The translations under genes were made by a program, and so were the position numbers. From contig CP048716.1 in assembly GCA_022641835.1 (NCBI GenBank), forward strand, positions 1,736,001 through 1,800,000: a DNA stretch of 64,000 bases, in the 5' to 3' direction. The stretch comes from Petasospora fabianii. Taxonomy: Eukaryota; Ascomycota; Saccharomycetes; Phaffomycetales; Wickerhamomycetaceae. Below the pieces are notes generated by a model. It was not told where the DNA came from. It did no database searches and saw nothing but the letters and a program-made list of their open reading frames with translations. Position 1 is the stretch's first letter, and each line of letters opens with the position of its first letter. Shown here in pieces: positions 1 to 64,000 of this stretch.

Positions 1-3000
1 CTTGCCCGGAAGAAGTACTTGTTGATCCGCCTTCTTATAACGCTGACAGGTGCCCTCGACTCGCCTTGATTCGATTGATCGAAAATATTAAATGTCTATT
101 ACGTGATGAGGTCATAGTCTCTCATTTGATACAGAGCTTTACATGGGATCGCGTACTTGAGAACGCACTTGACACCCGCAAGGCGTGGATCTCTACCGGA
201 CCAGACATTACTTTGAAGCGATAGAACTAACGGCTGGAGAAACATTATTTCCTCATCGTCAGCCGCTCCGGTAGCTATATCCAGACCCGGAAGTGGTGAT
301 CGCCCACTCCACCTGCTCAGAACTGGTCACGATCTGCAAATGAACCGGGATAAAACATTTCGGCCAAAACGGCTACGCTTATCCAGCGTCGAAAAAGACA
401 AGAGAAGAATACGTAGGTGCTCTCCACAGGTCGCTTGAAAGCCATAAATTAGTAAACGTGCATCCTGTGGGGTGTGTGATACACTATATACTCCTATGAG
501 ATGCATCCCGTGTCAGGCAGACTATGATATCCAGTCGGCGGATGCCAGCCAGCTGCGTTCTAACGATGTTCATTCATATATTTGAAAGCATTTGGAAACT
601 TGTGGTACAAAATATCTGCAGTCCGGTTAAATATTCATTATCGTCCTTCTAATTCCTTCTTTGAATCTAAAGCAGAACCCGAAATCAATTGATGTCCACA
701 TCTAGCTCCTATCCAGAGCTGATCAAAGAGTACCTGACGTATATACGCAAGAGCATGTCTTAAGGCTGACTAGCAGCTTTTCAACCGACTCGGCTACGGG
801 AAGAGGGGTGCCGACTTTGAACCACGATTATGTGTCCAGATCAAATTGTTGATATTTGTCTTCTAGGAAAGGGCTTGTGTTACTCAAATGCTAAAGAGCG
901 GTTTCACACGATCCACAGGATCCTATGGCTGAGTGGTCTCGTACGTTGAACTGACATAGTTGATGAATGGCACAGCCAGGTCGTCCACTTTGCAGGGTGT
1001 TAGTATTATGTATGTATGCATGTTACACGTTAAACCCCACTTGAGATATAATAGGTGATACATGAAGCTTCTGAGACCACGGAATGCGCGTCAATAATGA
1101 AGATCCAAATTGATCACGCCGCACAGCGAATCTATCCGAGCTACAGTCCAAGCAAAATCCACACGAGGTATCGAAGTAGTATATGTATTCATATTATGCT
1201 AATAAGTGGCCACTGAGTCATGCAGACGACTATCATGATAAGCACTGTTGCTGTCTCCAAGATCTATAAATGTGGAGAGTTTCATAACGGAGAACCAACA
1301 AGAGACAGGGTTGAAAAATCAGCAAATGGGTTCCATCCTGGAATATCGAAAAGTCACCGTATTGATGAACGGAGGTGATATGGTGAAGTATTACCATGTA
1401 GCTTAGGCGATATACTGTGTTATGCTCGCGTCAAAGGGTTCTATCCCTACAAGAATGCGAGCCCTTCAATGAAATGCCGGTCCAAGGCGCGGCTTCAGAC
1501 CGCCTTCAGATATGATGTCCCCACCTTTTGGAGCTCATCAAGGTGTTGGAGACAGAACAACCATTCTTATAAGGAACACAACTACCGAGAGAGCAGTGGA
1601 GCCAAGTCAATTGTTGCTGATCCATGGATATCTCACATCTCTTAGCGTTGCCTAGCATCTCCACATAAGCAGTTGCTGGGGAAGATATGTACAGTGACGC
1701 TGAGCTTAAGTTAGCACATGCCGCGCTCAGGATTACCGCTCAGGACCGCTGACCGCGGTTCGCCGCAGGCAACTGACTGCCACTTACTAAGCTACAGGAC
1801 TTGGCCAGCAGCTTCAGACAACGAATGAAAAGCTCGAGCGGTGGTTTGAACGGGCTTGATAGAGAGCCAGGTGGCCAAACGGAAGGAAATCCCACGAAAT
1901 CAAGCTCGACAGACTTTGCCTACACAAGGTTGCGAGTGCGCCTTCAGGAGCCGGGAGACGGGCCGCGATAGCCACAGCCCGGCAGAGCTTGTAAATTGAT
2001 TGTTTAAATGACCATTTTTAACCAGATTTGTCTCGAAGAGACGATCAAACCCTATATAGTGGTACACCATATGGCATAGCCGTTCTACAGGAGCACTTTT
2101 GAGGATAGCCCATGACAGCAAGATCCGGGCGGATGATAGCTGACCTATTGCCAGATGCAAACAAGTTGTCTGCATCAGAGCCATCACGCAGGGCTCGGAG
2201 AAACCACTGCGTCAACGTTTTTGACCATAAGCCGAACCAATCGCCGACTTGTACCTGTCTAAAGTCGATCGGGAAATGTTGAAGGTTTGGCTGCCAAATG
2301 TACAAGAATTTGACTAATATGTGTTTATAGCATGTAGTAGTGAAAACTTTGAGGGCTTGCCTTGAAACAACTAAACAACCACGAAAAGAGAAAGGAGCTA
2401 CCAGCAAATTATTGATACAATCTCTGTTGACAAGACGAGGCAATTAGCAGCAAAAATCATGGGGAAGCATGAGTTAGCCGTGCCTTAAGAGTACGGAACA
2501 TGGATACGTGTGCTCGAAGCTGTCCAGTAGTAGGCACCTGTTCTTGAGAAATCAATCAGCTGTTGAATTAGCTGCAGATGAGGATGAGAGGGCTTCGACA
2601 ATGAGCGAAGCATTCGCGGTACCCCTCGATATGATCAATCAGGTAATTGAGAGCTGCATGTTGTGAGCCTGCAGTGAACACAATCTTGCATCAAACCCAA
2701 ACTGCCGTCTACAACATAAATACAACATTATACTGTGAATTGAACGCAACAAATCGTAGTACTTCAAGTGAAGAAACAAAATAAAATCAACATGGTAGAC
2801 AGTGAGACAAAAAGAGAGTGGATGAAAAGGACAAGGAGAGCCAACAAACAAAACTGATACTTGTTAGCTTTATGAGGAGCGGAGTGCACAGACGAAACGT
2901 TACTGCTGATCATCCATAGTCGCACGGTAGTAGATTACCATGTCAGATTAAAGTTGGAACAGAGATGAGACAAAAGCAGTCCAATGAAAATCTTCAGCAG

Positions 3001-3152
3001 AGAAAATCCTACTGGAACCAATCATGAAAAAAAAAAGAGCATGAAACAAAAGAAGTATCATAGTGCAACTATGGAGAATGTGCGTTGGATCCCAAAAAGA
3101 CAAGTTTTCATTTTGAAGAAAAAGAACACACCTAAATGCCAGTTAAGGAGCC
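1..3152. other. Gene-free left margin
   Basis: No coding region is supported over the first 3.1 kb. The open frames (for example 2045-2443 and 1900-2187 on the minus strand) overlap one another, resemble no family I know and have no clear start context. I see no tRNA, LTR, tandem array or transposase remnant. The last ~300 bases are the 3' flank of RHO1. It could be an intergenic, subtelomeric or centromere-flanking tract, but nothing in the bases decides this. Confidence 0.6.
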
Positions 3153-3761
3153 TTACAAGATGATACACTTCTTCTTCTTACCTGAAGACTTCTTGATCTT
3201 ATCCTTGGTCATCAAAGAAGCTCTGGTAGCAGCCTTGAAGACCTCGTCAACGTTGTAGTTCTTCTTGGCGGAACACTCAATGTATTTGATGGCACCGATC
3301 TTGTCGGCGACATCCTGACCCTCAGCGGAAGAAACTGGAGACAAGCCCTCTTCTTTTAGTCTCTGCAAGGTGGATGGGTCCTCTCTCAAGTCGACCTTAC
3401 AACCGACCAAGATGATTGGAACACCATGACAGAAATGAAGAACCTCAGAGATCCACTTCTCCTGGACGTTCGACAAAGACTCTGGGAGATCAACAGAGAA
3501 ACAGATCAAAACAACGTTGGTATCTGGATAGGACAACGGTCTGAGTCTATCGTAATCTTCCTGACCAGCAGTATCCCAAAGGGCCAATTCAACTCTGCGT
3601 CCGTCCAAGTCAACATCAGCGACGTAGTTATCGAAGACAGTTGGAACGTAGATGTCTGGGAAGGTACCCTTAGAGAATACAATCAACAAACATGTTTTAC
3701 CACAAGCACCATCACCGACAATGACGAGCTTTCTTCTGATGTCAGTCTGTAGTTGGGACAT
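3153..3761 (-). CDS. RHO1: Rho1 GTPase
   Basis: A 202-residue small GTPase of the Rho family. In yeast Rho1 activates Pkc1, the Fks glucan synthase and formins at sites of growth and at the division site. Visible parts are the P-loop GDGACGKT (residues 17-24), switch [13 protein letters not shown], switch [18 protein letters not shown], the GCKVDL base-recognition motif, the ECSAK motif, a polybasic tail and the CaaX box CIIL, whose final Leu predicts geranylgeranylation. Length and sequence closely match S. cerevisiae Rho1. The reading frame has no intron, but a probable intron lies upstream in the 5' UTR. The order RHO1-MET16-NUT2 is shared with S. cerevisiae chromosome XVI, with RHO1 flipped relative to the others. 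Confidence 0.97.
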
Positions 3762-3932
3762 TATGTGTTACCGGGGCGAATGCTTTTCGTTTGGATGTGT
3801 GGAATGAATGTGCTGTGACAAACAAGGGAGTGAATGAACGATGACCCAGGGTTTTCACAGAAGGAAATCGTCTAAAGTTGAAGCAAAAAGATTAGTCTTT
3901 TCGATTCTGTGGGAAAAAAATGTGGGACACGT

Positions 3933-4466
3933 TCTGAGTAAAAGTTGTTAGTACGTCTGGTAGGGATCGCGGGCAACTGGGAGTACAAGGCCACAAGCAA
4001 CAAAACGAAATTCAACGAGGAATCAGATCGCACGGATCGAATGGCTCCATAGAGGCATTGATAGGTTCCTATTCATCCCTCCAATGATAGTGTATGTTAG
4101 TTTGATGATGGGCAACGCGTTTCGAAGTCGAATCTTGAAAAAGAGTGTCATACGACGCGTTATCAACACTGCTGTTACAAAAGCAAGATCATACCAGGGA
4201 TCTGCAGCAATGGCCGGGCCGCTAGTCGTGCAGAAGGCAAAAGCAAATAGCTCCTGTAGATACTGACAATTCAGAGTTGTCAAGAGTCTTAGCGCCCGTC
4301 ATATGGTCCATAGTGATATAGAAAGTGGAAGGGGGAATGGGCGGCGGCTAGCCCTGGCGGGAACGCGATCACAACAGCAACACGTGTAACAAACTCAGTC
4401 GAGAGGGGTGAATCATGCAGTCCTTGAATGCTTGTGACAATGTACATATTGAGGGTAAGGACATAC
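3933..4466 (-). other. RHO1: Probable 5'-UTR intron of RHO1
   Basis: On the minus strand upstream of the RHO1 ATG there is a donor AAAG|GTATGT at 4466, a branch sequence ACGTACTAAC (core complement 3946-3952) and an acceptor TTTTACTCAG ending at 3933. The intron would be 534 bases, longer than the coding introns here (53-129 bases), and would leave about 170 bases of UTR before the ATG. All three signals match those of the proven introns in this window. No protein frame confirms it. Confidence 0.5.
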
Positions 4467-5044
4467 CTTTATGATGCGTGATCTTAGGACGTGTAGCGTT
4501 GGCGACGATGGGTGCGTTGTCGTTGTGAGGTGGCTCTCCGCGGGATCAGGGCCTTGTTTATTTTAAGAAGTTTTCAGCATTTTTTGGCCAGCGAGTGAAA
4601 TTTTGGGTGTCCGGGTGTGTGAGGGGCAGTGTTGTTCGCCTCCCGATTTCCTGGGGTGCAAGCGCGGCGACGACTGTCATGACACCTCCCGAGCCTCCCG
4701 TTATTACATGGTCAGCACATGACCTATTCAACTAGTCGGGTCTTGCGGCATGGCTGAACTACATGTGTTAGATTCTGTCATATCCACACACATTTGTCTG
4801 TCTTGTGGATGCCTGATCAGCCATTGGCCGCCAGCCTACAAGAATAGCAGCTACTCAAACGCTCTATCATTACGTTGAAGTGTTTTTAATGGTGAAATAA
4901 ATAAAAAGATCTGCATGTCTCACAGGGAGCTCGGCTCAGTCGACTTAGTCTAGATCATCCCATTGCCCAATCTATGGCGCTTTGGTACTAGAAATGCAGA
5001 CTGGTGCCTAAGACAGGTCCCATGGCAAAAGATTGATCAACAGA
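4467..5044. other. RHO1 promoter / MET16 3' flank
   Basis: A non-coding stretch between the candidate RHO1 first exon and the MET16 stop. In S. cerevisiae MRP2 sits between RHO1 and MET16. I looked for an uS14m-like protein across 3762-5044 and found none, so that gene has moved. A CACGTG palindrome lies nearby at 4381-4386, inside the candidate intron. Nothing else is recognisable. Confidence 0.5.
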
Positions 5045-5896
5045 TCACAGTGTAGCAGCGGCTTCCTGACCATGGGTCAAAAACTTCGCATACTTGCTGG
5101 CTGTGTGAATACCACATTCAGTCTTAGTCTTGCCTTTCCAGCGACCAGCTCTCTCATCCTCACCTTCGGCAACTGGCACTGTGGAATGATAGTCTCCCAC
5201 CGATCTGTAGCCAAGGTCAAGAAGTTCGTTGTATGGAACGTTGTTTTCCTTGATATAGCTGAGCACCTGATTGAAGGACCAGTTGGCCATTGGATTGATC
5301 TTGATAATGTCAGAAGCCTCATCAATCTCAAGAATTTGAAGAGAGTTTCTAGCACCACCTTGTGATCTTCTTCTTCCAGTGAAGACAGCAACAACATCCA
5401 ATTCCTTGTACGCTCTCTGTGCTGGTTCGACCTTAGCAAGGTAGTCGTATCTTTCCTCATCTGTTTCCCAAAGCATTTCACCATACTTTTGTGAAAACTC
5501 TTCTTCGGTCTCAACTCCGCGAGGCTTGAAGATGTTCACCTTATTGTTCGGATACTTCTCTTGAACCTTTTTCACGAGGTCAAGTGTTTGAGGGAAGTGA
5601 TGGAGTGTGTCAAGGAAGATAAGTTGGACACTGTCACCCTTAGGTAGCTTTGAGAGAATATCAACGGTGACTAAACCTGTAAGCCCGAACGCTGTTGTCT
5701 GGAAAACGTCTGGGAAGTTTAAGAGAGACCATTCAATGATTTCCTGCGGTGAGAGGTCGGCAAGCTGTTCGTTTAGGTGGTTGAGGTGCTCTTGTGTGAG
5801 GATGACCTTGTTCTTGATATTGTATGTTTTGAGATTGGAATCGTTGGCAGAAGCTGTCGAGGCAGCTCTGTGGCGTTGGCTGGCGTCCTGCGTCAT
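5045..5896 (-). CDS. MET16: PAPS reductase (phosphoadenylyl-sulfate reductase)
   Basis: A 283-residue thioredoxin-dependent enzyme that reduces 3'-phosphoadenylyl sulfate to sulfite in sulfate assimilation. The body matches S. cerevisiae Met16 almost throughout: TTAFGLTGLVT, FLDTLHHFPQT, AVFTGRRRSQGGAR, NELLDLGYRSVGDYHST and the catalytic ECGIH with Cys261. The frame extends upstream only to a TTG; the first ATG in frame is at 5896, which gives about 22 residues more than the yeast enzyme. Upstream, at 6098-6114, is a Cbf1-type site. NUT2 is divergent across about 500 bases, as in S. cerevisiae. Confidence 0.96.
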   Translation of the reverse strand: MTQDASQRHRAASTASANDSNLKTYNIKNKVILTQEHLNHLNEQLADLSPQEIIEWSLLNFPDVFQTTAFGLTGLVTVDILSKLPKGDSVQLIFLDTLHHFPQTLDLVKKVQEKYPNNKVNIFKPRGVETEEEFSQKYGEMLWETDEERYDYLAKVEPAQRAYKELDVVAVFTGRRRSQGGARNSLQILEIDEASDIIKINPMANWSFNQVLSYIKENNVPYNELLDLGYRSVGDYHSTVPVAEGEDERAGRWKGKTKTECGIHTASKYAKFLTHGQEAAATL

Positions 5897-6097
5897 TGTA
5901 TGTAAGAGTGTGGAGTTGTAGATGAAGTGACCCAAAGTTTCCTGGTTGAGCAAGAGAGTGTACTAGGGGTAAGAAGGTTGACCAGAGGCAGTTAACGAGG
6001 ACTTTATGGGCCCTGAGCAACGTTGACAAATCTTTCTCAGTAGATTTTTCCCTGTGGAAGTTAGTGCTTCACAAGACAGTGGTGGAGTTGACCGTGA

Positions 6098-6114
6098 TCA
6101 CGTGAAATCTGTGG
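6098..6114. promoter_or_regulatory. Cbf1-type E-box with Met31/32-like CTGTGG
   Basis: TCACGTGA at 6098-6105 overlaps AAATCTGTGG at 6105-6114, about 200 bases upstream of the MET16 ATG. In S. cerevisiae, TCACGTG (Cbf1-Met4-Met28) and AAACTGTGG (Met31/Met32) drive sulfur genes including MET16. Two more CTGTGG copies follow nearby (around 6125 and 6159). Use in this species is inferred. Confidence 0.65.
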
Positions 6115-6395
6115 ATTGGGATCCTGTGGCTTGTGAAAATTGGCGCCTAGTTATCACCTGTGGCTGAGTGTGGCGCAGGATGTGGCTAAAATTTTTTCCA
6201 TTACCGTTTTCGGTATCCAAACGTAATGGTCCCTCATATAACGCATTGATTGGTATTGACAGCATTTCACCCGGACATCTCTCAACGGGGAAAAGAGATC
6301 AACATCAAATGCGCAAGACCGCACAGAAGGAACATGAACATGAAAGACAGTGATAACCAGCGGTCTTCGGTCCTACCATTTGCCCCCTCTCTACC

Positions 6396-6830
6396 ATGGC
6401 TCAAGTCAACAACCAAGCCGTCGAACAAGAGATAGAGAAGACAAAACAGATTATCTCTGATCTAGTCGAATCCTTCATCGAACTGGGAATCATCGTACAC
6501 GACTTTCAAGGAACGGAATCATCACGAGATGCGCTATCGTTACGCCTTAACCACACGATAGACGAACTTCAGAAACTACAGTCACCTGCTACCAACAGTT
6601 TAGATAATGTCCCAGTGCCATTGGATGTGCTGCAATACGTTGAAGACGGAAGAAATCCAGATGTTTACACAAGGGAGTTTGTTGAGACAACGCGAAAGGC
6701 CAATCAACATCTAAGAGGCAAAATGATGGCTATGAGGGATCTGAGGGATGTTCTTGGGAAAAAGATTGCATCAGAATTCCCCGAACTTGGCGATGTGGTT
6801 CAGGATATTATAAAGCGTACTGATGGTTGA
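6396..6830 (+). CDS. NUT2: Mediator subunit 10
   Basis: A 144-residue subunit of the Mediator middle module, which bridges transcription factors and RNA polymerase II. The Med10 signature is visible: an N-terminal helix (residues 6-35, IEKTKQIISDLVESFIELG), the LNHTIDELQKLQ helix, then the conserved VPVPLDVLQYVEDGRNPDVYT stretch, where the family reads IPLEVLEYIDQGRNPQLYT or similar, and a C-terminal amphipathic helix. The length matches Nut2 of other yeasts. The ATG at 6396 follows CTACC. It is divergent from MET16 and convergent with the permease. Confidence 0.93.
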   Translation: MAQVNNQAVEQEIEKTKQIISDLVESFIELGIIVHDFQGTESSRDALSLRLNHTIDELQKLQSPATNSLDNVPVPLDVLQYVEDGRNPDVYTREFVETTRKANQHLRGKMMAMRDLRDVLGKKIASEFPELGDVVQDIIKRTDG

Positions 6831-7616
6831 TTGCAACTAGGGGTGACCTTCCCACTTATCCGGTGTTTTAGACACTTGTAATGAACGTACGATTGACGCT
6901 AAAATATCCATATCTATCGGTTGCGATCGTTTGATCATTCTTTGATAAGGTTAGTATTCCTGAAAAATACCTTATTAGATTAGACATGCTCCCACCAGGT
7001 CAGTATGTGCTAAAATTTAGGTAGACTGCATATGCAAAGTACTAGTAGGACGTGAGTTAGGCCGTATCGATCATTTGAAGCTGGGCTTTTTGCTTATCGG
7101 GTAGTCTGGGACTTGCCCAGATGTCTGAGGGCTCACCTCCTATCTTTCTTATCAGCTGTAACACTCAGATTCTCGCAGCCCCCTATTCTACTGGTGTTCT
7201 TGGTTCAAAAGAAGCACTCGGTGTTTAGACACCATGGCTCATCTCCGGATATGTTCCCCGGTGTCGTGAAGGTGTTCCGCTTCCTTGAGCGCCACACCGT
7301 CAACGGTCCGCCTTCGTTGTGAGAGGAGCACTTACTACAAGACGCAAATATCGCGTTATCTGTGGCTCCTTTGTTGGTAGTAGTCACGGGACAAAAGACG
7401 CTGCAGTAGGACAAGTCGGTGCAGTGAACAATCCTGCATAGGGACAAACGCGCGGCCGATATCGCGTACCTCACACCTCGCTTTAAAATCCGATGAGATG
7501 GTCTACACTAAGTTCGTAAAGAGGGCATGAATATTTAAAGTCAAATAAAGACAAAATTCTATTTATCGACAAATGGTAACGAGTCCGCGTTAAAGACTGT
7601 AGGTTGAAAAACAAAC
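6831..7616. other. Long convergent intergenic region
   Basis: 786 bases lie between the 3' ends of NUT2 and the permease, unusually long for a convergent pair in this window (others are 14-510 bases). Short open frames at 7113-7322 and 7205-7474 overlap on opposite strands and look like chance. No tRNA or snoRNA boxes were recognised. Confidence 0.5.
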
Positions 7617-9224
7617 TTAAAGTGGATATATGAATGTGGTGTTCTCAAGGTCAGTCAAGTCAAGAGATGCGATGTTGACCTGCAGTTCGCCTCCCTCAGT
7701 ATTATGAACAACACCAATCTTCTCCTGTTCAGCGATATGCTGCAATCTCTGAGTGTTTCTTCTCTTCAAGATGAACCAGATCACAATAGCAGTGAATGGG
7801 GCAAGACCGAAAGACAGAACAATCTGGACAATCCAAGCAGGGTAGTATCTTGGTGCATCTTTCTCTCTCCACAGTTGTGGGGAGATAATGTTAGCGATAC
7901 CGTAGGCAATCATGATGAGACCGGATCTTGTCATACGCTTAGTGTAACCTGAACAAGAAGTTGTAGCCCAAGAGAAAATAATGATGAATGGAACACCAAA
8001 GACTGGAGAAGCCATGGTCAAGACAGCGAGAATACCAATCTTGTTGTCCCAAGGGAGAGCGACAGCGCAGATGGAGCCAACCAATGAAGGAAGCATCCAG
8101 AAGACAGACGACCAAGCAGAAGTGTCTGGGAATCTGATGAGGAAGTACGAGGCAATGACAGAACAGAGAGCAGCGAAACCACCAGATGCAACAGAGACGA
8201 GTGTGGAGTCCAAATTGGAGATTCCACCCATCTCACCAAAGAGCAAGTTCTGCTGGTATGGCAAGTTATTGGCAAGCATAATAAGGAACAGATACAAGAC
8301 GAACAACCAGGTGATTGGGTCTTTCAGGGCCTCCTTGAATTGATACTTCTTAAAGTACTTCTGCTCGATCGAGGAGTTGGTCGTACGCTGGACACGACGA
8401 ATAATCCAGATTTTCTCCTCGGTGGTGAAGCCCTTAACGTTGGTTGGATTGTCTGGGTAGAAGAAGAAGATAAGAATGTTGAGGATTAAAGTCAAACCAC
8501 CGATGATGATCATGAATATCTTCCAAGGAGAAATGGTGTTGGTGGCGTACAAAACACCGTAGGCGATGAAACCAACTGGGATAGTAACACCAAGACACGA
8601 AGAGTAGAAAAGTGGGGCAGCAGCAGCCTTCTCATCAGCAGTTAAGAACTGTGCCTGTGTAGTGTTGAGGATTGGAACAACAACTGATTCAACGAAACCG
8701 AGGAAGAATCGGATGGCAATGACACCACCATAGTTATGCATGGTGCACGACAAGAAAGTGATAATGGTCCAGAAAGAAGTCAAACCGAACAAGAATTTTC
8801 CAACTGGAAGCTTCTGCATCAAGTAAGTACCTGGGATCTGACCTACGATGTAACCGACGTAGAAGAGCGTGTTGACGTTGCTGTACTTTGCGCCGTCGAG
8901 ACCGGTATCTTCGTAGAGACCCAAGATGGCTGCATATGACAATGTAGCCTTGTCCATGTACAGAATCAAATTGATCAGAAAGGCGAATGAGACAATGAAC
9001 CATCTGACTTTTCTTCCAAGTCTGACTTCCTGTTCTGGGGTAGCCTCAGGGACAGAGGCATCATATTCTTGCTGGAACTTGAGGGTGGCATCTGCATCCT
9101 TTGAGTTGACGATCTTGATACCAGCTTCAGTGTTGTGCTGCTCTGTGAGCTCTCCATTCTCTCTCGAGGACTTGTCCTCTTCCACCTGTTTAACGTGGGT
9201 CAGATTCTCGTCAGAGTCACTCAT
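7617..9224 (-). CDS. MFS permease, Dal5 (allantoate/anion:cation symporter) family
   Basis: A 535-residue major-facilitator transporter at the plasma membrane. A hydrophilic N-terminus of about 70 residues is followed by VRWFIVSFAFLINLILYMDKATLSYA (TM1) and 12 predicted membrane spans in two halves, split by the loop after FFFYPDNPTNVKGFTTEEK. That loop and the TM4-5 region (RFFLGFVESVVVPIL) are typical of the Dal5/Tna1/Thi73/Soa1 group. The substrate cannot be told; the family takes up allantoate, nicotinate, sulfonates and thiamine-related anions. The start is the ATG at 9224, since the extra upstream frame lacks conservation and runs through the TATA region. GATAAG sits upstream at 9443. 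Confidence 0.85.
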   Translation of the reverse strand: MSDSDENLTHVKQVEEDKSSRENGELTEQHNTEAGIKIVNSKDADATLKFQQEYDASVPEATPEQEVRLGRKVRWFIVSFAFLINLILYMDKATLSYAAILGLYEDTGLDGAKYSNVNTLFYVGYIVGQIPGTYLMQKLPVGKFLFGLTSFWTIITFLSCTMHNYGGVIAIRFFLGFVESVVVPILNTTQAQFLTADEKAAAAPLFYSSCLGVTIPVGFIAYGVLYATNTISPWKIFMIIIGGLTLILNILIFFFYPDNPTNVKGFTTEEKIWIIRRVQRTTNSSIEQKYFKKYQFKEALKDPITWLFVLYLFLIMLANNLPYQQNLLFGEMGGISNLDSTLVSVASGGFAALCSVIASYFLIRFPDTSAWSSVFWMLPSLVGSICAVALPWDNKIGILAVLTMASPVFGVPFIIIFSWATTSCSGYTKRMTRSGLIMIAYGIANIISPQLWREKDAPRYYPAWIVQIVLSFGLAPFTAIVIWFILKRRNTQRLQHIAEQEKIGVVHNTEGGELQVNIASLDLTDLENTTFIYPL

Positions 9225-9297
9225 GATTAGGTGTAGTGTGCAGTGTACACCATCTCTTGAAGCAAGCTCACACGAGAGAGAGGATGAGCTGTGACTC

Positions 9298-9304
9298 TTA
9301 TATA
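9298..9304 (-). promoter_or_regulatory. TATA box of the permease gene
   Basis: TATATAA on the minus strand, 74 bases upstream of the ATG at 9224. It is the best TATA match in the region. GATAAG at 9443-9448 and GATAAA near 9537 lie further upstream and could bind GATA nitrogen regulators, which control several Dal5-family genes in S. cerevisiae. That link is inferred. Confidence 0.45.
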
Positions 9305-9646
9305 TCTTGAGATGAGGGACATTTGTCCAGTCCAAGTCAGCCGCGCAGAAAATAAGTCTAATGTGGGTGTCTCAACTCTGGTGAAAAGACATGTGGCTGA
9401 TGCCGCTGCCGGACTTTTCTCCTGTAACGGCGGATGTCTGGAGATAAGCGCTGCCAGCTGCTAGTAGTATGCGCATCAAGTGTCAGATGTTGTAAATCTC
9501 CGGGGAATAACTTCTACAAACAAGAGATGAAAGAGAGATAAAGGAATGTGTCGATGCAAGGTTGATAACGCGGGGACTATAGACATGGGCATGGGAAAAC
9601 GTATATCAAAGCTATCTTCAAACAGACACGCATGATTCCGTCCATC

Positions 9647-11053
9647 TCAAAGCTTTACTTGAGAGCCTCTGGAGTTAAGAAAGTGGTTAAGATATTTCTT
9701 AAGCCCGCTCTTGTGCTTATATTGCTCGAGATTTGAGAAGTGATCAATCACGTCTGATCTCGTGACTGTTCCTGGGGCGTTCTTACCATCCTCACCGTGA
9801 ATGAAAGCCTTGAGCTCAGACTCCTTTGGCAAACCAAAGTTGTGTGGGTAGTCGGTAAATGTCACACCAAAGAGCTTGTCGAGTTGAAGAGCTGGGTCAG
9901 GCTTGAAGAATGGAATGAGCTCCTTGACAGCGACTTCAGCTGGGGTTTTGTACTTCCAGTTTGGAACCTCCTTCGATTTTCTGATGAGCTTGGAGGAGAC
10001 ACCCTCGTTGAAATCAGAGTCTTGCATGAATTTCTTTGCAGCGTGCAACTCATTTGTCAAAGCCTCATGAATGCTGGAGACGGAGCCACGCTGCAGAAGC
10101 TTAAGCGCAACTTTGAGCGAAATTGGCGATTTTGTCTTGAGTGTGGCGAGTGTCTTGGATGCAAACTCAGTACCATCAGCTTCGAGAGCCTCAAAAATGG
10201 ACTCAACTGTACTTGTTGGGTGGAACACCTTTTCGAGCAACTGCAATTGTTGTGGAGAATATTTGAACTCGTAGTTAGCTGGGAGTGGCTCTGTGAATTC
10301 TGAGATGACGTTGTTGATGATTTGGAATGCATCACCATTCTTCAAGGAGGCACCACTGATAGCCTTGATCAACTCTGGCAATCTGAATGATGGAACATAG
10401 TGAGTAGCGATACCGGCAAAGTAAGCATCGGCACCAAAGATGGATTCACCTGTGAGCGCCAAGTACCAACCGAAAGATGGAGAGACAATTTTGTTCAAGG
10501 CAAATGTGGCACCGACATCCGGGGAGAAGCCAATGTCCATCTCAGGCATTGCCCATCTTGTGTTCTCAGTAGCGATTCTGAATGGGGTGTGCACGGATAG
10601 ACCGACACCACCACCCATGGTAATACCATCCATGAGGGAGACAATTGGTTTTGGGTATGTAGCATAGAGGTAGTTGAGGGAGTACTCTTTCTGGAAGAAA
10701 GTGATTGAATCCTGCCATTGACCCTTGAGGTTTGCTTCGACACACGATGTGACATCTCCACCGGCGCAGAAAGCACGGCCATTGGACTTTTGGATGATCA
10801 CGTCTGTCACGTCGGACTTGACATACTCCTGGAGACGTGGGTAGAGCTTCTCAAGCATGGAATAGTTGAGAGAGTTGAGCTTCTTTGGGCGGTTAAGGGT
10901 GATCACCTTGGCGGCATTGATGTTGGCGAAGAGAACATCGTCTTCTTCGATGGTAGGTGCTGCGGCGGATGCGGAGGAAGAGGCCATTCTGAAGACGGGA
11001 GCAAGACGTATTTGACGAACAACAGCTGCTCTGGTGGATGTGTGAGCCAACAT
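9647..11053 (-). CDS. EHD3: 3-hydroxyisobutyryl-CoA hydrolase-like protein / mS47
   Basis: A 468-residue mitochondrial protein of the crotonase fold. In S. cerevisiae Ehd3 is a 3-hydroxyisobutyryl-CoA hydrolase of valine breakdown and is also found as mitoribosomal subunit mS47. The first ~30 residues are basic, Ser/Ala-rich and without acids, as in a mitochondrial presequence. Then come VITLNRPKKLNSLN, SNGRAFCAGGDV, the oxyanion-hole region MDGITMGGGVGLSVH, and AMPEMDIGFSPDVGATF with the Glu and Asp typical of hydrolases. The C-terminal half (QLLEKVFHPTSTVESIFEAL onward) is the extended HIBCH module. Promoter signals lie at 11204-11221. Confidence 0.93.
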   Translation of the reverse strand: MLAHTSTRAAVVRQIRLAPVFRMASSSASAAAPTIEEDDVLFANINAAKVITLNRPKKLNSLNYSMLEKLYPRLQEYVKSDVTDVIIQKSNGRAFCAGGDVTSCVEANLKGQWQDSITFFQKEYSLNYLYATYPKPIVSLMDGITMGGGVGLSVHTPFRIATENTRWAMPEMDIGFSPDVGATFALNKIVSPSFGWYLALTGESIFGADAYFAGIATHYVPSFRLPELIKAISGASLKNGDAFQIINNVISEFTEPLPANYEFKYSPQQLQLLEKVFHPTSTVESIFEALEADGTEFASKTLATLKTKSPISLKVALKLLQRGSVSSIHEALTNELHAAKKFMQDSDFNEGVSSKLIRKSKEVPNWKYKTPAEVAVKELIPFFKPDPALQLDKLFGVTFTDYPHNFGLPKESELKAFIHGEDGKNAPGTVTRSDVIDHFSNLEQYKHKSGLKKYLNHFLNSRGSQVKL

Positions 11054-11203
11054 TGTGCTTTTGGACGGTCAAAGGGGCAGGCGAGCGCGCAGTGTTTAAA
11101 TATCAGCGAGTGGGGAAGCTTATAGTGATCTCCTCTGCCATCACCGAGGCCAACAGGAACAAAAAATCTTGCGCGAAATGCCTAAAGTGAAAAAAAGCTG
11201 GCT

Positions 11204-11221
11204 TATATAATTGATGACTCA
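11204..11221. promoter_or_regulatory. TATATAA and Gcn4/AP-1-type site
   Basis: TATATAA at 11204-11210 and TGACTCA at 11215-11221 lie in the 579-base divergent promoter between EHD3 and the desaturase, about 155 bases from the EHD3 ATG. TGACTCA is the Gcn4 core site for amino-acid starvation. It could belong to either gene. Confidence 0.4.
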
Positions 11222-11632
11222 GCCCAGCTGCCTAAAAAAATGGTCTTCCTTTTTTCCCCACCCACTTCTTCCTGTTTTTTTTTAAATTATGCCCATCAGC
11301 TGCGCCCCGAGTAGCCCGTGAGCTCTCGGGTTTCGTTTAGTTTTTTTTGGGCTTTGATTGATGTGCGCGACAAACCTCATCGACTGACTGATCTTTCGAT
11401 TTATTTGCAATTTGCATAGTTAGTTTACGCTGCTGATATTTCACTCGTTACCTTCTTTGGTCGATTCTTTCGATCTTCATTTCAAATATCTTTCTCTGTG
11501 CCCTATCACACAGTCTACCCTTTCGCCACCCCTCTTTCCCGATCACCTACATAGCCAAAGAGACACTCCTTGATCTGATCTCACAAGGCACACGTTCCTT
11601 AAGACCCACACCCTTTATACGATCCATTCGTC

Positions 11633-12700
11633 ATGACCACCATCACACATAGAAAGAACCCAACAAAGCCGATCCATATCGACATTCCCGCATCAGATGC
11701 ACCAGTCGAGGAGCTCAACGATTTCTATTGGACAGACCATCAGGAACCTCACACAATCAGAAGAAAACTCATTCTGAAGAAGTATCCCGAGGTTACCAAG
11801 CTCTGTGGTCCAGAACCACTCACAAAATACATCATTTTCTTTGTTGTGGCACTTCAGCTCTCAGTGGCATACCATCTTCGCAACAAGTCCTTCTTCTCCT
11901 GGGAATTCTTCCTCTTAAGTTACATCATTGGAGCCACAGCCAACCAGAATGTGTTCTTGGCCATCCATGAGCTCAGTCACAATTTGGCCTTCAAGAAACC
12001 TCTTCATAACAAACTCTACGCCATCTTCACAAACATTCCAATCGGAATTCCATATTCGGCATCATTCACCCCGTACCATCAGTTGCATCACAAGTACTTG
12101 GGAGATGACACGCTCGATACAGACCTGCCAACTTATTACGAGGCAATCATCTTGTCAAACGTTGCAGGAAAATCCTTCTTTGCCACTTTCCAAATCTTCT
12201 TCTATGCCCTGAGACCAATGTTCATCACCCAGATCAAGTTTACATATATCCATTTGCTCAACATCATTGTCCAATTGTTTGTCGATTACCTCATCGTCAA
12301 GTTCTGGGGAGCTAAGGCTCTACTCTACTTAGTCTTTTCCTCTTTCCTCGCTGGTTCTCTTCATCCCTGTTCGGGCCACTTCATCGCTGAACACTACATC
12401 TTGAACCCACCAAAGACTTACAACCGCACGACCGATGCTCCACCATTAGAGACGTACTCATACTACGGTATCCTCAACTGGTTCACATGGAATGTCGGCT
12501 TGCACAATGAGCACCACGATTTCCCATACATTGCCTGGAGTAAATTGCACGCATTAAATGAGATGGCTAGTGAGTTCTATGACGATTTGCCTCGTCATGA
12601 TTCCTGGGTTATGGTCATCTTGGACTTTGTCACCGATGGAAGAGTCAAGCTGTACAACAGAGTCAGAAGGGAGAACAAGAAGGAGAGACACATTAACTGA
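11633..12700 (+). CDS. DES1: Sphingolipid delta(4)-desaturase (dihydroceramide desaturase)
   Basis: A 355-residue ER membrane di-iron desaturase that introduces the 4,5-trans double bond of the sphingoid base, a step toward fungal glucosylceramide. All three histidine boxes are intact: HELSH (112-116), HQLHH (149-153) and HNEHH (291-295), together with the conserved GHFIAEHYI. The N-terminus has the family motif DFYWTDHQEPHTIRRK (31-46). Membrane segments flank the boxes around residues 64-80, 88-110, 182-192 and 205-240. S. cerevisiae lacks this enzyme; Candida, Komagataella and filamentous fungi have it. The C-terminus is basic (RRENKKERHIN). ATG 11633 gives the family's usual length. Confidence 0.95.
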   Translation: MTTITHRKNPTKPIHIDIPASDAPVEELNDFYWTDHQEPHTIRRKLILKKYPEVTKLCGPEPLTKYIIFFVVALQLSVAYHLRNKSFFSWEFFLLSYIIGATANQNVFLAIHELSHNLAFKKPLHNKLYAIFTNIPIGIPYSASFTPYHQLHHKYLGDDTLDTDLPTYYEAIILSNVAGKSFFATFQIFFYALRPMFITQIKFTYIHLLNIIVQLFVDYLIVKFWGAKALLYLVFSSFLAGSLHPCSGHFIAEHYILNPPKTYNRTTDAPPLETYSYYGILNWFTWNVGLHNEHHDFPYIAWSKLHALNEMASEFYDDLPRHDSWVMVILDFVTDGRVKLYNRVRRENKKERHIN

Positions 12701-13158
12701 CGTGTTTAGCCCCTGTTATTACAAACGAGACTGTTATTTATTTTGATGAATGCAGAGGAGAGTTACCACTCAAAACTTACTATTATAAGAAGAAAAACGA
12801 GAAAAAGACCAATCTTCACGATATGACAACCTCTTTGAGAGAGGATATATGTTTCACGTTCAAGTTACTTACATACGTTCGCTGCTCACTGTTTTACTCG
12901 ATTCCCCATACACATACCCACATAAGGATTATGGCTTATATCTCAGTAGCACCAACTCGCTCGTATAGTCTCATCTCCAGACGACAAACTTTCCCCCACG
13001 TTGAAAGATCTGCTGATTTTCATAGCATAGTCCCTCGTTTGTGCGTGCGCGCTGCCCAAAAATCATTTCAGAGCAGCTGATGCATATAGTATAAAAAGCT
13101 CTCATCCACCAGCTCTGACTCACTTAAACAAAGGTTATTCACACAACCAAAGTACACA
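12701..13158 (+). promoter_or_regulatory. HEM13 promoter region with TATA box
   Basis: 458 bases between the desaturase stop and the HEM13 ATG. TATAAAAA at 13090-13097 lies about 70 bases upstream of the ATG. The open frame at 12823-13080 lacks any family resemblance and sits in the promoter. I did not find a clear Rox1/Hap1-type site. Confidence 0.5.
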
Positions 13159-14127
13159 ATGTCAATCCAGCAAGACACACCAACTGCTCCGATCCGCGAG
13201 CGCATGGAGGCCCTCGTCCGTCGCAAACAGGCTGAGATCACTGCAGGTCTCGAGGCCCTCGAGCCAACTGCTCGTTTCCAACCCGATGAGTGGTCTCGTG
13301 GTGATGGTCAGGGTGGTGGTCGTTCATGTGTTATTGAGAATGGTGAAACGTTTGAGAAAGGTGGTGTAAACATCTCCATTGTCTATGGAAACCTTCCACC
13401 GGCTGCCGTTGCTAGAATGAGAGCCGATCATAAGAACCTGAAGAGTTTGGATGATGGATCCGTTCCATTCTATGCCTGTGGCTTGAGTATGGTTATCCAC
13501 CCACGAAACCCACATGCTCCAACCACCCACCTGAACTACAGATACTTTGAGACCTGGAACTCAGATGGTACTCCACAGACTTGGTGGTTTGGTGGTGGTG
13601 CTGATCTGACCCCTTCGTACTTGTACGAGGAGGATGCCAAGTTGTTCCACCAGGAGCACAAGAACGCCCTCGATGAGACCGATGTTGAGTTCTATCCAAA
13701 GTTCAAGAAATGGTGTGATGAGTACTTCTACATCAAGCACCGTGGTGAGACCCGTGGTATTGGTGGTATCTTCTTCGATGATTTGGACGATAGAGATCCA
13801 GAGGTGCTTTTGAAGATGATTGAGAGATGTTTCGACGCCTTCTTGCCTTCATATGTTCCAACAATCCAAAAGAGAAAGGACCAGGAGTTCACCGAAGAGG
13901 AGAAGAACTGGCAACAGCTGAGAAGAGGTAGATATGTCGAGTTCAACTTGGTCTTGGATAGAGGTACCCAGTTTGGCTTGCAAACTCCTGGTTCCAGAGT
14001 TGAGTCCATTTTGATGTCCTTGCCAATGACCGCTGGCTGGAAGTACAACCACACTCCAGAGGAAGGCTCAAGAGAGGCTGAACTGCTCGAGGTTTTGAAA
14101 AATCCAAGAGAGTCCTGGGTCTCATGA
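13159..14127 (+). CDS. HEM13: Coproporphyrinogen III oxidase
   Basis: A 322-residue oxygen-dependent enzyme of heme synthesis that decarboxylates coproporphyrinogen III to protoporphyrinogen IX. In yeast it is cytosolic, and no presequence is seen here. The family blocks are intact: the Gly-rich [63 protein letters not shown], the FFDDL stretch, and [18 protein letters not shown] followed by ESILMSLP near the C-terminus. Length is close to the S. cerevisiae protein (about 328). Codon use is strongly biased, consistent with high expression. Confidence 0.98.
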
Positions 14128-14242
14128 TGATATCGCACGGCAAGGTCCGGAAATGATCAATGAAATCATGTGTCATGTATAAACGAAAAAAATCTACTAG
14201 ATAAGGCTGTCATAACATGCATGTAGTTCATTAAATAGTATC

Positions 14243-15649
14243 TTACCCCCGTCTGGGATCACCATTGGAAGATCTTCGAGGATCTCTGGCAATATTCGAC
14301 GTAGAGGCACGTTTTGCATCCACCTTCTTAGCATACTGTGTGCTTCTCCTATACTCAGATAACGTCGTGGCTCTCTTCTGAGGTAGAACCTCGTTTGCGT
14401 GTGATTCAGATGGTCGCTTAGAAGGGACCCGATTGCTTCGACCTGGTCCTGAATCTCTTGAGCCATGCGCCTGTTCAGCGTTGGTTTCATTACTTGGCGC
14501 CGTTGTGTTGATTGAACCATCCTCTTGAGCATCATCGTCTTCGGTACTATTATCCAGCTCATCAATCCACGGAAGTTCGACCCTTTCGCCATTAGCCCTT
14601 CTTGCACGCCTCTCAGCTCTCAATCTCTGACGACCTTCACGATCACGAAGTCTAAACGTCTTCACTAAAGCTTCCGTTTCATCACTCTCTTCAGCCTTGA
14701 TAGGGGAAGGCTCCTCAGACTCAGCTACTGACAAAGGCTGGTCATCAACCTCAACCGCTGTGGAATGACTATACCCACCTGATACGTTATTCTGCATCTG
14801 CTTGAGTAACTCTTCAGCCTCTTTTGCTCGTTCTTCTTTCTCTCGCTCTTCTTGAGCAAGCTTTTCTTTCTTTTCCTCATTGAGCCTCTGATCCTCAACA
14901 GATTGATTGATTTTAGCAATGATCTCCTTCTGCTTTTCAAATAGCTCATCAATAATGCGTTGGCTCTCCATGAGAGTATCCTTTAACTTTTCAATCTTAC
15001 TCCTCACGACTTTCTCATCGCACGTTAGCAGCTTCTGTTTCAATATGTTAAAGTTATCACCTTTGCCCGCTTCATACTCCACTGCAGTATGATATGCCAT
15101 CAGTCTCAACAACGGGTTATGAACGGCAGAGTTTTGTAACATGTTCCATAGTTCATACAAGGAATCTTTGTTCTCCATCTCAGGCGGTGGCATCACTTCA
15201 AACATCTCATCGTAGAAGGCCAGAGTCTTCTTTGTCTGTGTCTCAGTCTCCAAATAGCTCTCGTTCAAGGCAATTTCCTTCTCCAGAGCTTCAATCTTTT
15301 CCTTGTGGTGCTCACGCTCCGCTAGGATGTCCTTGATCTCCGAGCAGTTCTTGATGCGTTCCTCGATGAGGAGTAGGTACTTGTCTAACTGTATTCGTCT
15401 TGATGGTTGATCTGAGTAAGATGATGACCCTTCCTCTTGTATACTGCCTGATGCTTCCGATGGTCCATCAGCGATAGGAGGGATTATAAGCTCGGAATCG
15501 TCGCAGCTCATGAATGTGAGTATGGGGGATGGTTCAGGAATGCTAAGACGCGGTGATTCCTGAAGAATCAGAGGATTGGGCTGTTCATTGGGTTGGCTTC
15601 CAGGGAAACCCGGTGTGCTACCATCCTCCTGTTTGATCCTAGACTCCAT
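14243..15649 (-). CDS. Unrecognised coiled-coil, charged protein
   Basis: A 468-residue protein I do not recognise. Residues 1-85 are Pro/Ser/Glu-rich and probably disordered. Residues ~88-280 are mostly helical, with a short ordered-looking core (FYDEMFEVMPPPEMENKDSL, then LYELWNMLQNSAVHNPLLRL). A strong coiled coil follows (about 205-285, KIEKLKDTL to EEREKEERAKEAEELLKQM). After an acidic linker comes a basic RLRDREGRQRLRAERRARR segment (~335-355) and a disordered basic tail. The architecture suggests a nuclear scaffold or chromatin/kinetochore-type subunit, but that is a guess. It lies between HEM13 (convergent) and AMD1 (same strand). Confidence 0.75.
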   Translation of the reverse strand: MESRIKQEDGSTPGFPGSQPNEQPNPLILQESPRLSIPEPSPILTFMSCDDSELIIPPIADGPSEASGSIQEEGSSSYSDQPSRRIQLDKYLLLIEERIKNCSEIKDILAEREHHKEKIEALEKEIALNESYLETETQTKKTLAFYDEMFEVMPPPEMENKDSLYELWNMLQNSAVHNPLLRLMAYHTAVEYEAGKGDNFNILKQKLLTCDEKVVRSKIEKLKDTLMESQRIIDELFEKQKEIIAKINQSVEDQRLNEEKKEKLAQEEREKEERAKEAEELLKQMQNNVSGGYSHSTAVEVDDQPLSVAESEEPSPIKAEESDETEALVKTFRLRDREGRQRLRAERRARRANGERVELPWIDELDNSTEDDDAQEDGSINTTAPSNETNAEQAHGSRDSGPGRSNRVPSKRPSESHANEVLPQKRATTLSEYRRSTQYAKKVDAKRASTSNIARDPRRSSNGDPRRG

Positions 15650-15840
15650 TGGTCTGTCGTACGGACTCGTTCTCCTTGAATGTGCATGGAGATCCTGTCA
15701 ATTGGGGTACATCTGCTTCAGAGCCATCATCGACACATTTCGCGGGCCGGACCCCAGGAGTTCTGAACATTGATGAGCTACATTTATTTCAATACAGCAT
15801 AATACAGCTGAAATCAAACTCTATTAGATTTAAAAATCAC

Positions 15841-18150
15841 TCACAACTCCATCTGCTCAGCGAGCTTGGAGTAGTACTCAATCAACTCGTACTCGGTCTC
15901 CAGCGTCTCCTGTCTATACGCCACTCTGATATCCGGCACATTTGTCTTCTCCACATCGTTACCCTCAATACCACCCTTTGCATAATTCTTACCGATCCAG
16001 TGCTTCTTGATCTTGTCCTCCCATCCACTCTGCACGACCGAGTTCTTAGCCAACTCACACATGTCCACATTGGACAACTTATAGATCTGCGCGGCGACAG
16101 AGTACTCTTCGATGAGTGGCTCTCTAGTGTATGAAAACTGGAGGGGATCGTCAGTGGAAAGCGACACATTGAGACCACGCTTGAAGTAGTATGGGAATGG
16201 ATTCTTATCATAAGTCAAGAAAAGAGCATTGTTAGACAGAGGTGACATGGCGACACCGACTTGGTCCAAGTAATACAAGTACTGAACGAATGGAATCTTT
16301 CTGAGGAGGATACCATGGGAGATACCCTCCGATGTCAAGTATGCACTAATGAGATGTTCTGGATCACCCGCTTCACCAGAGTGTGGTCTGAGAACAAAAG
16401 TGTTGAATCCTCTCTTGGCTCTGTAGTTGTTGAGGTGTGCCAAGTTGGCAAAGATGTTGTAGAGGTAGTATGAGTATGGTGGGTTCTGTGCAGCGTCCCA
16501 GAGAGATGGGATTGGGAACTTTTTGTGGAATCTTCTGTCCACCTTGGACTCATCATCGACGGAGTCGAAACCGATAACTCTTTGGAGGAAGACATGAAGT
16601 TTTGGATCCTTGGATGGGTCCATACTCACCTCGAACAATGGCTGGAACAAGTTTCTAATAATCTCCTGGAAGTTCTTCACCTGCCCAGTTTTCTTATAGA
16701 TGTCATACAATCTTGGAACCTGAATCAACCATCTCACATTATGTGACAAATTCTTGTTGTCGATGACCCAGGCAGCCAATTTACTCCACTCTTTCAAATC
16801 ACGCCCGTAAACGGAAATTCTGTACTCACACATCTGATATTTCGAATTCTCCAAATCACTGAACACTTCCTTGGTAATATCAGCCAAGTACCTACCTTGA
16901 ATGTAATTATCAGTCTTCAAGAAGATCTCTCTCAATCTGGACTCACCAATTGGGTTATATTTCAAGTTGAACTTGTCAAATCTGTGGAAAGTGTCCTTAT
17001 GGGCATGCATATCCAACGTGTCGATGGAAAGATCATAAGCGGTCAAGTTCAAAGATTCGAACACTTCCTCAAGAGTTAAAACTTTACCATCTCTGAAGAT
17101 GACCTTCTCCTTAGCATTGTTCTTCATCTTGTGCTTAATGAATCTCAACAAGTGCTTCTGGTTCATACAAGCCGAGTGATGAACGTGAGTATCAACTTTT
17201 CTGACATTGTAAAAGTCTCTATGTGGGTTCTTCTTTGAGACTGAAGTCTCTTCATACTCGTTCAAGAGATAGTACAGGTTCCATCTTGCCTCCAAATACT
17301 GCAATCTTCTAAAGGCAAATGACTTGGCAGGGCCATCAGAAGACACCATCACAATCTTCTCCAAGTCAATGTAGTATTCTCTCAATGTTGGCACGCCTTC
17401 AGTGAGAACAGATCCGTCCTTATTAATGAACTCGTAGACATCGTCTGCATTGCGGCGGAACGAGATGGATGTGTCAGCCTCTGGGATTTCACACTTTGAC
17501 AAATCAAACGTCTTGGAGTCTGGCTGCACAGAGTCTGGAAGGATCTGCTTGTTGCTGTATGTTGGTTTGGGTGGCTCTGGATAAATGTTCCAATTGTCCT
17601 TGTTCTTTGGGTTTTGGTCAGGATACTGCATCGAGATGGACTGGTACTTCTTTCTTAGCTCACGACACTTCTTGATCTCTTTGTAGAGTTGAATAAGTTC
17701 TGGAGATGGCGCCTCCTGCGACTCATGGTCGTGTTCATTGATAGCACCTAGCTTGTAAGAAGTTGAAAGTTTTGGCTTAGGTGGTGGTGGAGGGTGGGAG
17801 CTCATGGCAGCTAGCGATGGAGATGGTGGAACTGGCTTTAGACTTGGCGGTGGAGGAGGGTGGCTGAAATGAGCAGAGGATGTTCTTCTCTTTCTTGGGG
17901 TCTCTGTAAGGTCCTCAAAGGCCCTGAGCTTGGCATCCTGTTCATGAATCGTCTTCTCTTCGGCATATGAGAAGTTTGTCGAGAGAGAATGGTTGACAGC
18001 ATCGAATTCAGGGTCATATTCATCGGGGGTCTCTGTTCCCTCTCTGACAGGTTCGGTGGCGATGGCTGAGTCTTCCTCGCCATCATGGTTGAGTGATGAG
18101 GTCTTCGCGTTGTCAACAGACAGGTTGGAGAAGTCTTTGGAAAGATCCAT
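15841..18150 (-). CDS. AMD1: AMP deaminase
   Basis: A 769-residue cytosolic enzyme that converts AMP to IMP in the purine nucleotide cycle and adjusts adenylate levels. A disordered N-terminal region of about 160 residues contains two Pro-rich runs ([17 protein letters not shown]). The metal-binding amidohydrolase domain begins around residue 310 with [21 protein letters not shown] and continues through [12 protein letters not shown], a PHSGEAGDP block, [10 protein letters not shown] and the signature [10 protein letters not shown]. The zinc-binding histidines and catalytic aspartates of these motifs are present. Length is close to S. cerevisiae Amd1 (810). It is followed closely by TRM2 on the same strand. 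Confidence 0.97.
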
Positions 18151-18419
18151 TGTGTCTATCTCCTGAGACTGTCGTGGTGATAGTTCGGTATCAGAGATTG
18201 ATCATGGTGTAAAGATCTCTATCAGAGGATTTGCTTTTTGCAGGAGAAGGCGCCGGGTCAACTTTCGCGTACACCAGCGTCGATCCCCACATGGTGGGCT
18301 CTTCAATTACTATTGCTCTTTGATATCACACCCTCACACCACGTAAGTTATCAGACTAGTAGATTAGGAGAGTATTATTGGTTTTGTAATGTTCATTAAG
18401 TCGTCAATCTATCAATAGC

Positions 18420-20015
18420 TCACTTCCTCAGCTCCAAAATAGCCAGCGACTCCACATGCTTCGTCTGAGGGAAGAAATCATACCCTCTGATCGTTTTGAG
18501 TTCATATTCCTGACCGTTCTCTGTCTGATTGCAGAAAAACTGAAGATCCCTAGCCTGACTGAATACATTACACGATACATAGACAATCAATGATGGCTTG
18601 AATGCCGAGAGTTGTGTCAAGTAGTCCTCATTAGAACCCTTTCTGGAAGGGTCCAAGATTACAATCGTCTCCTCGGGATTGAATGAGTCCAGGCCCTTAA
18701 AGATCTCTTCAGAGGAGCCAAGAAGAAAAGATGCATTCTTAACATCGTTCAGATCTGCATTTTGTTTGGCAAATGCAAGACTCCCCTTCGATATCTCGAT
18801 ACCGATGAGCTTCTCAGCAGACTTTGAGAGAGATATACCAAAGAAGCCAGATCCACAATATGTGTCAACAATGTTCCTGTGCTTTGTTGGGTCAATGTAC
18901 TCTCTGATGTGGTCAAGTAATACCGGTAGAATGGAGTTGTTGTTTTGAAAAAATTCACCAGCTGGAAACTGGAATCTGAACTCGTTAATCTGTTGTGTGA
19001 TGATCTCGGTATGGTTTGTAGTGTACTCCTGCTTACCATCTACGCTCTTGTCTCTGAGAAGCACGGTACCGAACTTCTTATATCTTCTGACAATGTTCTC
19101 AAGATCATCTCTGTCTTCAGTGAGAGCGTTTGAGAGGACATCAGTAGCAATGGAGCAACTGTCAACGTTGAAAAGACCCTTACCCAATCCGGCTCTTTCA
19201 AATCCAAGCATGATATTCTTTCTATCACTGTTGAAATGAGGTGTCAGTTTTGTTCTATAACCATACTGCAATGGTGAGCCGACCGTACCACCAATCGGCA
19301 ACGTTTCCGTCTCAAACCCAAACTGTGCATATGCATTCTTCACAACATTCGTCTTGAACTGCAATTGATCCTGATACGACATCATCTGGAGTTGACAACC
19401 CGAGCACTTGGTGAAATGCTTACACTGAACCAAATCGTCTCTCCTGAGTCCTGATGACATCTGCACCTGAACGATATGACCCTCTGCGTACTTTTCAAAA
19501 TGGACACCAAGCTCAACTTTTATGATATCACCAACTGTAGTGAATGGCACCACGACGATCACTCTTGCATCTGGATCAGTTTCTGAGACACAAACACCAA
19601 GACCTGAGCCTGTGCTCGAAATTCGGATGATCTTGAGGTCCTCGATGATTCTAGTGTGGCCTCGTTGTCTGTATGCTTGAATCGTCTCAGCTGAGTTGGT
19701 GTAGCTTGTTATACCAAGGTCGTGTGCCAGTTGCTGAATCTCGTGTTGGAGAATGCCATCAGAGGCAGTTGAGTCCGTCTTACGCTTTGAGAGTTTCCTG
19801 AGACGCTGTTTTTCACGTTTCTTGTTGCGATATGGCTGCTGGGAAGCGGTGGGTTGATGCTGAAGTGTTGCGGGATGATGTTGTGGAGATGACGATGATA
19901 TGGGCTCTGTGTTGGAGGAGAAGTATAGAAGTTGAGTGTGTGTTGTGGAGCTAAAATAGAAGGGAACAGATCTCGCCTGTGATCGCAGAACACGACTCAC
20001 AACCCGGCCAAGCAT
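18420..20015 (-). CDS. TRM2: tRNA (uracil-54-C5)-methyltransferase
   Basis: A 531-residue S-adenosylmethionine-dependent enzyme that makes ribothymidine 54 in tRNA. An N-terminus with Arg and hydroxylated residues (1-35) could direct part of the protein to mitochondria. A TRAM RNA-binding domain covers about residues 125-190. CKHFTKCSGC (C-x5-C-x2-C, ~195-205), with a later Cys in NVDSCSI, matches the cysteine spacing of the Fe-S cluster in bacterial RumA. The SAM fold carries VDTYCGSGFFGI and IGIEISKGSL, then LDPSRKGS and VSCN with the catalytic nucleophile Cys482. The S. cerevisiae protein is longer (639). Confidence 0.93.
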   Translation of the reverse strand: MLGRVVSRVLRSQARSVPFYFSSTTHTQLLYFSSNTEPISSSSPQHHPATLQHQPTASQQPYRNKKREKQRLRKLSKRKTDSTASDGILQHEIQQLAHDLGITSYTNSAETIQAYRQRGHTRIIEDLKIIRISSTGSGLGVCVSETDPDARVIVVVPFTTVGDIIKVELGVHFEKYAEGHIVQVQMSSGLRRDDLVQCKHFTKCSGCQLQMMSYQDQLQFKTNVVKNAYAQFGFETETLPIGGTVGSPLQYGYRTKLTPHFNSDRKNIMLGFERAGLGKGLFNVDSCSIATDVLSNALTEDRDDLENIVRRYKKFGTVLLRDKSVDGKQEYTTNHTEIITQQINEFRFQFPAGEFFQNNNSILPVLLDHIREYIDPTKHRNIVDTYCGSGFFGISLSKSAEKLIGIEISKGSLAFAKQNADLNDVKNASFLLGSSEEIFKGLDSFNPEETIVILDPSRKGSNEDYLTQLSAFKPSLIVYVSCNVFSQARDLQFFCNQTENGQEYELKTIRGYDFFPQTKHVESLAILELRK

Positions 20016-20623
20016 CCTTAGGGGTCGAGAGACTCTTTGCTTTGCTGTAAGTGGAGTGGAAGAGCTATCAACACTTCTCCGCGCAGTGAAAAATTTATGG
20101 TAGTGAGCATGGCCCTAACAAGAAGCAGGTCTTTGATAATTAGAAGCATCAGTGCAGTGATCGCTTCTCATGTCTACTCTTATTTTTACATACTACACGT
20201 TTTAACAATATCGGTCCCGAAGAACATTTATTCGTCTAAACACCAAAGAATATGAATCTTGTAGTAGAGTCCGAGCCCGACGGTAGAAAAACGGGCCTTA
20301 ACTGAACTTACAAGACTCTGGAATTTGCTCTCACCTGAAAGAGTGAGCCCGTGTGCGGTATGGAGGTGCCCCACGTATGGTAAGCACCACCGACGCACCC
20401 GGTCAATGTAGCCAGGTTTGTTGTTAGAGAGAAGGTATATGATGTTGAGACTCGTTGGTTGGTGGACGAGGACAGCATTTTTATATATGGTGTTTATTGA
20501 CACGTCAAATGGATGGCAGATGGCTTGGTAAGCAAACGCGTAGGGCAGCGAAAATGTGACGCGTAAACATAACTACAACGAGAACCACTGATGGGTTTGG
20601 ATAGCTACTTTTGAATAACCACA
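20016..20623. other. Divergent TRM2/DAD1 intergenic region
   Basis: 608 bases without a supported gene. The section 20260-20430 is more GC-rich than its surroundings and has short complementary runs, such as CTCTCACCTGAAAGAGTGAG (20327-20346; its ends CTCTCAC and GAGTGAG pair imperfectly). I could not match it to any known RNA. A TATATA run lies near 20481-20486. Confidence 0.4.
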
Positions 20624-20992
20624 ATGACCACACAGAAAGAGGCACAGCCAAAGCCACAGCTGACATACTTTGAGAAGCAGAGAGATGCGCTCATCTCTGA
20701 GATTGCCATCTCGATGGAATCCGTTCTCAACAACGTTAACGCACTCAACCGATCCCTTGAGGGAGCCATTGCCGTGGGTAAGGAATTCGACAGCGTTGCT
20801 AGCCTTTGGGCTAACTTCTACGATGGGCTGGCACAGCAGGATCAATTAAGGCCACAGTCTGAAGGAGACGGTGATGCTGAAGAGGAGGCCCACGAAGATG
20901 CTGAGAATGATCAGGAGAACACACCAGCTACTCAGGAGACTGAAGTCAATGAAGATCAGATGGACGTTGATGCAGAGGCTCCATCATCCTGA
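20624..20992 (+). CDS. DAD1: DASH/Dam1 complex subunit Dad1
   Basis: A 122-residue outer-kinetochore protein, part of the ten-subunit ring complex that couples chromosomes to microtubule ends. Residues 14-70 match yeast Dad1: YFEKQRDALISEIAISMESVLNNVN and LNRSLEGAIAVGKEFDSV, then SLWANFYDGL. The tail is very acidic (EEEAHEDAENDQEN). It makes the protein about 25 residues longer than the 94-residue S. cerevisiae one. The stop is only 14 bases from the stop of the convergent gene downstream, so their transcripts must overlap. Confidence 0.93.
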   Translation: MTTQKEAQPKPQLTYFEKQRDALISEIAISMESVLNNVNALNRSLEGAIAVGKEFDSVASLWANFYDGLAQQDQLRPQSEGDGDAEEEAHEDAENDQENTPATQETEVNEDQMDVDAEAPSS

Positions 20993-21006
20993 TGATATGG
21001 AGACCA

Positions 21007-21984
21007 TTACATTACCGTGCAATTGTGCTTTCTCTTATGGAACGATGTTCTCCTTTTTGAATCTAATTTACTCTTCGACTCGTCACGATTGATCCTTGAC
21101 CCACCTTCATTATGTATGGTGTTACATCTTGTCTTATCAATACCTAGCAGCACTGGTAACTGCTTGAACGGAGACGGCTGTATATGTGGCTCATTTATCA
21201 TCAGCAGCATCAGCTCGAACACCCTCGAGTAACTTCTTGGACTGTTAAAGAAGCACTCAAAATACTTACACCCGAGCTTCGTCGCTGACTTCTGCAAGAA
21301 GTCAACGTTTGGTAAATCCTTCCCATAATCTTTATCCAATCTCACTTCTCCACCAAGTCCTAATAATATTCTATTCGCCCAAGGGCAATGCTCCTCCACC
21401 TCAGGAATCCATCTATCTTTGACGTTGTGAAATGATTCAGGAGTCGCCAAATCGAAACAAATGATAATACCAGCGGCATTAGCATATGCTAAGGGCCTGA
21501 ATCGGTCGAAATCGTGTGAACCGGGGAAATCCCAAATCTGGAGATCCACTGTTGTGTCGTTGTTGAAGTTAATGGATTTGTCGTATGTCTCAAACATGAA
21601 AAAAGTCGGTGCCCTGGTGAATCGTTGATTCATATAGCTGAGAATGAGAGTTGATTTTCCACATTTTGAATCACCGAGAAGAACAACGTTCGACGGTTTG
21701 GACAATGTTATGGCGTTTCTTTTGGTCGGTGATGGCGTCCGAGTTTGAGTCTGGAAGGCTTGTGGTGTTCCTCGCAATGGACGAACTGGACTCTGCCCCG
21801 TCTGGCCAGTAGGTGTCTTGTACTGAATGTGGTGCTGCCTTGGGGGCGAGTTTGTTGAATGGTGATTAGTTATGGTCCGGAGTGGCGTGTGAGCCTGGGA
21901 ATAGATCCTCTTGCGGTATTGACTTCGGAGAACGGGAGAAGCCTCACAGGCGTTCTCGTCGTTAAATTTGTAATCGTGATTCAT
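21007..21984 (-). CDS. Atypical, probably GTPase-deficient Rho-like protein
   Basis: A 325-residue Ras-superfamily protein closest to Rho. A basic, disordered N-terminus of about 90 residues precedes the G domain. The P-loop GDSKCGKS is intact, and switch I has the invariant Thr (FMFETYDKS). Switch II reads DFPGSHDFDRFRPLAY, so the residue equal to Ras Gln61 is Ser rather than Gln. The NKxD/TKxD base motif is not recognisable (GLGGEVRLDKD), and ECSAK is replaced by ECFFN. The C-terminus is polybasic and ends in CaaX CTVM (Met, farnesyl type). This resembles the Rnd style of constitutively GTP-bound Rho proteins. Candida Crl1 is a possible relative, by recollection only. Confidence 0.85.
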   Translation of the reverse strand: MNHDYKFNDENACEASPVLRSQYRKRIYSQAHTPLRTITNHHSTNSPPRQHHIQYKTPTGQTGQSPVRPLRGTPQAFQTQTRTPSPTKRNAITLSKPSNVVLLGDSKCGKSTLILSYMNQRFTRAPTFFMFETYDKSINFNNDTTVDLQIWDFPGSHDFDRFRPLAYANAAGIIICFDLATPESFHNVKDRWIPEVEEHCPWANRILLGLGGEVRLDKDYGKDLPNVDFLQKSATKLGCKYFECFFNSPRSYSRVFELMLLMINEPHIQPSPFKQLPVLLGIDKTRCNTIHNEGGSRINRDESKSKLDSKRRTSFHKRKHNCTVM

Positions 21985-23126
21985 CTCGCTCTTAATTCTT
22001 CATCTGGAGATTAGTCCTGGAAGTAGTCACTGTATGCCTTAACGATGTGTTGCATCATTGCTCGGTTCTCACTGTTGTGAGAGATCGATGAGTACACAAA
22101 GAGTGGCTTAATGATATCAGTGCAACGCGGTTACCGCAGATACCACTCCACCTGTCTTCTTTCTTAAACCTCAAATCAGGTGAGAGAGAGTGCATTTATT
22201 ACAACAAGTGTGATCAGGATACAATCGCATGATAAAGTGCTTCAACTGATCAAATGCCATTAATTCTGAGACTCACATATCCCAAAGTCATTTTTGTGGA
22301 GACATTTCGAGCACAAAGACTACATGAAGAACGGAGGACTTCGTTGGTCCCATCCAGAGTTCTTTCCAAACGGTTCCCTGAACGAGTTGGAACGATCTTT
22401 GGATTTGAAAAGCTTTGGCAGGATATCTTCGAACTGTTTGAAGAGAATAGGTAGGAGGCGTGTGGATTGGAGGTGTTGGATAATGCAAAGTGGATACGTC
22501 CTACAATGGTCCCATTAACTGACCGCAAAATATAAATTTCCAACAATAGATACTAAGCACAAAACTAATCATCTGCCTTCAACATGGTCTTACTAGTTGA
22601 AGAGCTCGTTGTTGAAAAGTCATTGGTGGCCCGTCCCATAGGTACCCCTGCCAGGAATAGTTTTTTCGCATTCCAGTCAGGGGCTGATCTCGCCAGACTC
22701 TGATCTCTTGGGGCAATGCAATATGGACGGCTATAAGGGCGCAGCTTATGCTTTTTTAGAAGTTTCAGAATATTAAGGGCGTGCCAGGTGTCTACTTAAA
22801 GTATAATGGACTCACTGATATCAACATGACACTTCTATGCCTTAAGATTCTGCTCTCAGTACTCTCTTACCCTTTTAGGAAACAGGGCGATCTAAGTATA
22901 AACAGAGACGCATAAAAAATGCCTAGTGATTATGTAAGCGAGAAGGATGACCATCCACAAAACATAACAAATTTAGAAATGCCTGTTTCACGACTAAGAC
23001 TTTGCTAGAAGAACCGATAGCACTTGATAGAGAGCTGTTCCCGACACTTGCTTCCATCATCACACTCATTGCTTAAGACAAGCTCACACACAGACTCATA
23101 TAAGGCTCGTTCACATACTTCTCGCC
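21985..23126. other. Promoter region upstream of PRM5 and the Rho-like gene
   Basis: 1,142 bases between divergent genes. Overlapping open frames at 22250-22546 on both strands resemble nothing known and are probably chance. No repeats, tRNA or snRNA signals were recognised. Confidence 0.45.
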
Positions 23127-23891
23127 ATGGCTAAAAGCAGTACTACAAAAATGCCCTCTCTCTCGAGCATGCCAACCATCTCGGGCACTGCCTCCACAAC
23201 ATGGACGACGCCTACCATGACGCCTCCCACTGCCACAGACAATCCATACGTATGGCGTTCCAGTGCCCCAACTGGAACAGTCTTCATCGCTGTTGGTGCT
23301 GTTGCAGGATTTATCCTCCTGTGCCTTTTACTGCTTTTCATCACTAAGAGGTTCCTGGCAAAGCGTGCGGCTAAAAAATCATTGGTTTTGACAGATTCAT
23401 CCTCGAACTCCTTCTCCAATGGTGGTGCTGCTGAGAAGCTACTGGGTTCGAACTTTAGCACCTCGAAAACTAACCTACGAAAGAGTTTATCACAAGGAAA
23501 AATTGCCTTGTTGTACGACACCAAAGATGCTGATACATCAGTGAGTGACTTCTCCGATGGATATATGAAGTCGAGTGAAGCTCTATACTCGACATTGGAA
23601 GCTAGAGATAATAAGAGACGTTCCATGTTCATATCACCAACTGCTGAGGTTATGAATTTGACAAAGAACCACCACAAAACGCTATCCTCGGTAAGTGACC
23701 TTGGTCCAATCAAGGATGAGTCAAACCTGCCTGAGAGTAGAGAAAACTACCACAACAGACAAGAGAGCTCTGGCTACGATGACTACAAGAATATTTCACT
23801 GCAAAGTCCTGAGAGAGGCTCCAACAGAGCTTACAAACCACGTTCCAAGGTTGTTCCAAGTCAGTATTTGGAGAACATGTTTGAGGAATGA
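23127..23891 (+). CDS. PRM5: Prm5-family single-pass membrane protein
   Basis: A 254-residue type I-like membrane protein. Residues 1-43 are Ser/Thr/Pro-rich and likely O-mannosylated. The block NPYVWRSSAPTGTVFIAVGA (46-65) runs into the only membrane span (about 52-74). A basic stop-transfer RFLAKRAAKKS and a long Ser-rich cytosolic tail follow. The NPxxW...P(S/T)GTVFI(A/I)VG block is characteristic of S. cerevisiae Prm5 and its paralogue YNL058C. PRM5 expression there follows cell-wall stress and pheromone. The gene is convergent with RHO3, exactly as PRM5 (YIL117C) and RHO3 (YIL118W) are in S. cerevisiae, which supports orthology. Confidence 0.85.
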   Translation: MAKSSTTKMPSLSSMPTISGTASTTWTTPTMTPPTATDNPYVWRSSAPTGTVFIAVGAVAGFILLCLLLLFITKRFLAKRAAKKSLVLTDSSSNSFSNGGAAEKLLGSNFSTSKTNLRKSLSQGKIALLYDTKDADTSVSDFSDGYMKSSEALYSTLEARDNKRRSMFISPTAEVMNLTKNHHKTLSSVSDLGPIKDESNLPESRENYHNRQESSGYDDYKNISLQSPERGSNRAYKPRSKVVPSQYLENMFEE

Positions 23892-24218
23892 TCATACACG
23901 ATAATTATACCCCTGCATCTATTGTCCCCTACTCGTTCGGCTGGACAAATACCCTATTTATGATAAACAAATTAGACGACTTGATCACGACTGGAATGTA
24001 GCCTAATTGTAAATGCTATTGATTGTAATGCCGGCACTAATCCTGGGCGCTGATGACTTGTGGGTCCTAAATGTTTCACATTAACTAGTTTTGAGGTAAA
24101 TGAGCTAGGAAAGTACAAACAAATACGAACCAAAAGGATTAAGAAACAAACGTCTGTTGGAAAAAACACCACGGAGTGATCAAGCCACCCTATAAAATTA
24201 AGCCCAAAATCAACACCG

Positions 24219-24938
24219 TTACATGATGGTACAACTACTACCATGATCGTTCTCTTCATCATCGTTAGCACCCTTCGGTTTGGCAGTGATGGCGCATCTA
24301 GCAGCCTCTGTGAAAGCCTCGTTGACACCTCTGTTCCTCTTAGCAGAACATTCAAGGTAGCGAAGAGCACCAATTGTCTTGGCCATATCAAGACCCTCCT
24401 CATATGAAATAAGCTGTTTAGCCCTACTATTTTGATTTGAAACATCATTCTCATCCTCATCAGCGTCATCGTTTCTCAAATCACATTTCAAAGCGACAAG
24501 TACAAGCTTGACACCTTCACAATGGTCAGCAATCTCGCCAACCCATTTGTGCTGAACGTTCTCAAGGGAATCACGAGAATCTATCGAGAAACAGAGCATG
24601 ATGGTATGTGTGTCGGAGTAACTCAAAGATCTCAATCTGTCAAACTCCTCTTGACCAGCTGTATCCCATAAGGATAACTTTATTGGCTTACCATCAACAA
24701 AGATATCATGCACGTAGTTTTCGAAAACGGTAGGTTCATAAACTTGTGGGAAGTAACCTCGAGTAAACACGTTCAGCATGGATGTCTTACCACAGGCACC
24801 ATCTCCGAGGATAACAATCTTACGCTCGACTGAAGAAATGGTTAGTAACGATTCGGGCTTATGTGCAAAGGTGACATGAGGGTTGCGGTGGGTGATACGA
24901 TACATACGTGGCTTCTTTGAATTTCCACACAATGGCAT
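24219..24938 (-). CDS. RHO3: Rho3 GTPase (spliced)
   Basis: A 213-residue Rho GTPase that directs polarised exocytosis and actin in budding yeasts. Exons are 24908-24938 and 24829-24219. The intron 24830-24907 (78 bases) has donor GTATGT, branch TACTAAC and acceptor TTCTTCAG. Splicing gives MPLCGNSKKPLERKIVILGDG, matching the yeast [20 protein letters not shown]. Unspliced, the frame stays open and adds 26 residues with no counterpart. G motifs: [55 protein letters not shown]. There is a short Asn/Asp insert after CDLR, as in yeast Rho3. The CaaX box is CTIM (farnesyl type). Cys4 near the N-terminus may be palmitoylated, as known for Rho3. Confidence 0.96.
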   Translation of the reverse strand: MPLCGNSKKPRMYRITHRNPHVTFAHKPESLLTISSVERKIVILGDGACGKTSMLNVFTRGYFPQVYEPTVFENYVHDIFVDGKPIKLSLWDTAGQEEFDRLRSLSYSDTHTIMLCFSIDSRDSLENVQHKWVGEIADHCEGVKLVLVALKCDLRNDDADEDENDVSNQNSRAKQLISYEEGLDMAKTIGALRYLECSAKRNRGVNEAFTEAARCAITAKPKGANDDEENDHGSSCTIM

Positions 24939-25666
24939 GGTTGTTATTGTGGGTGTTTGATTAGTTTATCAATTTATCAGTGAGTGACTGGGGTTGAAAC
25001 AACACGGGGTGGTTGACCAAGGATTTTTGAATGATATGGGCGGAACGCAATATGTAAGCGGTCAGTAATGAATGTAAACAACACTTGGTGCGGTATTAGG
25101 GGGAACGGGGTTTGCAGTCTGGTGATTCGGACGATACAAAATGTGTCTTGTGGTATGAGTATGGAACACTAATGTAGTGAGAGTAGAGAAGATCCTGCAA
25201 TGGGGGTTAATTTGTAGAAAGTATCAAACCAACAAGAACGAGGTTGTTTTGGGCGTGTCGTGTGTACGTTTCGACCGTTTTTTTCGTGAGGCTTCGCAAA
25301 ATTTTCGGACGTTGGCGAAAAAAACATCGCCTCGCTATGCGCAAATTACCGCATTAGGAAGTGACCATCAAGGGTGGGATACTCCTTTCAGAAATGGCGG
25401 AAAGAAGCTGCCGGTTGGAAATTTAGACAGGGTCTTTGAATGGCTTTCCGATCTAGGGTGAGCATCAAAGCCAGAGAGAGCCATTAAGACTCGCCACAAC
25501 ATCCTATCCCACTGCCTAACTGCTTTTATCAGGCTCTAAATAACTTCCAGCCGTTCTTTTCGAGCGTACTTGGATCATTGACCACCAGACCATCCCAAGA
25601 ACATCTCCCCATCAGGGTACCACATAGCATTGCATTGCACATCATCAATATACACCCCCAACCACC
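24939..25666. other. Divergent promoter region
   Basis: 728 bases between RHO3 and the RRM-like gene. The 94-codon open frame at 25177-25461 has no recognisable homology and lacks a plausible start context. Nothing else is seen. Confidence 0.45.
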
Positions 25667-26344
25667 ATGGCCGTCAAAGAGAAGAAACCAAATAACCCTC
25701 TTTTTGCTCGAATTGGTACCAATACGCCCAAGCAGAAGAACATCTCTACGAAGAGTAAGGCCTCTTCAAAGAACAACAACCCTCTAGCTGCTGCCCTTGA
25801 GAAGGGTAGACTGAGCACACAAACATTGAGTGATAGGATCAGACCAGTGGGATCCAAAGCTTCATCGTCAAACGGAATGAAGACTACATCGCAAAAGGGA
25901 GCCGCTAAGACGACTCAATCCAAGGCCAAGACATCCAAAGTGAGCAAAACACCAGTCTCATTTGCTAAGTATGTTCAAAAGTATAAGGATCAAGGTGCTC
26001 GCTCACAATCAAAGAAGAATCAAACCAAACAACCCGCTTCTCAGAATAACCCTACTACAAAAGTGCTCACAATCAAGAAAAATAATGCACCAGGCTTCCT
26101 CAGACTCAAGAACCTTCAGATTGGTACTAGTGCCAGTGAGCTTGAAGCTGTCCTACTCCCCGTTGGACAGATCACTGACATCAGAATGAAGGATCTGCCA
26201 TCAGGATCCACCACTGCTGAGGTGCAGTTCAAATCCGAGGCTTCGTTGCTGGCTGCCCTGATGAAACTCAATGGTACCGTTGCTGATGGTCGTGTTCTCC
26301 AGGCTGAGATCTCCACCACTCATGAAATTTTAACAATGCATTGA
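25667..26344 (+). CDS. Small basic protein with a C-terminal RRM-like domain
   Basis: A 225-residue protein with a Lys/Ser/Gln-rich basic N-terminal region (1-140, pI clearly high) and a degenerate RNA-recognition fold at about 143-218. RNP2-like FLRLKNLQIG is followed by a helix (SASELEAVLLPVG), then ITDIRMKDLPSG, RNP1-like TTAEVQFKSEASLLAALMKL and a closing VLQAEIST. The aromatic RNA-contact residues of classical RNP motifs are missing. The layout (basic tail plus a single weak RRM) recalls Yra/Aly/Mlo3 mRNA-export adaptors, and THO2 lies 2 kb away, but the protein cannot be assigned with confidence. Confidence 0.75.
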   Translation: MAVKEKKPNNPLFARIGTNTPKQKNISTKSKASSKNNNPLAAALEKGRLSTQTLSDRIRPVGSKASSSNGMKTTSQKGAAKTTQSKAKTSKVSKTPVSFAKYVQKYKDQGARSQSKKNQTKQPASQNNPTTKVLTIKKNNAPGFLRLKNLQIGTSASELEAVLLPVGQITDIRMKDLPSGSTTAEVQFKSEASLLAALMKLNGTVADGRVLQAEISTTHEILTMH

Positions 26345-26679
26345 GATTCTATTCGGGCGCGCTGCAACATAATAAAAAATGACGTTGATGTTACTCTACC
26401 GTAGTGTCTATCTAAGCTACACTGCATTGCGTGCCTGAAGTCATTGTGTCACGATGCCTGGCTGATGTGACAGCATCTATAAATTAGCGGGATTGATCCC
26501 GAGCCCGAACCAACAGTACGATGCATGCGCGCGCCACAAGGTAATAGCAATCTTACACACGAAGGCTGCCGCGTGGGGTGTTTCATTTTTTCTATGATCT
26601 TCCTTGTTGCTTATAAAGGGCAGAATTCCCCAGCTTTATCCAATCACCCTGCAGATTCTCTCCAAACACCAAATCAGCA
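26345..26679 (+). promoter_or_regulatory. Promoter with TATA box
   Basis: 335 bases upstream of the membrane-protein gene. TATAAAG at 26612-26618 lies about 60 bases upstream of the ATG. The segment 26490-26535 is locally GC-rich (CCCGAGCCCGAACC, GCATGCGCGCGCC), with no identified role. Confidence 0.4.
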
Positions 26680-27552
26680 ATGCCCTCTAACAGTCTCAAA
26701 TACTTGTCCGTGATCACACTCGTGCTCTCCCTCTACGGTAACATCCGTTACATGGCTGGTCGTGCTGGCCACGACATTGGCGATCCAGAAAAGGACCCAT
26801 ACTTCCGTGTTGGCTTCACTCCTTTCACTGCAAACATCCTTGTCGTGCTTATCTTCTGGGGATTCTTGCACTTGCTTCAGATTTCATTTGTGACGCAGTA
26901 CTTCTTTGCCGAAGAGACTTCTCAGCACACTGAGACCAGTAGCAACCCAGTCAATGCGGCCCTTGGTGGTGTCACTTCTTCTGCTCATGCTAAAGTTGCT
27001 GAAAAGGTTGGTGTCCACTTCAATTTGTTCAACTTCCTCCACTTCTTGTGGTTGCTCCTCTTTGTCTCTGGTCACTACATCCTTGCTGAGCTTGTCATCA
27101 TCGTCAACCTGTTCAACATTGTCGGTCTATACACTTCCCACAAGACATACAAGGATGGAAGCATCGCTAGTAACCTCTTGATCCACATCCCGGTTGCTGC
27201 ATTCCCATTCAGTTGGCTCATGTATGCTCTTTTCTGGAACGGTGCCGTTGTTTTCAACTCACAGTCGCTCGTTGCCCGTATCATTGCCAACATCTTTATC
27301 TGGGACTTCCTCTTTGTTCCAATCTTCTTCCTTGCCATTTACCGTGATTGGGCATTTGGTTTCGGTTCTGCTGTGTTGTTGCTCGGTCTCGGTCTTGGCC
27401 AGCTCTTCACAAAGGTGTTTGCTCTCCAGTGGATCTTTGCCTTTGTCATCTCTGGTGTCTTGTTCCTTTCTTCTGTTGCCGTGTTGAGTGTCAGCATCAG
27501 AAACACTGGAACTTCCACAGATTCTGAAAACGCACCATTGATTGGTAACTGA
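26680..27552 (+). CDS. Multi-pass membrane protein of unknown function
   Basis: A 290-residue very hydrophobic protein with about eight predicted membrane spans (near residues 5-25, 50-75, 115-132, 133-152, 168-186, 200-221, 226-242, 250-271). A hydrophilic loop at about 77-113 and a short polar tail complete it. It has no signal peptide beyond TM1. It may belong to the fungal DUF1774 group, but I hold that with low confidence. Codon use is strongly biased (CTC/TTG Leu, GTT/GTC Val), suggesting good expression. The gene is convergent with YSF3, the two stops being about 105 bases apart. Confidence 0.85.
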   Translation: MPSNSLKYLSVITLVLSLYGNIRYMAGRAGHDIGDPEKDPYFRVGFTPFTANILVVLIFWGFLHLLQISFVTQYFFAEETSQHTETSSNPVNAALGGVTSSAHAKVAEKVGVHFNLFNFLHFLWLLLFVSGHYILAELVIIVNLFNIVGLYTSHKTYKDGSIASNLLIHIPVAAFPFSWLMYALFWNGAVVFNSQSLVARIIANIFIWDFLFVPIFFLAIYRDWAFGFGSAVLLLGLGLGQLFTKVFALQWIFAFVISGVLFLSSVAVLSVSIRNTGTSTDSENAPLIGN

Positions 27553-27657
27553 TTGATGATCATGAATGCCAGTTTTACATAGGCGAGTCCAGCTCACTTT
27601 TAATACGAATATTAACGAGCAGAAGACCAACTTGTAGAGTTTAACCGCCAAATATCC

Positions 27658-28022
27658 TCATTCTTTGGGCTTTGGACCACAAGGTTTCACCATGGACTCG
27701 ATTAATTGCTTCTTGAGAAGGGCCTTCGGCGTATCCTGTGCAATGGCAAGATAATCGAGGAGCGCTGGGTGACCAGCGGTGGAGGCCAGGGTATCACGGT
27801 GGATATTCTCCATCCATTCACTTGACTGTGTTAGTAGGCTGCTAAATTGTATAAAATAATACGAAGTGTACTTACTGTTTAGTGGTATCGGCGTCTCCAA
27901 GACCGATATGACGGTTCTTCAGATGCTCGTAAACCTGTTGCTCACGGATCTTGTCGGCCTGAGTTCTGTTAGTCAAAAAGTTCTAGGTAGCCAAGAGGCA
28001 TAGCCTGGGCGATACACACCAT
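27658..28022 (-). CDS. YSF3: SF3b complex subunit Ysf3 (SF3b10), three exons
   Basis: An 82-residue spliceosome protein, part of the U2 snRNP SF3b complex that holds the branch site. Exons: 28022-28020 (ATG only), 27958-27876 and 27820-27658. Intron 1 (61 bases) has donor GTGTGT, branch GACTAAC and acceptor CTCAG. Intron 2 (55 bases) has donor GTAAGT, branch TACTAAC and, by frame, acceptor TCAAG. The product matches human SF3B5 in order: KNRHIGLGDADTTKHEWMEN, then IHRDTLASTAGHPALLDYLA and MVKPCGP (human KYIGTGHADTTKWEW, HRDSYCSYMGH, MLQPCGP). It is divergent from THO2 across ~200 bases, as in S. cerevisiae. The first exon is the least certain part. Confidence 0.9.
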
Positions 28023-28228
28023 TTGTAAATGCTTTGCGAGATATTAACGTATTTTTATTGTTGTTGTCAAGAGAAGAAGCTGTGTAATGATGGGCCTTTT
28101 TTGATGAGGGTCGATGATAATCGCGCCAACCGAAAAATCACAACAACAGAGCAGGCACCTATGGACTTGACAATACTCGCCCTTCTGTCCTTCATACACC
28201 TCCACACCCGCCAGTGTTCAACCAATTG

Positions 28229-31200
28229 ATGTCTTCGAAAGGCGCTACACCTGACAAGGCGGCCGTGGAGCAGACGCCCCAGGAGCAGTTGGCCGAAACT
28301 CCGGTTGGCCCAACCCCCGAACCCGTTGACGTCGAAATGGCGGATGCCAATGGAGAAGACAAGCTTCCAGAGGATACTACATACAAGAAGAGATCTGCTC
28401 TCCTGATTGAACTACTTGAGTCTGACCTTGAGTCGTCAGCTGAGGACAAGTATTCCACTGCTTATCCATGGAAGCTGCTCACATCAGATGTAGTCAACAA
28501 CCTCAAATCAGAAGAAAAGAAAATGGATGACTTGATTTCCCGCCTCCGCATGTCGCCTGGCGAAGCTCATGACTTGTTTTTCGAGGTGCTGCTCTGTGTT
28601 GTCTTCTATCAGGACCGTCTTTCACATGATGTTTTGTATTATGTGCTGGATACTGTCCTCGACTCAGCTGATTCTGACCAAGAACGCACCACCAATCTCA
28701 TCATCCCATTCATCACCACCATTAACGCATTTGACATGGACACTACTCTGAAGACCTTTTTAACAAGGTATACCTCGGACTATCAGATACGTATCATCCA
28801 GCTTATTGAGTCTGAAAAGTCATTACCACAATTAGGTGTCAATATGAGCTCTTTAAGAAGGGCCCAGAATGCTAAGATTGACACCATTGAACAGCCAATC
28901 TATAATCTCATTCAAGAAGCTGGCAGTGGTTACGCTAAAATCATTACCACATTTATGAACTCAGCTTATTCACAGACCTCGACATTTGCCGTGAAATACA
29001 CTGTCACTTCCATCAACTCTCTGATTGGTCATTTCAATCTCGACTCCACCAAGGTTTTGGACCTCCTGTTGTCATGTGCCTCCTCACTTGTTAATGTTAA
29101 CCCGCGGTTCGTTGTGAACTTCTTCAAGAACTCTCCATGGTGGCCCGCAGGTGCTGAGGGGAATATTGCATCTCTTGAAGGCCTCGCAGATGGTGGTAGC
29201 GCTCTTGTCGCCCATATGTTGTCTAAAAAGATCCAGTCTGCCCACCCAAATGATGTTACGAACTTCTGGAAGCTTACATCACTTTTCCTCAGACAAGGAT
29301 TCATCTCGTTTGGCGCCTTCTTCGAGTTCCTTCCACCAGGTGAAGAGGAAATGACTCAGTTCGCCACTACTCTTGAAGAACGTTTACGTGACAAGGTCGA
29401 CCAGGCGTCTTCTAGTGCGTTGGCTCTCAGTGGCCCTCTAGCTGATGAAGATGAGGACGGAAACCCAATTGCTCTTGGTGATGATCCAGAGCTGGAGGCT
29501 GCTATTGAAAAGCAAGAACCAACCGAGAACCTGAAGTTTCAACTCTTCGAAAGGCTCATCAAGGATGCTCAGTATTACCCAGTCTTATTCCTTCTTTGCA
29601 AATACCCCACACTGGCAATTGCATCGGATGATACCACAAAGTTATGCTTTGATCTCTTCAACAAAATGATTGCTCCATTGAAAGAATCCATGAAACCCCT
29701 TCCTGCTGAGATGCTACAGAAACTATCCGCCCCTAGGGTGACAACGGCTAGAATGTCGACTCGTCTAACCAACATGATTTCAAGCTACCAAAGCGGCATA
29801 ACTGATGGCTCGACCTCAGATCTCTACGAATTCTTCCCAACAGTGTCTACTGTGGACGAACTGCTCAAGTATGTCTCGGAGTTCTTGTCATTCTGGGGTG
29901 CTCGCATTGGTGAGAATCCACACTTGGTTTCTTTCATTACTAAGGTTGCTCTCCATGATTTGGAAGAAGGCACTAATGAGTCTGACAAGGCCAAGAAACT
30001 TGAAACATGGTTCAACATAACCAGAAAGTATATTCTGCCTGCATCTACGTACATTGAGGAGAATCCAGTTGCCGCTCATGACATGTTCAAGCTTTTGAAG
30101 AAGTTCCCACTCGACTGGAGATACAACATGTACGGTGAGTTCCAACTATTCACTGCCAAAAACAACCAATTGGTTAGAATGAACTATGGAAAGGCCGAAA
30201 AAAATACCAAGGATGTCTTGAAGAGGCTAACCAAAGAGAATGTCAAATCAACTATGAGACGATTATCCAAGATTACGTTTGCCAACCCACTGCCTGCCTT
30301 CACCGTCCTCGTCTCTCAACTTGAGTCGTATGACAATTTGACTAGCTTGGTTGTTGAGGCTGCTCGCTACTTCACTGATTATGCTTGGGATGTCTTGGTC
30401 TTTGTGGTGCTGACCAGATTAACCGTTCGTCGTGATTCTATGCAGGCTGATGGTATCAATGATCAACAGTGGTTGCAATCTCTCTCCTCGTTCATTGGTA
30501 AATTAGCTAAGGGATACCCAGAATTTAACATTAAGCCACTTTTGCGGTTCTCTCTGATCTCACTCTACTCTGGCCAATCCATCGGTCTTACAATTTTCAA
30601 AGAGATTGTGGGTAACATGGGCGGTCTTCAGCTATCAACAAACCTTGTGCCAAATCAAATCAAGCAGTTGAGCTCGTCCACTGCTATGCAGAAGATTGGT
30701 CGTACTGTCATCAGGGATACAAGAGATCAGTCTATCCGCTCTGGTGCTCGCTTGGTTGAGACGCTTGCCACTTCGGGTCAACTCTTCGAATTCTTCGTCG
30801 TTCTTGTTAAATATTCGACGAAGCTCACTGAAGGTGCATCAGCTGATTCACCTTTCAAGGTCATCACCGATCTCTACGACCAGTGTGCCAGTACGATTCA
30901 CACATATCTTGAACTTCTTGATCAATTTACTGAGATTGTTGCAAGCTCACTCAAGTCCCAGCCTATCACCATCGATGATCTCATCAACCGGTATGGTATC
31001 AGTGCTGAATGGAGTTTCGAAGTCTGGAGAAAGACCATTAATGTCGAAGACTCTTCTCATCTCACCATTAACTCACCATCGTTGCAGCTCACTGATAAGC
31101 TGTACCGCCAGTTCTGGTCTCTGGGTTTGTATGATATCTTGTTCGAATCTGAGCTCTATTCCAGCGAACTGGTACGTGTCCAAGAGCAGACACATTCGAA

Positions 31201-33862
31201 TGAGGAAAGGGTCAAAATTGCTAAGGCATTTCTCAGTGGTCGTCGCCGTGCCACTGATCAAGAGGTCCAAGAGGAGAGAAAGGTCATTTCTGAGGCCAGT
31301 AGTATCATAGAGGTAAACAAGTCCAACTTGGAATCATTTGACATCGAGAAGGAGAAACATGAAGCACACTCTAAGGCTGTTCTTGAGACTTTGAAGTCGT
31401 CTTACGAGTCATGGTTTACCTCTGGCACTCCATCCACTGAAAATATTTCTGCATTTGTTGAGCACTGCGTTCTTCCAAGACTCCTTCATTCGGGCTACGA
31501 TGCTGTCTTCACAGGTGTGTTTGTGACAACTTGCTTTCCTGCAAACATTCGAGACGCGATCGTTTCCTCGATCTTGAAGGGATCTATTTTGCCTCCTCTT
31601 ATATTCACACTGACTTCCCTCGAGGCTGAGAACTTGGGTCTGTTCACACATGAGGTCTTCACCTTCTACGACAAGGTTTCCTCCGAAGCAGAATCAAAGG
31701 CTTCTTCATATACTTTGAAGAAGGAGATCATTACAGCTGTCACTGCCACAGTTTCTGAAACTGATGACTACCTCTCCAGACGTAATACGTTCAATTTCCT
31801 GAGAAACTTCATTCCGGTAATTGGTGTGAACGAAATTGGTGAGGCCATCAGGGAAGCTGTTGAAGAATGTACTGCTACTGAGTCAAGAGAGGATCTCAAG
31901 CTGGCTTCGAGTGCAATTGTTGCCTTGCTCCAGTCAACGTCTTCAAAATGGGTCTCATCATGGCATTTCATGGACCTTGACGATGAGAAGTCTACTAGTT
32001 TGAAGGATGAGCGTCATGCAGTTCTGAGACGCAGAATGCTGAAGAAACGTGAGATAAAGAGAGAAGCTGAAAAGAAACTCGCTGAGGAAAGGGCCAAGAG
32101 AAAGGCTGAACTTGAAGCTGCTCGTGCTGCGGAGGAGAGACGTCTCGAGGAGGAACGTGCTGCTCGTGAACTGGAAAAGCAAAAGCTGGAGGACGAAAAT
32201 GCTTCACATGCTGCTGAAGAAACAAAAGACGCCGATTCTCTTGACTCGGATCAAGACATGGTAGATGAGCTTGAGGAGAAAGAGGACTACCAAGACGAAA
32301 AAAGCACCGTCTCAACTTCTGCTCCAAATGGTAGCGATGCTCCTTTAGACCCAACTACGGGTGACAGTCAATCCACTGAGGATGTTGATGTTACTAGTGC
32401 TAACATCAAGACAGAGCATTCTACAACAGGTGTTTTGGTGAACACTGTGATCAGCGGTTCCGACGGTCAGAGGGCCAGGACCAGTAACTCTCATTCTTCT
32501 GATAATCCAGAGGGTAACGCAGATGCTATTACATCGAGCTATATTCAGGAATCTACTGGTGAGGTAACAGAGGACATTGAGCGTGTTGTGGGATCGTCTG
32601 AGAGCTCAGGCAAGATCACCGACAACGCGAGAAGAGAGTCACCTACTTCTTCTACAGGCACCAGTACTGCTGTCTCAGCTGAACCAGATGTTGGAACGGA
32701 GAACCCAGTTATCGATCCGCTAACCGATGTTGACCAGTCGCTGAGGGGGTCTAAGGAGCCATCGGATGCCGAGTACCAAAAGAAGAATACTCAGGAGAAG
32801 CAAGATCAACCAAGAAATCTACCCGTCGGTCCATCGGCACCTGACGATTTTGTATCACAGGTTTCTGAAAATCAGCTTTCTGTGAGCCATGTCAGAGAAT
32901 TTGGTAAGAAGTTCGCTACCTTGCTTTACTTAGTTAAATCTGTTGACTTCCCAGGCATACTCGAACTATTAAAAGACGATCAGACACTTGTGAAGAAGCT
33001 ACAAGACAATTTCAAATATCAAAAGGAGATAAGAAGGGCACTCAATGACTATTTCTTCAAGAACTATCCTTTTGCACAGGGCACTCGCAAAAACGTGGTT
33101 TGCAATCGCTTTAATGATGCTCTTTATCATGCACTTAGCTCTTGGGAGCCGCAGAAGGCTGTCGTCACGTCAAGATCTGAAGCAACAGACTTCGGACAAA
33201 AGTTCAATAGAATGATTCAACTGGTCAAGGATGGTAATCTCCCTGGGATTGTTGAGCTAATGTCCGACCGTTCCGACTTGGCCGCCGCCATTCAAGAGAA
33301 TGCACTGGATACCCCACATGTCAGGGAAATGCTGGTGTCTTACTTCACAGAGTCATCTCGTGGAAACAGTCGTCTTTCTCACGCTTTCAGTACAGCCCTG
33401 TTTGAAGCATTTAGCGGCTGGGGTGGCAAAGTACAACGCCACCTAAAACAGCAAACTTCTCGCCCAAAGAGAGCACCATTGCCTCCGCAGGAGCACCTTC
33501 TATCTGGTAGAAAGGATGGCTCAACATATGGCTCTTCCCGCCAAGGTGATGCTTCAAGATACCAACACGCGCTTCCAAGTGGTCCATCCAGAGATTCCAG
33601 AAATCGTAATAGAGATCAGGATCGTCTTTCTGGCAAACAGTATAACACGGGTCAGTATCGTGTGCCATCAGAATCCAACAGACCAACGTCACTTCCTGCA
33701 GTGCCTCGGATGCCTTCATCAACCTCACAGTCTCATGTTCCTGTGGTTGCACCACCTCCACCCCCTCCTCCACATCCGCCTACAGGTCCTTCGTCTGACC
33801 AAAAGAGAGAGCGTCAAAATTCGGGATCCCGTGGACCGGCAAGAAAAAGACAACGTTACTGA
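28229..33862 (+). CDS. THO2: THO complex subunit Tho2
   Basis: An 1,877-residue scaffold of the THO complex, which couples transcription elongation to mRNP packaging and export and limits R-loops. ATG 28229 is used; the frame open from 28214 begins with GTG. THOC2-type helical blocks run to about residue 1250: YPWKLLTSDVVNNL, NPRFVVNFFKNSPWWPAG, KFPLDWRYNMYGEF and WHFMDLDDEKS. A long charged coiled coil follows (~1265-1330), then an acidic disordered region. Two tandem copies of an ~80-residue module come next (1558-1639, 1655-1731), then a basic Pro-rich tail (PPPPPPPHPP) ending RGPARKRQRY. It is about 280 residues longer than S. cerevisiae Tho2 (1,597). Confidence 0.95.
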   Translation: MSSKGATPDKAAVEQTPQEQLAETPVGPTPEPVDVEMADANGEDKLPEDTTYKKRSALLIELLESDLESSAEDKYSTAYPWKLLTSDVVNNLKSEEKKMDDLISRLRMSPGEAHDLFFEVLLCVVFYQDRLSHDVLYYVLDTVLDSADSDQERTTNLIIPFITTINAFDMDTTLKTFLTRYTSDYQIRIIQLIESEKSLPQLGVNMSSLRRAQNAKIDTIEQPIYNLIQEAGSGYAKIITTFMNSAYSQTSTFAVKYTVTSINSLIGHFNLDSTKVLDLLLSCASSLVNVNPRFVVNFFKNSPWWPAGAEGNIASLEGLADGGSALVAHMLSKKIQSAHPNDVTNFWKLTSLFLRQGFISFGAFFEFLPPGEEEMTQFATTLEERLRDKVDQASSSALALSGPLADEDEDGNPIALGDDPELEAAIEKQEPTENLKFQLFERLIKDAQYYPVLFLLCKYPTLAIASDDTTKLCFDLFNKMIAPLKESMKPLPAEMLQKLSAPRVTTARMSTRLTNMISSYQSGITDGSTSDLYEFFPTVSTVDELLKYVSEFLSFWGARIGENPHLVSFITKVALHDLEEGTNESDKAKKLETWFNITRKYILPASTYIEENPVAAHDMFKLLKKFPLDWRYNMYGEFQLFTAKNNQLVRMNYGKAEKNTKDVLKRLTKENVKSTMRRLSKITFANPLPAFTVLVSQLESYDNLTSLVVEAARYFTDYAWDVLVFVVLTRLTVRRDSMQADGINDQQWLQSLSSFIGKLAKGYPEFNIKPLLRFSLISLYSGQSIGLTIFKEIVGNMGGLQLSTNLVPNQIKQLSSSTAMQKIGRTVIRDTRDQSIRSGARLVETLATSGQLFEFFVVLVKYSTKLTEGASADSPFKVITDLYDQCASTIHTYLELLDQFTEIVASSLKSQPITIDDLINRYGISAEWSFEVWRKTINVEDSSHLTINSPSLQLTDKLYRQFWSLGLYDILFESELYSSELVRVQEQTHSNEERVKIAKAFLSGRRRATDQEVQEERKVISEASSIIEVNKSNLESFDIEKEKHEAHSKAVLETLKSSYESWFTSGTPSTENISAFVEHCVLPRLLHSGYDAVFTGVFVTTCFPANIRDAIVSSILKGSILPPLIFTLTSLEAENLGLFTHEVFTFYDKVSSEAESKASSYTLKKEIITAVTATVSETDDYLSRRNTFNFLRNFIPVIGVNEIGEAIREAVEECTATESREDLKLASSAIVALLQSTSSKWVSSWHFMDLDDEKSTSLKDERHAVLRRRMLKKREIKREAEKKLAEERAKRKAELEAARAAEERRLEEERAARELEKQKLEDENASHAAEETKDADSLDSDQDMVDELEEKEDYQDEKSTVSTSAPNGSDAPLDPTTGDSQSTEDVDVTSANIKTEHSTTGVLVNTVISGSDGQRARTSNSHSSDNPEGNADAITSSYIQESTGEVTEDIERVVGSSESSGKITDNARRESPTSSTGTSTAVSAEPDVGTENPVIDPLTDVDQSLRGSKEPSDAEYQKKNTQEKQDQPRNLPVGPSAPDDFVSQVSENQLSVSHVREFGKKFATLLYLVKSVDFPGILELLKDDQTLVKKLQDNFKYQKEIRRALNDYFFKNYPFAQGTRKNVVCNRFNDALYHALSSWEPQKAVVTSRSEATDFGQKFNRMIQLVKDGNLPGIVELMSDRSDLAAAIQENALDTPHVREMLVSYFTESSRGNSRLSHAFSTALFEAFSGWGGKVQRHLKQQTSRPKRAPLPPQEHLLSGRKDGSTYGSSRQGDASRYQHALPSGPSRDSRNRNRDQDRLSGKQYNTGQYRVPSESNRPTSLPAVPRMPSSTSQSHVPVVAPPPPPPPHPPTGPSSDQKRERQNSGSRGPARKRQRY
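32900..33421 (+). repeat. THO2: Tandem duplicated domain in THO2
   Basis: Residues 1558-1639 and 1655-1731 of Tho2 align over their length. Both start FG(K/Q)KF, share LVK(S/D)xxxPGI(L/V)EL, then D, L, Q(D/E)N, R, L, xYF, and end (F/S)xALxxAxSxW. By eye roughly a third of aligned positions are identical. The DNA copies have diverged, so this is an old internal duplication. Confidence 0.75.
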
Positions 33863-34373
33863 CTCTAAGATGTATTAAGTTGGGTGAAAATGTACTGTTT
33901 ATTCATTTAATGTTCATGTTCTTCTTCATTAGTATTGGCGTAGAAGTGTCCAAACAGGTGGCTCGAATACTGTGCCACATATCTGCACACAACTAATTGT
34001 CTCGTCGCCAAGGCCAACATCAGAACATGCAGCTAGCTCCAACAGCAACTACAAATCTCTAGGATCAGCTTCAGTGTAATAAATATCGTGAAACGTGTGT
34101 AGTGAATGGGTTCAAAACAGAGAAAAGACTATAGAAAGATCCCAAATGGGACGTAGACACAACACAAGATGTGTGATCAATCCTTCTACCCATAAACGCC
34201 TGTGGAAGCGTGCAAACAGACCAGAGGGTAGTGGACCAATTCACCTTTTTTGTAGAAATGTGACGATGTGTGGTAGAATATGTTTCGTAACTGACATCCA
34301 TCTTCTAAAACCAGTAACAACTCGTAATAACAACATGTAGTGTGGATGACGGGGAGGACAAAATTAAAAATGC
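33863..34373. other. Convergent THO2/LPD1 intergenic region
   Basis: 511 bases between two 3' ends. AT-rich tracts just after each stop fit polyadenylation signals. No gene, tRNA or snoRNA box pair was recognised. Confidence 0.45.
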
Positions 34374-35966
34374 TTAGAAGTTGATTGGCTTGTCGAAAGT
34401 GGACAAGGCAGCCTCCTTGAAGGCCTCGGAAAGGGTTGGGTGAGCGTGACAGACTCTAGCAATGTCTTCAGTAGAAGCACCATACTCGAGAGCCAAACCA
34501 GCCTCACCAATCATCTCACCAGCGTTTGGACCAATGATGTGAACACCGAGAACTCTCTCAGTCTCGGCATCAGCGAGGAACTTGACGAAACCCTCAGTGT
34601 CCATGTTGGTCTTAGCTCTAGAGTTGGCAATGAATGGGAACTTACCAACCTTGTAGTTGATACCAGCCTCCTTCAACTGCTGCTCGGTCTGACCAACCCA
34701 GGCAACCTCTGGGTGAGAGTACATAACAGATGGGATGTTGCCATAGTTGACGTGACCGTGACCATGCTTGATGTACTCAACGGCGGCGATACCTTCCTCT
34801 TCAGCCTTGTGGGCAAGCATAGGACCAAACGTGACATCACCAATGACTCTGATGTGTGGGTGCTTAGTTCTGAATTGGTCATCAATGACGAGACGACCTC
34901 TCTTGTCAACCTCCAAACCGAGCTGCTCAGCGTTCAAACCTTCAATGTATGGTCTACGACCGATGGCCACGAGGAGGACATCAGCCTCGATGGTCTCCTT
35001 CTTGCCATCCTTGACGGATTCAACATCAACCTTAACGATGTCACCATTTCTCTCACCAGAAATAACCTTGGTTCCGAGCTTGAACTTGAAACCCTGCTTC
35101 TGGAGGAACTTCTGGGTAGCCTTAGCAACCTCGTTATCCATAGAGGCACCAATAGCATCCTGGAACTCAATAATTGTGACTTCAGAACCGAGTCTGGAGT
35201 AGACGGAACCCATCTCCAAACCAATGATACCACCACCAATGATGGCCAATCTCTTTGGGATCTCCTTGAGGGAAAGGGCACCAGTGGAGGAGACAATTCT
35301 CTCCTCATCAATGGTAATACCTGGGAATGGAGTCACCTCGGAACCGGTGGCAACGATGATGTGGTCAGCCTGAACAGTGGCGTCTTCACCGCCCTCAATG
35401 GCCTTGACGGCAACGGTCTTCTCATCAACAAAGGAACCGTTACCCTTGTAGTAAGTGACACCGTTCTTCTTGAACAACATCTCGATACCACCAGTGAGCT
35501 GGTTCACGGCGGTGTCCTTGGCCTTTTGGAAGTTGGCAATGTTGAGCTTAACGTCACCAACGTCGATACCTCTCTTGACGGTATCGGACTTGATCTGGTG
35601 GTAAAGGTGGGAGTTGTTAAGGAGGGCCTTGGATGGGATACAACCAACGTTCAAACATGTACCACCGAGCTTACCTCTCTTCTCGATACAGGCGGTGTCG
35701 TAACCGAGCTGAGCAGCCTTGATGGCGGCAACGTAACCACCTGGACCACCACCGATGACGACAACGTCGTGCTTCTCTGTTTGATGTTGTTAGTAATTTG
35801 TAATCTTGTAATTTCTATTTCGTTCCATCAGACCACGAACTAGGTGGGGCAGGCTGGGTGGCAGGGCGGAAGGATACTTACTGGCAGCAGCATCGGCAAG
35901 TGTACGGACGGCTGTGAGGTTGTGGCCGAATTTGGTGAAGGCTCTGGTGTTTGTGAATCTGAGCAT
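34374..35966 (-). CDS. LPD1: Dihydrolipoamide dehydrogenase (E3), spliced
   Basis: A 495-residue mitochondrial flavoprotein, the shared E3 of pyruvate and 2-oxoglutarate dehydrogenases and the glycine system. Exons are 35882-35966 and 34374-35776. The intron 35777-35881 (105 bases) has donor GTAAGT, branch TTACTAAC and acceptor AAACAG. Exon 1 encodes a 28-residue presequence ([20 protein letters not shown] and so on). Exon 2 opens [18 protein letters not shown] (FAD site), then redox-active Cys69/Cys74 ([13 protein letters not shown]), the NAD site [34 protein letters not shown], and the catalytic His-Glu in [10 protein letters not shown]. Length is near the yeast 499. Codon bias is extreme, which also explains the long antisense open frame over it. 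Confidence 0.98.
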
Positions 35967-36154
35967 TGTTGCGGGTAGAGCAATGGGCGCAGTGATTGCT
36001 GTGTGGGTGTGAGTGAGTTGGAGAAAGAAGTTGTTGTGCTCATCGTTTTCTCTGCAATCTGGCGCCTCCCGCCTCCCACGCGTTTTCTCCCGGATCCCTT
36101 TACGGGGAAGCTCACACTGCGATGGTGAGCAATGCGTGGGAGCGCTGGGGCTTG

Positions 36155-36160
36155 TATATA
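36155..36160 (-). promoter_or_regulatory. TATA-like element upstream of LPD1
   Basis: TATATA about 190 bases upstream of the LPD1 ATG is the only TATA-like run in the 300 bases before the gene. The rest of this upstream region is unusually GC-rich. Confidence 0.35.
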
Positions 36161-36279
36161 CGGGGGTGTATCTACTTCATCTATGTGGAATTTAAACACG
36201 TTGATCTACTCTTGAGTGATTGATTTCTACGCAACAGAGACCTCACCTGCTATGTGTCTTCCTCTTCATAGTCAAGGAG

Positions 36280-36650
36280 GGTGCCCCACGCAAAATGTAC
36301 CGATCAATTCCCCCAGTCCCATTTCCGGAGGGTCGCGGATGGAATCTCCAGGCAGACCCCGGAGCCACTCTGCGCAGCGACTCACTGGCTGGGGCTTGAC
36401 CGGCTCCAGTCTGAGCCCTGCCTGGCGCGGGCTGAACTCTAGGCAGGGCGCGCGCCACCAAGTTCCCGGTTCGACGGGGTCGGCGCCGAGTCCATCAACT
36501 GATGTTAGGCCCACAGAGAGCTCTCGAGGGCGCGGGGCGGAGAGCTAGTGGGAGGTGTAAGCGAAACCTCAGGATCCAGGCAGGATCCAAGGTTAGGTGG
36601 GGAATGCGGGGCCAGGGCTTCGAATCAGGGCTATCAGTACGATAGTCCAA
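36280..36650. ncRNA. GC-rich self-complementary island, candidate structured RNA
   Basis: About 370 bases, distinctly more GC-rich than the flanks, lying between SGD1 and LPD1 and lacking a credible reading frame. It can fold well: GCCCTGCCT (36415-36423) pairs perfectly with AGGCAGGGC (36441-36449). CCCC (36357-36360) plus AGCCA (36363-36367) pair with TGGCT plus GGGG (36386-36394). GGCTATC (36629-36635) pairs with GATAGTCC (36641-36648) with one bulge. Strand and family are unresolved. Weak hints are GGGAACTTGGTGG on the minus strand (36455-36467), similar to the P4 segment of nuclear RNase P RNA, and TAGTGGG (36546) with GCGAAACCTCAGG (36561), similar to the 3' part of 5S rRNA. No T5 terminator is present. 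Confidence 0.4.
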
Positions 36651-36936
36651 CATCAAAGTCACACATGCACCACAGATTCATACACTTAGCACCTGACAAT
36701 TTCACTAAGACACTCAGACAGATTACAAGGCCCATGATGAGTGGCTGGATTGTGACACACTCGATTGTTTGATGCGGGAGCCGAACGTCTCCGGAGTAGC
36801 GGTTACGCCCCCAGCCGCATCTCTGCTTAGCTCAGAGCCTACGCACACTACAAATGTCTCACACTGGCATTATAATCACAGATGCAAATCTAAATGCATT
36901 AATTATATCGTATTAGCTCTAATATCAATATGTACA
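36651..36936. other. SGD1 3' flank
   Basis: 286 bases between the GC-rich island and the SGD1 stop. Base composition returns to normal and then AT-rich near the stop. TTAGCTCAGAGCC at 36829 looks briefly like a tRNA D-arm but has no partner arms. Confidence 0.4.
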
Positions 36937-39900
36937 TCACTCCAATTGCTTCAAGAGTTCCCCAGCAATGTCGCAAGTGGCGTCAACTCCCCATTCAACT
37001 CTCTTCTTCTGCTTTCTGCCAGAGATTAACTCTGATCCACGCACCTTAGACTGAACAAAGTATTGTAAGCCCCTAAGCAACACATTCTGTTCTTTACACT
37101 TGAGCAGACGTTCCACGAGTAACTTCTCCTCAAATATCAAATCTTCAGCCTTCTTGGACTTTTTCGTACCGGCACCAAAGGCGGAAATCTCAGACTTCTT
37201 ACCAACACCATCGTAGAATGCAATCAACATAACTTCCAAAAACATACTAACGTCCTCACTCAATGACAAGAAGTTCAATGATTTCAAAGAATGTAAAGGT
37301 AAAGACCCTTCAGCGATCAAATTACCGAAAAATTTACCCAAATTGACCGTTCTTTGCAACTGGAAATCATCATCATTGCCAGCGATATCAGTATTGAGTT
37401 TCTTGAAGTAGTCACCTTCATCCTCACTGTCATCACTATCGTCGCCTTCAAGTTCCTTCAAAAGATCCCAGAAGCAGAACTGCATCGTCTTTCTCAAAGA
37501 ATGTTGAGAGCACAACTTGTTGGCCAAGAGACCATAGTATGGGTTGTACACCTTCTCAATACTGACACAATGCAACAAGATCTTTGGAATCTCACGCTCC
37601 TGTGAGCGCTTCAATCTCAACTTGTCCAACTTTGTAAATGCTTCAATGTAATCCTGTGATGACATAATAGTGATAAAGATGGCTCTTCTGATATCTGTGT
37701 TCATTCTTTGAGAACGAGCAAGCTCCATCCAATTAGGCTCAGCAGAATCCAAAATATCATTCATCTCCTCAGTGTTCATCTCAACATCATTAACACCACT
37801 AGCTTCACTTGCCTGATTGCCCTTCCATGCGGAACCGACAAGCCACCATTTACCCTTAGTATCAATGTTGTGAATATCATCAAGCGAAACCTGTAATGGT
37901 TCATTCATTCTGTTGTTCACCGTAGCGAGAACCTTCTTCATTCTGATAACAAGTTGTTGAGTCTGTTCATTCATATTCTTAGACTTGTTGTTCCTCAGAT
38001 TTGTAATAGTTTCAATGAGGAATCTCGTTCTTGTGTTCACCTCTTGACCTTGAACATTCTCTTGGAATTGCATAATGATCTCCTTTAAAGCATTAGGATC
38101 ATCCGATCTCATTTGTTGTCCTGCATTACGCACGATTCGCAAAAGAAGTTCAGAGTTGAGCTCAGTAGTAGATGTAATAAGCGTAGAAATCAAGTTGTAT
38201 AGAAGTTTACAGGATACCACTTGGAATGAGTAAAGTGCTGTGAGGAGTGACAGCAAGTTACCAGCCTCTTTACCCTGATTAGCTTTGTAGTGCTCTTCAT
38301 ACTTCTCAACAAGATTCTGAATGAAGTATGCACCAACCTCAACACCCTGTAATCGGTAGATAGCTGCCAATAGAGCAGCATGGAGTGTCACAAAGGTATC
38401 AAGCAAAACACTCTGCTGAACAATACTCTCCAACACAACATTGGCCAAACATTCGGTGACAACTTGTCTTGGGTTGTCTAAGTACACAGAGTTAACCTCA
38501 TTCACAATAGTCAAAACGTTAGCCTCAGACAACTTGTTCAGTGGACCTTTAATCAATCTCTTCACTTTCAACATGGCCTCACTATCGGCATTACCGGCGA
38601 GACGAGCACGCATGGCAGGTGGGATGTACTTTCCCTTAGGAGCATTAGAAGCCACTGGTGCAATGTAAGGATTTTCCTTTGGACCAGCAACGATTGTGTC
38701 TCCATCCTCTTCATCTTCATCATCCAGTTCACCATCGAGATCAGAATCAAAGTCCGACGAGTTGATCTCGTCATCTGATGAGAATGGGTTTTCAACAATC
38801 TCTTCATCGTCATCGTCTTGTCCATCTCCAGATTCCTCTTCTGTATCATCGGATTCAGGCTCAGAGATGTTGTACTCAATGACATCATCCTGTGCTGGCT
38901 CCTCATCAGAAGGTTCTTCTCCACCGTACTCATCCAAGAAGTCCAACCCGTCAAGCAAGTCACCAAGACCATCATCAACTTGATGTTTCTTGAAATCCTT
39001 GATGCTCGTCGACTTCATACCCAACAGCTTAGCATAGTGCTTCATGTCTCTTTCATCACGCTTACGCAGAGCCTCCTCTTCATCTGTCAGTGGGCGGCGC
39101 TTGAACTTGGTTTCCTCCTTCTCCTTCTTTTTCCTCTCCTTCTCCTTTTTCTCCTTCTCCATCTTCTCCTTCTCTTTTCTCTCTTTCTTTGCCTTCTCCT
39201 CCTTCTTGGCCTTCAAAGCAGTCATGGTATCAGCAGCTGATGTGCCAGCATTTTTCTTCTTCTCCTTGGCGGCCTTCAATGCAGCAAACACATCCTCAGC
39301 AGTCTGTGGTTGGTCCCCTTCATCATCTGTAAATTCATCATCAGAAAACCCATCCATGTCCTCGTCCTCATCTGAAAATCCATCAGAGTCATCAGACTCT
39401 TCATCTTCGACTTTTGGTTCTGGAGCCACCTTTGACTTCTTCTTGTCCTTGGCAGCCTTCAATGCAGCCATAGTCTCAGCAGCAGTGCTTGGATCCTTTT
39501 TACCCTTCGTCTTCTCGACAGGCGATGGAGCAGCCTTACCGTTCTTCTTGGCTTTCAAAGCCATAAGTGCTGCCATAGTATCTTCAGCTGTCTGTGGTTG
39601 GTTTTCATCATCGGAAAACGCATCAGCTTCGTCGAAATCATCAGAACCAAAGTCTTCGGCATCAAGATCCTCAGCATCAGAGATGTCAGAGTCGAAATCA
39701 CCTTCGGAGATGGAATCATCACTCGAGAATCCCGTAAATTCCTTGACTTGGTTCGTTTCACTGAATGTCACTGACTTCTTTTGCTTAGTCTTTGGTTCAG
39801 ATTTAAGAGATGACCTTATGGATTTACCGCTCTTCTTCACATCTCGCTTTGATTCGTTCTCGGCCCTAGACTTCTTAGGCTGTTGTGCCTTTTTCTGCTT

Positions 39901-40164
39901 CTTGTTCGCTCTCTCTTGTTTACGTTGCTCCTTTCGTGACACTGGAGCCTTACGCTTCTTTTCGTAGTTCTCCTGACCAAATTCAAATCTGGTCCCATCA
40001 TCGTCCTCTATGTCTAGTTGTTAGTATCGAAAGAGAGAGAGAAGTACCCCAGAACTGCTGGATATAGTTGACGACGTACCTTTCTGAGCTTTGATCTCAT
40101 CCAAAATCGAGCCTGGAAGTCGGATGGCATGTGGCTCATCTCTGTCATGCTTTCTGGACCCCAT
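36937..40164 (-). CDS. SGD1: Sgd1/NOM1 nucleolar MIF4G-MA3 protein, spliced
   Basis: A protein of about 1,051 residues needed for 40S ribosome assembly. Exon 1 is 40080-40164; the intron runs from 40079 (donor GTACGT) through TACTAAC to ACATAG at 40008, and exon 2 is 40007-36937. A nearer acceptor, AACTAG at 40014, is also in frame and would add two residues. The fused start reads MGSRKHDRDEPHAIRLPGSI. An acidic/basic disordered N-terminus carries four AAL-K-rich repeats. The MIF4G domain lies at about 500-710 (MLKVKRLIKGPLNKLSEANV onward) and the MA3 domain at about 810-950 (DIRRAIFITIMSSQDYIEAF onward). Family members are usually 860-900 residues; the excess is in the N-terminal region. Confidence 0.94.
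39192..39595 (-). repeat. SGD1: Four-copy AAL-K repeat in Sgd1
   Basis: In the N-terminal region the pattern TA(E/A)(D/E)(T/V)(M/F)xALxAxK followed by Lys-rich residues occurs four times: TAEDTMAALMALKAKK, TAAETMAALKAAKDKK, TAEDVFAALKAAKEKK and SAADTMTALKAKKEEK. Acidic linkers separate the first three copies. These look like repeated short amphipathic helices. Confidence 0.75.
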
Positions 40165-40379
40165 CTCTACTGAATAAATGACAAAGCAGTGAAATAGAAA
40201 GACAAATAGAGAGACGCAGAAGCATCTTCTGCCTCATCGCCAGGAATAAATTTTGTGAAGGGTTAAACATCCGCACACCACCTCAACCCCGTCTTGTCTT
40301 GAATTCGCCACTTTTAACTTGGGATACTCACACTTCAGCTTATCCCACCCCAAAACCGAACCAGCTAATATTTTCAAAT

Positions 40380-41426
40380 ATGTCCAAACTCAAAGTCGAC
40401 TTCAAGGTCATTGCCGATGTGGCGTTGTTCATTGGTGCATCCCTTTCAGCATACTACATGATGAACCAGCTACTTAACCAGGACGGACCCTCTGCCAAAT
40501 CAAGCGAGACAAAGAAGAAGGCCAACGCATCGCTTCAGAAATTACAGAAACTCAATCCTGCCCTCAAGCTCGAACTAAACGATTATGAAACAGCTGTTCT
40601 CGCGAGTGTGGTAACACCATTTGAAATTGATGTGAAGTTCTCCGACATTGGTGGACTTGAGGGTATCATTGATGAGCTTAGAGAAAGTGTTTTGTACCCA
40701 CTCACAGTACCAGAGTTGTTCATGCACTCTTCACTATTACAGGCCCCTAAGGGTGTGCTTCTATATGGACCACCAGGCTGTGGTAAGACGATGATGGCTA
40801 AGGCATTGGCTAAGGAGAGTGGAGCCAATTTTATCTCTATCCGTATGTCCCAAGTGATGGACAAGTGGTATGGTGAATCCAACAAGATGGTCGATGCTAT
40901 CTTTTCTTTGGCTGGTAAGCTCCAGCCCTGTATCATCTTCATCGATGAGATCGATTCCTTCCTGAGAGAGAGACAGTCAGCTGATCATGAGGTGACAGCC
41001 ATGCTCAAAGCGGAGTTCATGACATTATGGGACGGTCTCACATCATCAGGAAGAATACTTGTGTTGGGTGCTACGAACAGACCAAACGATATTGATTCTG
41101 CCTTTTTAAGAAGAATGCCGAAAAGATTTGCTGTAAGTCTCCCGAATGCTGAGCAGAGAGAACGCATCCTTGATATCCTTCTAAAGGACTCCGAGCTCTC
41201 ACCAGATTTCGACAAGGCCGAGCTGATCAAGAACACGAAAGGTCTCAGTGGCTCTGACCTGAAGGAGGCCTGTAGAGATGCTGCTATGAACGCTACAAGG
41301 GAGTTCATCCGCAGCAACTTCAAGAACGGGAAGCGTGTGACAGAGGACGAAGTTAAGGTCAGACCTCTCAAACTGTCTGATTTCGCCTGCTGTGCTGGAT
41401 CTCTAGCTGCTGCTAGTCTCGACTAA
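40380..41426 (+). CDS. MSP1: Msp1 AAA ATPase of the mitochondrial outer membrane
   Basis: A 348-residue membrane-anchored AAA protein that extracts mislocalised tail-anchored proteins from the mitochondrial outer membrane and peroxisomes. An N-terminal span covers about residues 11-29 ([20 protein letters not shown]). Linker domain motifs LNDYE and [21 protein letters not shown] are followed by Walker [14 protein letters not shown], pore loop MDKWYGES, Walker [12 protein letters not shown] and sensor/arginine-finger region [21 protein letters not shown] 40380 is used; the upstream frame is only open from a non-ATG codon. Length is close to the S. cerevisiae 362. ARP1 follows after 205 bases on the same strand. 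Confidence 0.96.
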
Positions 41427-41631
41427 TGTTTTGATGGCTGTTAGACCTATGGATGGCATTAATACATACCTTCATCCTCTTCTTAAGAGCATTTGCAGGA
41501 ACCTTGGTTGTAGTTGGTTTCCGCCCCGGCCCATTCGCGGAACGTTTTGGTGACGCGTCAACAAGTAAACAAACTCATCTCCACACAGAGCCCACCTTCA
41601 TTCTACGATTGAAGGGCCTCCGAACCCAAAG

Positions 41632-42923
41632 ATGGCTGACTCAGGCACACTTCTCAATCAGCCGATTGTCATTGATAACGTATGGTGTTTTTTGCTCTCT
41701 TTCTAATATAGCATTTTTGATCACTAACTCTCCATTCAGGGATCAGGCATCATCAAAGCCGGGTTTGCTGGTGAAGAGAAGCCCAAACACTATGCCCCAG
41801 CTATGTAGGTTGACAAGACATGACGCATCCACTACAAAATCATATACTAACAGCTATTCATAGGCTTGGCTGGCCCAAGTACCAGAAGGTTATGGCAGGA
41901 GCCCTAGAAGGCGATGTCTTTATCGGTCAACGCGCAGCAGAAAACCGTGGACTTCTGCGTCTTCGATACCCCATGGCACATGGTGTTGTTGAGCACTGGG
42001 ATGACATGGAAGCCCTATGGGGGTCTGTTCTTCAAAAAGAACTTAGGACCACGTGTGAGGACCACCCGGTGCTCCTGACTGAAGCTCCGCTAAATCCTAA
42101 AAGGAATAGGGAGAGATGTGCACAGGTCTTCTTTGAGACGTTTGGGTGTCCAGCTCTATATATTGGTATTCAAGCTGTACTGTCGCTGTATGCTAGTGGG
42201 CGTACTACAGGGCTTGTGCTTGATTCAGGAGACGGAGTAACACATGCCGTCCCAGTGTATGATGGATTTAGTCTGCCCTCGGCAATTAAGAGAATCGATG
42301 TTGCAGGAAGGGATGTTACGGAGCAGTTACAGTTGTTGTTAAGAAAGCAAGGCGTTTTGCTTGATACTAGTGCTGAGAAGGAAGTTGTACGTTTAATCAA
42401 GGAGAAGACATGTTACGTGTCCCTTGATCCTTCGAAAGATGAAAGAGATTGGCATACCTACTCTTTGGATTTTGAGAACTCACAAGGAACCACCGATGGC
42501 GGTAAAACGATGAGTTACAAGTTACCCGATGGTAAAGTAATTGATGTTGGAGCTGAGAGATTTAGAGCCCCAGAAGTGCTATTCAGACCTGAAATCATTG
42601 GAAGTGAAGCAGATGGTGTCTCACAGTTGGTCCACCAAGCCATACAACGTGTTGACATGGATCTCCGAAGCTCATTACAACAGAGTGTGGTTCTTTCAGG
42701 TGGTTCGACCCTATACAGAGGATTTGGTGACAGATTGTTAAGCGAACTGCGTGGGTTGGCTCCACAGGGTACGAAGATCAAGATTTACGCTCCTCCAGAG
42801 AGAAAGTACAGTACGTGGATCGGAGGTTCAATCTTGGCTGGTCTTAGTACTTTTAAAAGGATGTGGGTATCAAGATCGGAATGGGATGAGAACCCAGATC
42901 TTATTCAGACCAAGTGTTTGTGA
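41632..42923 (+). CDS. ARP1: Actin-related protein Arp1 (centractin), three exons
   Basis: A 390-residue actin-fold protein that forms the dynactin minifilament used by dynein in nuclear positioning. Exons are 41632-41679, 41740-41804 and 41864-42923. Intron 1 (60 bases) has donor GTATGG, branch CACTAAC and acceptor TTCAG. Intron 2 (59 bases) has donor GTAGGT, branch TACTAAC and acceptor CATAG. The spliced start is [19 protein letters not shown], continuing [20 protein letters not shown]. Downstream are the centractin motif [14 protein letters not shown], the actin motifs [24 protein letters not shown] and [35 protein letters not shown], and [20 protein letters not shown]. Human Arp1 has 376 residues, the yeast protein 384. 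It is convergent with FUR1 as in S. cerevisiae. Confidence 0.96.
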
Positions 42924-43024
42924 TATAATAACAGCATTGCATGATGATAAACTACAATGGTATCTTCGTAGACTTTGCATTAACACATGATATTAAGAGG
43001 TGAACATCAAGCTGTTCTGATAAC

Positions 43025-43675
43025 TTAAATACAGTAGTATCTGTCACCAAAATCACCAAGACCTGGGTAAATTCTCTTCTTGTCGTCGAGCTTAGGATCC
43101 ACACCACCAGTGATGATTTTGATATCTGGGAACTTGTCGTTGTAAGCCTTAATACCTTCTGGGGCGGCAAGCAAGTTCAAGAAGAAGATTCTCTCTGGCT
43201 TAACGCCTCTCTTCAGCAGAACCTCGGTGGCAAGAATAGCAGATCCACCAGTGGCAAGCATTGGGTCGAGCAAAAAGACGTTTCTTTCGGCAATGTCCTC
43301 TGGCAACTTCTCATAGAACAACTTTGGCAAAGCGGTCTCCTCATCACGCTGGATCAAGATCTTTCCGATACGAACTGAGCGGCAGCAGTCTCTAAGACCC
43401 TGCTCCATACTCTCACCAGCACGCACAATGGAAACACCACAAATCTTTCCAAGGAACTTACAGCCATCATATTGGACGTTCAATGGTGTCTCAACGGCAA
43501 GTGGTTCAACAGGCAGCTGATCAAGACCTCTCTCAACAAGAAGACGAATGATACGGTCGGAGTAGAAGACAAAGTCTGAGCGGTGAGTGTTCTTAGAACG
43601 GATGATGGAGTACAAGCCACGAAGTTGGTTGGTCTGTGGAAGGACGATAACGTTCTCTGGGAGTTCGTAGGACAT
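43025..43675 (-). CDS. FUR1: Uracil phosphoribosyltransferase
   Basis: A 216-residue cytosolic salvage enzyme that makes UMP from uracil and PRPP. It shows the N-terminal VIVLPQTNQLRGLYSIIR-type start, SIVRAGESMEQGLRDCCR, the PRPP-binding loop LLDPMLATGGSAI and the C-terminal uracil-binding GGVDPKLDDKKRIYPGLGDF followed by GDRYYCI. Length equals the S. cerevisiae enzyme (216). A TATAAAA lies on the minus strand at 43836-43842, about 160 bases before the ATG. Confidence 0.98.
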   Translation of the reverse strand: MSYELPENVIVLPQTNQLRGLYSIIRSKNTHRSDFVFYSDRIIRLLVERGLDQLPVEPLAVETPLNVQYDGCKFLGKICGVSIVRAGESMEQGLRDCCRSVRIGKILIQRDEETALPKLFYEKLPEDIAERNVFLLDPMLATGGSAILATEVLLKRGVKPERIFFLNLLAAPEGIKAYNDKFPDIKIITGGVDPKLDDKKRIYPGLGDFGDRYYCI

Positions 43676-44260
43676 TGTGAGGAGAGAAATAGGTCTTATC
43701 GATGGAAAGATGATCGACTGGTTGACAGTATGGGACAGAAGTGCCGGATTGACTTCTGGGAGGCTATTTGAAAAGTTGGGAAGACTACCGAATCGTAAGT
43801 GACAAGCTGCTAGACGAACAGCGCAACTGTGAAGGTTTTATAAGACGACGAGGTTGGAATCAGCCGGCTCGAGATGCGCCTACAGAAAAATTTGGGAGCT
43901 TTGCATCTCCGCCGTATCAATTGACTGCGGTGTGCGGGTGTTGGTAAAAGTCCGACGGGGCCAGCGCATTGAAGCCGAGATAACGAGATAAAGGTGTCTT
44001 ATGGTGACAAGTTTGTGGAGAAGCCCCTCATTCTGGGGCGGAATAGTGTCCTGAGGTCATGATGTTATGGTGCTATGCATAAGGACTTTTGAAACATTCG
44101 GCGAATGCCATATTGTTGAGAACCCTACGCATGAGCATATACACTTCAATGCCATGTCGAGTACGAATTGTAACGTCGAGTATGACGGAGTTCTACAATG
44201 AAAATTTCAAGCCTGGCATTACCGAATCACATTGTATATTTCATCAACAAGGACCAACAA
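43676..44260. other. FUR1 upstream region
   Basis: 585 bases between the FUR1 ATG and the LSM7 stop. It contains the FUR1 TATA element (43836-43842) and a GC-rich stretch near 43850-43980. No additional gene is supported; the frames at 44089-44380 are short and unconserved. Confidence 0.45.
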
Positions 44261-44910
44261 TCACTCCACCGGCTGCTGCACGAATGGGTTCTCAATCTCC
44301 TCCATACCATCCACTGGCGAAATAGTGAGAAGAAGAGGACCACGAGCAACAACAACACCGAGCTGGCGTGTCTTTCCTGAGAGCTTTGTGCTGTCTTCTG
44401 GGTCTGTATGATATGTTAGTAGTCTGGGAATGAGAGGGCCTCTGACCACGCGCGATGTCAAAACGATGATATGGGGATACGGAAACATACCTCTCAAAGA
44501 CTCTGTGACATCGTCGAGGACAAGGTTCATAAGCTGATCGAAGCCTTTGAGAACTCCAACGACTGTTCATGAATGTTAGTACTCTGATATGTGGCTGGTG
44601 TTGGCGGTTGGCCGACGCCGAGTTCATCCTCCATCCCAACATGAGAATAGGGTCATCTCCGGTCAGAACCACAACTCATGCAGTTACATACCCTGTCTGC
44701 CATTTGTGAATTTCACACGGATCTGCTTGTTCTCGAACCTTTGCAGCTCAAGAAGAACATCCTTCTTTGGGTGCTCAACCTTGTCCCTCTGCTGGTTGTT
44801 CTTCTTTCTGTTATTTTGATTGTTGTTGTTTCTTTCCTGTTGTTGCTGTCGCGCTGTTAGTAACATTTTCTCAAGGAGTAAGTGCAAACAATTCGTACTG
44901 TCTCAGCCAT
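44261..44910 (-). CDS. LSM7: LSM7, Sm-like RNA-binding protein, four exons
   Basis: A 126-residue subunit of the Lsm1-7 (mRNA decay) and Lsm2-8 (U6 snRNA) rings. Exons are 44899-44910 (12 bases, MAET), 44692-44845, 44491-44562 and 44261-44403. Donors are GTACGA, GTATGT and GTATGT; every intron has TACTAAC and the acceptors are GACAG, AACAG and TACAG (53, 129 and 87 bases). A Gln/Asn-rich lead precedes the Sm1 motif (KDVLLELQRFENKQIRVKF, then GRQVVGVLKGFDQLMNLVLD) and Sm2 (LGVVVARGPLLLTISP), nearly collinear with yeast Lsm7 (IRVKLMGGK, VIGVLKGYDQLMNLVLDD, LGLTVIRGTILVSLS). The first donor is weak, so exon 1 is the least certain part. Confidence 0.93.
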
Positions 44911-45127
44911 CTTAGTTAAAATTACAGGGTGATGAAGTCCCCTTGAAGATAAGATTCCGATGATGTTCAAGTGTCTGTCTTTCCACCAGTTGGGCAACGC
45001 GGGCGGTTTCTCACAAGTCGCGAAAATTCCCGCATTCAACCAAGATGTTTTGTGTTTTGTGACATGAAGAGATTGACCATCAACATTCTCTATCTATAAT
45101 ACACAAAGATTCACCGTACCAGCTATC

Positions 45128-45859
45128 ATGGCCGACATCTCTGTAAATGTCACGTCGTCATTGACAAACTCTGAGCGTCGTGTGTCTCGCAATTGGACAC
45201 TGACGTACTTCCAGCAGCGTCTGGAGGCCATCACTGGTATCCCTCCAGACGATCAACAGGTCCTCCTTTTCCACAATACAGTCTCCACCGAGAACTCTGA
45301 CTTGACTGCTCAAAACCGAGCCAACAGAGATTCCGTAACGCTATCAATGCTCAATGTTCAAGAAGGTGCCCGTATTCACGTCAATGACACGCGCCCAGAA
45401 TCAGAGCTTAAAGACCTCGAGGATGACAGTAACACCAAGTTCTTCGAGCTAGATGACGCCGAGTACGAGAAGAGATCAGATACTGTGCGAAGATGGAAGC
45501 AAGAGAACAAACTGGGAAGATTTGCCCCAGAATACGAGCAGAAGAAGGCAGAGGTGAAACATCTGAACGAGGAGAAAGCCAAGGAGCTAACCATTGGATC
45601 CCGTTTCAGAACAGTCAATGATCCTGTGGGAGAGAGAAGAGGTACGATAAGGTACGTCGGTAAGGTTTTAGAAATTGATGCTGACAACACATGGTGTGGA
45701 GTTGAGTTCGATGAGCCTGTCGGGAAGAATAATGGCTCTATCAAGGGCGTCTACTACTTCCATGCGAAGCCATCGTACGGAGGGTTCTTGAAGCCACAGC
45801 AGATTGAGACGGGCGACTTCCCGGAGCAAAGTCTCTTCAGTGACGATGACGAGTTATAA
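45128..45859 (+). CDS. ALF1: Tubulin-folding cofactor B with CAP-Gly domain
   Basis: A 243-residue chaperone that binds alpha-tubulin during heterodimer formation. The N-terminal ubiquitin-like domain (about 3-85) begins SVNVTSSLTNSERRVSRNWT. A helical linker follows (EYEKRSDTVRRWKQENKLGRF). The CAP-Gly domain (about 158-230) contains IGSRFRTV, GTIRYVG, WCGVEFDEPVGKNNGS and YYFHAKPSYGGFLKP; it has the GKNNGS ligand motif. The extreme C-terminus is acidic (DDDEL), an EEY-like end seen in TBCB proteins. S. cerevisiae Alf1 has 254 residues. It is divergent from LSM7 as in that species. Confidence 0.95.
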   Translation: MADISVNVTSSLTNSERRVSRNWTLTYFQQRLEAITGIPPDDQQVLLFHNTVSTENSDLTAQNRANRDSVTLSMLNVQEGARIHVNDTRPESELKDLEDDSNTKFFELDDAEYEKRSDTVRRWKQENKLGRFAPEYEQKKAEVKHLNEEKAKELTIGSRFRTVNDPVGERRGTIRYVGKVLEIDADNTWCGVEFDEPVGKNNGSIKGVYYFHAKPSYGGFLKPQQIETGDFPEQSLFSDDDEL

Positions 45860-46191
45860 GCAATATATCCCGGGGATCTACACGTCTTCTATTTAGTGAA
45901 CGTACCCAATTTGTAGCATTCCCAGCCCGTCATCGCCCTATCCCCGGCCGAGTGTCCGCGAACGCCGGCTCTTCACGGTTTTTCGCCCTCGGCCGTTGAT
46001 CCCGTTTTAACCTCTCTCTTCTCTCATCGCATGTCTTGGTGCTCCCGGTTTAAAGTCTGCCCTGTACTTGCTGCTATCTCCTAGTCCAGTTATCTTTGAC
46101 TCCTCCATTTACCTGAAGCATTCAGACCCCATACACTTCTACGGGACAAACGCATACAGCTGCCACCACAACGCATCACACGCTATAAACA
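45860..46191 (+). other. PGA2 upstream region
   Basis: 332 bases between ALF1 and PGA2. Pyrimidine-rich tracts (CCTCTCTCTTCTCTC near 46012) are typical of yeast promoters. No clear TATA box or other element was identified. Confidence 0.4.
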
Positions 46192-46578
46192 ATGGACGTC
46201 GTCACCAACTTCATCGAGAAGCTTACCAAGCCATTCCAAGAAATGGATCTTCAACATGGTATCCGTCTGATCATTATCATTGGTGGATACTGGTTCCTTC
46301 GTCAGGCTGCTCAGCGTTACCTCGCCAAGCGTCAGCTTGAGCAGCAGGTTGAGGCCGACAAGCAGGGAAAGACACAGCAGAACCTCCAGCAGTATATGGA
46401 TGGTGATAATGATGATGAGAGTGCTACCACAACTGGTACTGAGGCTAAATGGGGCTGGGGAAAGAAAACCAGAAAGAACGTGAAGAAGCAACAACAGATC
46501 CTTCAGGAGACGTTGGAGAACATGCATGCTGCCGCCCAGGATGATGATAAAGACATCGCTGATTTGTTGGAGGACTGA
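46192..46578 (+). CDS. PGA2: Pga2, ER membrane protein needed for protein trafficking
   Basis: A 128-residue protein with one membrane span at about residues 23-39 (GIRLIIIIGGYWFLRQAAQ), then RYLAKRQLEQQVEADKQGK and the diagnostic WGWGKKTRKNVKKQQQILQE and a DDDKDIADLLED end. S. cerevisiae Pga2 (129 residues) has RLVIIVGGYLLLRN, ELAKKQLAAQVEKDK, FGWGKKTRRRVKRQQELFE and DIEELLEE in the same order. It is required for processing of Gas1 and alkaline phosphatase in yeast. Position between ALF1 and RPC31 is conserved. Confidence 0.94.
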   Translation: MDVVTNFIEKLTKPFQEMDLQHGIRLIIIIGGYWFLRQAAQRYLAKRQLEQQVEADKQGKTQQNLQQYMDGDNDDESATTTGTEAKWGWGKKTRKNVKKQQQILQETLENMHAAAQDDDKDIADLLED

Positions 46579-47083
46579 GTCCCCTGATATGTCCCCTGTA
46601 TTTAAAAACAAGACAAGAAAAAAAAAATAGTGTCTCGATTATCTCATAGCCTGAAACTACGTATACTGACCAAGGTTTGCCGTGACCGTGTTCTGCTATG
46701 ATGATTAATACCTCGTTGCACATATCTAGTCATGTGCACCCGTGTAGGGATGAGCGATTGGATGTCGTTACAGATGTTCAGGGTTACTTATGCTAGAAGT
46801 AGGCGATCTTGGGAGTGTCGGAGAGAGACTTAACCCGTTTCAAAGCATAATTCACTCATTTGTACTTTGAAGTACCTAAACCTGATAACCCCATCTCTGC
46901 CAATTTAGCTCGGGCAAAACTCCCGAGGCACCTACACCAAAAAAATTCTACTGGGACGAACAACAACCTCATCGCTGTCTCCATCAAAAAAGCCGATAAC
47001 CAGCTTTTAAAACGACTAACTGAGCCTTTAATTAGCATCTCAGTGACAGATCAACACATTAGAAACACACACATAACAAAATC
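46579..47083 (+). other. RPC31 upstream region
   Basis: 505 bases with a poly(A)-like run after PGA2 (46618-46628). No separate gene is supported; the open frames here (46856-47038 minus, 46860-47087 plus) overlap each other and look like chance. Confidence 0.4.
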
Positions 47084-47770
47084 ATGAGTTTTCGAGGAGG
47101 AAGAGGCGGCGGAGCCAGTGGATTTCAGAGAAACCTCCCATTTGGCCTCGATTACCAGGACGTCAACAAGCCCCAAGAAACAGAAAAACCAACATTACTA
47201 TTACCTGTGAATGGACCACTGACTGATAAGGAGAAAGTTGCAGCCTCTCATTACATCAGCTTTCAAAATACGCTGCGAGATGGTCCGTTCTTCACTGGTG
47301 ATTCGCTAGATGTGGAGGATGTTAAGTCGAAACTGGAGATCTCGGAGGATGGTATTAATGATGGGTTAAAAAGATACTCTGATCGATACTTAAAGAAAAG
47401 AAAAATTGGACCATCGATAGACGATCATCCTTACAAAATCGAATTTTTCCCGCAGGAGTTGTACAAAGTGATGGGTGTCGATGATAAGAAGAAAAAGAAA
47501 CTATTAGCCATTTCTCAGGTGACGAACTCCAAGGATGTGTTGTTGAAGCTTGAGAATGATGACTTGGCGCACAGCATTGCTGAGAAACTGAAAAATGTTG
47601 CTGATGATGATGATGAGAAGGAGGAGGAGCCAAAAGAACCTGTTGAGGAAAACTGGGATGATGAGTTTGAAGATGAAGATGATGATGACGACTACAATGC
47701 CGAAAAGTACTTCGATGATGGTGAAGAATTCGGTGATGAGGACGATTACAACGACGAAGCTGCCTTCTAA
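47084..47770 (+). CDS. RPC31: RNA polymerase III subunit C31
   Basis: A 228-residue subunit of the Pol III-specific C82-C34-C31 initiation module. The Gly-rich start MSFRGGRGGGASGFQRNLPF is followed by GLDYQDV, LPVNGPLT, the highly conserved RYSDRYLKKRKIGPSIDDHP, ELYKVMGV and KKLLAIS. The tail is very acidic and ends DDDYNAEKYFDDGEEF and then NDEAAF, the same end as S. cerevisiae Rpc31 (251 residues). The ATG at 47084 gives a start equivalent to that of the yeast protein. Confidence 0.96.
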   Translation: MSFRGGRGGGASGFQRNLPFGLDYQDVNKPQETEKPTLLLPVNGPLTDKEKVAASHYISFQNTLRDGPFFTGDSLDVEDVKSKLEISEDGINDGLKRYSDRYLKKRKIGPSIDDHPYKIEFFPQELYKVMGVDDKKKKKLLAISQVTNSKDVLLKLENDDLAHSIAEKLKNVADDDDEKEEEPKEPVEENWDDEFEDEDDDDDYNAEKYFDDGEEFGDEDDYNDEAAF

Positions 47771-47911
47771 GGCTGCTTTAGCATTTATATTATTCAAATT
47801 CACGCCCCGCATACGAACCAGCCACAACACACTCTACACCTTTACTTGTAGCGAGCAATAGCCTGATGAGATGATTAAAGTCCTTTATTTCGTTCGAGTG
47901 CTATAAAGTGA

Positions 47912-49354
47912 TCACTTTTTTGGTGGAGTCGGAGGTAGTGAGCTCTTGAATCGCGTTGGAGACATCCTAGATCTTCCGCCACTTGACCCCATAGGTCCCG
48001 CAGATCCTGTCGAGCTTCCAGCATTGCTCACAAATACCTCATACGGAGTTGGTGCATTGTGACTTGGTAGCAATACATCTGAAGCATCACGAGTGTGCAG
48101 GCTTTCTCCAAATTTCTCTGGAGAGTGGTGTCTCGTTGGAGTTGTGCTCGATGCAGATATGGTGTTAGCGTCATATGGAATGCTTGACAGGTCGAGACGT
48201 TTTGGTGAGGAGCTCCCAGATTTGTAGAATCCTGTTGGTGGCTTTCTTGTTGGACTGCGAGCTGAACGACTGGAGTTGCTATGTTGAGGCTCGATAATGC
48301 TGTATATCGTTTCCGAGAGAGTTGGTTGCTCCTTGCGTGGTGGGGCCAATGATGTGTACGAGCTTGAAGAACTCTTCAGTGAACCGACACTGTGTGATGG
48401 TACGGGTGGTGGTGTTGGTCTTGCACGGCCATGACGCTGTGCTGGACCATTGTAGTTCAATTGGACCTCTCTTTCCAGTTCATCAAAAGCATTTGAGGAA
48501 GAGACGCGGTCGTGTGACTCTGCCAATGACGCTGAGTCGTATGAAGCAAGATCTGGGAACTCTCTCAATGGTGGTGTGCTGCGCTGTGGTGACGAAGCCG
48601 ATGTTCTTGGTTCCTCAGTCGCTTTATGTTGGTGTGGTATGTCTGGGAGGGTGTGGACAGACATCTGAGAAATGTTCATGGACTGATGGAACAGTTGTTG
48701 TTGAGAAGGGTGCGTCGGTGGGCTCGCCAGAGGAGGTGATGATGCCCTCGTGGCGCCGGTATTGCGGGGTAGTGGTGGTGGGATTGCATATGGATCAGCG
48801 GCAATGACAGCCTCTTGTTGTTCTTGTCCTGGAATCGGTGGTAGTTGTCTCCTTCTAGAAGCAGCGGACATATTGGACCCTGCCGATGAGCCCATCGACG
48901 AACCTATCGACGAGCCCATCTTTCTCCCAGATGAGGAGAAAGTTGTGCTCGATGATGCTGGGTAGAAAGTCATCTCCAAATAGATTTCACCGGCTTCTCG
49001 TCCATCACCAGACGTCAATGTGTGCCATTTATCATAGCCATCCTTAACTGACGCGTAAAATGCCGGGGTCACATCAACCTCTGCCTCTGCGATGAGCGTC
49101 GGCGCCTTCTTCGTTTCATCCAACACAGATAACTTCAAGACTGGTGTTATCTCTGGTGACATGTGAAATCTAAACTCCTGGTCCCAGCGAGGGACCTGGC
49201 CACCTCTTAGATCGGCTTTGGTCTTGTCTGTAAGATTGGCGATGCGTAGTAGGCAGTATGGATTCTGTTTCTCGAGCTTACGCTTGTTCGGCAGCGCACG
49301 GGCTCGGGCCACAATGACAATCAGCGTTCCTGTGTTTCCTCTGAACTGCGACAT
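47912..49354 (-). CDS. INN1: Inn1-like C2-domain cytokinesis protein
   Basis: A 480-residue protein with an N-terminal C2 domain (about 8-132: GTLIVIVARARALPNKRKLE, KQNPYCLLRIANLTDKT, WDQEFRFHMSPEI, LKLSVLDETKKAPTLIAEAE, GEIYLEMTFYP) and a long disordered Ser/Pro-rich tail with several PxxP motifs (RQLPPIPGQ, RPTPPPVPS, PPLREFP). In S. cerevisiae the Inn1 C2 domain activates Chs2 at the division site and its PxxP motifs bind the SH3 domains of Hof1 and Cyk3. The calcium-binding aspartates are not fully present, as in Inn1. Neighbour order (RPC31 next door, convergent) equals S. cerevisiae. CHS2 lies 2 kb away here. Confidence 0.88.
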   Translation of the reverse strand: MSQFRGNTGTLIVIVARARALPNKRKLEKQNPYCLLRIANLTDKTKADLRGGQVPRWDQEFRFHMSPEITPVLKLSVLDETKKAPTLIAEAEVDVTPAFYASVKDGYDKWHTLTSGDGREAGEIYLEMTFYPASSSTTFSSSGRKMGSSIGSSMGSSAGSNMSAASRRRQLPPIPGQEQQEAVIAADPYAIPPPLPRNTGATRASSPPLASPPTHPSQQQLFHQSMNISQMSVHTLPDIPHQHKATEEPRTSASSPQRSTPPLREFPDLASYDSASLAESHDRVSSSNAFDELEREVQLNYNGPAQRHGRARPTPPPVPSHSVGSLKSSSSSYTSLAPPRKEQPTLSETIYSIIEPQHSNSSRSARSPTRKPPTGFYKSGSSSPKRLDLSSIPYDANTISASSTTPTRHHSPEKFGESLHTRDASDVLLPSHNAPTPYEVFVSNAGSSTGSAGPMGSSGGRSRMSPTRFKSSLPPTPPKK

Positions 49355-49599
49355 CTCTAAGGGTCTATCAAAATTTAAAAGGAAAATACTAAAGAGTACC
49401 GGTATTCAGAAGAAATCTCGAAACTTTGTTTGTGCCCAAAAGTAAACAAAAACAGTGCCGAGGCGCGAAATCCGATGCTCGTGAATTTCATACAGAGGTC
49501 AGGTGACCTCGCTTGAATGATAATGGTATGTAGCCAATAAATATGTGATATCTACTTTGATATACTTGAAAAGTCTTTGATATGGCTAATTTATTACTT

Positions 49600-50982
49600 T
49601 TATAGGCCACCCACCAGTTTCACAGTGCGGAAGTACTCGATGTAGTCCCTCTTGTTGAGCACGAAGAATTCCTCGGGTCTCATTCCAACGGGGATCTTTG
49701 GCGGCAGTACAGGTGGTGCATTCGTAGGAACAGAGTCTCTCAAACATCCTCTCTTCCAAGTACCGTCACCGTTATACATTGAGACTCCTTCATCAACTTC
49801 GAAATCCCTACGTGTAACTAGTCCCTTCTCCAAACGATCAACGAGTGCATACATCTCCGGTGACACAGGGACGTAGTTGGTCTTGAAATCTTCTTCCTTC
49901 TTTCTAGCGTGTTCCTTACGCATAAGCTGAAGTTGCTGCTCTGATGAAAGCTTGGATGTTCCAATAGATGATGCGGAGAATGGAACGTTGCTGAGGTCGA
50001 GATCATCAGCCTTGAGTGGTTCATCCAGTGTCAGAGATGAGAGGTCGACGCCTGATCTGCTGAAAGTTGTATTGGCGCTAGACTCTGAAGTTGCCGAGTT
50101 TTCCCTCGAATTATGTGTATGACTTTTCAGTGGTGGTGGTGGTGGAGGAGGCAACGGGTACCTTTGGGCCTGTGCTCTGGTAGGTGATTGTTCAGCGGGC
50201 TTCAGCGGACTTTGTAAACCTCGGTCTTCTATGCGGACATGAGGCTCCTCGAACACCGTTGCTGAGGACGGAAGATTCGGTAGCGTCTTTTCCTTCGGTG
50301 ACTCATTCATTTCATTTATAAGCATATCACGACTTGTCCTTCTTTTGTGAATAGAGTCATAATGGCTTGCAACGGACTCTTTGTATCTTCTTTGGACCCT
50401 TCGAGCAAGGTCTCTCAACCGTCCTCTCGCCTCCTTGGCATCATCCTCGAAAACCCTGTCAACTGAGCTTATTAGCTTGTCGGTATTTGTTTCCTTCTTC
50501 TGTACAGCTGCCGTGGCCGGTGACTGCGGGGGTACCGTGTGGCTCGTCTGCTTCCTTTGAACCCTCTTCTTGGCAGGTAACAATGGCTGCAGCTCGTAAA
50601 ACGTGAGCTCCACATTCACCTGACCAAGAGGGGAGAGTTTGATCCAGCGATCAGATTCCTTTTGATAAAACGCATCGATCAAATTGATCTCACCTTTGGC
50701 GAGACACATGGGGAGACCCTGGCTTCTGCCCTGCATTGCGTAAACTTCTAACACAGGTGGTGCCTCTGGCTTGATGTCAAAGCGGCATTGTGACTCCTCT
50801 GTCCATTTCAAGGGCAAAGAGCCAGAAGTAGTGGTGCCAGCTCGTGTTCTTTGAACGTTTGTAGCAATCTGAAAGAGAAGATATACACCGTTAGCACCGT
50901 CCTGGTTGGTGATGTAGCGGAGACCCCTGGCCTCTATCGCATCAACAACGAGGAGTCCTCTAGCTGCGGATGAGATTGACAT
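49600..50982 (-). CDS. Second C2-domain protein with PxxP tail
   Basis: A 460-residue protein with the same plan as its neighbour INN1. A divergent N-terminal C2-like domain covers about 7-133 (GLLVVDAIEARGLRYITNQD, LLFQIATNVQRT, RFDIKPEAPPVLEVYAMQG, GEINLIDAFYQ, VNVELTFYE). A basic stretch (KKRVQRKQTSH) and a disordered region with PLPPPPPPPLKSH follow. It ends in PPVLPPKIPVGMRPEEFFVL, then a short conserved-looking acidic/aromatic end (NKRDYIEYFRTVKLVGGL). I know no clear named orthologue. The head-to-tail position between INN1 and CHS2 and the shared layout suggest an old paralogue of INN1 acting in septation. That is inference. Confidence 0.82.
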   Translation of the reverse strand: MSISSAARGLLVVDAIEARGLRYITNQDGANGVYLLFQIATNVQRTRAGTTTSGSLPLKWTEESQCRFDIKPEAPPVLEVYAMQGRSQGLPMCLAKGEINLIDAFYQKESDRWIKLSPLGQVNVELTFYELQPLLPAKKRVQRKQTSHTVPPQSPATAAVQKKETNTDKLISSVDRVFEDDAKEARGRLRDLARRVQRRYKESVASHYDSIHKRRTSRDMLINEMNESPKEKTLPNLPSSATVFEEPHVRIEDRGLQSPLKPAEQSPTRAQAQRYPLPPPPPPPLKSHTHNSRENSATSESSANTTFSRSGVDLSSLTLDEPLKADDLDLSNVPFSASSIGTSKLSSEQQLQLMRKEHARKKEEDFKTNYVPVSPEMYALVDRLEKGLVTRRDFEVDEGVSMYNGDGTWKRGCLRDSVPTNAPPVLPPKIPVGMRPEEFFVLNKRDYIEYFRTVKLVGGL

Positions 50983-51301
50983 ATGACAGAAAACTCAAGA
51001 CAAAAAGTGATCCAGTGTGCTATATCGAAGACACTAAGGGGTCCACTGCTTCCTGCGGGCACCGGGCTTTTTATCGTTGCTCAGCGCTGTTTGGTAAACA
51101 TTGTCTGCTGCGCCTACATCACGCACTTAACCTCGATCTGGGGTTGCAGGTTGGGGCTCGCGATGTCGGCTCAGCCACCGAGAGGACCTTCATTCTACCG
51201 GGTGCTCACAAGACACTGTGGCTATAATTGTCATATATCATGGTCATATTAGTTACTGTACATAAATTTAAGCGTCAGTGCGGGGTAGGGGTATCTATAA
51301 A
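50983..51301. other. Intergenic region between the C2 gene and CHS2
   Basis: 319 bases between the upstream side of the second C2 gene and the CHS2 stop, both on the minus strand. Short overlapping open frames (50970-51252) show no similarity. No other signal was identified. Confidence 0.4.
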
Positions 51302-54300
51302 TCATTTCTGACGCGAGAACATCTTCTTGAACGAGAACTTGGACTTGATGTCCCTGCGGGAGCCATCATCCATCTTTTGTCTCATCTCCATAATCGAACG
51401 GGCACATTTGACACAAAGGAACGACAACGAACCTATCACTCTGAACAGGGCCAACGCAGCAACAGACCAGAGGATAAAGGCCAAATATTTGTTCTTGTAG
51501 GCATCCTCTGGGTCGTACACCTGGATAATACTCATGATAAGGATCATGTTGGTGATCAACCACGTCAACACAACTCTCGTTCTCACATCTCTGTAGTAGT
51601 CATCATCTGGAATTGGCTGCTTTGGCTGCTTCTCTGGGTTCTTGTTTCTGACTCTCTGAATAGAGATGTTGTTCAGCACACCTTGGTATGAACTTTCAAT
51701 GTCCACCTGATCAACAGGGTCCTCAACAACCTCAACGATCTCATGACCGTGACTGTCCTTCTTGATGATGGCACTACCCAAGCTTTTGGCTGGGTTGTTA
51801 TCACCCTTGGTACCCCATGAAACATCGTGGGTGTTGCAGAACGCAAAGATCTGTAATGTGATGGTGTAAGAAGGCAAGAGGAGGAAGTACTGAACTGAAC
51901 ATGTGAGGATGTGCCATGGGTCCAGGTACATAATGGAGATGAAAGCATACAACCCATAAGTGGAGAGCAATGAGACAATGATGTTGAAGAATGCCCTGTT
52001 ACTTCCATCCTCACCCCCGCTATGAGCATTTACAGTGTGCCCAATGGAAATGAAACCAAGAGTAACGGAGAAGACTGCAACAATAGCAAGCAATGCCATG
52101 GATGTCATAAAGAGGTACTGAGCACCATGAGGACGGTTACCCATGGAGATGATGAAAGTCGAGCAAATGGTTCCGAGGCAGATGTAGTTGAAGATGGTAA
52201 AAAGCCAGAAGCCACCATTGTGTGGGACCAAGGAAGAGCCAATAAGGGAACCAGCCAAGTAGTAGAAGGTCAAATAATAGTTAGCAACCGAGAACCAGTT
52301 GAAAAGCAATGTCACAGACTGGTACAAGAACTCAATGTGGAAGAAAAACTTTCTAGTCCAACTGTGACTAGTTTGCCAAATCTGTCTGAAATGCAGCTGT
52401 GCGTAGAATGCAGCGAATAAGGCACCATTCAACCATCTTCTTCTCTGAGCAATGAACTCCGCAACATTTTCAGGCAAATCAGTCTCACCCTTGGCGTCTT
52501 GGACGTATTTCAACAACCACTTGGAGTTCTTCTTGGCGACCAGCTCCCAACAGAGAATTCTGTCTTCAGCCAAGTACATGTTTGCAGAGAAGACGTCTCT
52601 ATTTGGACCCTCATTGATAGACTCACCCTTAAAGTAAGAGTTCAATGGTCCCGTACCATCTTCATGGTTCAGTAAAGCTTTATATCTGTATGCAGACAAG
52701 GCACCTGGTAAGACAGATATATAACCAAAGGAAGACTCCAAAGGCTTATCCAAAATATTGGACATCTTATACTCAAAGTTTTGAGAAGCCACCAATGGAT
52801 TTAGTAGTTTGTATCCCAGCTTACCTTTCAAAGCTTTGATCTCACCAGCAGCACCAGCGACATTGGAGTCCCTATCGAAGGCCTTCCACAAGTGATAGAT
52901 ACAACCAAGATTTGGCTTAGTACCGACATCCAACAAGACAACAACATTTGGTTCCAAGATTGGACAAATGGCTTCGAACAACCATCTGTGAGAGTTGATC
53001 TTCTTTTGGTTCTTCTCCTTCAGCAAGAACAAAATCTGCACTGGCACCAATCCAGATTCGGAAGAGTTGATCTCGAGATCCTGGTTCAGAGAGATCTGAG
53101 TGGTGTACTCGAACACATGAGATTTAACCTCCTTGTTGTTAACGAACGATTTGGCAATTCCCTCCTGGTAAACACCCATCACGGACAAGACGTCAAGGAC
53201 ATTTTGATTGATCTTGGCACGACCATCGGAAACGATACACACCTGAACCTTCTTCCAGCCGTCTGGACCCCACATTCTGGACTTCTTTCTCTTACACAGC
53301 ATTGCAATGTTTTGCATGACAGAATGCATGGTTCTGGTGAAGTCGATCTCATTCTCGTTGTACATGGTGATACAGATACAGATCTCAATCTCTCTGTTAT
53401 ACTTTGCTGCCCTCAAGGTGAATCCAGCAGACTCAAACTCGTGTGGCTCTGAGGTACAAGCCGAGTATCTCATAAACAAGAACTCATCCTCATCACGTCT
53501 TGGAAGGATGGATGCCAACTTGGTTGGGACGGGATTCTCCAACACCAAGTTACCGTTCTCTGGAACGAATTTCTTTCTAATCATGGACTTGTGACGACGT
53601 GGTTGAGCAGTCTCTGGAACCTCGTAGGCCATGTTGTCACCGAATACATCATCATCCTCATAGTAACTGTCAAAGGTGTCGCCACTGTATGCAGAGGCAT
53701 GTTGTTCTAGCTTTTCGTTGAAGGCCTTGTCATCATCAGAGCTTCCAGAGAAGACAGTAGATCCAGACGAGAGTCGTCCTTGGTCAAGTCTTGGAATGGT
53801 TTCTGGTTGCATAGTGTGAGCATGGTTGGCAGCGGCAAATGTGCTGGCGGAGAAGATTGGCTTTGGTGGTGGGAGAATACGGGAGGAGCTGGCAGTGGAG
53901 TTAGACATTCTCGTGGAAGAACGTTCAATGCTATAAGCACCAGATCTGGCGAAGCCTCTGTTGTCTTCGTATTCATCTTCATCGTCAATGACAATCACAG
54001 TGCTTTGCTTCTTTCTCTTTGGTGATTCCAGTTCGGTCCACTGTTTTCTTGGTGTGTCGGCAGCAAAGGCTGGTGACATCACAGCTGGCTTCTCTGGAGA
54101 ACCGTATGGGGTATGAAATTCATCGTAATTGGATGGCTGGTACTGCTGCTGCTGTGGTCTTCTGTTGAACACACTTGGAGAGTACCTGGTGTCAGCTGGC
54201 TCCTGTGCTGGGAAGGCATTGAAGTTGGAGGCACCGCTCTGGAAACTACGGGATGAATCTGTCGTGCGAGCCGGTTGTGGTCTTGACGGTTGATGGCCGT

Positions 54301-54337
54301 ACTTGTTATCGTACTCGTCGTCAAATGGGTTAGACAT
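51302..54337 (-). CDS. CHS2: Chitin synthase, Chs2 type
   Basis: A 1,011-residue plasma-membrane family-2 glycosyltransferase that makes the chitin primary septum. A disordered N-terminus of about 270 residues is rich in Ser, with several S/T-P sites of the kind Cdk1 uses to hold Chs2 in the ER. The catalytic region shows [62 protein letters not shown] and the product-binding QRRRWLNG, followed by about six or seven spans. It is divergent from SCO1, as CHS2/SCO1 are in S. cerevisiae, which favours CHS2 over CHS1. Yeast Chs2 has 963 residues. Confidence 0.95.
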
Positions 54338-54673
54338 TGACGAAAGTAGCGAGCCGATATCAGTTGAAACTCTTTCTGACTTGGTGAAGATGAAGAAGAT
54401 GACAAGCTAACCCAACTCTTGTATTTTCTGAGATTTGTTTTGTATATTCAAAGCCGATCTGCACGATTTGTTTACCTTTTGCCGAATTCGGTTAAGTAAG
54501 TGAATTGGTTAGAGCACACGCTAACGGAGAATTGAGCTTCCTGATCGGGTGGTTTCTGGTTATTTTCGCGAATTATCTTGATGCTTCTGCCATCGGCCTC
54601 TGCTTTTCAGAGCATCTGATCAGACCTCCTGCTTAGTAGTCTATCTCTCAGTTCAGCTAACGCACCGTCCAAT
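54338..54673. promoter_or_regulatory. CHS2/SCO1 divergent promoter
   Basis: 336 bases shared by two divergent genes. No strong TATA box was seen. The same gene pair shares a divergent promoter in S. cerevisiae, so the linkage is old. Confidence 0.5.
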
Positions 54674-55564
54674 ATGCTCAGACTCTTACCAAGAAGGGCA
54701 CTTACAGTTAGACCTTCCTTTGTGACGCCTTTAATGGCTCAAAAGAGGCTTCTTTCATCCTCATTTGTCAGATTTAATAAGACGAAGCCAGAGGCATCAT
54801 CCTCAGAGGCACCAAAGAAGAAGCCACTTTCTAGAATACCAATCGGTGGCTCATCTACACAGCACCAGAAGCTCAACACAAACGTGAATGTTGAGTTTGC
54901 CAGCTGGAAGGCTGCCGCACTGATGATCATCGTTGGTGGTGGTCTCTGGTTCTTCTTTACTAGGGAGAAGAAGAGAATACAGGTGCAGCAAGAAGCCGAG
55001 CAAAACAGAGGTTATGGTAAACCACTTGTCGGTGGTCCATTCTCTTTGATTGATACTGAAGGTAACGAATTCACTGAACAAGACTTGAAGGGCCAGTTCT
55101 CCATCATCTACTTTGGATTCACTCACTGTCCTGACATTTGCCCAGATGAGCTTGACAAGCTTGGCGCTTGGTTGGATCAGTTTAAGCGTGAGGGATACAA
55201 AGTCAAGCCAGTATTCATCACCTGTGACCCAGCTAGGGACACACCAGCCGTCATTAAGGAATATTTGACTGATTTCCACCCAGATATTATCGGTTTGACT
55301 GGTACTTATGAACAAGTGAAGAACGCATGTAAGCAGTACAGAGTGTACTTCTCCACACCAAAGGATGTCAAGCCAGGTCAGGATTACTTGGTCGACCACT
55401 CGATTTTCTTCTACCTCATGGACTCTGATGGTGAGTTCGTTGATGCTTTGGGTAGAAACTACGACAATGAGACTGGCCCACTCAGAATCAAGGAGCAGAT
55501 TGACACATTTATTCCTAAGGCTGAACGTGAAAAGAAGAAGCAGGGTGGTTGGTCTCTCTGGTGA
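54674..55564 (+). CDS. SCO1: Sco1 copper chaperone of cytochrome c oxidase
   Basis: A 296-residue mitochondrial inner-membrane protein that delivers copper to the CuA site of Cox2. A basic presequence covers about residues 1-35; one span lies at about 79-96 (KAAALMIIVGGGLWFFF). The thioredoxin-like domain faces the intermembrane space. Copper ligands are Cys152 and Cys156 in HCPDICPDEL and His242 in DYLVDHSIFF. Length equals typical yeast Sco1 (295). It is convergent with OLA1. Confidence 0.97.
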   Translation: MLRLLPRRALTVRPSFVTPLMAQKRLLSSSFVRFNKTKPEASSSEAPKKKPLSRIPIGGSSTQHQKLNTNVNVEFASWKAAALMIIVGGGLWFFFTREKKRIQVQQEAEQNRGYGKPLVGGPFSLIDTEGNEFTEQDLKGQFSIIYFGFTHCPDICPDELDKLGAWLDQFKREGYKVKPVFITCDPARDTPAVIKEYLTDFHPDIIGLTGTYEQVKNACKQYRVYFSTPKDVKPGQDYLVDHSIFFYLMDSDGEFVDALGRNYDNETGPLRIKEQIDTFIPKAEREKKKQGGWSLW

Positions 55565-55708
55565 TTCAACAAAACTAACAAACAAAAAAACTGGGTCAAG
55601 ACGACACTGTACATAAGGGTTAATGATGACGTATACATATCTACGACACATGCAGTTTCGTAAGTGAATAATTGATTAAGATGACTATGTAATTGTAGAA
55701 GAGACATC

Positions 55709-56896
55709 TTAACTCTTACCCAAACCGGATCTGAAGTTGATGATAGAGTCATCCTCAACAACCCAGTCCTTACCCTTGATCTGGAGCTTACCAGCAGCCT
55801 TGACAGCAGCCTCATCCTTGAGCTCGACGATATCGTCGTACTTGATGACCTGGGCCTGAATGAAAGACTTCTCGAAGTCAGTGTGGATAACACCAGCAGC
55901 CTGTGGGGCCTTGATACCCTTTCTGATGGTCCAGGCACGAACCTCCTGTTCACCAGCAGTGTAGTAGTTGGTCAAACCGAGCTTCTCTCTCATGATCCAA
56001 ATGATCTTGGTCAAGGCAGACTTGGCACCAACCTCCTTCTCCATCTCCTCTCTCTCCTCATCGGTCTCAAGATGAGAGAGCTTCTCCTCCAAACACACGG
56101 AGAATGGAATGATAACATCACCTGGGGAGTAAGTGTCAACCCACTCCTTGATCTTGGCCAAATATTTGTTTTTCTTTCTGACGTAGTCTCTCTCGGACAA
56201 GTTAATGAGGTAGATAACTGGCTTAGCGGTCAAGAGCTGCATGTCGTTGATAACCTCAACCTCCTTTGGAGCCCAAGACTGGTTGGCGACTCTCTGGCCA
56301 TCCTTGAGGAGCTGGATGATTCTCTCCACGAGAGCAGCCTCCTCCTTCTTGGCCTTGACTTCAAGGGACTGACCACCCTTCTTGGTGATCTTAAGGACGG
56401 ACTCCAAGTGCTTCTCAGCAAACTCGATATCCTTCAATCTCAACTCATTGGAGATAATGTCCAAGTCACGGACTGGGTTGACATCACCCTCAATGTGAAT
56501 AATCTCGGCATCATCGAAACATCTGACAACCTGGTAAATGGCATCAACGGCTCTGATGTGGGACAAGAAAGCGTTACCAAGACCCTCACCAGCGGAGGCA
56601 CCCTTGGTCAAACCAGCAATATCGTAAATGGTCAAGTGAGCTGGAACAATACCAGTCTTTGGCTTGTAGATCTCGGCAAGCTTGTCGAGCTTTGGGTCTG
56701 GGACGATGACACGGGCCTCCTCCGGATCGATAGTGGCGAATGGGTAGTTGGCTGGGTTACCCAATGGACATCTGGTAATAGCCTGGAAGAAAGTGGACTT
56801 ACCAACGTTGGCAAGACCGACGATACCGGACTTCAAGTTGTTACCTGGACGACCAAGGAGGATCTTCTTCTCTTCGACAGCTTTCTTTGGTGGCAT
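55709..56896 (-). CDS. OLA1: Obg-like ATPase Ola1
   Basis: A 395-residue cytosolic P-loop protein of the YchF subfamily, associated with ribosomes, proteasomes and stress response. G1 is GLANVGKSTFF, G3 is DIAGLTKGAS and the G4 position is NLSE instead of NKxD, the change that gives YchF proteins ATP preference. A coiled-coil insert spans about 130-210, and a TGS domain occupies the C-terminal ~85 residues (YYTAGEQEVRAWTIRKGIKA, AAGVIHTDFEKSFIQAQVI). Length matches human OLA1 (396) and yeast YBR025C (394). Codon bias is very strong, as for highly expressed genes, and it leaves a long antisense open frame. Confidence 0.98.
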   Translation of the reverse strand: MPPKKAVEEKKILLGRPGNNLKSGIVGLANVGKSTFFQAITRCPLGNPANYPFATIDPEEARVIVPDPKLDKLAEIYKPKTGIVPAHLTIYDIAGLTKGASAGEGLGNAFLSHIRAVDAIYQVVRCFDDAEIIHIEGDVNPVRDLDIISNELRLKDIEFAEKHLESVLKITKKGGQSLEVKAKKEEAALVERIIQLLKDGQRVANQSWAPKEVEVINDMQLLTAKPVIYLINLSERDYVRKKNKYLAKIKEWVDTYSPGDVIIPFSVCLEEKLSHLETDEEREEMEKEVGAKSALTKIIWIMREKLGLTNYYTAGEQEVRAWTIRKGIKAPQAAGVIHTDFEKSFIQAQVIKYDDIVELKDEAAVKAAGKLQIKGKDWVVEDDSIINFRSGLGKS

Positions 56897-57068
56897 TGTG
56901 AAATATAGTGCTAAAAGAAAAAGGATAGGGTTGCGTCTTCGCTTGTAGGAGTTCGATGCGTTGTATGGTTTTTCATCGCATTCGACGTGGAAAAAAAATT
57001 GGTGGTAGGGGCCGCATCGCTGTGTGATTACATAACGTAGAATTATGGGGAAGCCATGTATTGGGGCA

Positions 57069-58223
57069 CTATTCTTCAGAAACGTCAGCGATATAAGATT
57101 CTAAACGTTCCGAATCATGTTTTGTGTCCTCCAAAGCGTGAGTGGATTCGTCCTTTCGGTGCGTCGTGGCGCTTTCTGTGCGGTTGAAGTGTTCGCCATT
57201 GTACCGCGTTGCCATTAGTTTGCGACCACCAAAGAACCGGCCATCCATCTTCTATAAAGATTGTTAGTAGTGTCTCTTTTTTCGTTTGCTCATTCTAGAG
57301 ATACTCACCTCTATGCACTTTGATGCTGATTCTGCATCGACAAATCGCACTAAAACTACACCATCCTCCTCTTGGTCAAACAATATTACCTTCTCCACGT
57401 TCCCAAAGTCTTCACAACCCTCCTTAATGTCCTCTGCGATATCAATCTTCTCTTGTGGGTCTTCACTTAGCTCCTGGAGAGTGAAGGCTCGGCGAAGGAC
57501 CATTGTGCGTAGCCACTTTGGGTTGATAGCCTCGTCATCCCCATGCCAATCCTCTACTCTGTCACTCATCTGTTTTAGCTTCTTCTTGATCACCTTCTTA
57601 TCTTCATCTGTCAGTTGTCTCTTGGTGCCCTGTGATTCATCATTCGAGTTCTCCTGTTTGACCTTCTCCTTAAACTCTGCAGCTTGGACCTTGATTGCAT
57701 CTGCACCGACTCTCAACCTCGTATCGTCAAGCATCTGTACAGCGAGAGGTACACTCTCGGGCTTCATGTAAATTACCAATGCGTCGCCTTTGAACTTCCC
57801 CTCGTCATCGGTGTACATCTTTATTCTGGCTTTACCAGTCAAAAGATCCTCAGAAATCACACCATATTTGGAGAACACCTGTCTGAGTTCAATCACGTCG
57901 CAGTCGAGCGGCAATCCAGAGACATAAACTGCCGTATTCTGTCTCTTTCTCTCTGTTTGTGATCCTTTCTCTTTCAACTTCTTCATCTCTTGGATCTTCT
58001 GTTTTTTCTTTTGCAAGATCTCTTTCTGTGCATCGGTCATATTGTTCTCATTTACAAGGTCCAGAGGTATCCACTGACCAAGAGTAGTGTTGTACTCATG
58101 ACCATCGTTTGGATTCTCAGGATCTTCAAATATCCATTTCTCCTCTACCGTGTCGTATGAGATACGTGGATCCAGCTTTGTAGGGTCAATGGTTCGTGGA
58201 TCAATATCCTTGAGAGTGTCCAT
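57069..58223 (-). CDS. CUS2: Cus2/Tat-SF1-like U2 snRNP assembly factor, spliced
   Basis: A 365-residue RNA-binding protein. In yeast Cus2 binds U2 snRNA and SF3b (Hsh155) and gates Prp5-dependent branch-site pairing. Exons are 57309-58223 and 57069-57251. The intron 57252-57308 (57 bases) has donor GTGAGT, branch TACTAAC and acceptor TATAG. RRM1 lies at about 100-185 (TAVYVSGLPLD, GKARIKMYTDDEGKFKGDAL). An acidic linker and a U2AF-homology-type second RRM follow; it is completed only after splicing: DGVVLVRFVDAESASKCIEK, then MDGRFFGGRKLMATRY. Without splicing the second RRM would be cut after its RNP1 strand. The start chosen is MDTLKDIDPR; an upstream in-frame ATG at 58322 is possible. Confidence 0.93.
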
Positions 58224-58602
58224 GGTGTTGTGGTGTATCGCTTTGACTAGTTTATAAGATGTGTGGAGTTGGAGTGTTTGTATGCCTCTCTGTTTACTTT
58301 TCAACCATCGCGCACAATCCATTTTGGAGACTTCTCCAGTAACTCGGTGCCATGAAGTTGTATGAACTCTACAGACTTATTGGATGCAGTCACTCGAATT
58401 GCAGTTCAGGTTGGATATAATAGTCGGAGCATACCAGTGGCATCAGGCTGCCTACAACTCGACTACATCAACTCATTTCATGACACTTTCTGGATTATTA
58501 TACACGTTTTAGGCCGCCTCCAGAACCCAACGGCCCTCTCGATTCTTTTTGTTGGTTCATTATGCAAATCCCTTCTTTTTATTTAAAGTCACCATTACCC
58601 AC
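58224..58602. other. CUS2 upstream region
   Basis: 379 bases between the CUS2 ATG and the RPB9 stop, both on the minus strand. No additional gene or strong element was identified. If the ATG at 58322 were used, the first 99 bases would be coding. Confidence 0.4.
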
Positions 58603-59132
58603 CTAGACACTTCTGTACGTGTGGTTGCATTCTAGACACACGTAGAAAAGAATCATCGACGTATCGGCTCTTCTCTGTTGCGACTGGAAGAATACCGCAC
58701 GTCTGGCGTGGCACTGTGGACACTCCTTGTCAGATCTCGGAAGTGTTGGGTCGGACTCGAGATCCTTGACGATACCGGCCGTCTCTCTGTTGTTGTGCTG
58801 TTAGTAATCAAGGTGCTATATGGGTTGCAAGAAATGATCATTCTCTCTCTATCTCTACCTCTCATCAGATCGAATAACTTACCCAATATTGGACACCAAC
58901 TCGTGACGAAACACACGGGCCTGCGTGGCTTCCTCGATATAGTCACAGATACGGCACTCGAACAGAAGCTTGTTGTTCTCCTTGTCCTCTCTTGGATACA
59001 ACATGTTGTTGCTGAAATTGTGGTTAGTAGATGCTTGAGACGGCAGCTCACCAGTCAGTAGCCCGTTACAGGCTCGAAAGAAAGCGAAGTCAAGACAACA
59101 TACCAAGCCTTGCAGAAGTGGAACGACGACAT
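58603..59132 (-). CDS. RPB9: RNA polymerase II subunit Rpb9, three exons
   Basis: A 113-residue subunit on the Pol II jaw, involved in start-site choice, elongation and fidelity. Exons are 59104-59132, 58883-59011 and 58603-58786. Introns of 92 and 96 bases have donors GTATGT and GTAAGT, branch TACTAAC and acceptors TTTCAG and CAACAG. Spliced protein begins [20 protein letters not shown]. Zinc ribbon 1 uses CKAC and CRIC; zinc ribbon 2 uses CPQC and CLEC. The linker [20 protein letters not shown] and the motif [11 protein letters not shown] match S. cerevisiae Rpb9 (122 residues). It ends slightly early at TYRSV. The divergent partner MNP1 is the same as in S. cerevisiae. Confidence 0.96.
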
Positions 59133-59380
59133 GGCTACTGAGTGTGCTGGTCTCGCGTTGCCGGCTGATCTCAATCAAGTGCATGTTCTGTTGTCCTTGT
59201 CTGTAGAGCTCGCCGTTCTCATCAACTCCGTGCGCATAACCGTCACGACGCGTCGAGTGCGATGGCGCGGTTATGCCGCCATGGTTTTTTCATCGATTTT
59301 TCAGCTGGACACAACAGAAGAGAACTACGGTCAAGTAGTCTGATCCAACTTCACCTCCTACCTCTGTCCCGCATTCCACA
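59133..59380. promoter_or_regulatory. RPB9/MNP1 bidirectional promoter
   Basis: 248 bases between divergent start codons. It is CG-rich in the middle (CGTCACGACGCGTCGAG, 59241-59257) with no TATA box, which suits two housekeeping genes. Confidence 0.45.
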
Positions 59381-59908
59381 ATGCTTTCCCTCAGACAGTC
59401 AGCCCGTGCTGCCATCAGAGCTGCCCCACGTGCCACCAGACTCACAGCCCTCCGCTTCCAGTCCACCGAGGCTGCTCCAGCCACTGAGGCCCCAGCTGCC
59501 CCAGTCGACCCAAAGATCGCTACCATCGTTGACTCCATCTCAAAGCTCACGCTCCTCGAGACCGCTTCTTTGATCACCGAGCTCAAGTCCAAGCTCAACA
59601 TCCCAGACATCTCCTTCCCAGCTGCCGGTGCCGCTCCAGCTGCCCCAGCTGCCGTTGAGGAGGAGGCTGTTGCCGAGGAGAAGCCAGAGGAGAAGACCAT
59701 CTTCTCCATTAAGCTCGAGTCCTTCGACGCCAAGAGTAAGCCAAAGATCATCAAGGAGGTCAAGGGTCTTCTGGATCTCTCCCTTGTCGAGTCCAAGAAG
59801 TTCGTCGAGGCTGCTCCAAAGGTTCTCAAGGAGAACGTTGCCAAGGAGGATGCTGACAAGATCAAGGCCACCCTCGAGGCCCTTGGTGCCAAGGTTTCTT
59901 TGGAGTAA
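59381..59908 (+). CDS. MNP1: Mitochondrial ribosomal protein bL12m
   Basis: A 175-residue stalk protein of the mitoribosome large subunit. A presequence (1-36, rich in Arg and Ala: MLSLRQSARAAIRAAPRATR) precedes the L7/L12 N-terminal dimerisation part (IVDSISKLTLLETASLITEL), a flexible Ala/Pro/Glu hinge and the C-terminal factor-binding domain (FSIKLESFDAKSKPKIIKEV, KGLLDLSLVESKKFVEAAPK, ALGAKVSLE). Length is near S. cerevisiae Mnp1 (194). Codon bias is high. Confidence 0.96.
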   Translation: MLSLRQSARAAIRAAPRATRLTALRFQSTEAAPATEAPAAPVDPKIATIVDSISKLTLLETASLITELKSKLNIPDISFPAAGAAPAAPAAVEEEAVAEEKPEEKTIFSIKLESFDAKSKPKIIKEVKGLLDLSLVESKKFVEAAPKVLKENVAKEDADKIKATLEALGAKVSLE

Positions 59909-60239
59909 AGAGATTTTCATTGAATGGATATCCTAACGACCATATGAATCACAAACGCACAAACATGAATTTTTCACCATTACATACAGAGAAAAAATTA
60001 CAAAATGAAGGAGAAGGTGGGAGAGAAATTGAGGTTTGAGAGATTGAATATGTGTTGGTTTTAATGATCCACGACACATTTCTCATCTGCTCGAACGTCG
60101 CACGTTGATTGTCTATCATGCGCATGAAACAAACAGAATTCACACATGTACATAGCACTGTTGAGTCTACGAATACAACTTTTAAAGTAACAAAGGAATT
60201 AAAATATCTCGTATGATACTGATGACTTATACGGTCTGT
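59909..60239. other. Convergent 3' flanks
   Basis: 331 AT-rich bases between the MNP1 stop and the stop of the Ser-rich gene. It looks like paired 3' UTRs; no gene is seen. Confidence 0.45.
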
Positions 60240-61271
60240 TTAAAACCTCATCGAGTATCTCTTACGGTTCCCTGTACCTGGGGTACCTGCCTGTGAACCA
60301 CTCCATGAGAATTGTACAGAGTTTCGTCTCGATCCATATGCTGAACCCACATGTTCCCCATATGGTTGTACATGACTATATTCCTCCATTGTCTCATTGT
60401 AGGAGTGATTTGGATTGTAACTTCGCTGCATTGTAGGTGAGACATACATCGATGTAGGACGAGAGGATCTTTGGGAGAAAGAGCGACCACCGTGGGACAT
60501 CGCTGATGGTTGTGGTGATTCAGCGCCTCGTGTGTTGCTTGAGAATGAACGCGGTAATGGGGTGTTTATAACTTGTAAGCCATGACGCTTGTTACCTGTT
60601 ACGGATGGGGAGCCTCCAATGTTATCCGCAAATCTGGATGGCTTTCTTTCATAGTCACGATAGTGAGTATTTCCCGCTGGGAAGGATGGAAGCTTCGGAG
60701 AACTGAATAATGGTGAGCGAAGAGACTCACGCGATGATCGATGTTGAAGATCATTCACTGGAATGTTCCTCATCCGATTCATTCCAGGTGTCGAAGATCT
60801 TGATGTGGTAGCTGTCTGTTGAGACATGAGCGACCTGCGACGGTATTCTTGATGATCTGATCGATGAAGCTGGGGTTGTAGCGATCTCATCTCACTATCA
60901 CCATCGGAATACTCTGTAGAGTCCTCGCTGCTGATATTTGCCGTTTCATCAATCCGTGTGAAGCCTTCTTCCATCCTTGTAACATCTTCTTCACTCATTA
61001 TCAGGGCAGCAAGAGATGCTACAAGCTCTTGCATCTTGGAGTAAAGAGAGATTGATGATGAGTCGATGAGTGAGGTTGACCCCGGAGCACTGTCTCTATT
61101 CAAAGGGGCCTGGATAAGATCAAATGTCGCTGTGAGCATTTCTTGAAAAGATTCCTTTTGTCTGGATGTCAGCTGAGAGTTTTGAAGAAGCTCATGGAGC
61201 TCTTCTTCCATGGAGAGCAGCTCCATCGAGCGTTGTAATGATGAAGGTACACGATCCTGGGAATGAGACAT
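60240..61271 (-). CDS. Unrecognised Ser/Arg-rich protein
   Basis: A 343-residue protein I do not recognise; the frame opens upstream only from TTG, so ATG 61271 is used. Residues 1-110 are helical and acidic (SMELLSMEEELHELLQNSQL, SKMQELVASLAALIMSEEDV). The rest is disordered, basic and rich in Ser/Arg, with many short SP and RxxS sites. Two fit the PKA consensus RRxS: RRRSLM and SRRNSVQF. A PKA catalytic subunit is the next gene upstream. The layout suggests a phosphorylated adaptor, for example at the bud cortex, but no family is claimed. A role as PKA substrate is inference only. Confidence 0.7.
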   Translation of the reverse strand: MSHSQDRVPSSLQRSMELLSMEEELHELLQNSQLTSRQKESFQEMLTATFDLIQAPLNRDSAPGSTSLIDSSSISLYSKMQELVASLAALIMSEEDVTRMEEGFTRIDETANISSEDSTEYSDGDSEMRSLQPQLHRSDHQEYRRRSLMSQQTATTSRSSTPGMNRMRNIPVNDLQHRSSRESLRSPLFSSPKLPSFPAGNTHYRDYERKPSRFADNIGGSPSVTGNKRHGLQVINTPLPRSFSSNTRGAESPQPSAMSHGGRSFSQRSSRPTSMYVSPTMQRSYNPNHSYNETMEEYSHVQPYGEHVGSAYGSRRNSVQFSWSGSQAGTPGTGNRKRYSMRF

Positions 61272-61683
61272 AACTCTTTCGCTTGTCGAATGTGGCAGCA
61301 AATAAGTATATGAAATAGAATATGTCTATGTTTGGACCAGAAGAGCACGGAGGTACGTCCTTCTTGGAGAGTTAACTCTTCTCAACTCAAGAGTTGCACT
61401 ACAACGAAGATATCTGGTGTGTTTACGATCCATCACAAATTGTGTTTTTGTTTGTTGACGCGCCGCTTGTCGCAGGGAAACTCGTACCTACGGCTATTTA
61501 GCACAACACACATCTTCAAGTAAACAAGAATGTATGAAAAACTAAAGACTTGGGCTAAAAAAGAGGCACTGTGTTTATAAACTGATTGCTGATTGCTTAT
61601 GCGAATTGAAGAAAGACACGTCGAAGCGTATAACAGAAAAAAAATTGGTGAAGTACGGGTCTAAAGAGACATCGGCACCTAGC
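61272..61683. other. Intergenic region
   Basis: 412 bases between the ATG of the Ser-rich gene and the stop of the PKA gene. Short open frames only; no recognised signal. Confidence 0.4.
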
Positions 61684-62841
61684 TTAGAAGTCGGCAAAGT
61701 ACAATGCATATGGATCTTCGCCACCGGCACCGTAGTCGAGTTGTTCCTCTGGGTAATGGTCAAAGAGACTTGTGTCACCGATGCCACCGGTGATTGGTGG
61801 CTCATACGGTGTCTCAATGTCCTTCGCGAGCAACTTCTCCCATACAACCTCGGCAAACCATTGGTGGTTACGGATGTCAGCTGGACCATTGGCCAAGTTA
61901 CCCAATCTGTGTGTCAAATCCGCAGTTATGAGACGAGATAGCAAATCAACGGCATCTGGGTGCATGAAGGATGGGTACTGCACTTTTCCTGCAAGAATCT
62001 TCTGGTAGGTCTTCATTGGGGTAGTATCATAAAAGGGCGTGTAACCGGCAAGCATTTCAAAGATAAGGATACCCAATGACCACCAATCCACAGATTTGTT
62101 GTATGGCTTGGTAGTGATTACCTCTGGAGCGATGTAATCTGGTGTACCACACAAAGTCCAAGTGACAGTGGACACCTCCTTTGCAAAACCGAAATCGGTA
62201 ATCTTGATATGTCCATTACGGTCGAGCAAGATGTTTTCCGGCTTGAGATCTCTGTAGATGATGTTGTGAGAATGCAAATACTCAATAGCCAATGTGACTT
62301 CAGCAGCATAGAACTTAGCAACTGGGTTTGGGAAACGTTGGGACTTTCTGAGCAATGAGAATAACTCACCACCTTCAATGTAATCCATCACCATAAACAA
62401 GTTGCGGGCATCCTGGAAGGTACCCCACATACGGATGAGGAATGGGTGCTCGACAAGCTTCAACATACGACGCTCATCATTTGTATGCTCAACTTGCTTC
62501 ATACGAATGACCTGGGCCTTCTTGAGAACCTTGATGGCGTAGTATCTACCGTTGTGGACAGAACGCACCAAATGGACACGGCCAAAAGAACCCGTTCCCA
62601 GTGTTCTCATGATCTGGAAATCACCCAAGGAATATTTTCCTTTCGACACAGTGGATCTCTGTGGTAGAAGTGACTTCTGAATGGCATCCTCCTGCGATGG
62701 GTTGTGTGACACCTGTGGGAGTTGTGTGACAGGTGGCTGCTGATAGACGGCTTGCGCCATCTGCGGGACCTGATGTTGGTATTCCATCTTCTCTCTTTGT
62801 TTGCCGATATGAAGTTTCTTGAGAATGGCGCTAGAATGCAT
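61684..62841 (-). CDS. TPK: cAMP-dependent protein kinase catalytic subunit
   Basis: A 385-residue AGC kinase that mediates glucose/cAMP signalling. A variable N-terminus of about 70 residues is rich in Gln/Pro. The kinase domain shows the Gly-loop [12 protein letters not shown], Lys104 in [12 protein letters not shown], catalytic [13 protein letters not shown] in [11 protein letters not shown], the activation loop [15 protein letters not shown] with the PDK1-site Thr, and the C-terminal hydrophobic motif ending in FADF. It is clearly Tpk rather than Sch9 or Ypk because of WTLCGTPDY and the short FxxF end. Which of TPK1/2/3 it corresponds to cannot be decided. The start is the first ATG (62841); the frame beyond it opens only from TTG. 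Confidence 0.95.
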
Positions 62842-63560
62842 CCAACTTCCCGGTTTGGTGTGGAGGTAGGATGCTGGGCGCTTTGTCAAAGTGGGAGACT
62901 AAAAGTGCCCGGGATTAACGTGGGGCCGCTGACAGGGGATAGCAGAGGTGGGAGGGGGGATAAGACAATCTCGCAATGTTCAGCGGATGTGAAACAGGAT
63001 CTGTGAGCCCAATTGAGTACTCAGATAAGAAGAGCAGATGCCTGGATGACTTTGGTCAGTTGAGAGTGAGTTGGGGAGCCACTAGAGGAGCAGACGGGCC
63101 GGCGGACGGAGGCGGGCAAAGGCTGATGGGGGTGGCAGTCAGAGACTCTGTGTGGAGCAGTGCGGTATTCCTGAAGAGGATATCTCGTGGAGTACGCACT
63201 TATCGGATGATATATGGGTCGCTTCTCGGCAATTGAGGGCTGTTAACTGCTCTTTGGATGCTGATAGTGCTTGCCTGAAAGCCAAAGTGTATCAATATTG
63301 CCTACGCTCAAGGCCTAATTCCACTGGGGTGCGGCGATTTTCGCGAAAACGCCCTGATATGGAAGCTACCCTATTGGGGGTTTACATGATGTTTCGCGAG
63401 CAGATGATTTATGGATTTCGCGTCGCGCTCTTTGGCAGCGCGTATCTCATTATCTCATAAACATATATGCGCTCTTCTCTGTCTTGTGTCCCAGCATGAC
63501 CTTTACGCTGCTGAGACCAGATTTTCAAACACACCCACACACACGTCACATAACTCAGCT
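62842..63560. promoter_or_regulatory. Divergent TPK/NSE3 promoter region
   Basis: 719 bases between divergent genes. It has AGGGG (62934) and GGGGGGGATAAG (62953-62964) tracts that resemble stress-response (Msn2/4) and GATA motifs, but such short words occur by chance. No gene is supported. Confidence 0.35.
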
Positions 63561-64000
63561 ATGGCCCGTAGAGCTAGAATTGTCGACGACGAAGATGAGG
63601 ACGAGGAAGTAGTGGTACAGTTATCTGACGCTGAAGAGGTAGCTGGTACGGGAGAAGAGAGCGACGAAGAGGAGTCTCAGAAGCCAGCTGATAAGAACAC
63701 AGTGAGTGTTCTTCGTGCCATCATGGCCCTCCATATGCAACACACCCCAATCCACAGAAACAACATCAAACGAGTCGCATTCAACGACGAACCAATCACT
63801 TCCCGTTCCCTTGATCAAGCCATGCTCGATGCACAAAAACTACTTCATGACATCTATGGCTTTCAACTTAAGCCACTCCCTTTCAAGGAAACCACGAATC
63901 CACAAGGTAATACCACAGTGAGTAAAACACAGCAATATGTTCTGCTAAGTGCCCTGCAAGATGAGTATCTCCGATTTATCCAAGAGTCCAACTGGCTCAG
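63561..64000 (+). CDS. NSE3: Nse3-like MAGE-domain protein (partial)
   Basis: The first 146 codons of a gene that leaves the window at its right edge. An acidic N-terminus (DDEDEDEEVVVQLSD) of about 45 residues precedes a MAGE/Nse3-type winged-helix start: VSVLRAIMALHMQHTPIHRN, NIKRVAFND, LDQAMLDAQKLLHDIYGFQL and QQYVLLSALQ. The pattern I-x-R-x-x-(I/V) with later (F/Y)-G-(F/M)-(E/Q)-L and Y-(V/I)-L matches MAGE homology domains. Nse3 is a kleisin-linked subunit of the Smc5/6 complex in DNA repair. The GTGAGT inside the frame at 63700 reads through in frame and need not be a donor. Confidence 0.68.
   Translation, partial: MARRARIVDDEDEDEEVVVQLSDAEEVAGTGEESDEEESQKPADKNTVSVLRAIMALHMQHTPIHRNNIKRVAFNDEPITSRSLDQAMLDAQKLLHDIYGFQLKPLPFKETTNPQGNTTVSKTQQYVLLSALQDEYLRFIQESNWL

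Follow-up and report, generated by a model that had tools for sequence, protein, structure and literature searches.

The locus

The window analyzed is a 64,000-nucleotide stretch of the Petasospora fabianii genome (GenBank assembly GCA_022641835.1, contig CP048716.1, positions 1,736,001 to 1,800,000, forward strand). It holds the gene order RPC31, A, B, CHS and SCO1, in which A, B and CHS are three complete open reading frames lying head-to-tail (Table 1). The gaps measure 245 bp between A and B, 319 bp between B and CHS, and 336 bp between CHS and SCO1. The 1,947 bp that separate A from CHS bear out the first-pass annotation of the window, which had placed INN1, a second gene and CHS2 head-to-tail on one strand within 2 kb. 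All three frames begin with ATG and have in-frame stops at most 150 bases upstream. A positive coding score is confined to the gene's own frame for both A and B, at 0.113 per codon for B and 0.028, barely above zero, for A. No tRNA or other RNA gene was found in the window with ARAGORN (bacterial settings) or with Rfam at the gathering threshold.

Table 1. Genes, domain and upstream motifs at the locus, in window coordinates
Feature	Positions	Strand	Basis
RPC31 (RNA polymerase III subunit), convergent with A	47084-47770	plus	Pfam RNA_pol_3_Rpc31 5.2e-53
Gene A (INN1/Fic1-type, 480 aa)	47912-49354	minus	ORF; Pfam C2 2.9e-12
Forkhead-like GTAAACA, upstream region of A	49442-49448	plus	weak evidence
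Gene B (putative divergent INN1 paralogue, 460 aa)	49600-50982	minus	BLASTP 4e-11 to A; C2 fold in two-row model
B residues 1-131, C2-type domain	50590-50982	minus	alignments to A, model, Foldseek
Forkhead-like GTAAACA, upstream region of B	51094-51100	plus	weak evidence
CHS (chitin synthase, 1011 aa; read as CHS2 orthologue)	51302-54337	minus	Pfam; PDB matches; SCO1 neighbor
Forkhead-like GTAAACA, CHS/SCO1 interval	54469-54475	minus	weak evidence
SCO1, divergent from CHS	54674-55564	plus	Pfam SCO1-SenC 4.4e-50

In S. cerevisiae, RPC31 is convergent with INN1 and SCO1 is divergent from CHS2, with INN1 and CHS2 on chromosomes XIV and II, as their systematic numbers indicate; YBR038W and YBR037C correspond to CHS2 and SCO1, and YNL151C to RPC31. 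The two S. cerevisiae neighbor pairs, RPC31–INN1 and CHS2–SCO1, agree with the order found here and are joined at this locus with B in between. YBR038W has been tabulated under contractile ring and bud neck and YBR037C under mitochondrion and copper (PMC2396181). YNL151C is listed among predicted RNA polymerase complexes (PMC5646790), and the GIM3 locus is described as upstream of YNL152W (PMC13228207).

A single GTAAACA occurs in each of the upstream regions of A, B and CHS. The same motif is present in 12 of 33 upstream regions, and the chance of finding it in all three is 0.04 when regions are simply counted and 0.005 when their lengths are taken into account (0.10-0.12 and 0.015-0.021 for looser motifs); the motif was picked after the sequence had been read, and the evidence is weak. 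Apart from one match at the edge of the A–B gap (49597), the Mcm1-type pattern CCYWWWNNRG does not occur in these upstream regions. Searches of CHS and B against viral contigs, and of CHS and A against genome contigs, returned no relative; as the collections consist of viral and prokaryotic sequences, the empty result is silent on conservation among fungi.

Gene A and the chitin synthase

The Pfam C2 match of A covers residues 8-112 (479 aa searched). Eleven PDB sequences match A at E ≤ 1, the best at 3.5e-05, all of them C2-bearing proteins by name or by known domain content. All 8 PxxP starts lie in the tail. The tail further has 7 full CDK sites where 1.27 would be expected, and 0 of 5000 shuffles reach that number; minimal S/T-P sites show no excess (12 against 12.8 expected). 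A provisional S. cerevisiae Inn1 sequence scores 203 against the C2 domain of A. By the same provisional sequence, K29 of A presumably occupies the position of Inn1 K31, and Inn1 has this lysine but not the K24, R25 and K26 of A. With an N-terminal C2 domain, a PxxP tail and full CDK sites, A has by sequence the features that mark a member of the Inn1/Fic1/SppA family.

CHS carries the Pfam domains Chitin_synth_1 (5.2e-76) and Chitin_synth_1N (7.7e-23) and matches two solved enzymes, 7stl at 642.7 bits and 7xs6 at 595.6 bits. Over one aligned stretch, 7stl and 7xs6 are identical to each other in 116 of 174 columns, and CHS is identical to the two in 112 of 180 and 93 of 174 columns. The solved pair share 31 columns that differ in CHS, while 26 columns are common to CHS and 7stl only and 8 to CHS and 7xs6 only. 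CHS appears to fall outside the 7stl/7xs6 pair in this comparison, which covers CHS and the two solved enzymes, and it has SCO1 as its divergent neighbor; it is read as a putative CHS2 (class II) orthologue.

Nonstandard decoding of CUG was considered and set aside. By eye in the two PDB alignments, the residues opposite 4 of the 11 CTG codons of CHS (439, 599, 648 and 805) are hydrophobic or Cys and never Ser, so the standard code fits.

Gene B carries a divergent C2-type domain

The first-pass annotation described B as a second C2 plus PxxP protein and a possible INN1 paralogue, which may be specialized for the same synthase. Pfam finds no C2 domain in B, even when residues 1-140 are searched by themselves at an E-value limit of 10, so this second C2 is invisible to the standard profile. 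A PDB sequence search with B is likewise empty, as none of 177635 sequences matches at E ≤ 10. The first 130 residues of B nonetheless align with the C2 domain of A by BLASTP, with 39 of 132 columns identical (30%). The Smith–Waterman score of the two regions is 115, and shuffles average 26.2 (sd 4.5, maximum 53) with 0 of 2000 as high. The provisional Inn1 sequence scores 84 against the same region of B, again with 0 of 2000 shuffles reaching it.

Modeled alone in AlphaFold2, B gave a pLDDT of 38.4, and that model was discarded. The model retained was built from a two-sequence alignment with A as the second row and is not independent of A. Foldseek matches it to the PDB at E ≤ 0.001 in 46 of 1022 cases, the best being a C2 domain at 1.5e-05. 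The best 50 of the 1022 matches are all C2 domains by name or proteins known to carry one. By its homology to A, B is assigned a C2-type domain. Homology and model both point away from the possibility that the second protein lacks a C2 fold, and the first-pass description holds for the proline-rich tail as well.

The tail of B has 12 of its 13 PxxP starts, 5 of them in one polyproline run, and B thereby repeats the plan of A, with C2 first and a proline-rich tail after. The tails of A and B also match collinearly; their best ungapped segment scores 72, and both kinds of shuffling stay below it (0 of 1500 each; maximum 69). Across the six frames of the window, an LDLS-type motif is present in one copy in A and two in B, with no others; its pattern was written after the motif had been seen. 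The tail match is suggestive of duplication and no proof of it, because an unrelated RRM protein scored higher against the tail of B (z 7.2, 1 of 60 control comparisons) than the tail of A did (z 6.3). The same ungapped score gives only z 4.6 for the C2 regions, since their alignment requires gaps. The collinear matches make duplication of the whole gene likely, and an old tandem paralogue of INN1 is the reading that fits B best.

The loops of the C2 domain set B apart from A. Lys and Arg are missing from residues 23-43 of B (loop 1) whichever alignment is used, and loop 3 of B is without acidic residues. In two of three alignments K24, R25, K26 and K29 of A face I24, T25, N26 and G29 of B; the BLASTP alignment instead places A K29 opposite B N26 and A R25 opposite B R22. 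B lacks the loop 1 lysine of A, so if it contacts Chs2, activation may be absent. Full CDK sites number 2 in B against 0.78 expected (P 0.18), and the excess seen in A is missing.

Proposed role of gene B

The first-pass annotation had stated that Inn1 activates Chs2 through its C2 domain. The domain makes direct contact with Chs2 and increases the activity of the synthase, and the K31A change disrupts C2 function while Chs2 binding is kept (PMC4758748). The domain is also reported to be unable to bind phospholipids (PMC3475658). We favor, at a probability of roughly 45%, the reading that B is a tandem duplicate of INN1 that acts at the septum and holds or tunes Chs2 without switching it on, with activation kept by A. 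Long ago, a tandem duplication of INN1 would have given rise to B; the homology of the C2 domains is established and a copy of the whole gene is likely. Expression of B might roughly coincide with that of A and CHS2, although the indication is weak. Its proline-rich motifs may bring it to the division site by binding SH3 proteins of the Hof1/Cyk3 kind, and B would there be a partner of the Chs2/Cyk3/Hof1 complex. A C2 domain without the loop 1 lysine and the loop 3 acidic residues is most likely a protein-binding module, one that probably binds without activating. The assignment of activation to A and not to B is drawn from the behavior of K31A in S. cerevisiae Inn1.

A more specific form of the proposal is improbable. 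In that form, B would be a dedicated Chs2 partner whose C2 domain, a natural equivalent of K31A, attaches to the synthase and does not activate it. B would compete with or stagger Inn1 and so act as a built-in brake or timer when the primary septum is made. RPC31–INN1–B–CHS2–SCO1 would be an ancestral septum cluster that was broken up in S. cerevisiae, where the brake was lost and inhibition kept in the Inn1 tail. If B does have the same fold with a changed first loop, it would offer a natural means of telling the binding surface of the C2 domain from the activating one. The arrangement would also suggest that genes for parts of a yeast septum complex once lay side by side.

The strongest competitor, a possibility that we rate below the favored reading, is that B is a septal INN1 paralogue independent of Chs2, having taken over part of the family's scaffold role (e.g., polarity, ring disassembly, or the pore or secondary septum). 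Its C2 domain has drifted past the Pfam profile while the PxxP tail was retained. In S. pombe, Fic1 promotes septation independently of Chs2 (PMC10184318), and the function of Fic1 is carried by its C terminus rather than its C2 domain (PMC3475658). The long C terminus of SppA is similarly needed for septum formation and plugging (PMC10023807). B does directly adjoin the synthase gene, which speaks for a link to Chs2, though by position only, and adjacent yeast genes need not have a common function.

It is unlikely that B drifted to a function outside cytokinesis and kept its position by chance after the duplication. C2 domains have many functions, the divergence from A is large at 30% C2 identity, and the CDK sites show no clear excess. 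B nevertheless remains an open reading frame with a coding score in its own frame and the family plan of C2 domain and proline-rich tail, and the family members described in the papers cited here work at septa or at the site of division (PMC10023807, PMC10184318, PMC3475658, PMC11433125). Among the open-licence PMC matches listed, nothing gives the family of B an unrelated known role.

Very improbably, B is the true INN1 orthologue and A a Fic1-like copy that S. cerevisiae no longer has: synteny with RPC31 cannot separate the two, because loss of A would bring B beside RPC31, and the C2 domains of Inn1 and Fic1 reportedly share very little identity (PMC3475658), but the provisional Inn1 sequence scores far higher against A than against B, and the full CDK sites in the tail of A fit an Inn1 controlled by Cdk1 and Cdc14 (PMC11433125).

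Comparison with known systems

Among the matches listed from the open-licence PMC literature, as far as those sources are covered, there is neither a second Inn1-like C2 protein nor a linkage of INN1 with CHS2, and the table in PMC11433125 has a single INN1 row. SppA of Aspergillus oryzae falls with Inn1 and Fic1 in one broad orthologous group and needs its N-terminal C2 domain at the septum; it differs in its 912-aa length and long tail, and the sections consulted name no further paralogue next to a chitin synthase (PMC10023807). Fic1 has the C2 plus PxxP plan found here and is shorter, its C-terminal part being residues 127-272 (PMC3475658); it also differs in acting without Chs2 (PMC10184318). 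Unlike Inn1, B has neither the loop 1 lysine nor the Pfam C2 signature, and it adjoins the synthase gene, while it resembles Inn1 in its C2-type fold and PxxP tail. A resembles Inn1 in its N-terminal C2 domain, PxxP tail, full CDK sites and RPC31 neighbor.

Organization of the putative septation locus

An INN1-like gene (A), an intervening gene (B) and a chitin synthase gene (CHS) are found as head-to-tail ORFs, all on the minus strand. The arrangement proposed in the first-pass annotation, with INN1, a second gene and CHS2 on one strand within 2 kb, is real; A and CHS are separated by 1,947 bp, with gaps of 245 bp between A and B and 319 bp between B and CHS. RPC31 (+) flanks the group on the left, convergent with A, and SCO1 (+) flanks it on the right, divergent from CHS. 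The window reads as yeast DNA: its ORFs are long and uninterrupted by introns, its G+C content is 46% and the standard code fits.

Coordinates of A, B, CHS and other ORFs in the window
Feature	Position	Strand	Description
A	47912-49354	-	480 aa, complete ORF
B	49600-50982	-	460 aa, complete ORF
CHS	51302-54337	-	1011 aa, complete ORF
GTPase	21007-21984	-	divergent, Ras/Rho-like
Oxidoreductase	34374-35480	-	pyridine-nucleotide-disulphide oxidoreductase ORF
Actin-related	41820-42923	+	actin-related protein ORF
Ser-rich ORF	60240-61271	-	no Pfam match

Elsewhere in the window, the GTPase (Pfam Ras, 3.1e-25) has an N-terminal extension of ~95 residues and a CAAX-like end (CTVM), and by eye it lacks the [NT]KxD motif. 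The oxidoreductase is presumably dihydrolipoamide-dehydrogenase-like; its Pfam match starts only at profile position 70, and the probable cause is a separate 5' exon followed by an intron, or else a break. The Pfam Actin match of the actin-related ORF begins at profile position 36, and the ORF probably lacks a short 5' exon.

Gene A and the chitin synthase

Gene A, taken as INN1, encodes a Pfam C2 domain (2.9e-12) and a proline-rich tail with 8 PxxP starts. This tail has 7 full CDK sites (S/T-P-x-K/R) versus 1.27 expected, a number reached in 0 of 5000 shuffles; minimal S/T-P sites in A show no excess (12 versus 12.8 expected). A provisional S. cerevisiae Inn1 sequence scores 203 against the C2 of A and 84 against that of B, both above all 2000 shuffles; the match counts as a lead. 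In S. cerevisiae, the Inn1-Cyk3 contact is reported to be inhibited by Cdk1 and relieved by Cdc14 (PMC11433125). INN1 is described as deleted in a K. phaffii production strain (PMC11184742) and is therefore dispensable there.

CHS has chitin synthase domains (Pfam) and matches two solved chitin synthases at 642.7 bits (PDB 7stl) and 595.6 bits (7xs6). Across one aligned stretch, 7stl and 7xs6 share 116 of 174 columns, CHS shares 112/180 and 93/174 with them, and 31 columns are common to the solved pair and different in CHS. Judged by these counts, CHS falls outside the pair. This placement and the divergent SCO1 neighbor, as in S. cerevisiae, make CHS2 the best provisional name, in a comparison that covered 7stl and 7xs6. 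CHS carries 3 full CDK sites within its first 250 residues (0.48 expected, P 0.012). This resembles Chs2, whose N-terminal domain is described as CDK-regulated (PMC4758748) and for which four Cdk1 sites are reported (PMC2876151).

Gene B as a probable INN1 paralogue

The proposal that B is an INN1 paralogue is supported; a specialisation for Chs2 is a candidate role. Residues 9-129 of B align with residues 9-131 of A at 4e-11 (BLASTP), with identity in 39 of 132 columns. The gapped alignment scores 115, whereas 2000 shuffles average 26.2 (sd 4.5) and peak at 53. As a second C2 protein, B stands on this homology, the main evidence for a putative C2, but not on Pfam, which finds no C2 in B even when its first 140 residues are searched separately with an E limit of 10; the sole entry is an eIF2A match (0.14), under its cut-off. 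Folded alone, B has no usable model (pLDDT 38.4), but adding A to the alignment as its second row gives a model of eight strands (pLDDT 68.1, pTM 0.64). Foldseek with this model returned 1022 PDB matches at E<=10, 46 of them at E<=0.001; the lowest E is 1.5e-05, and the top two matches have query TM-scores of 0.57 and 0.64. The best 50 of the 1022 are C2 domains by name or known C2-bearing proteins, with many repeats of one protein. The model supports a C2 fold and is not independent proof, because A helped to make it. Scans for CHS, A and B in sequence collections of viruses and prokaryotes gave no match, as expected there.

The best ungapped segment between the A and B tails (AQR...PPP...SH; ending at A 335 and B 302) scores 72, reached in 0/1500 global and 0/1500 local shuffles (maximum 69 in both). 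An LDLS-(S/N)-(I/V)-P-(Y/F) motif lies downstream of it in both proteins; a loose LDLS pattern, written after the motif was seen, has one hit in A and two in B, and no other across the six frames of the window. Whole-gene duplication is likely but short of proof, because a control tempers the tail match: when both tails were compared with 30 other window proteins, 1 of 60 comparisons (B tail with an RRM protein) gave z 7.2, above the 6.3 of the A-B tails. The B tail has 2 full CDK sites (0.78 expected, P 0.18), and CDK may therefore control B less tightly than A. By eye, the end of B (last ~95 residues, YVPVSPEMYALVDRLEKG ... PPKIPVGMRPEEFF) has the look of an ordered motif and not of plain tail. 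A Pfam search of the last 105 residues with an E limit of 10 gave no match.

Loops, timing and possible function

In two of three alignments, loop 1 residues K24, R25, K26 and K29 of A lie opposite I24, T25, N26 and G29 of B; the BLASTP alignment, with other gaps, sets A R25 opposite B R22 and A K29 opposite B N26. Residues 23-43 of B include neither Lys nor Arg. In loop 3, LDETKK of A faces MQGRSQG of B, which has no acidic residue there. A K29, the one loop 1 lysine in common with the provisional Inn1 sequence (K24, R25 and K26 are not), may occupy the position of Inn1 K31. By general C2 rules, neither A nor B looks capable of usual calcium binding, in line with the reported lack of phospholipid binding by the Inn1 C2 (PMC3475658). 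The S. cerevisiae K31A change is reported to disrupt Inn1 C2 function and keep Chs2 binding (PMC4758748). If A K29 is equivalent to K31, B would be a natural form without that lysine.

The best reading, with a probability of roughly 0.45, would make B an Inn1 paralogue that works at the septum and whose C2 does not activate Chs2. Its main rival, in which B has a septal role independent of Chs2, seems somewhat less likely. No mention of a second Inn1-type gene was found in the open-licence PMC passages searched, which does not prove that print has none.

One Forkhead-like GTAAACA lies in each upstream region of A, B and CHS, and Forkhead factors are reported to drive the S. cerevisiae CLB2 cluster (PMC2876151). 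The motif, picked after the sequence was read, is present in 12 of 33 upstream regions of the window, and the chance that A, B and CHS would all carry it comes to 0.04 when regions are counted and 0.005 when their lengths are taken into account (0.10-0.12 and 0.015-0.021 for looser motifs). These sites weakly favor shared timing of the three genes. The Ser-rich ORF has two GTAAACA upstream; the other 11 motif-bearing regions have one each.

Comparison with S. cerevisiae

By systematic numbers, we take RPC31 (YNL151C) to adjoin INN1 (YNL152W) and SCO1 (YBR037C) to adjoin CHS2 (YBR038W) in S. cerevisiae. In open-licence PMC, no paper was found giving YNL152W together with the INN1 name. YNL151C is listed in predicted RNA polymerase complexes (PMC5646790), and functions for YBR037C and YBR038W are given in tables of PMC2396181. 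The GIM3 locus is reported upstream of YNL152W (PMC13228207), whereas in the window it is B that lies upstream of A. Both S. cerevisiae pairs, RPC31-INN1 and SCO1-CHS2, are kept here in the same relative orientation, and the window joins them with B in between.
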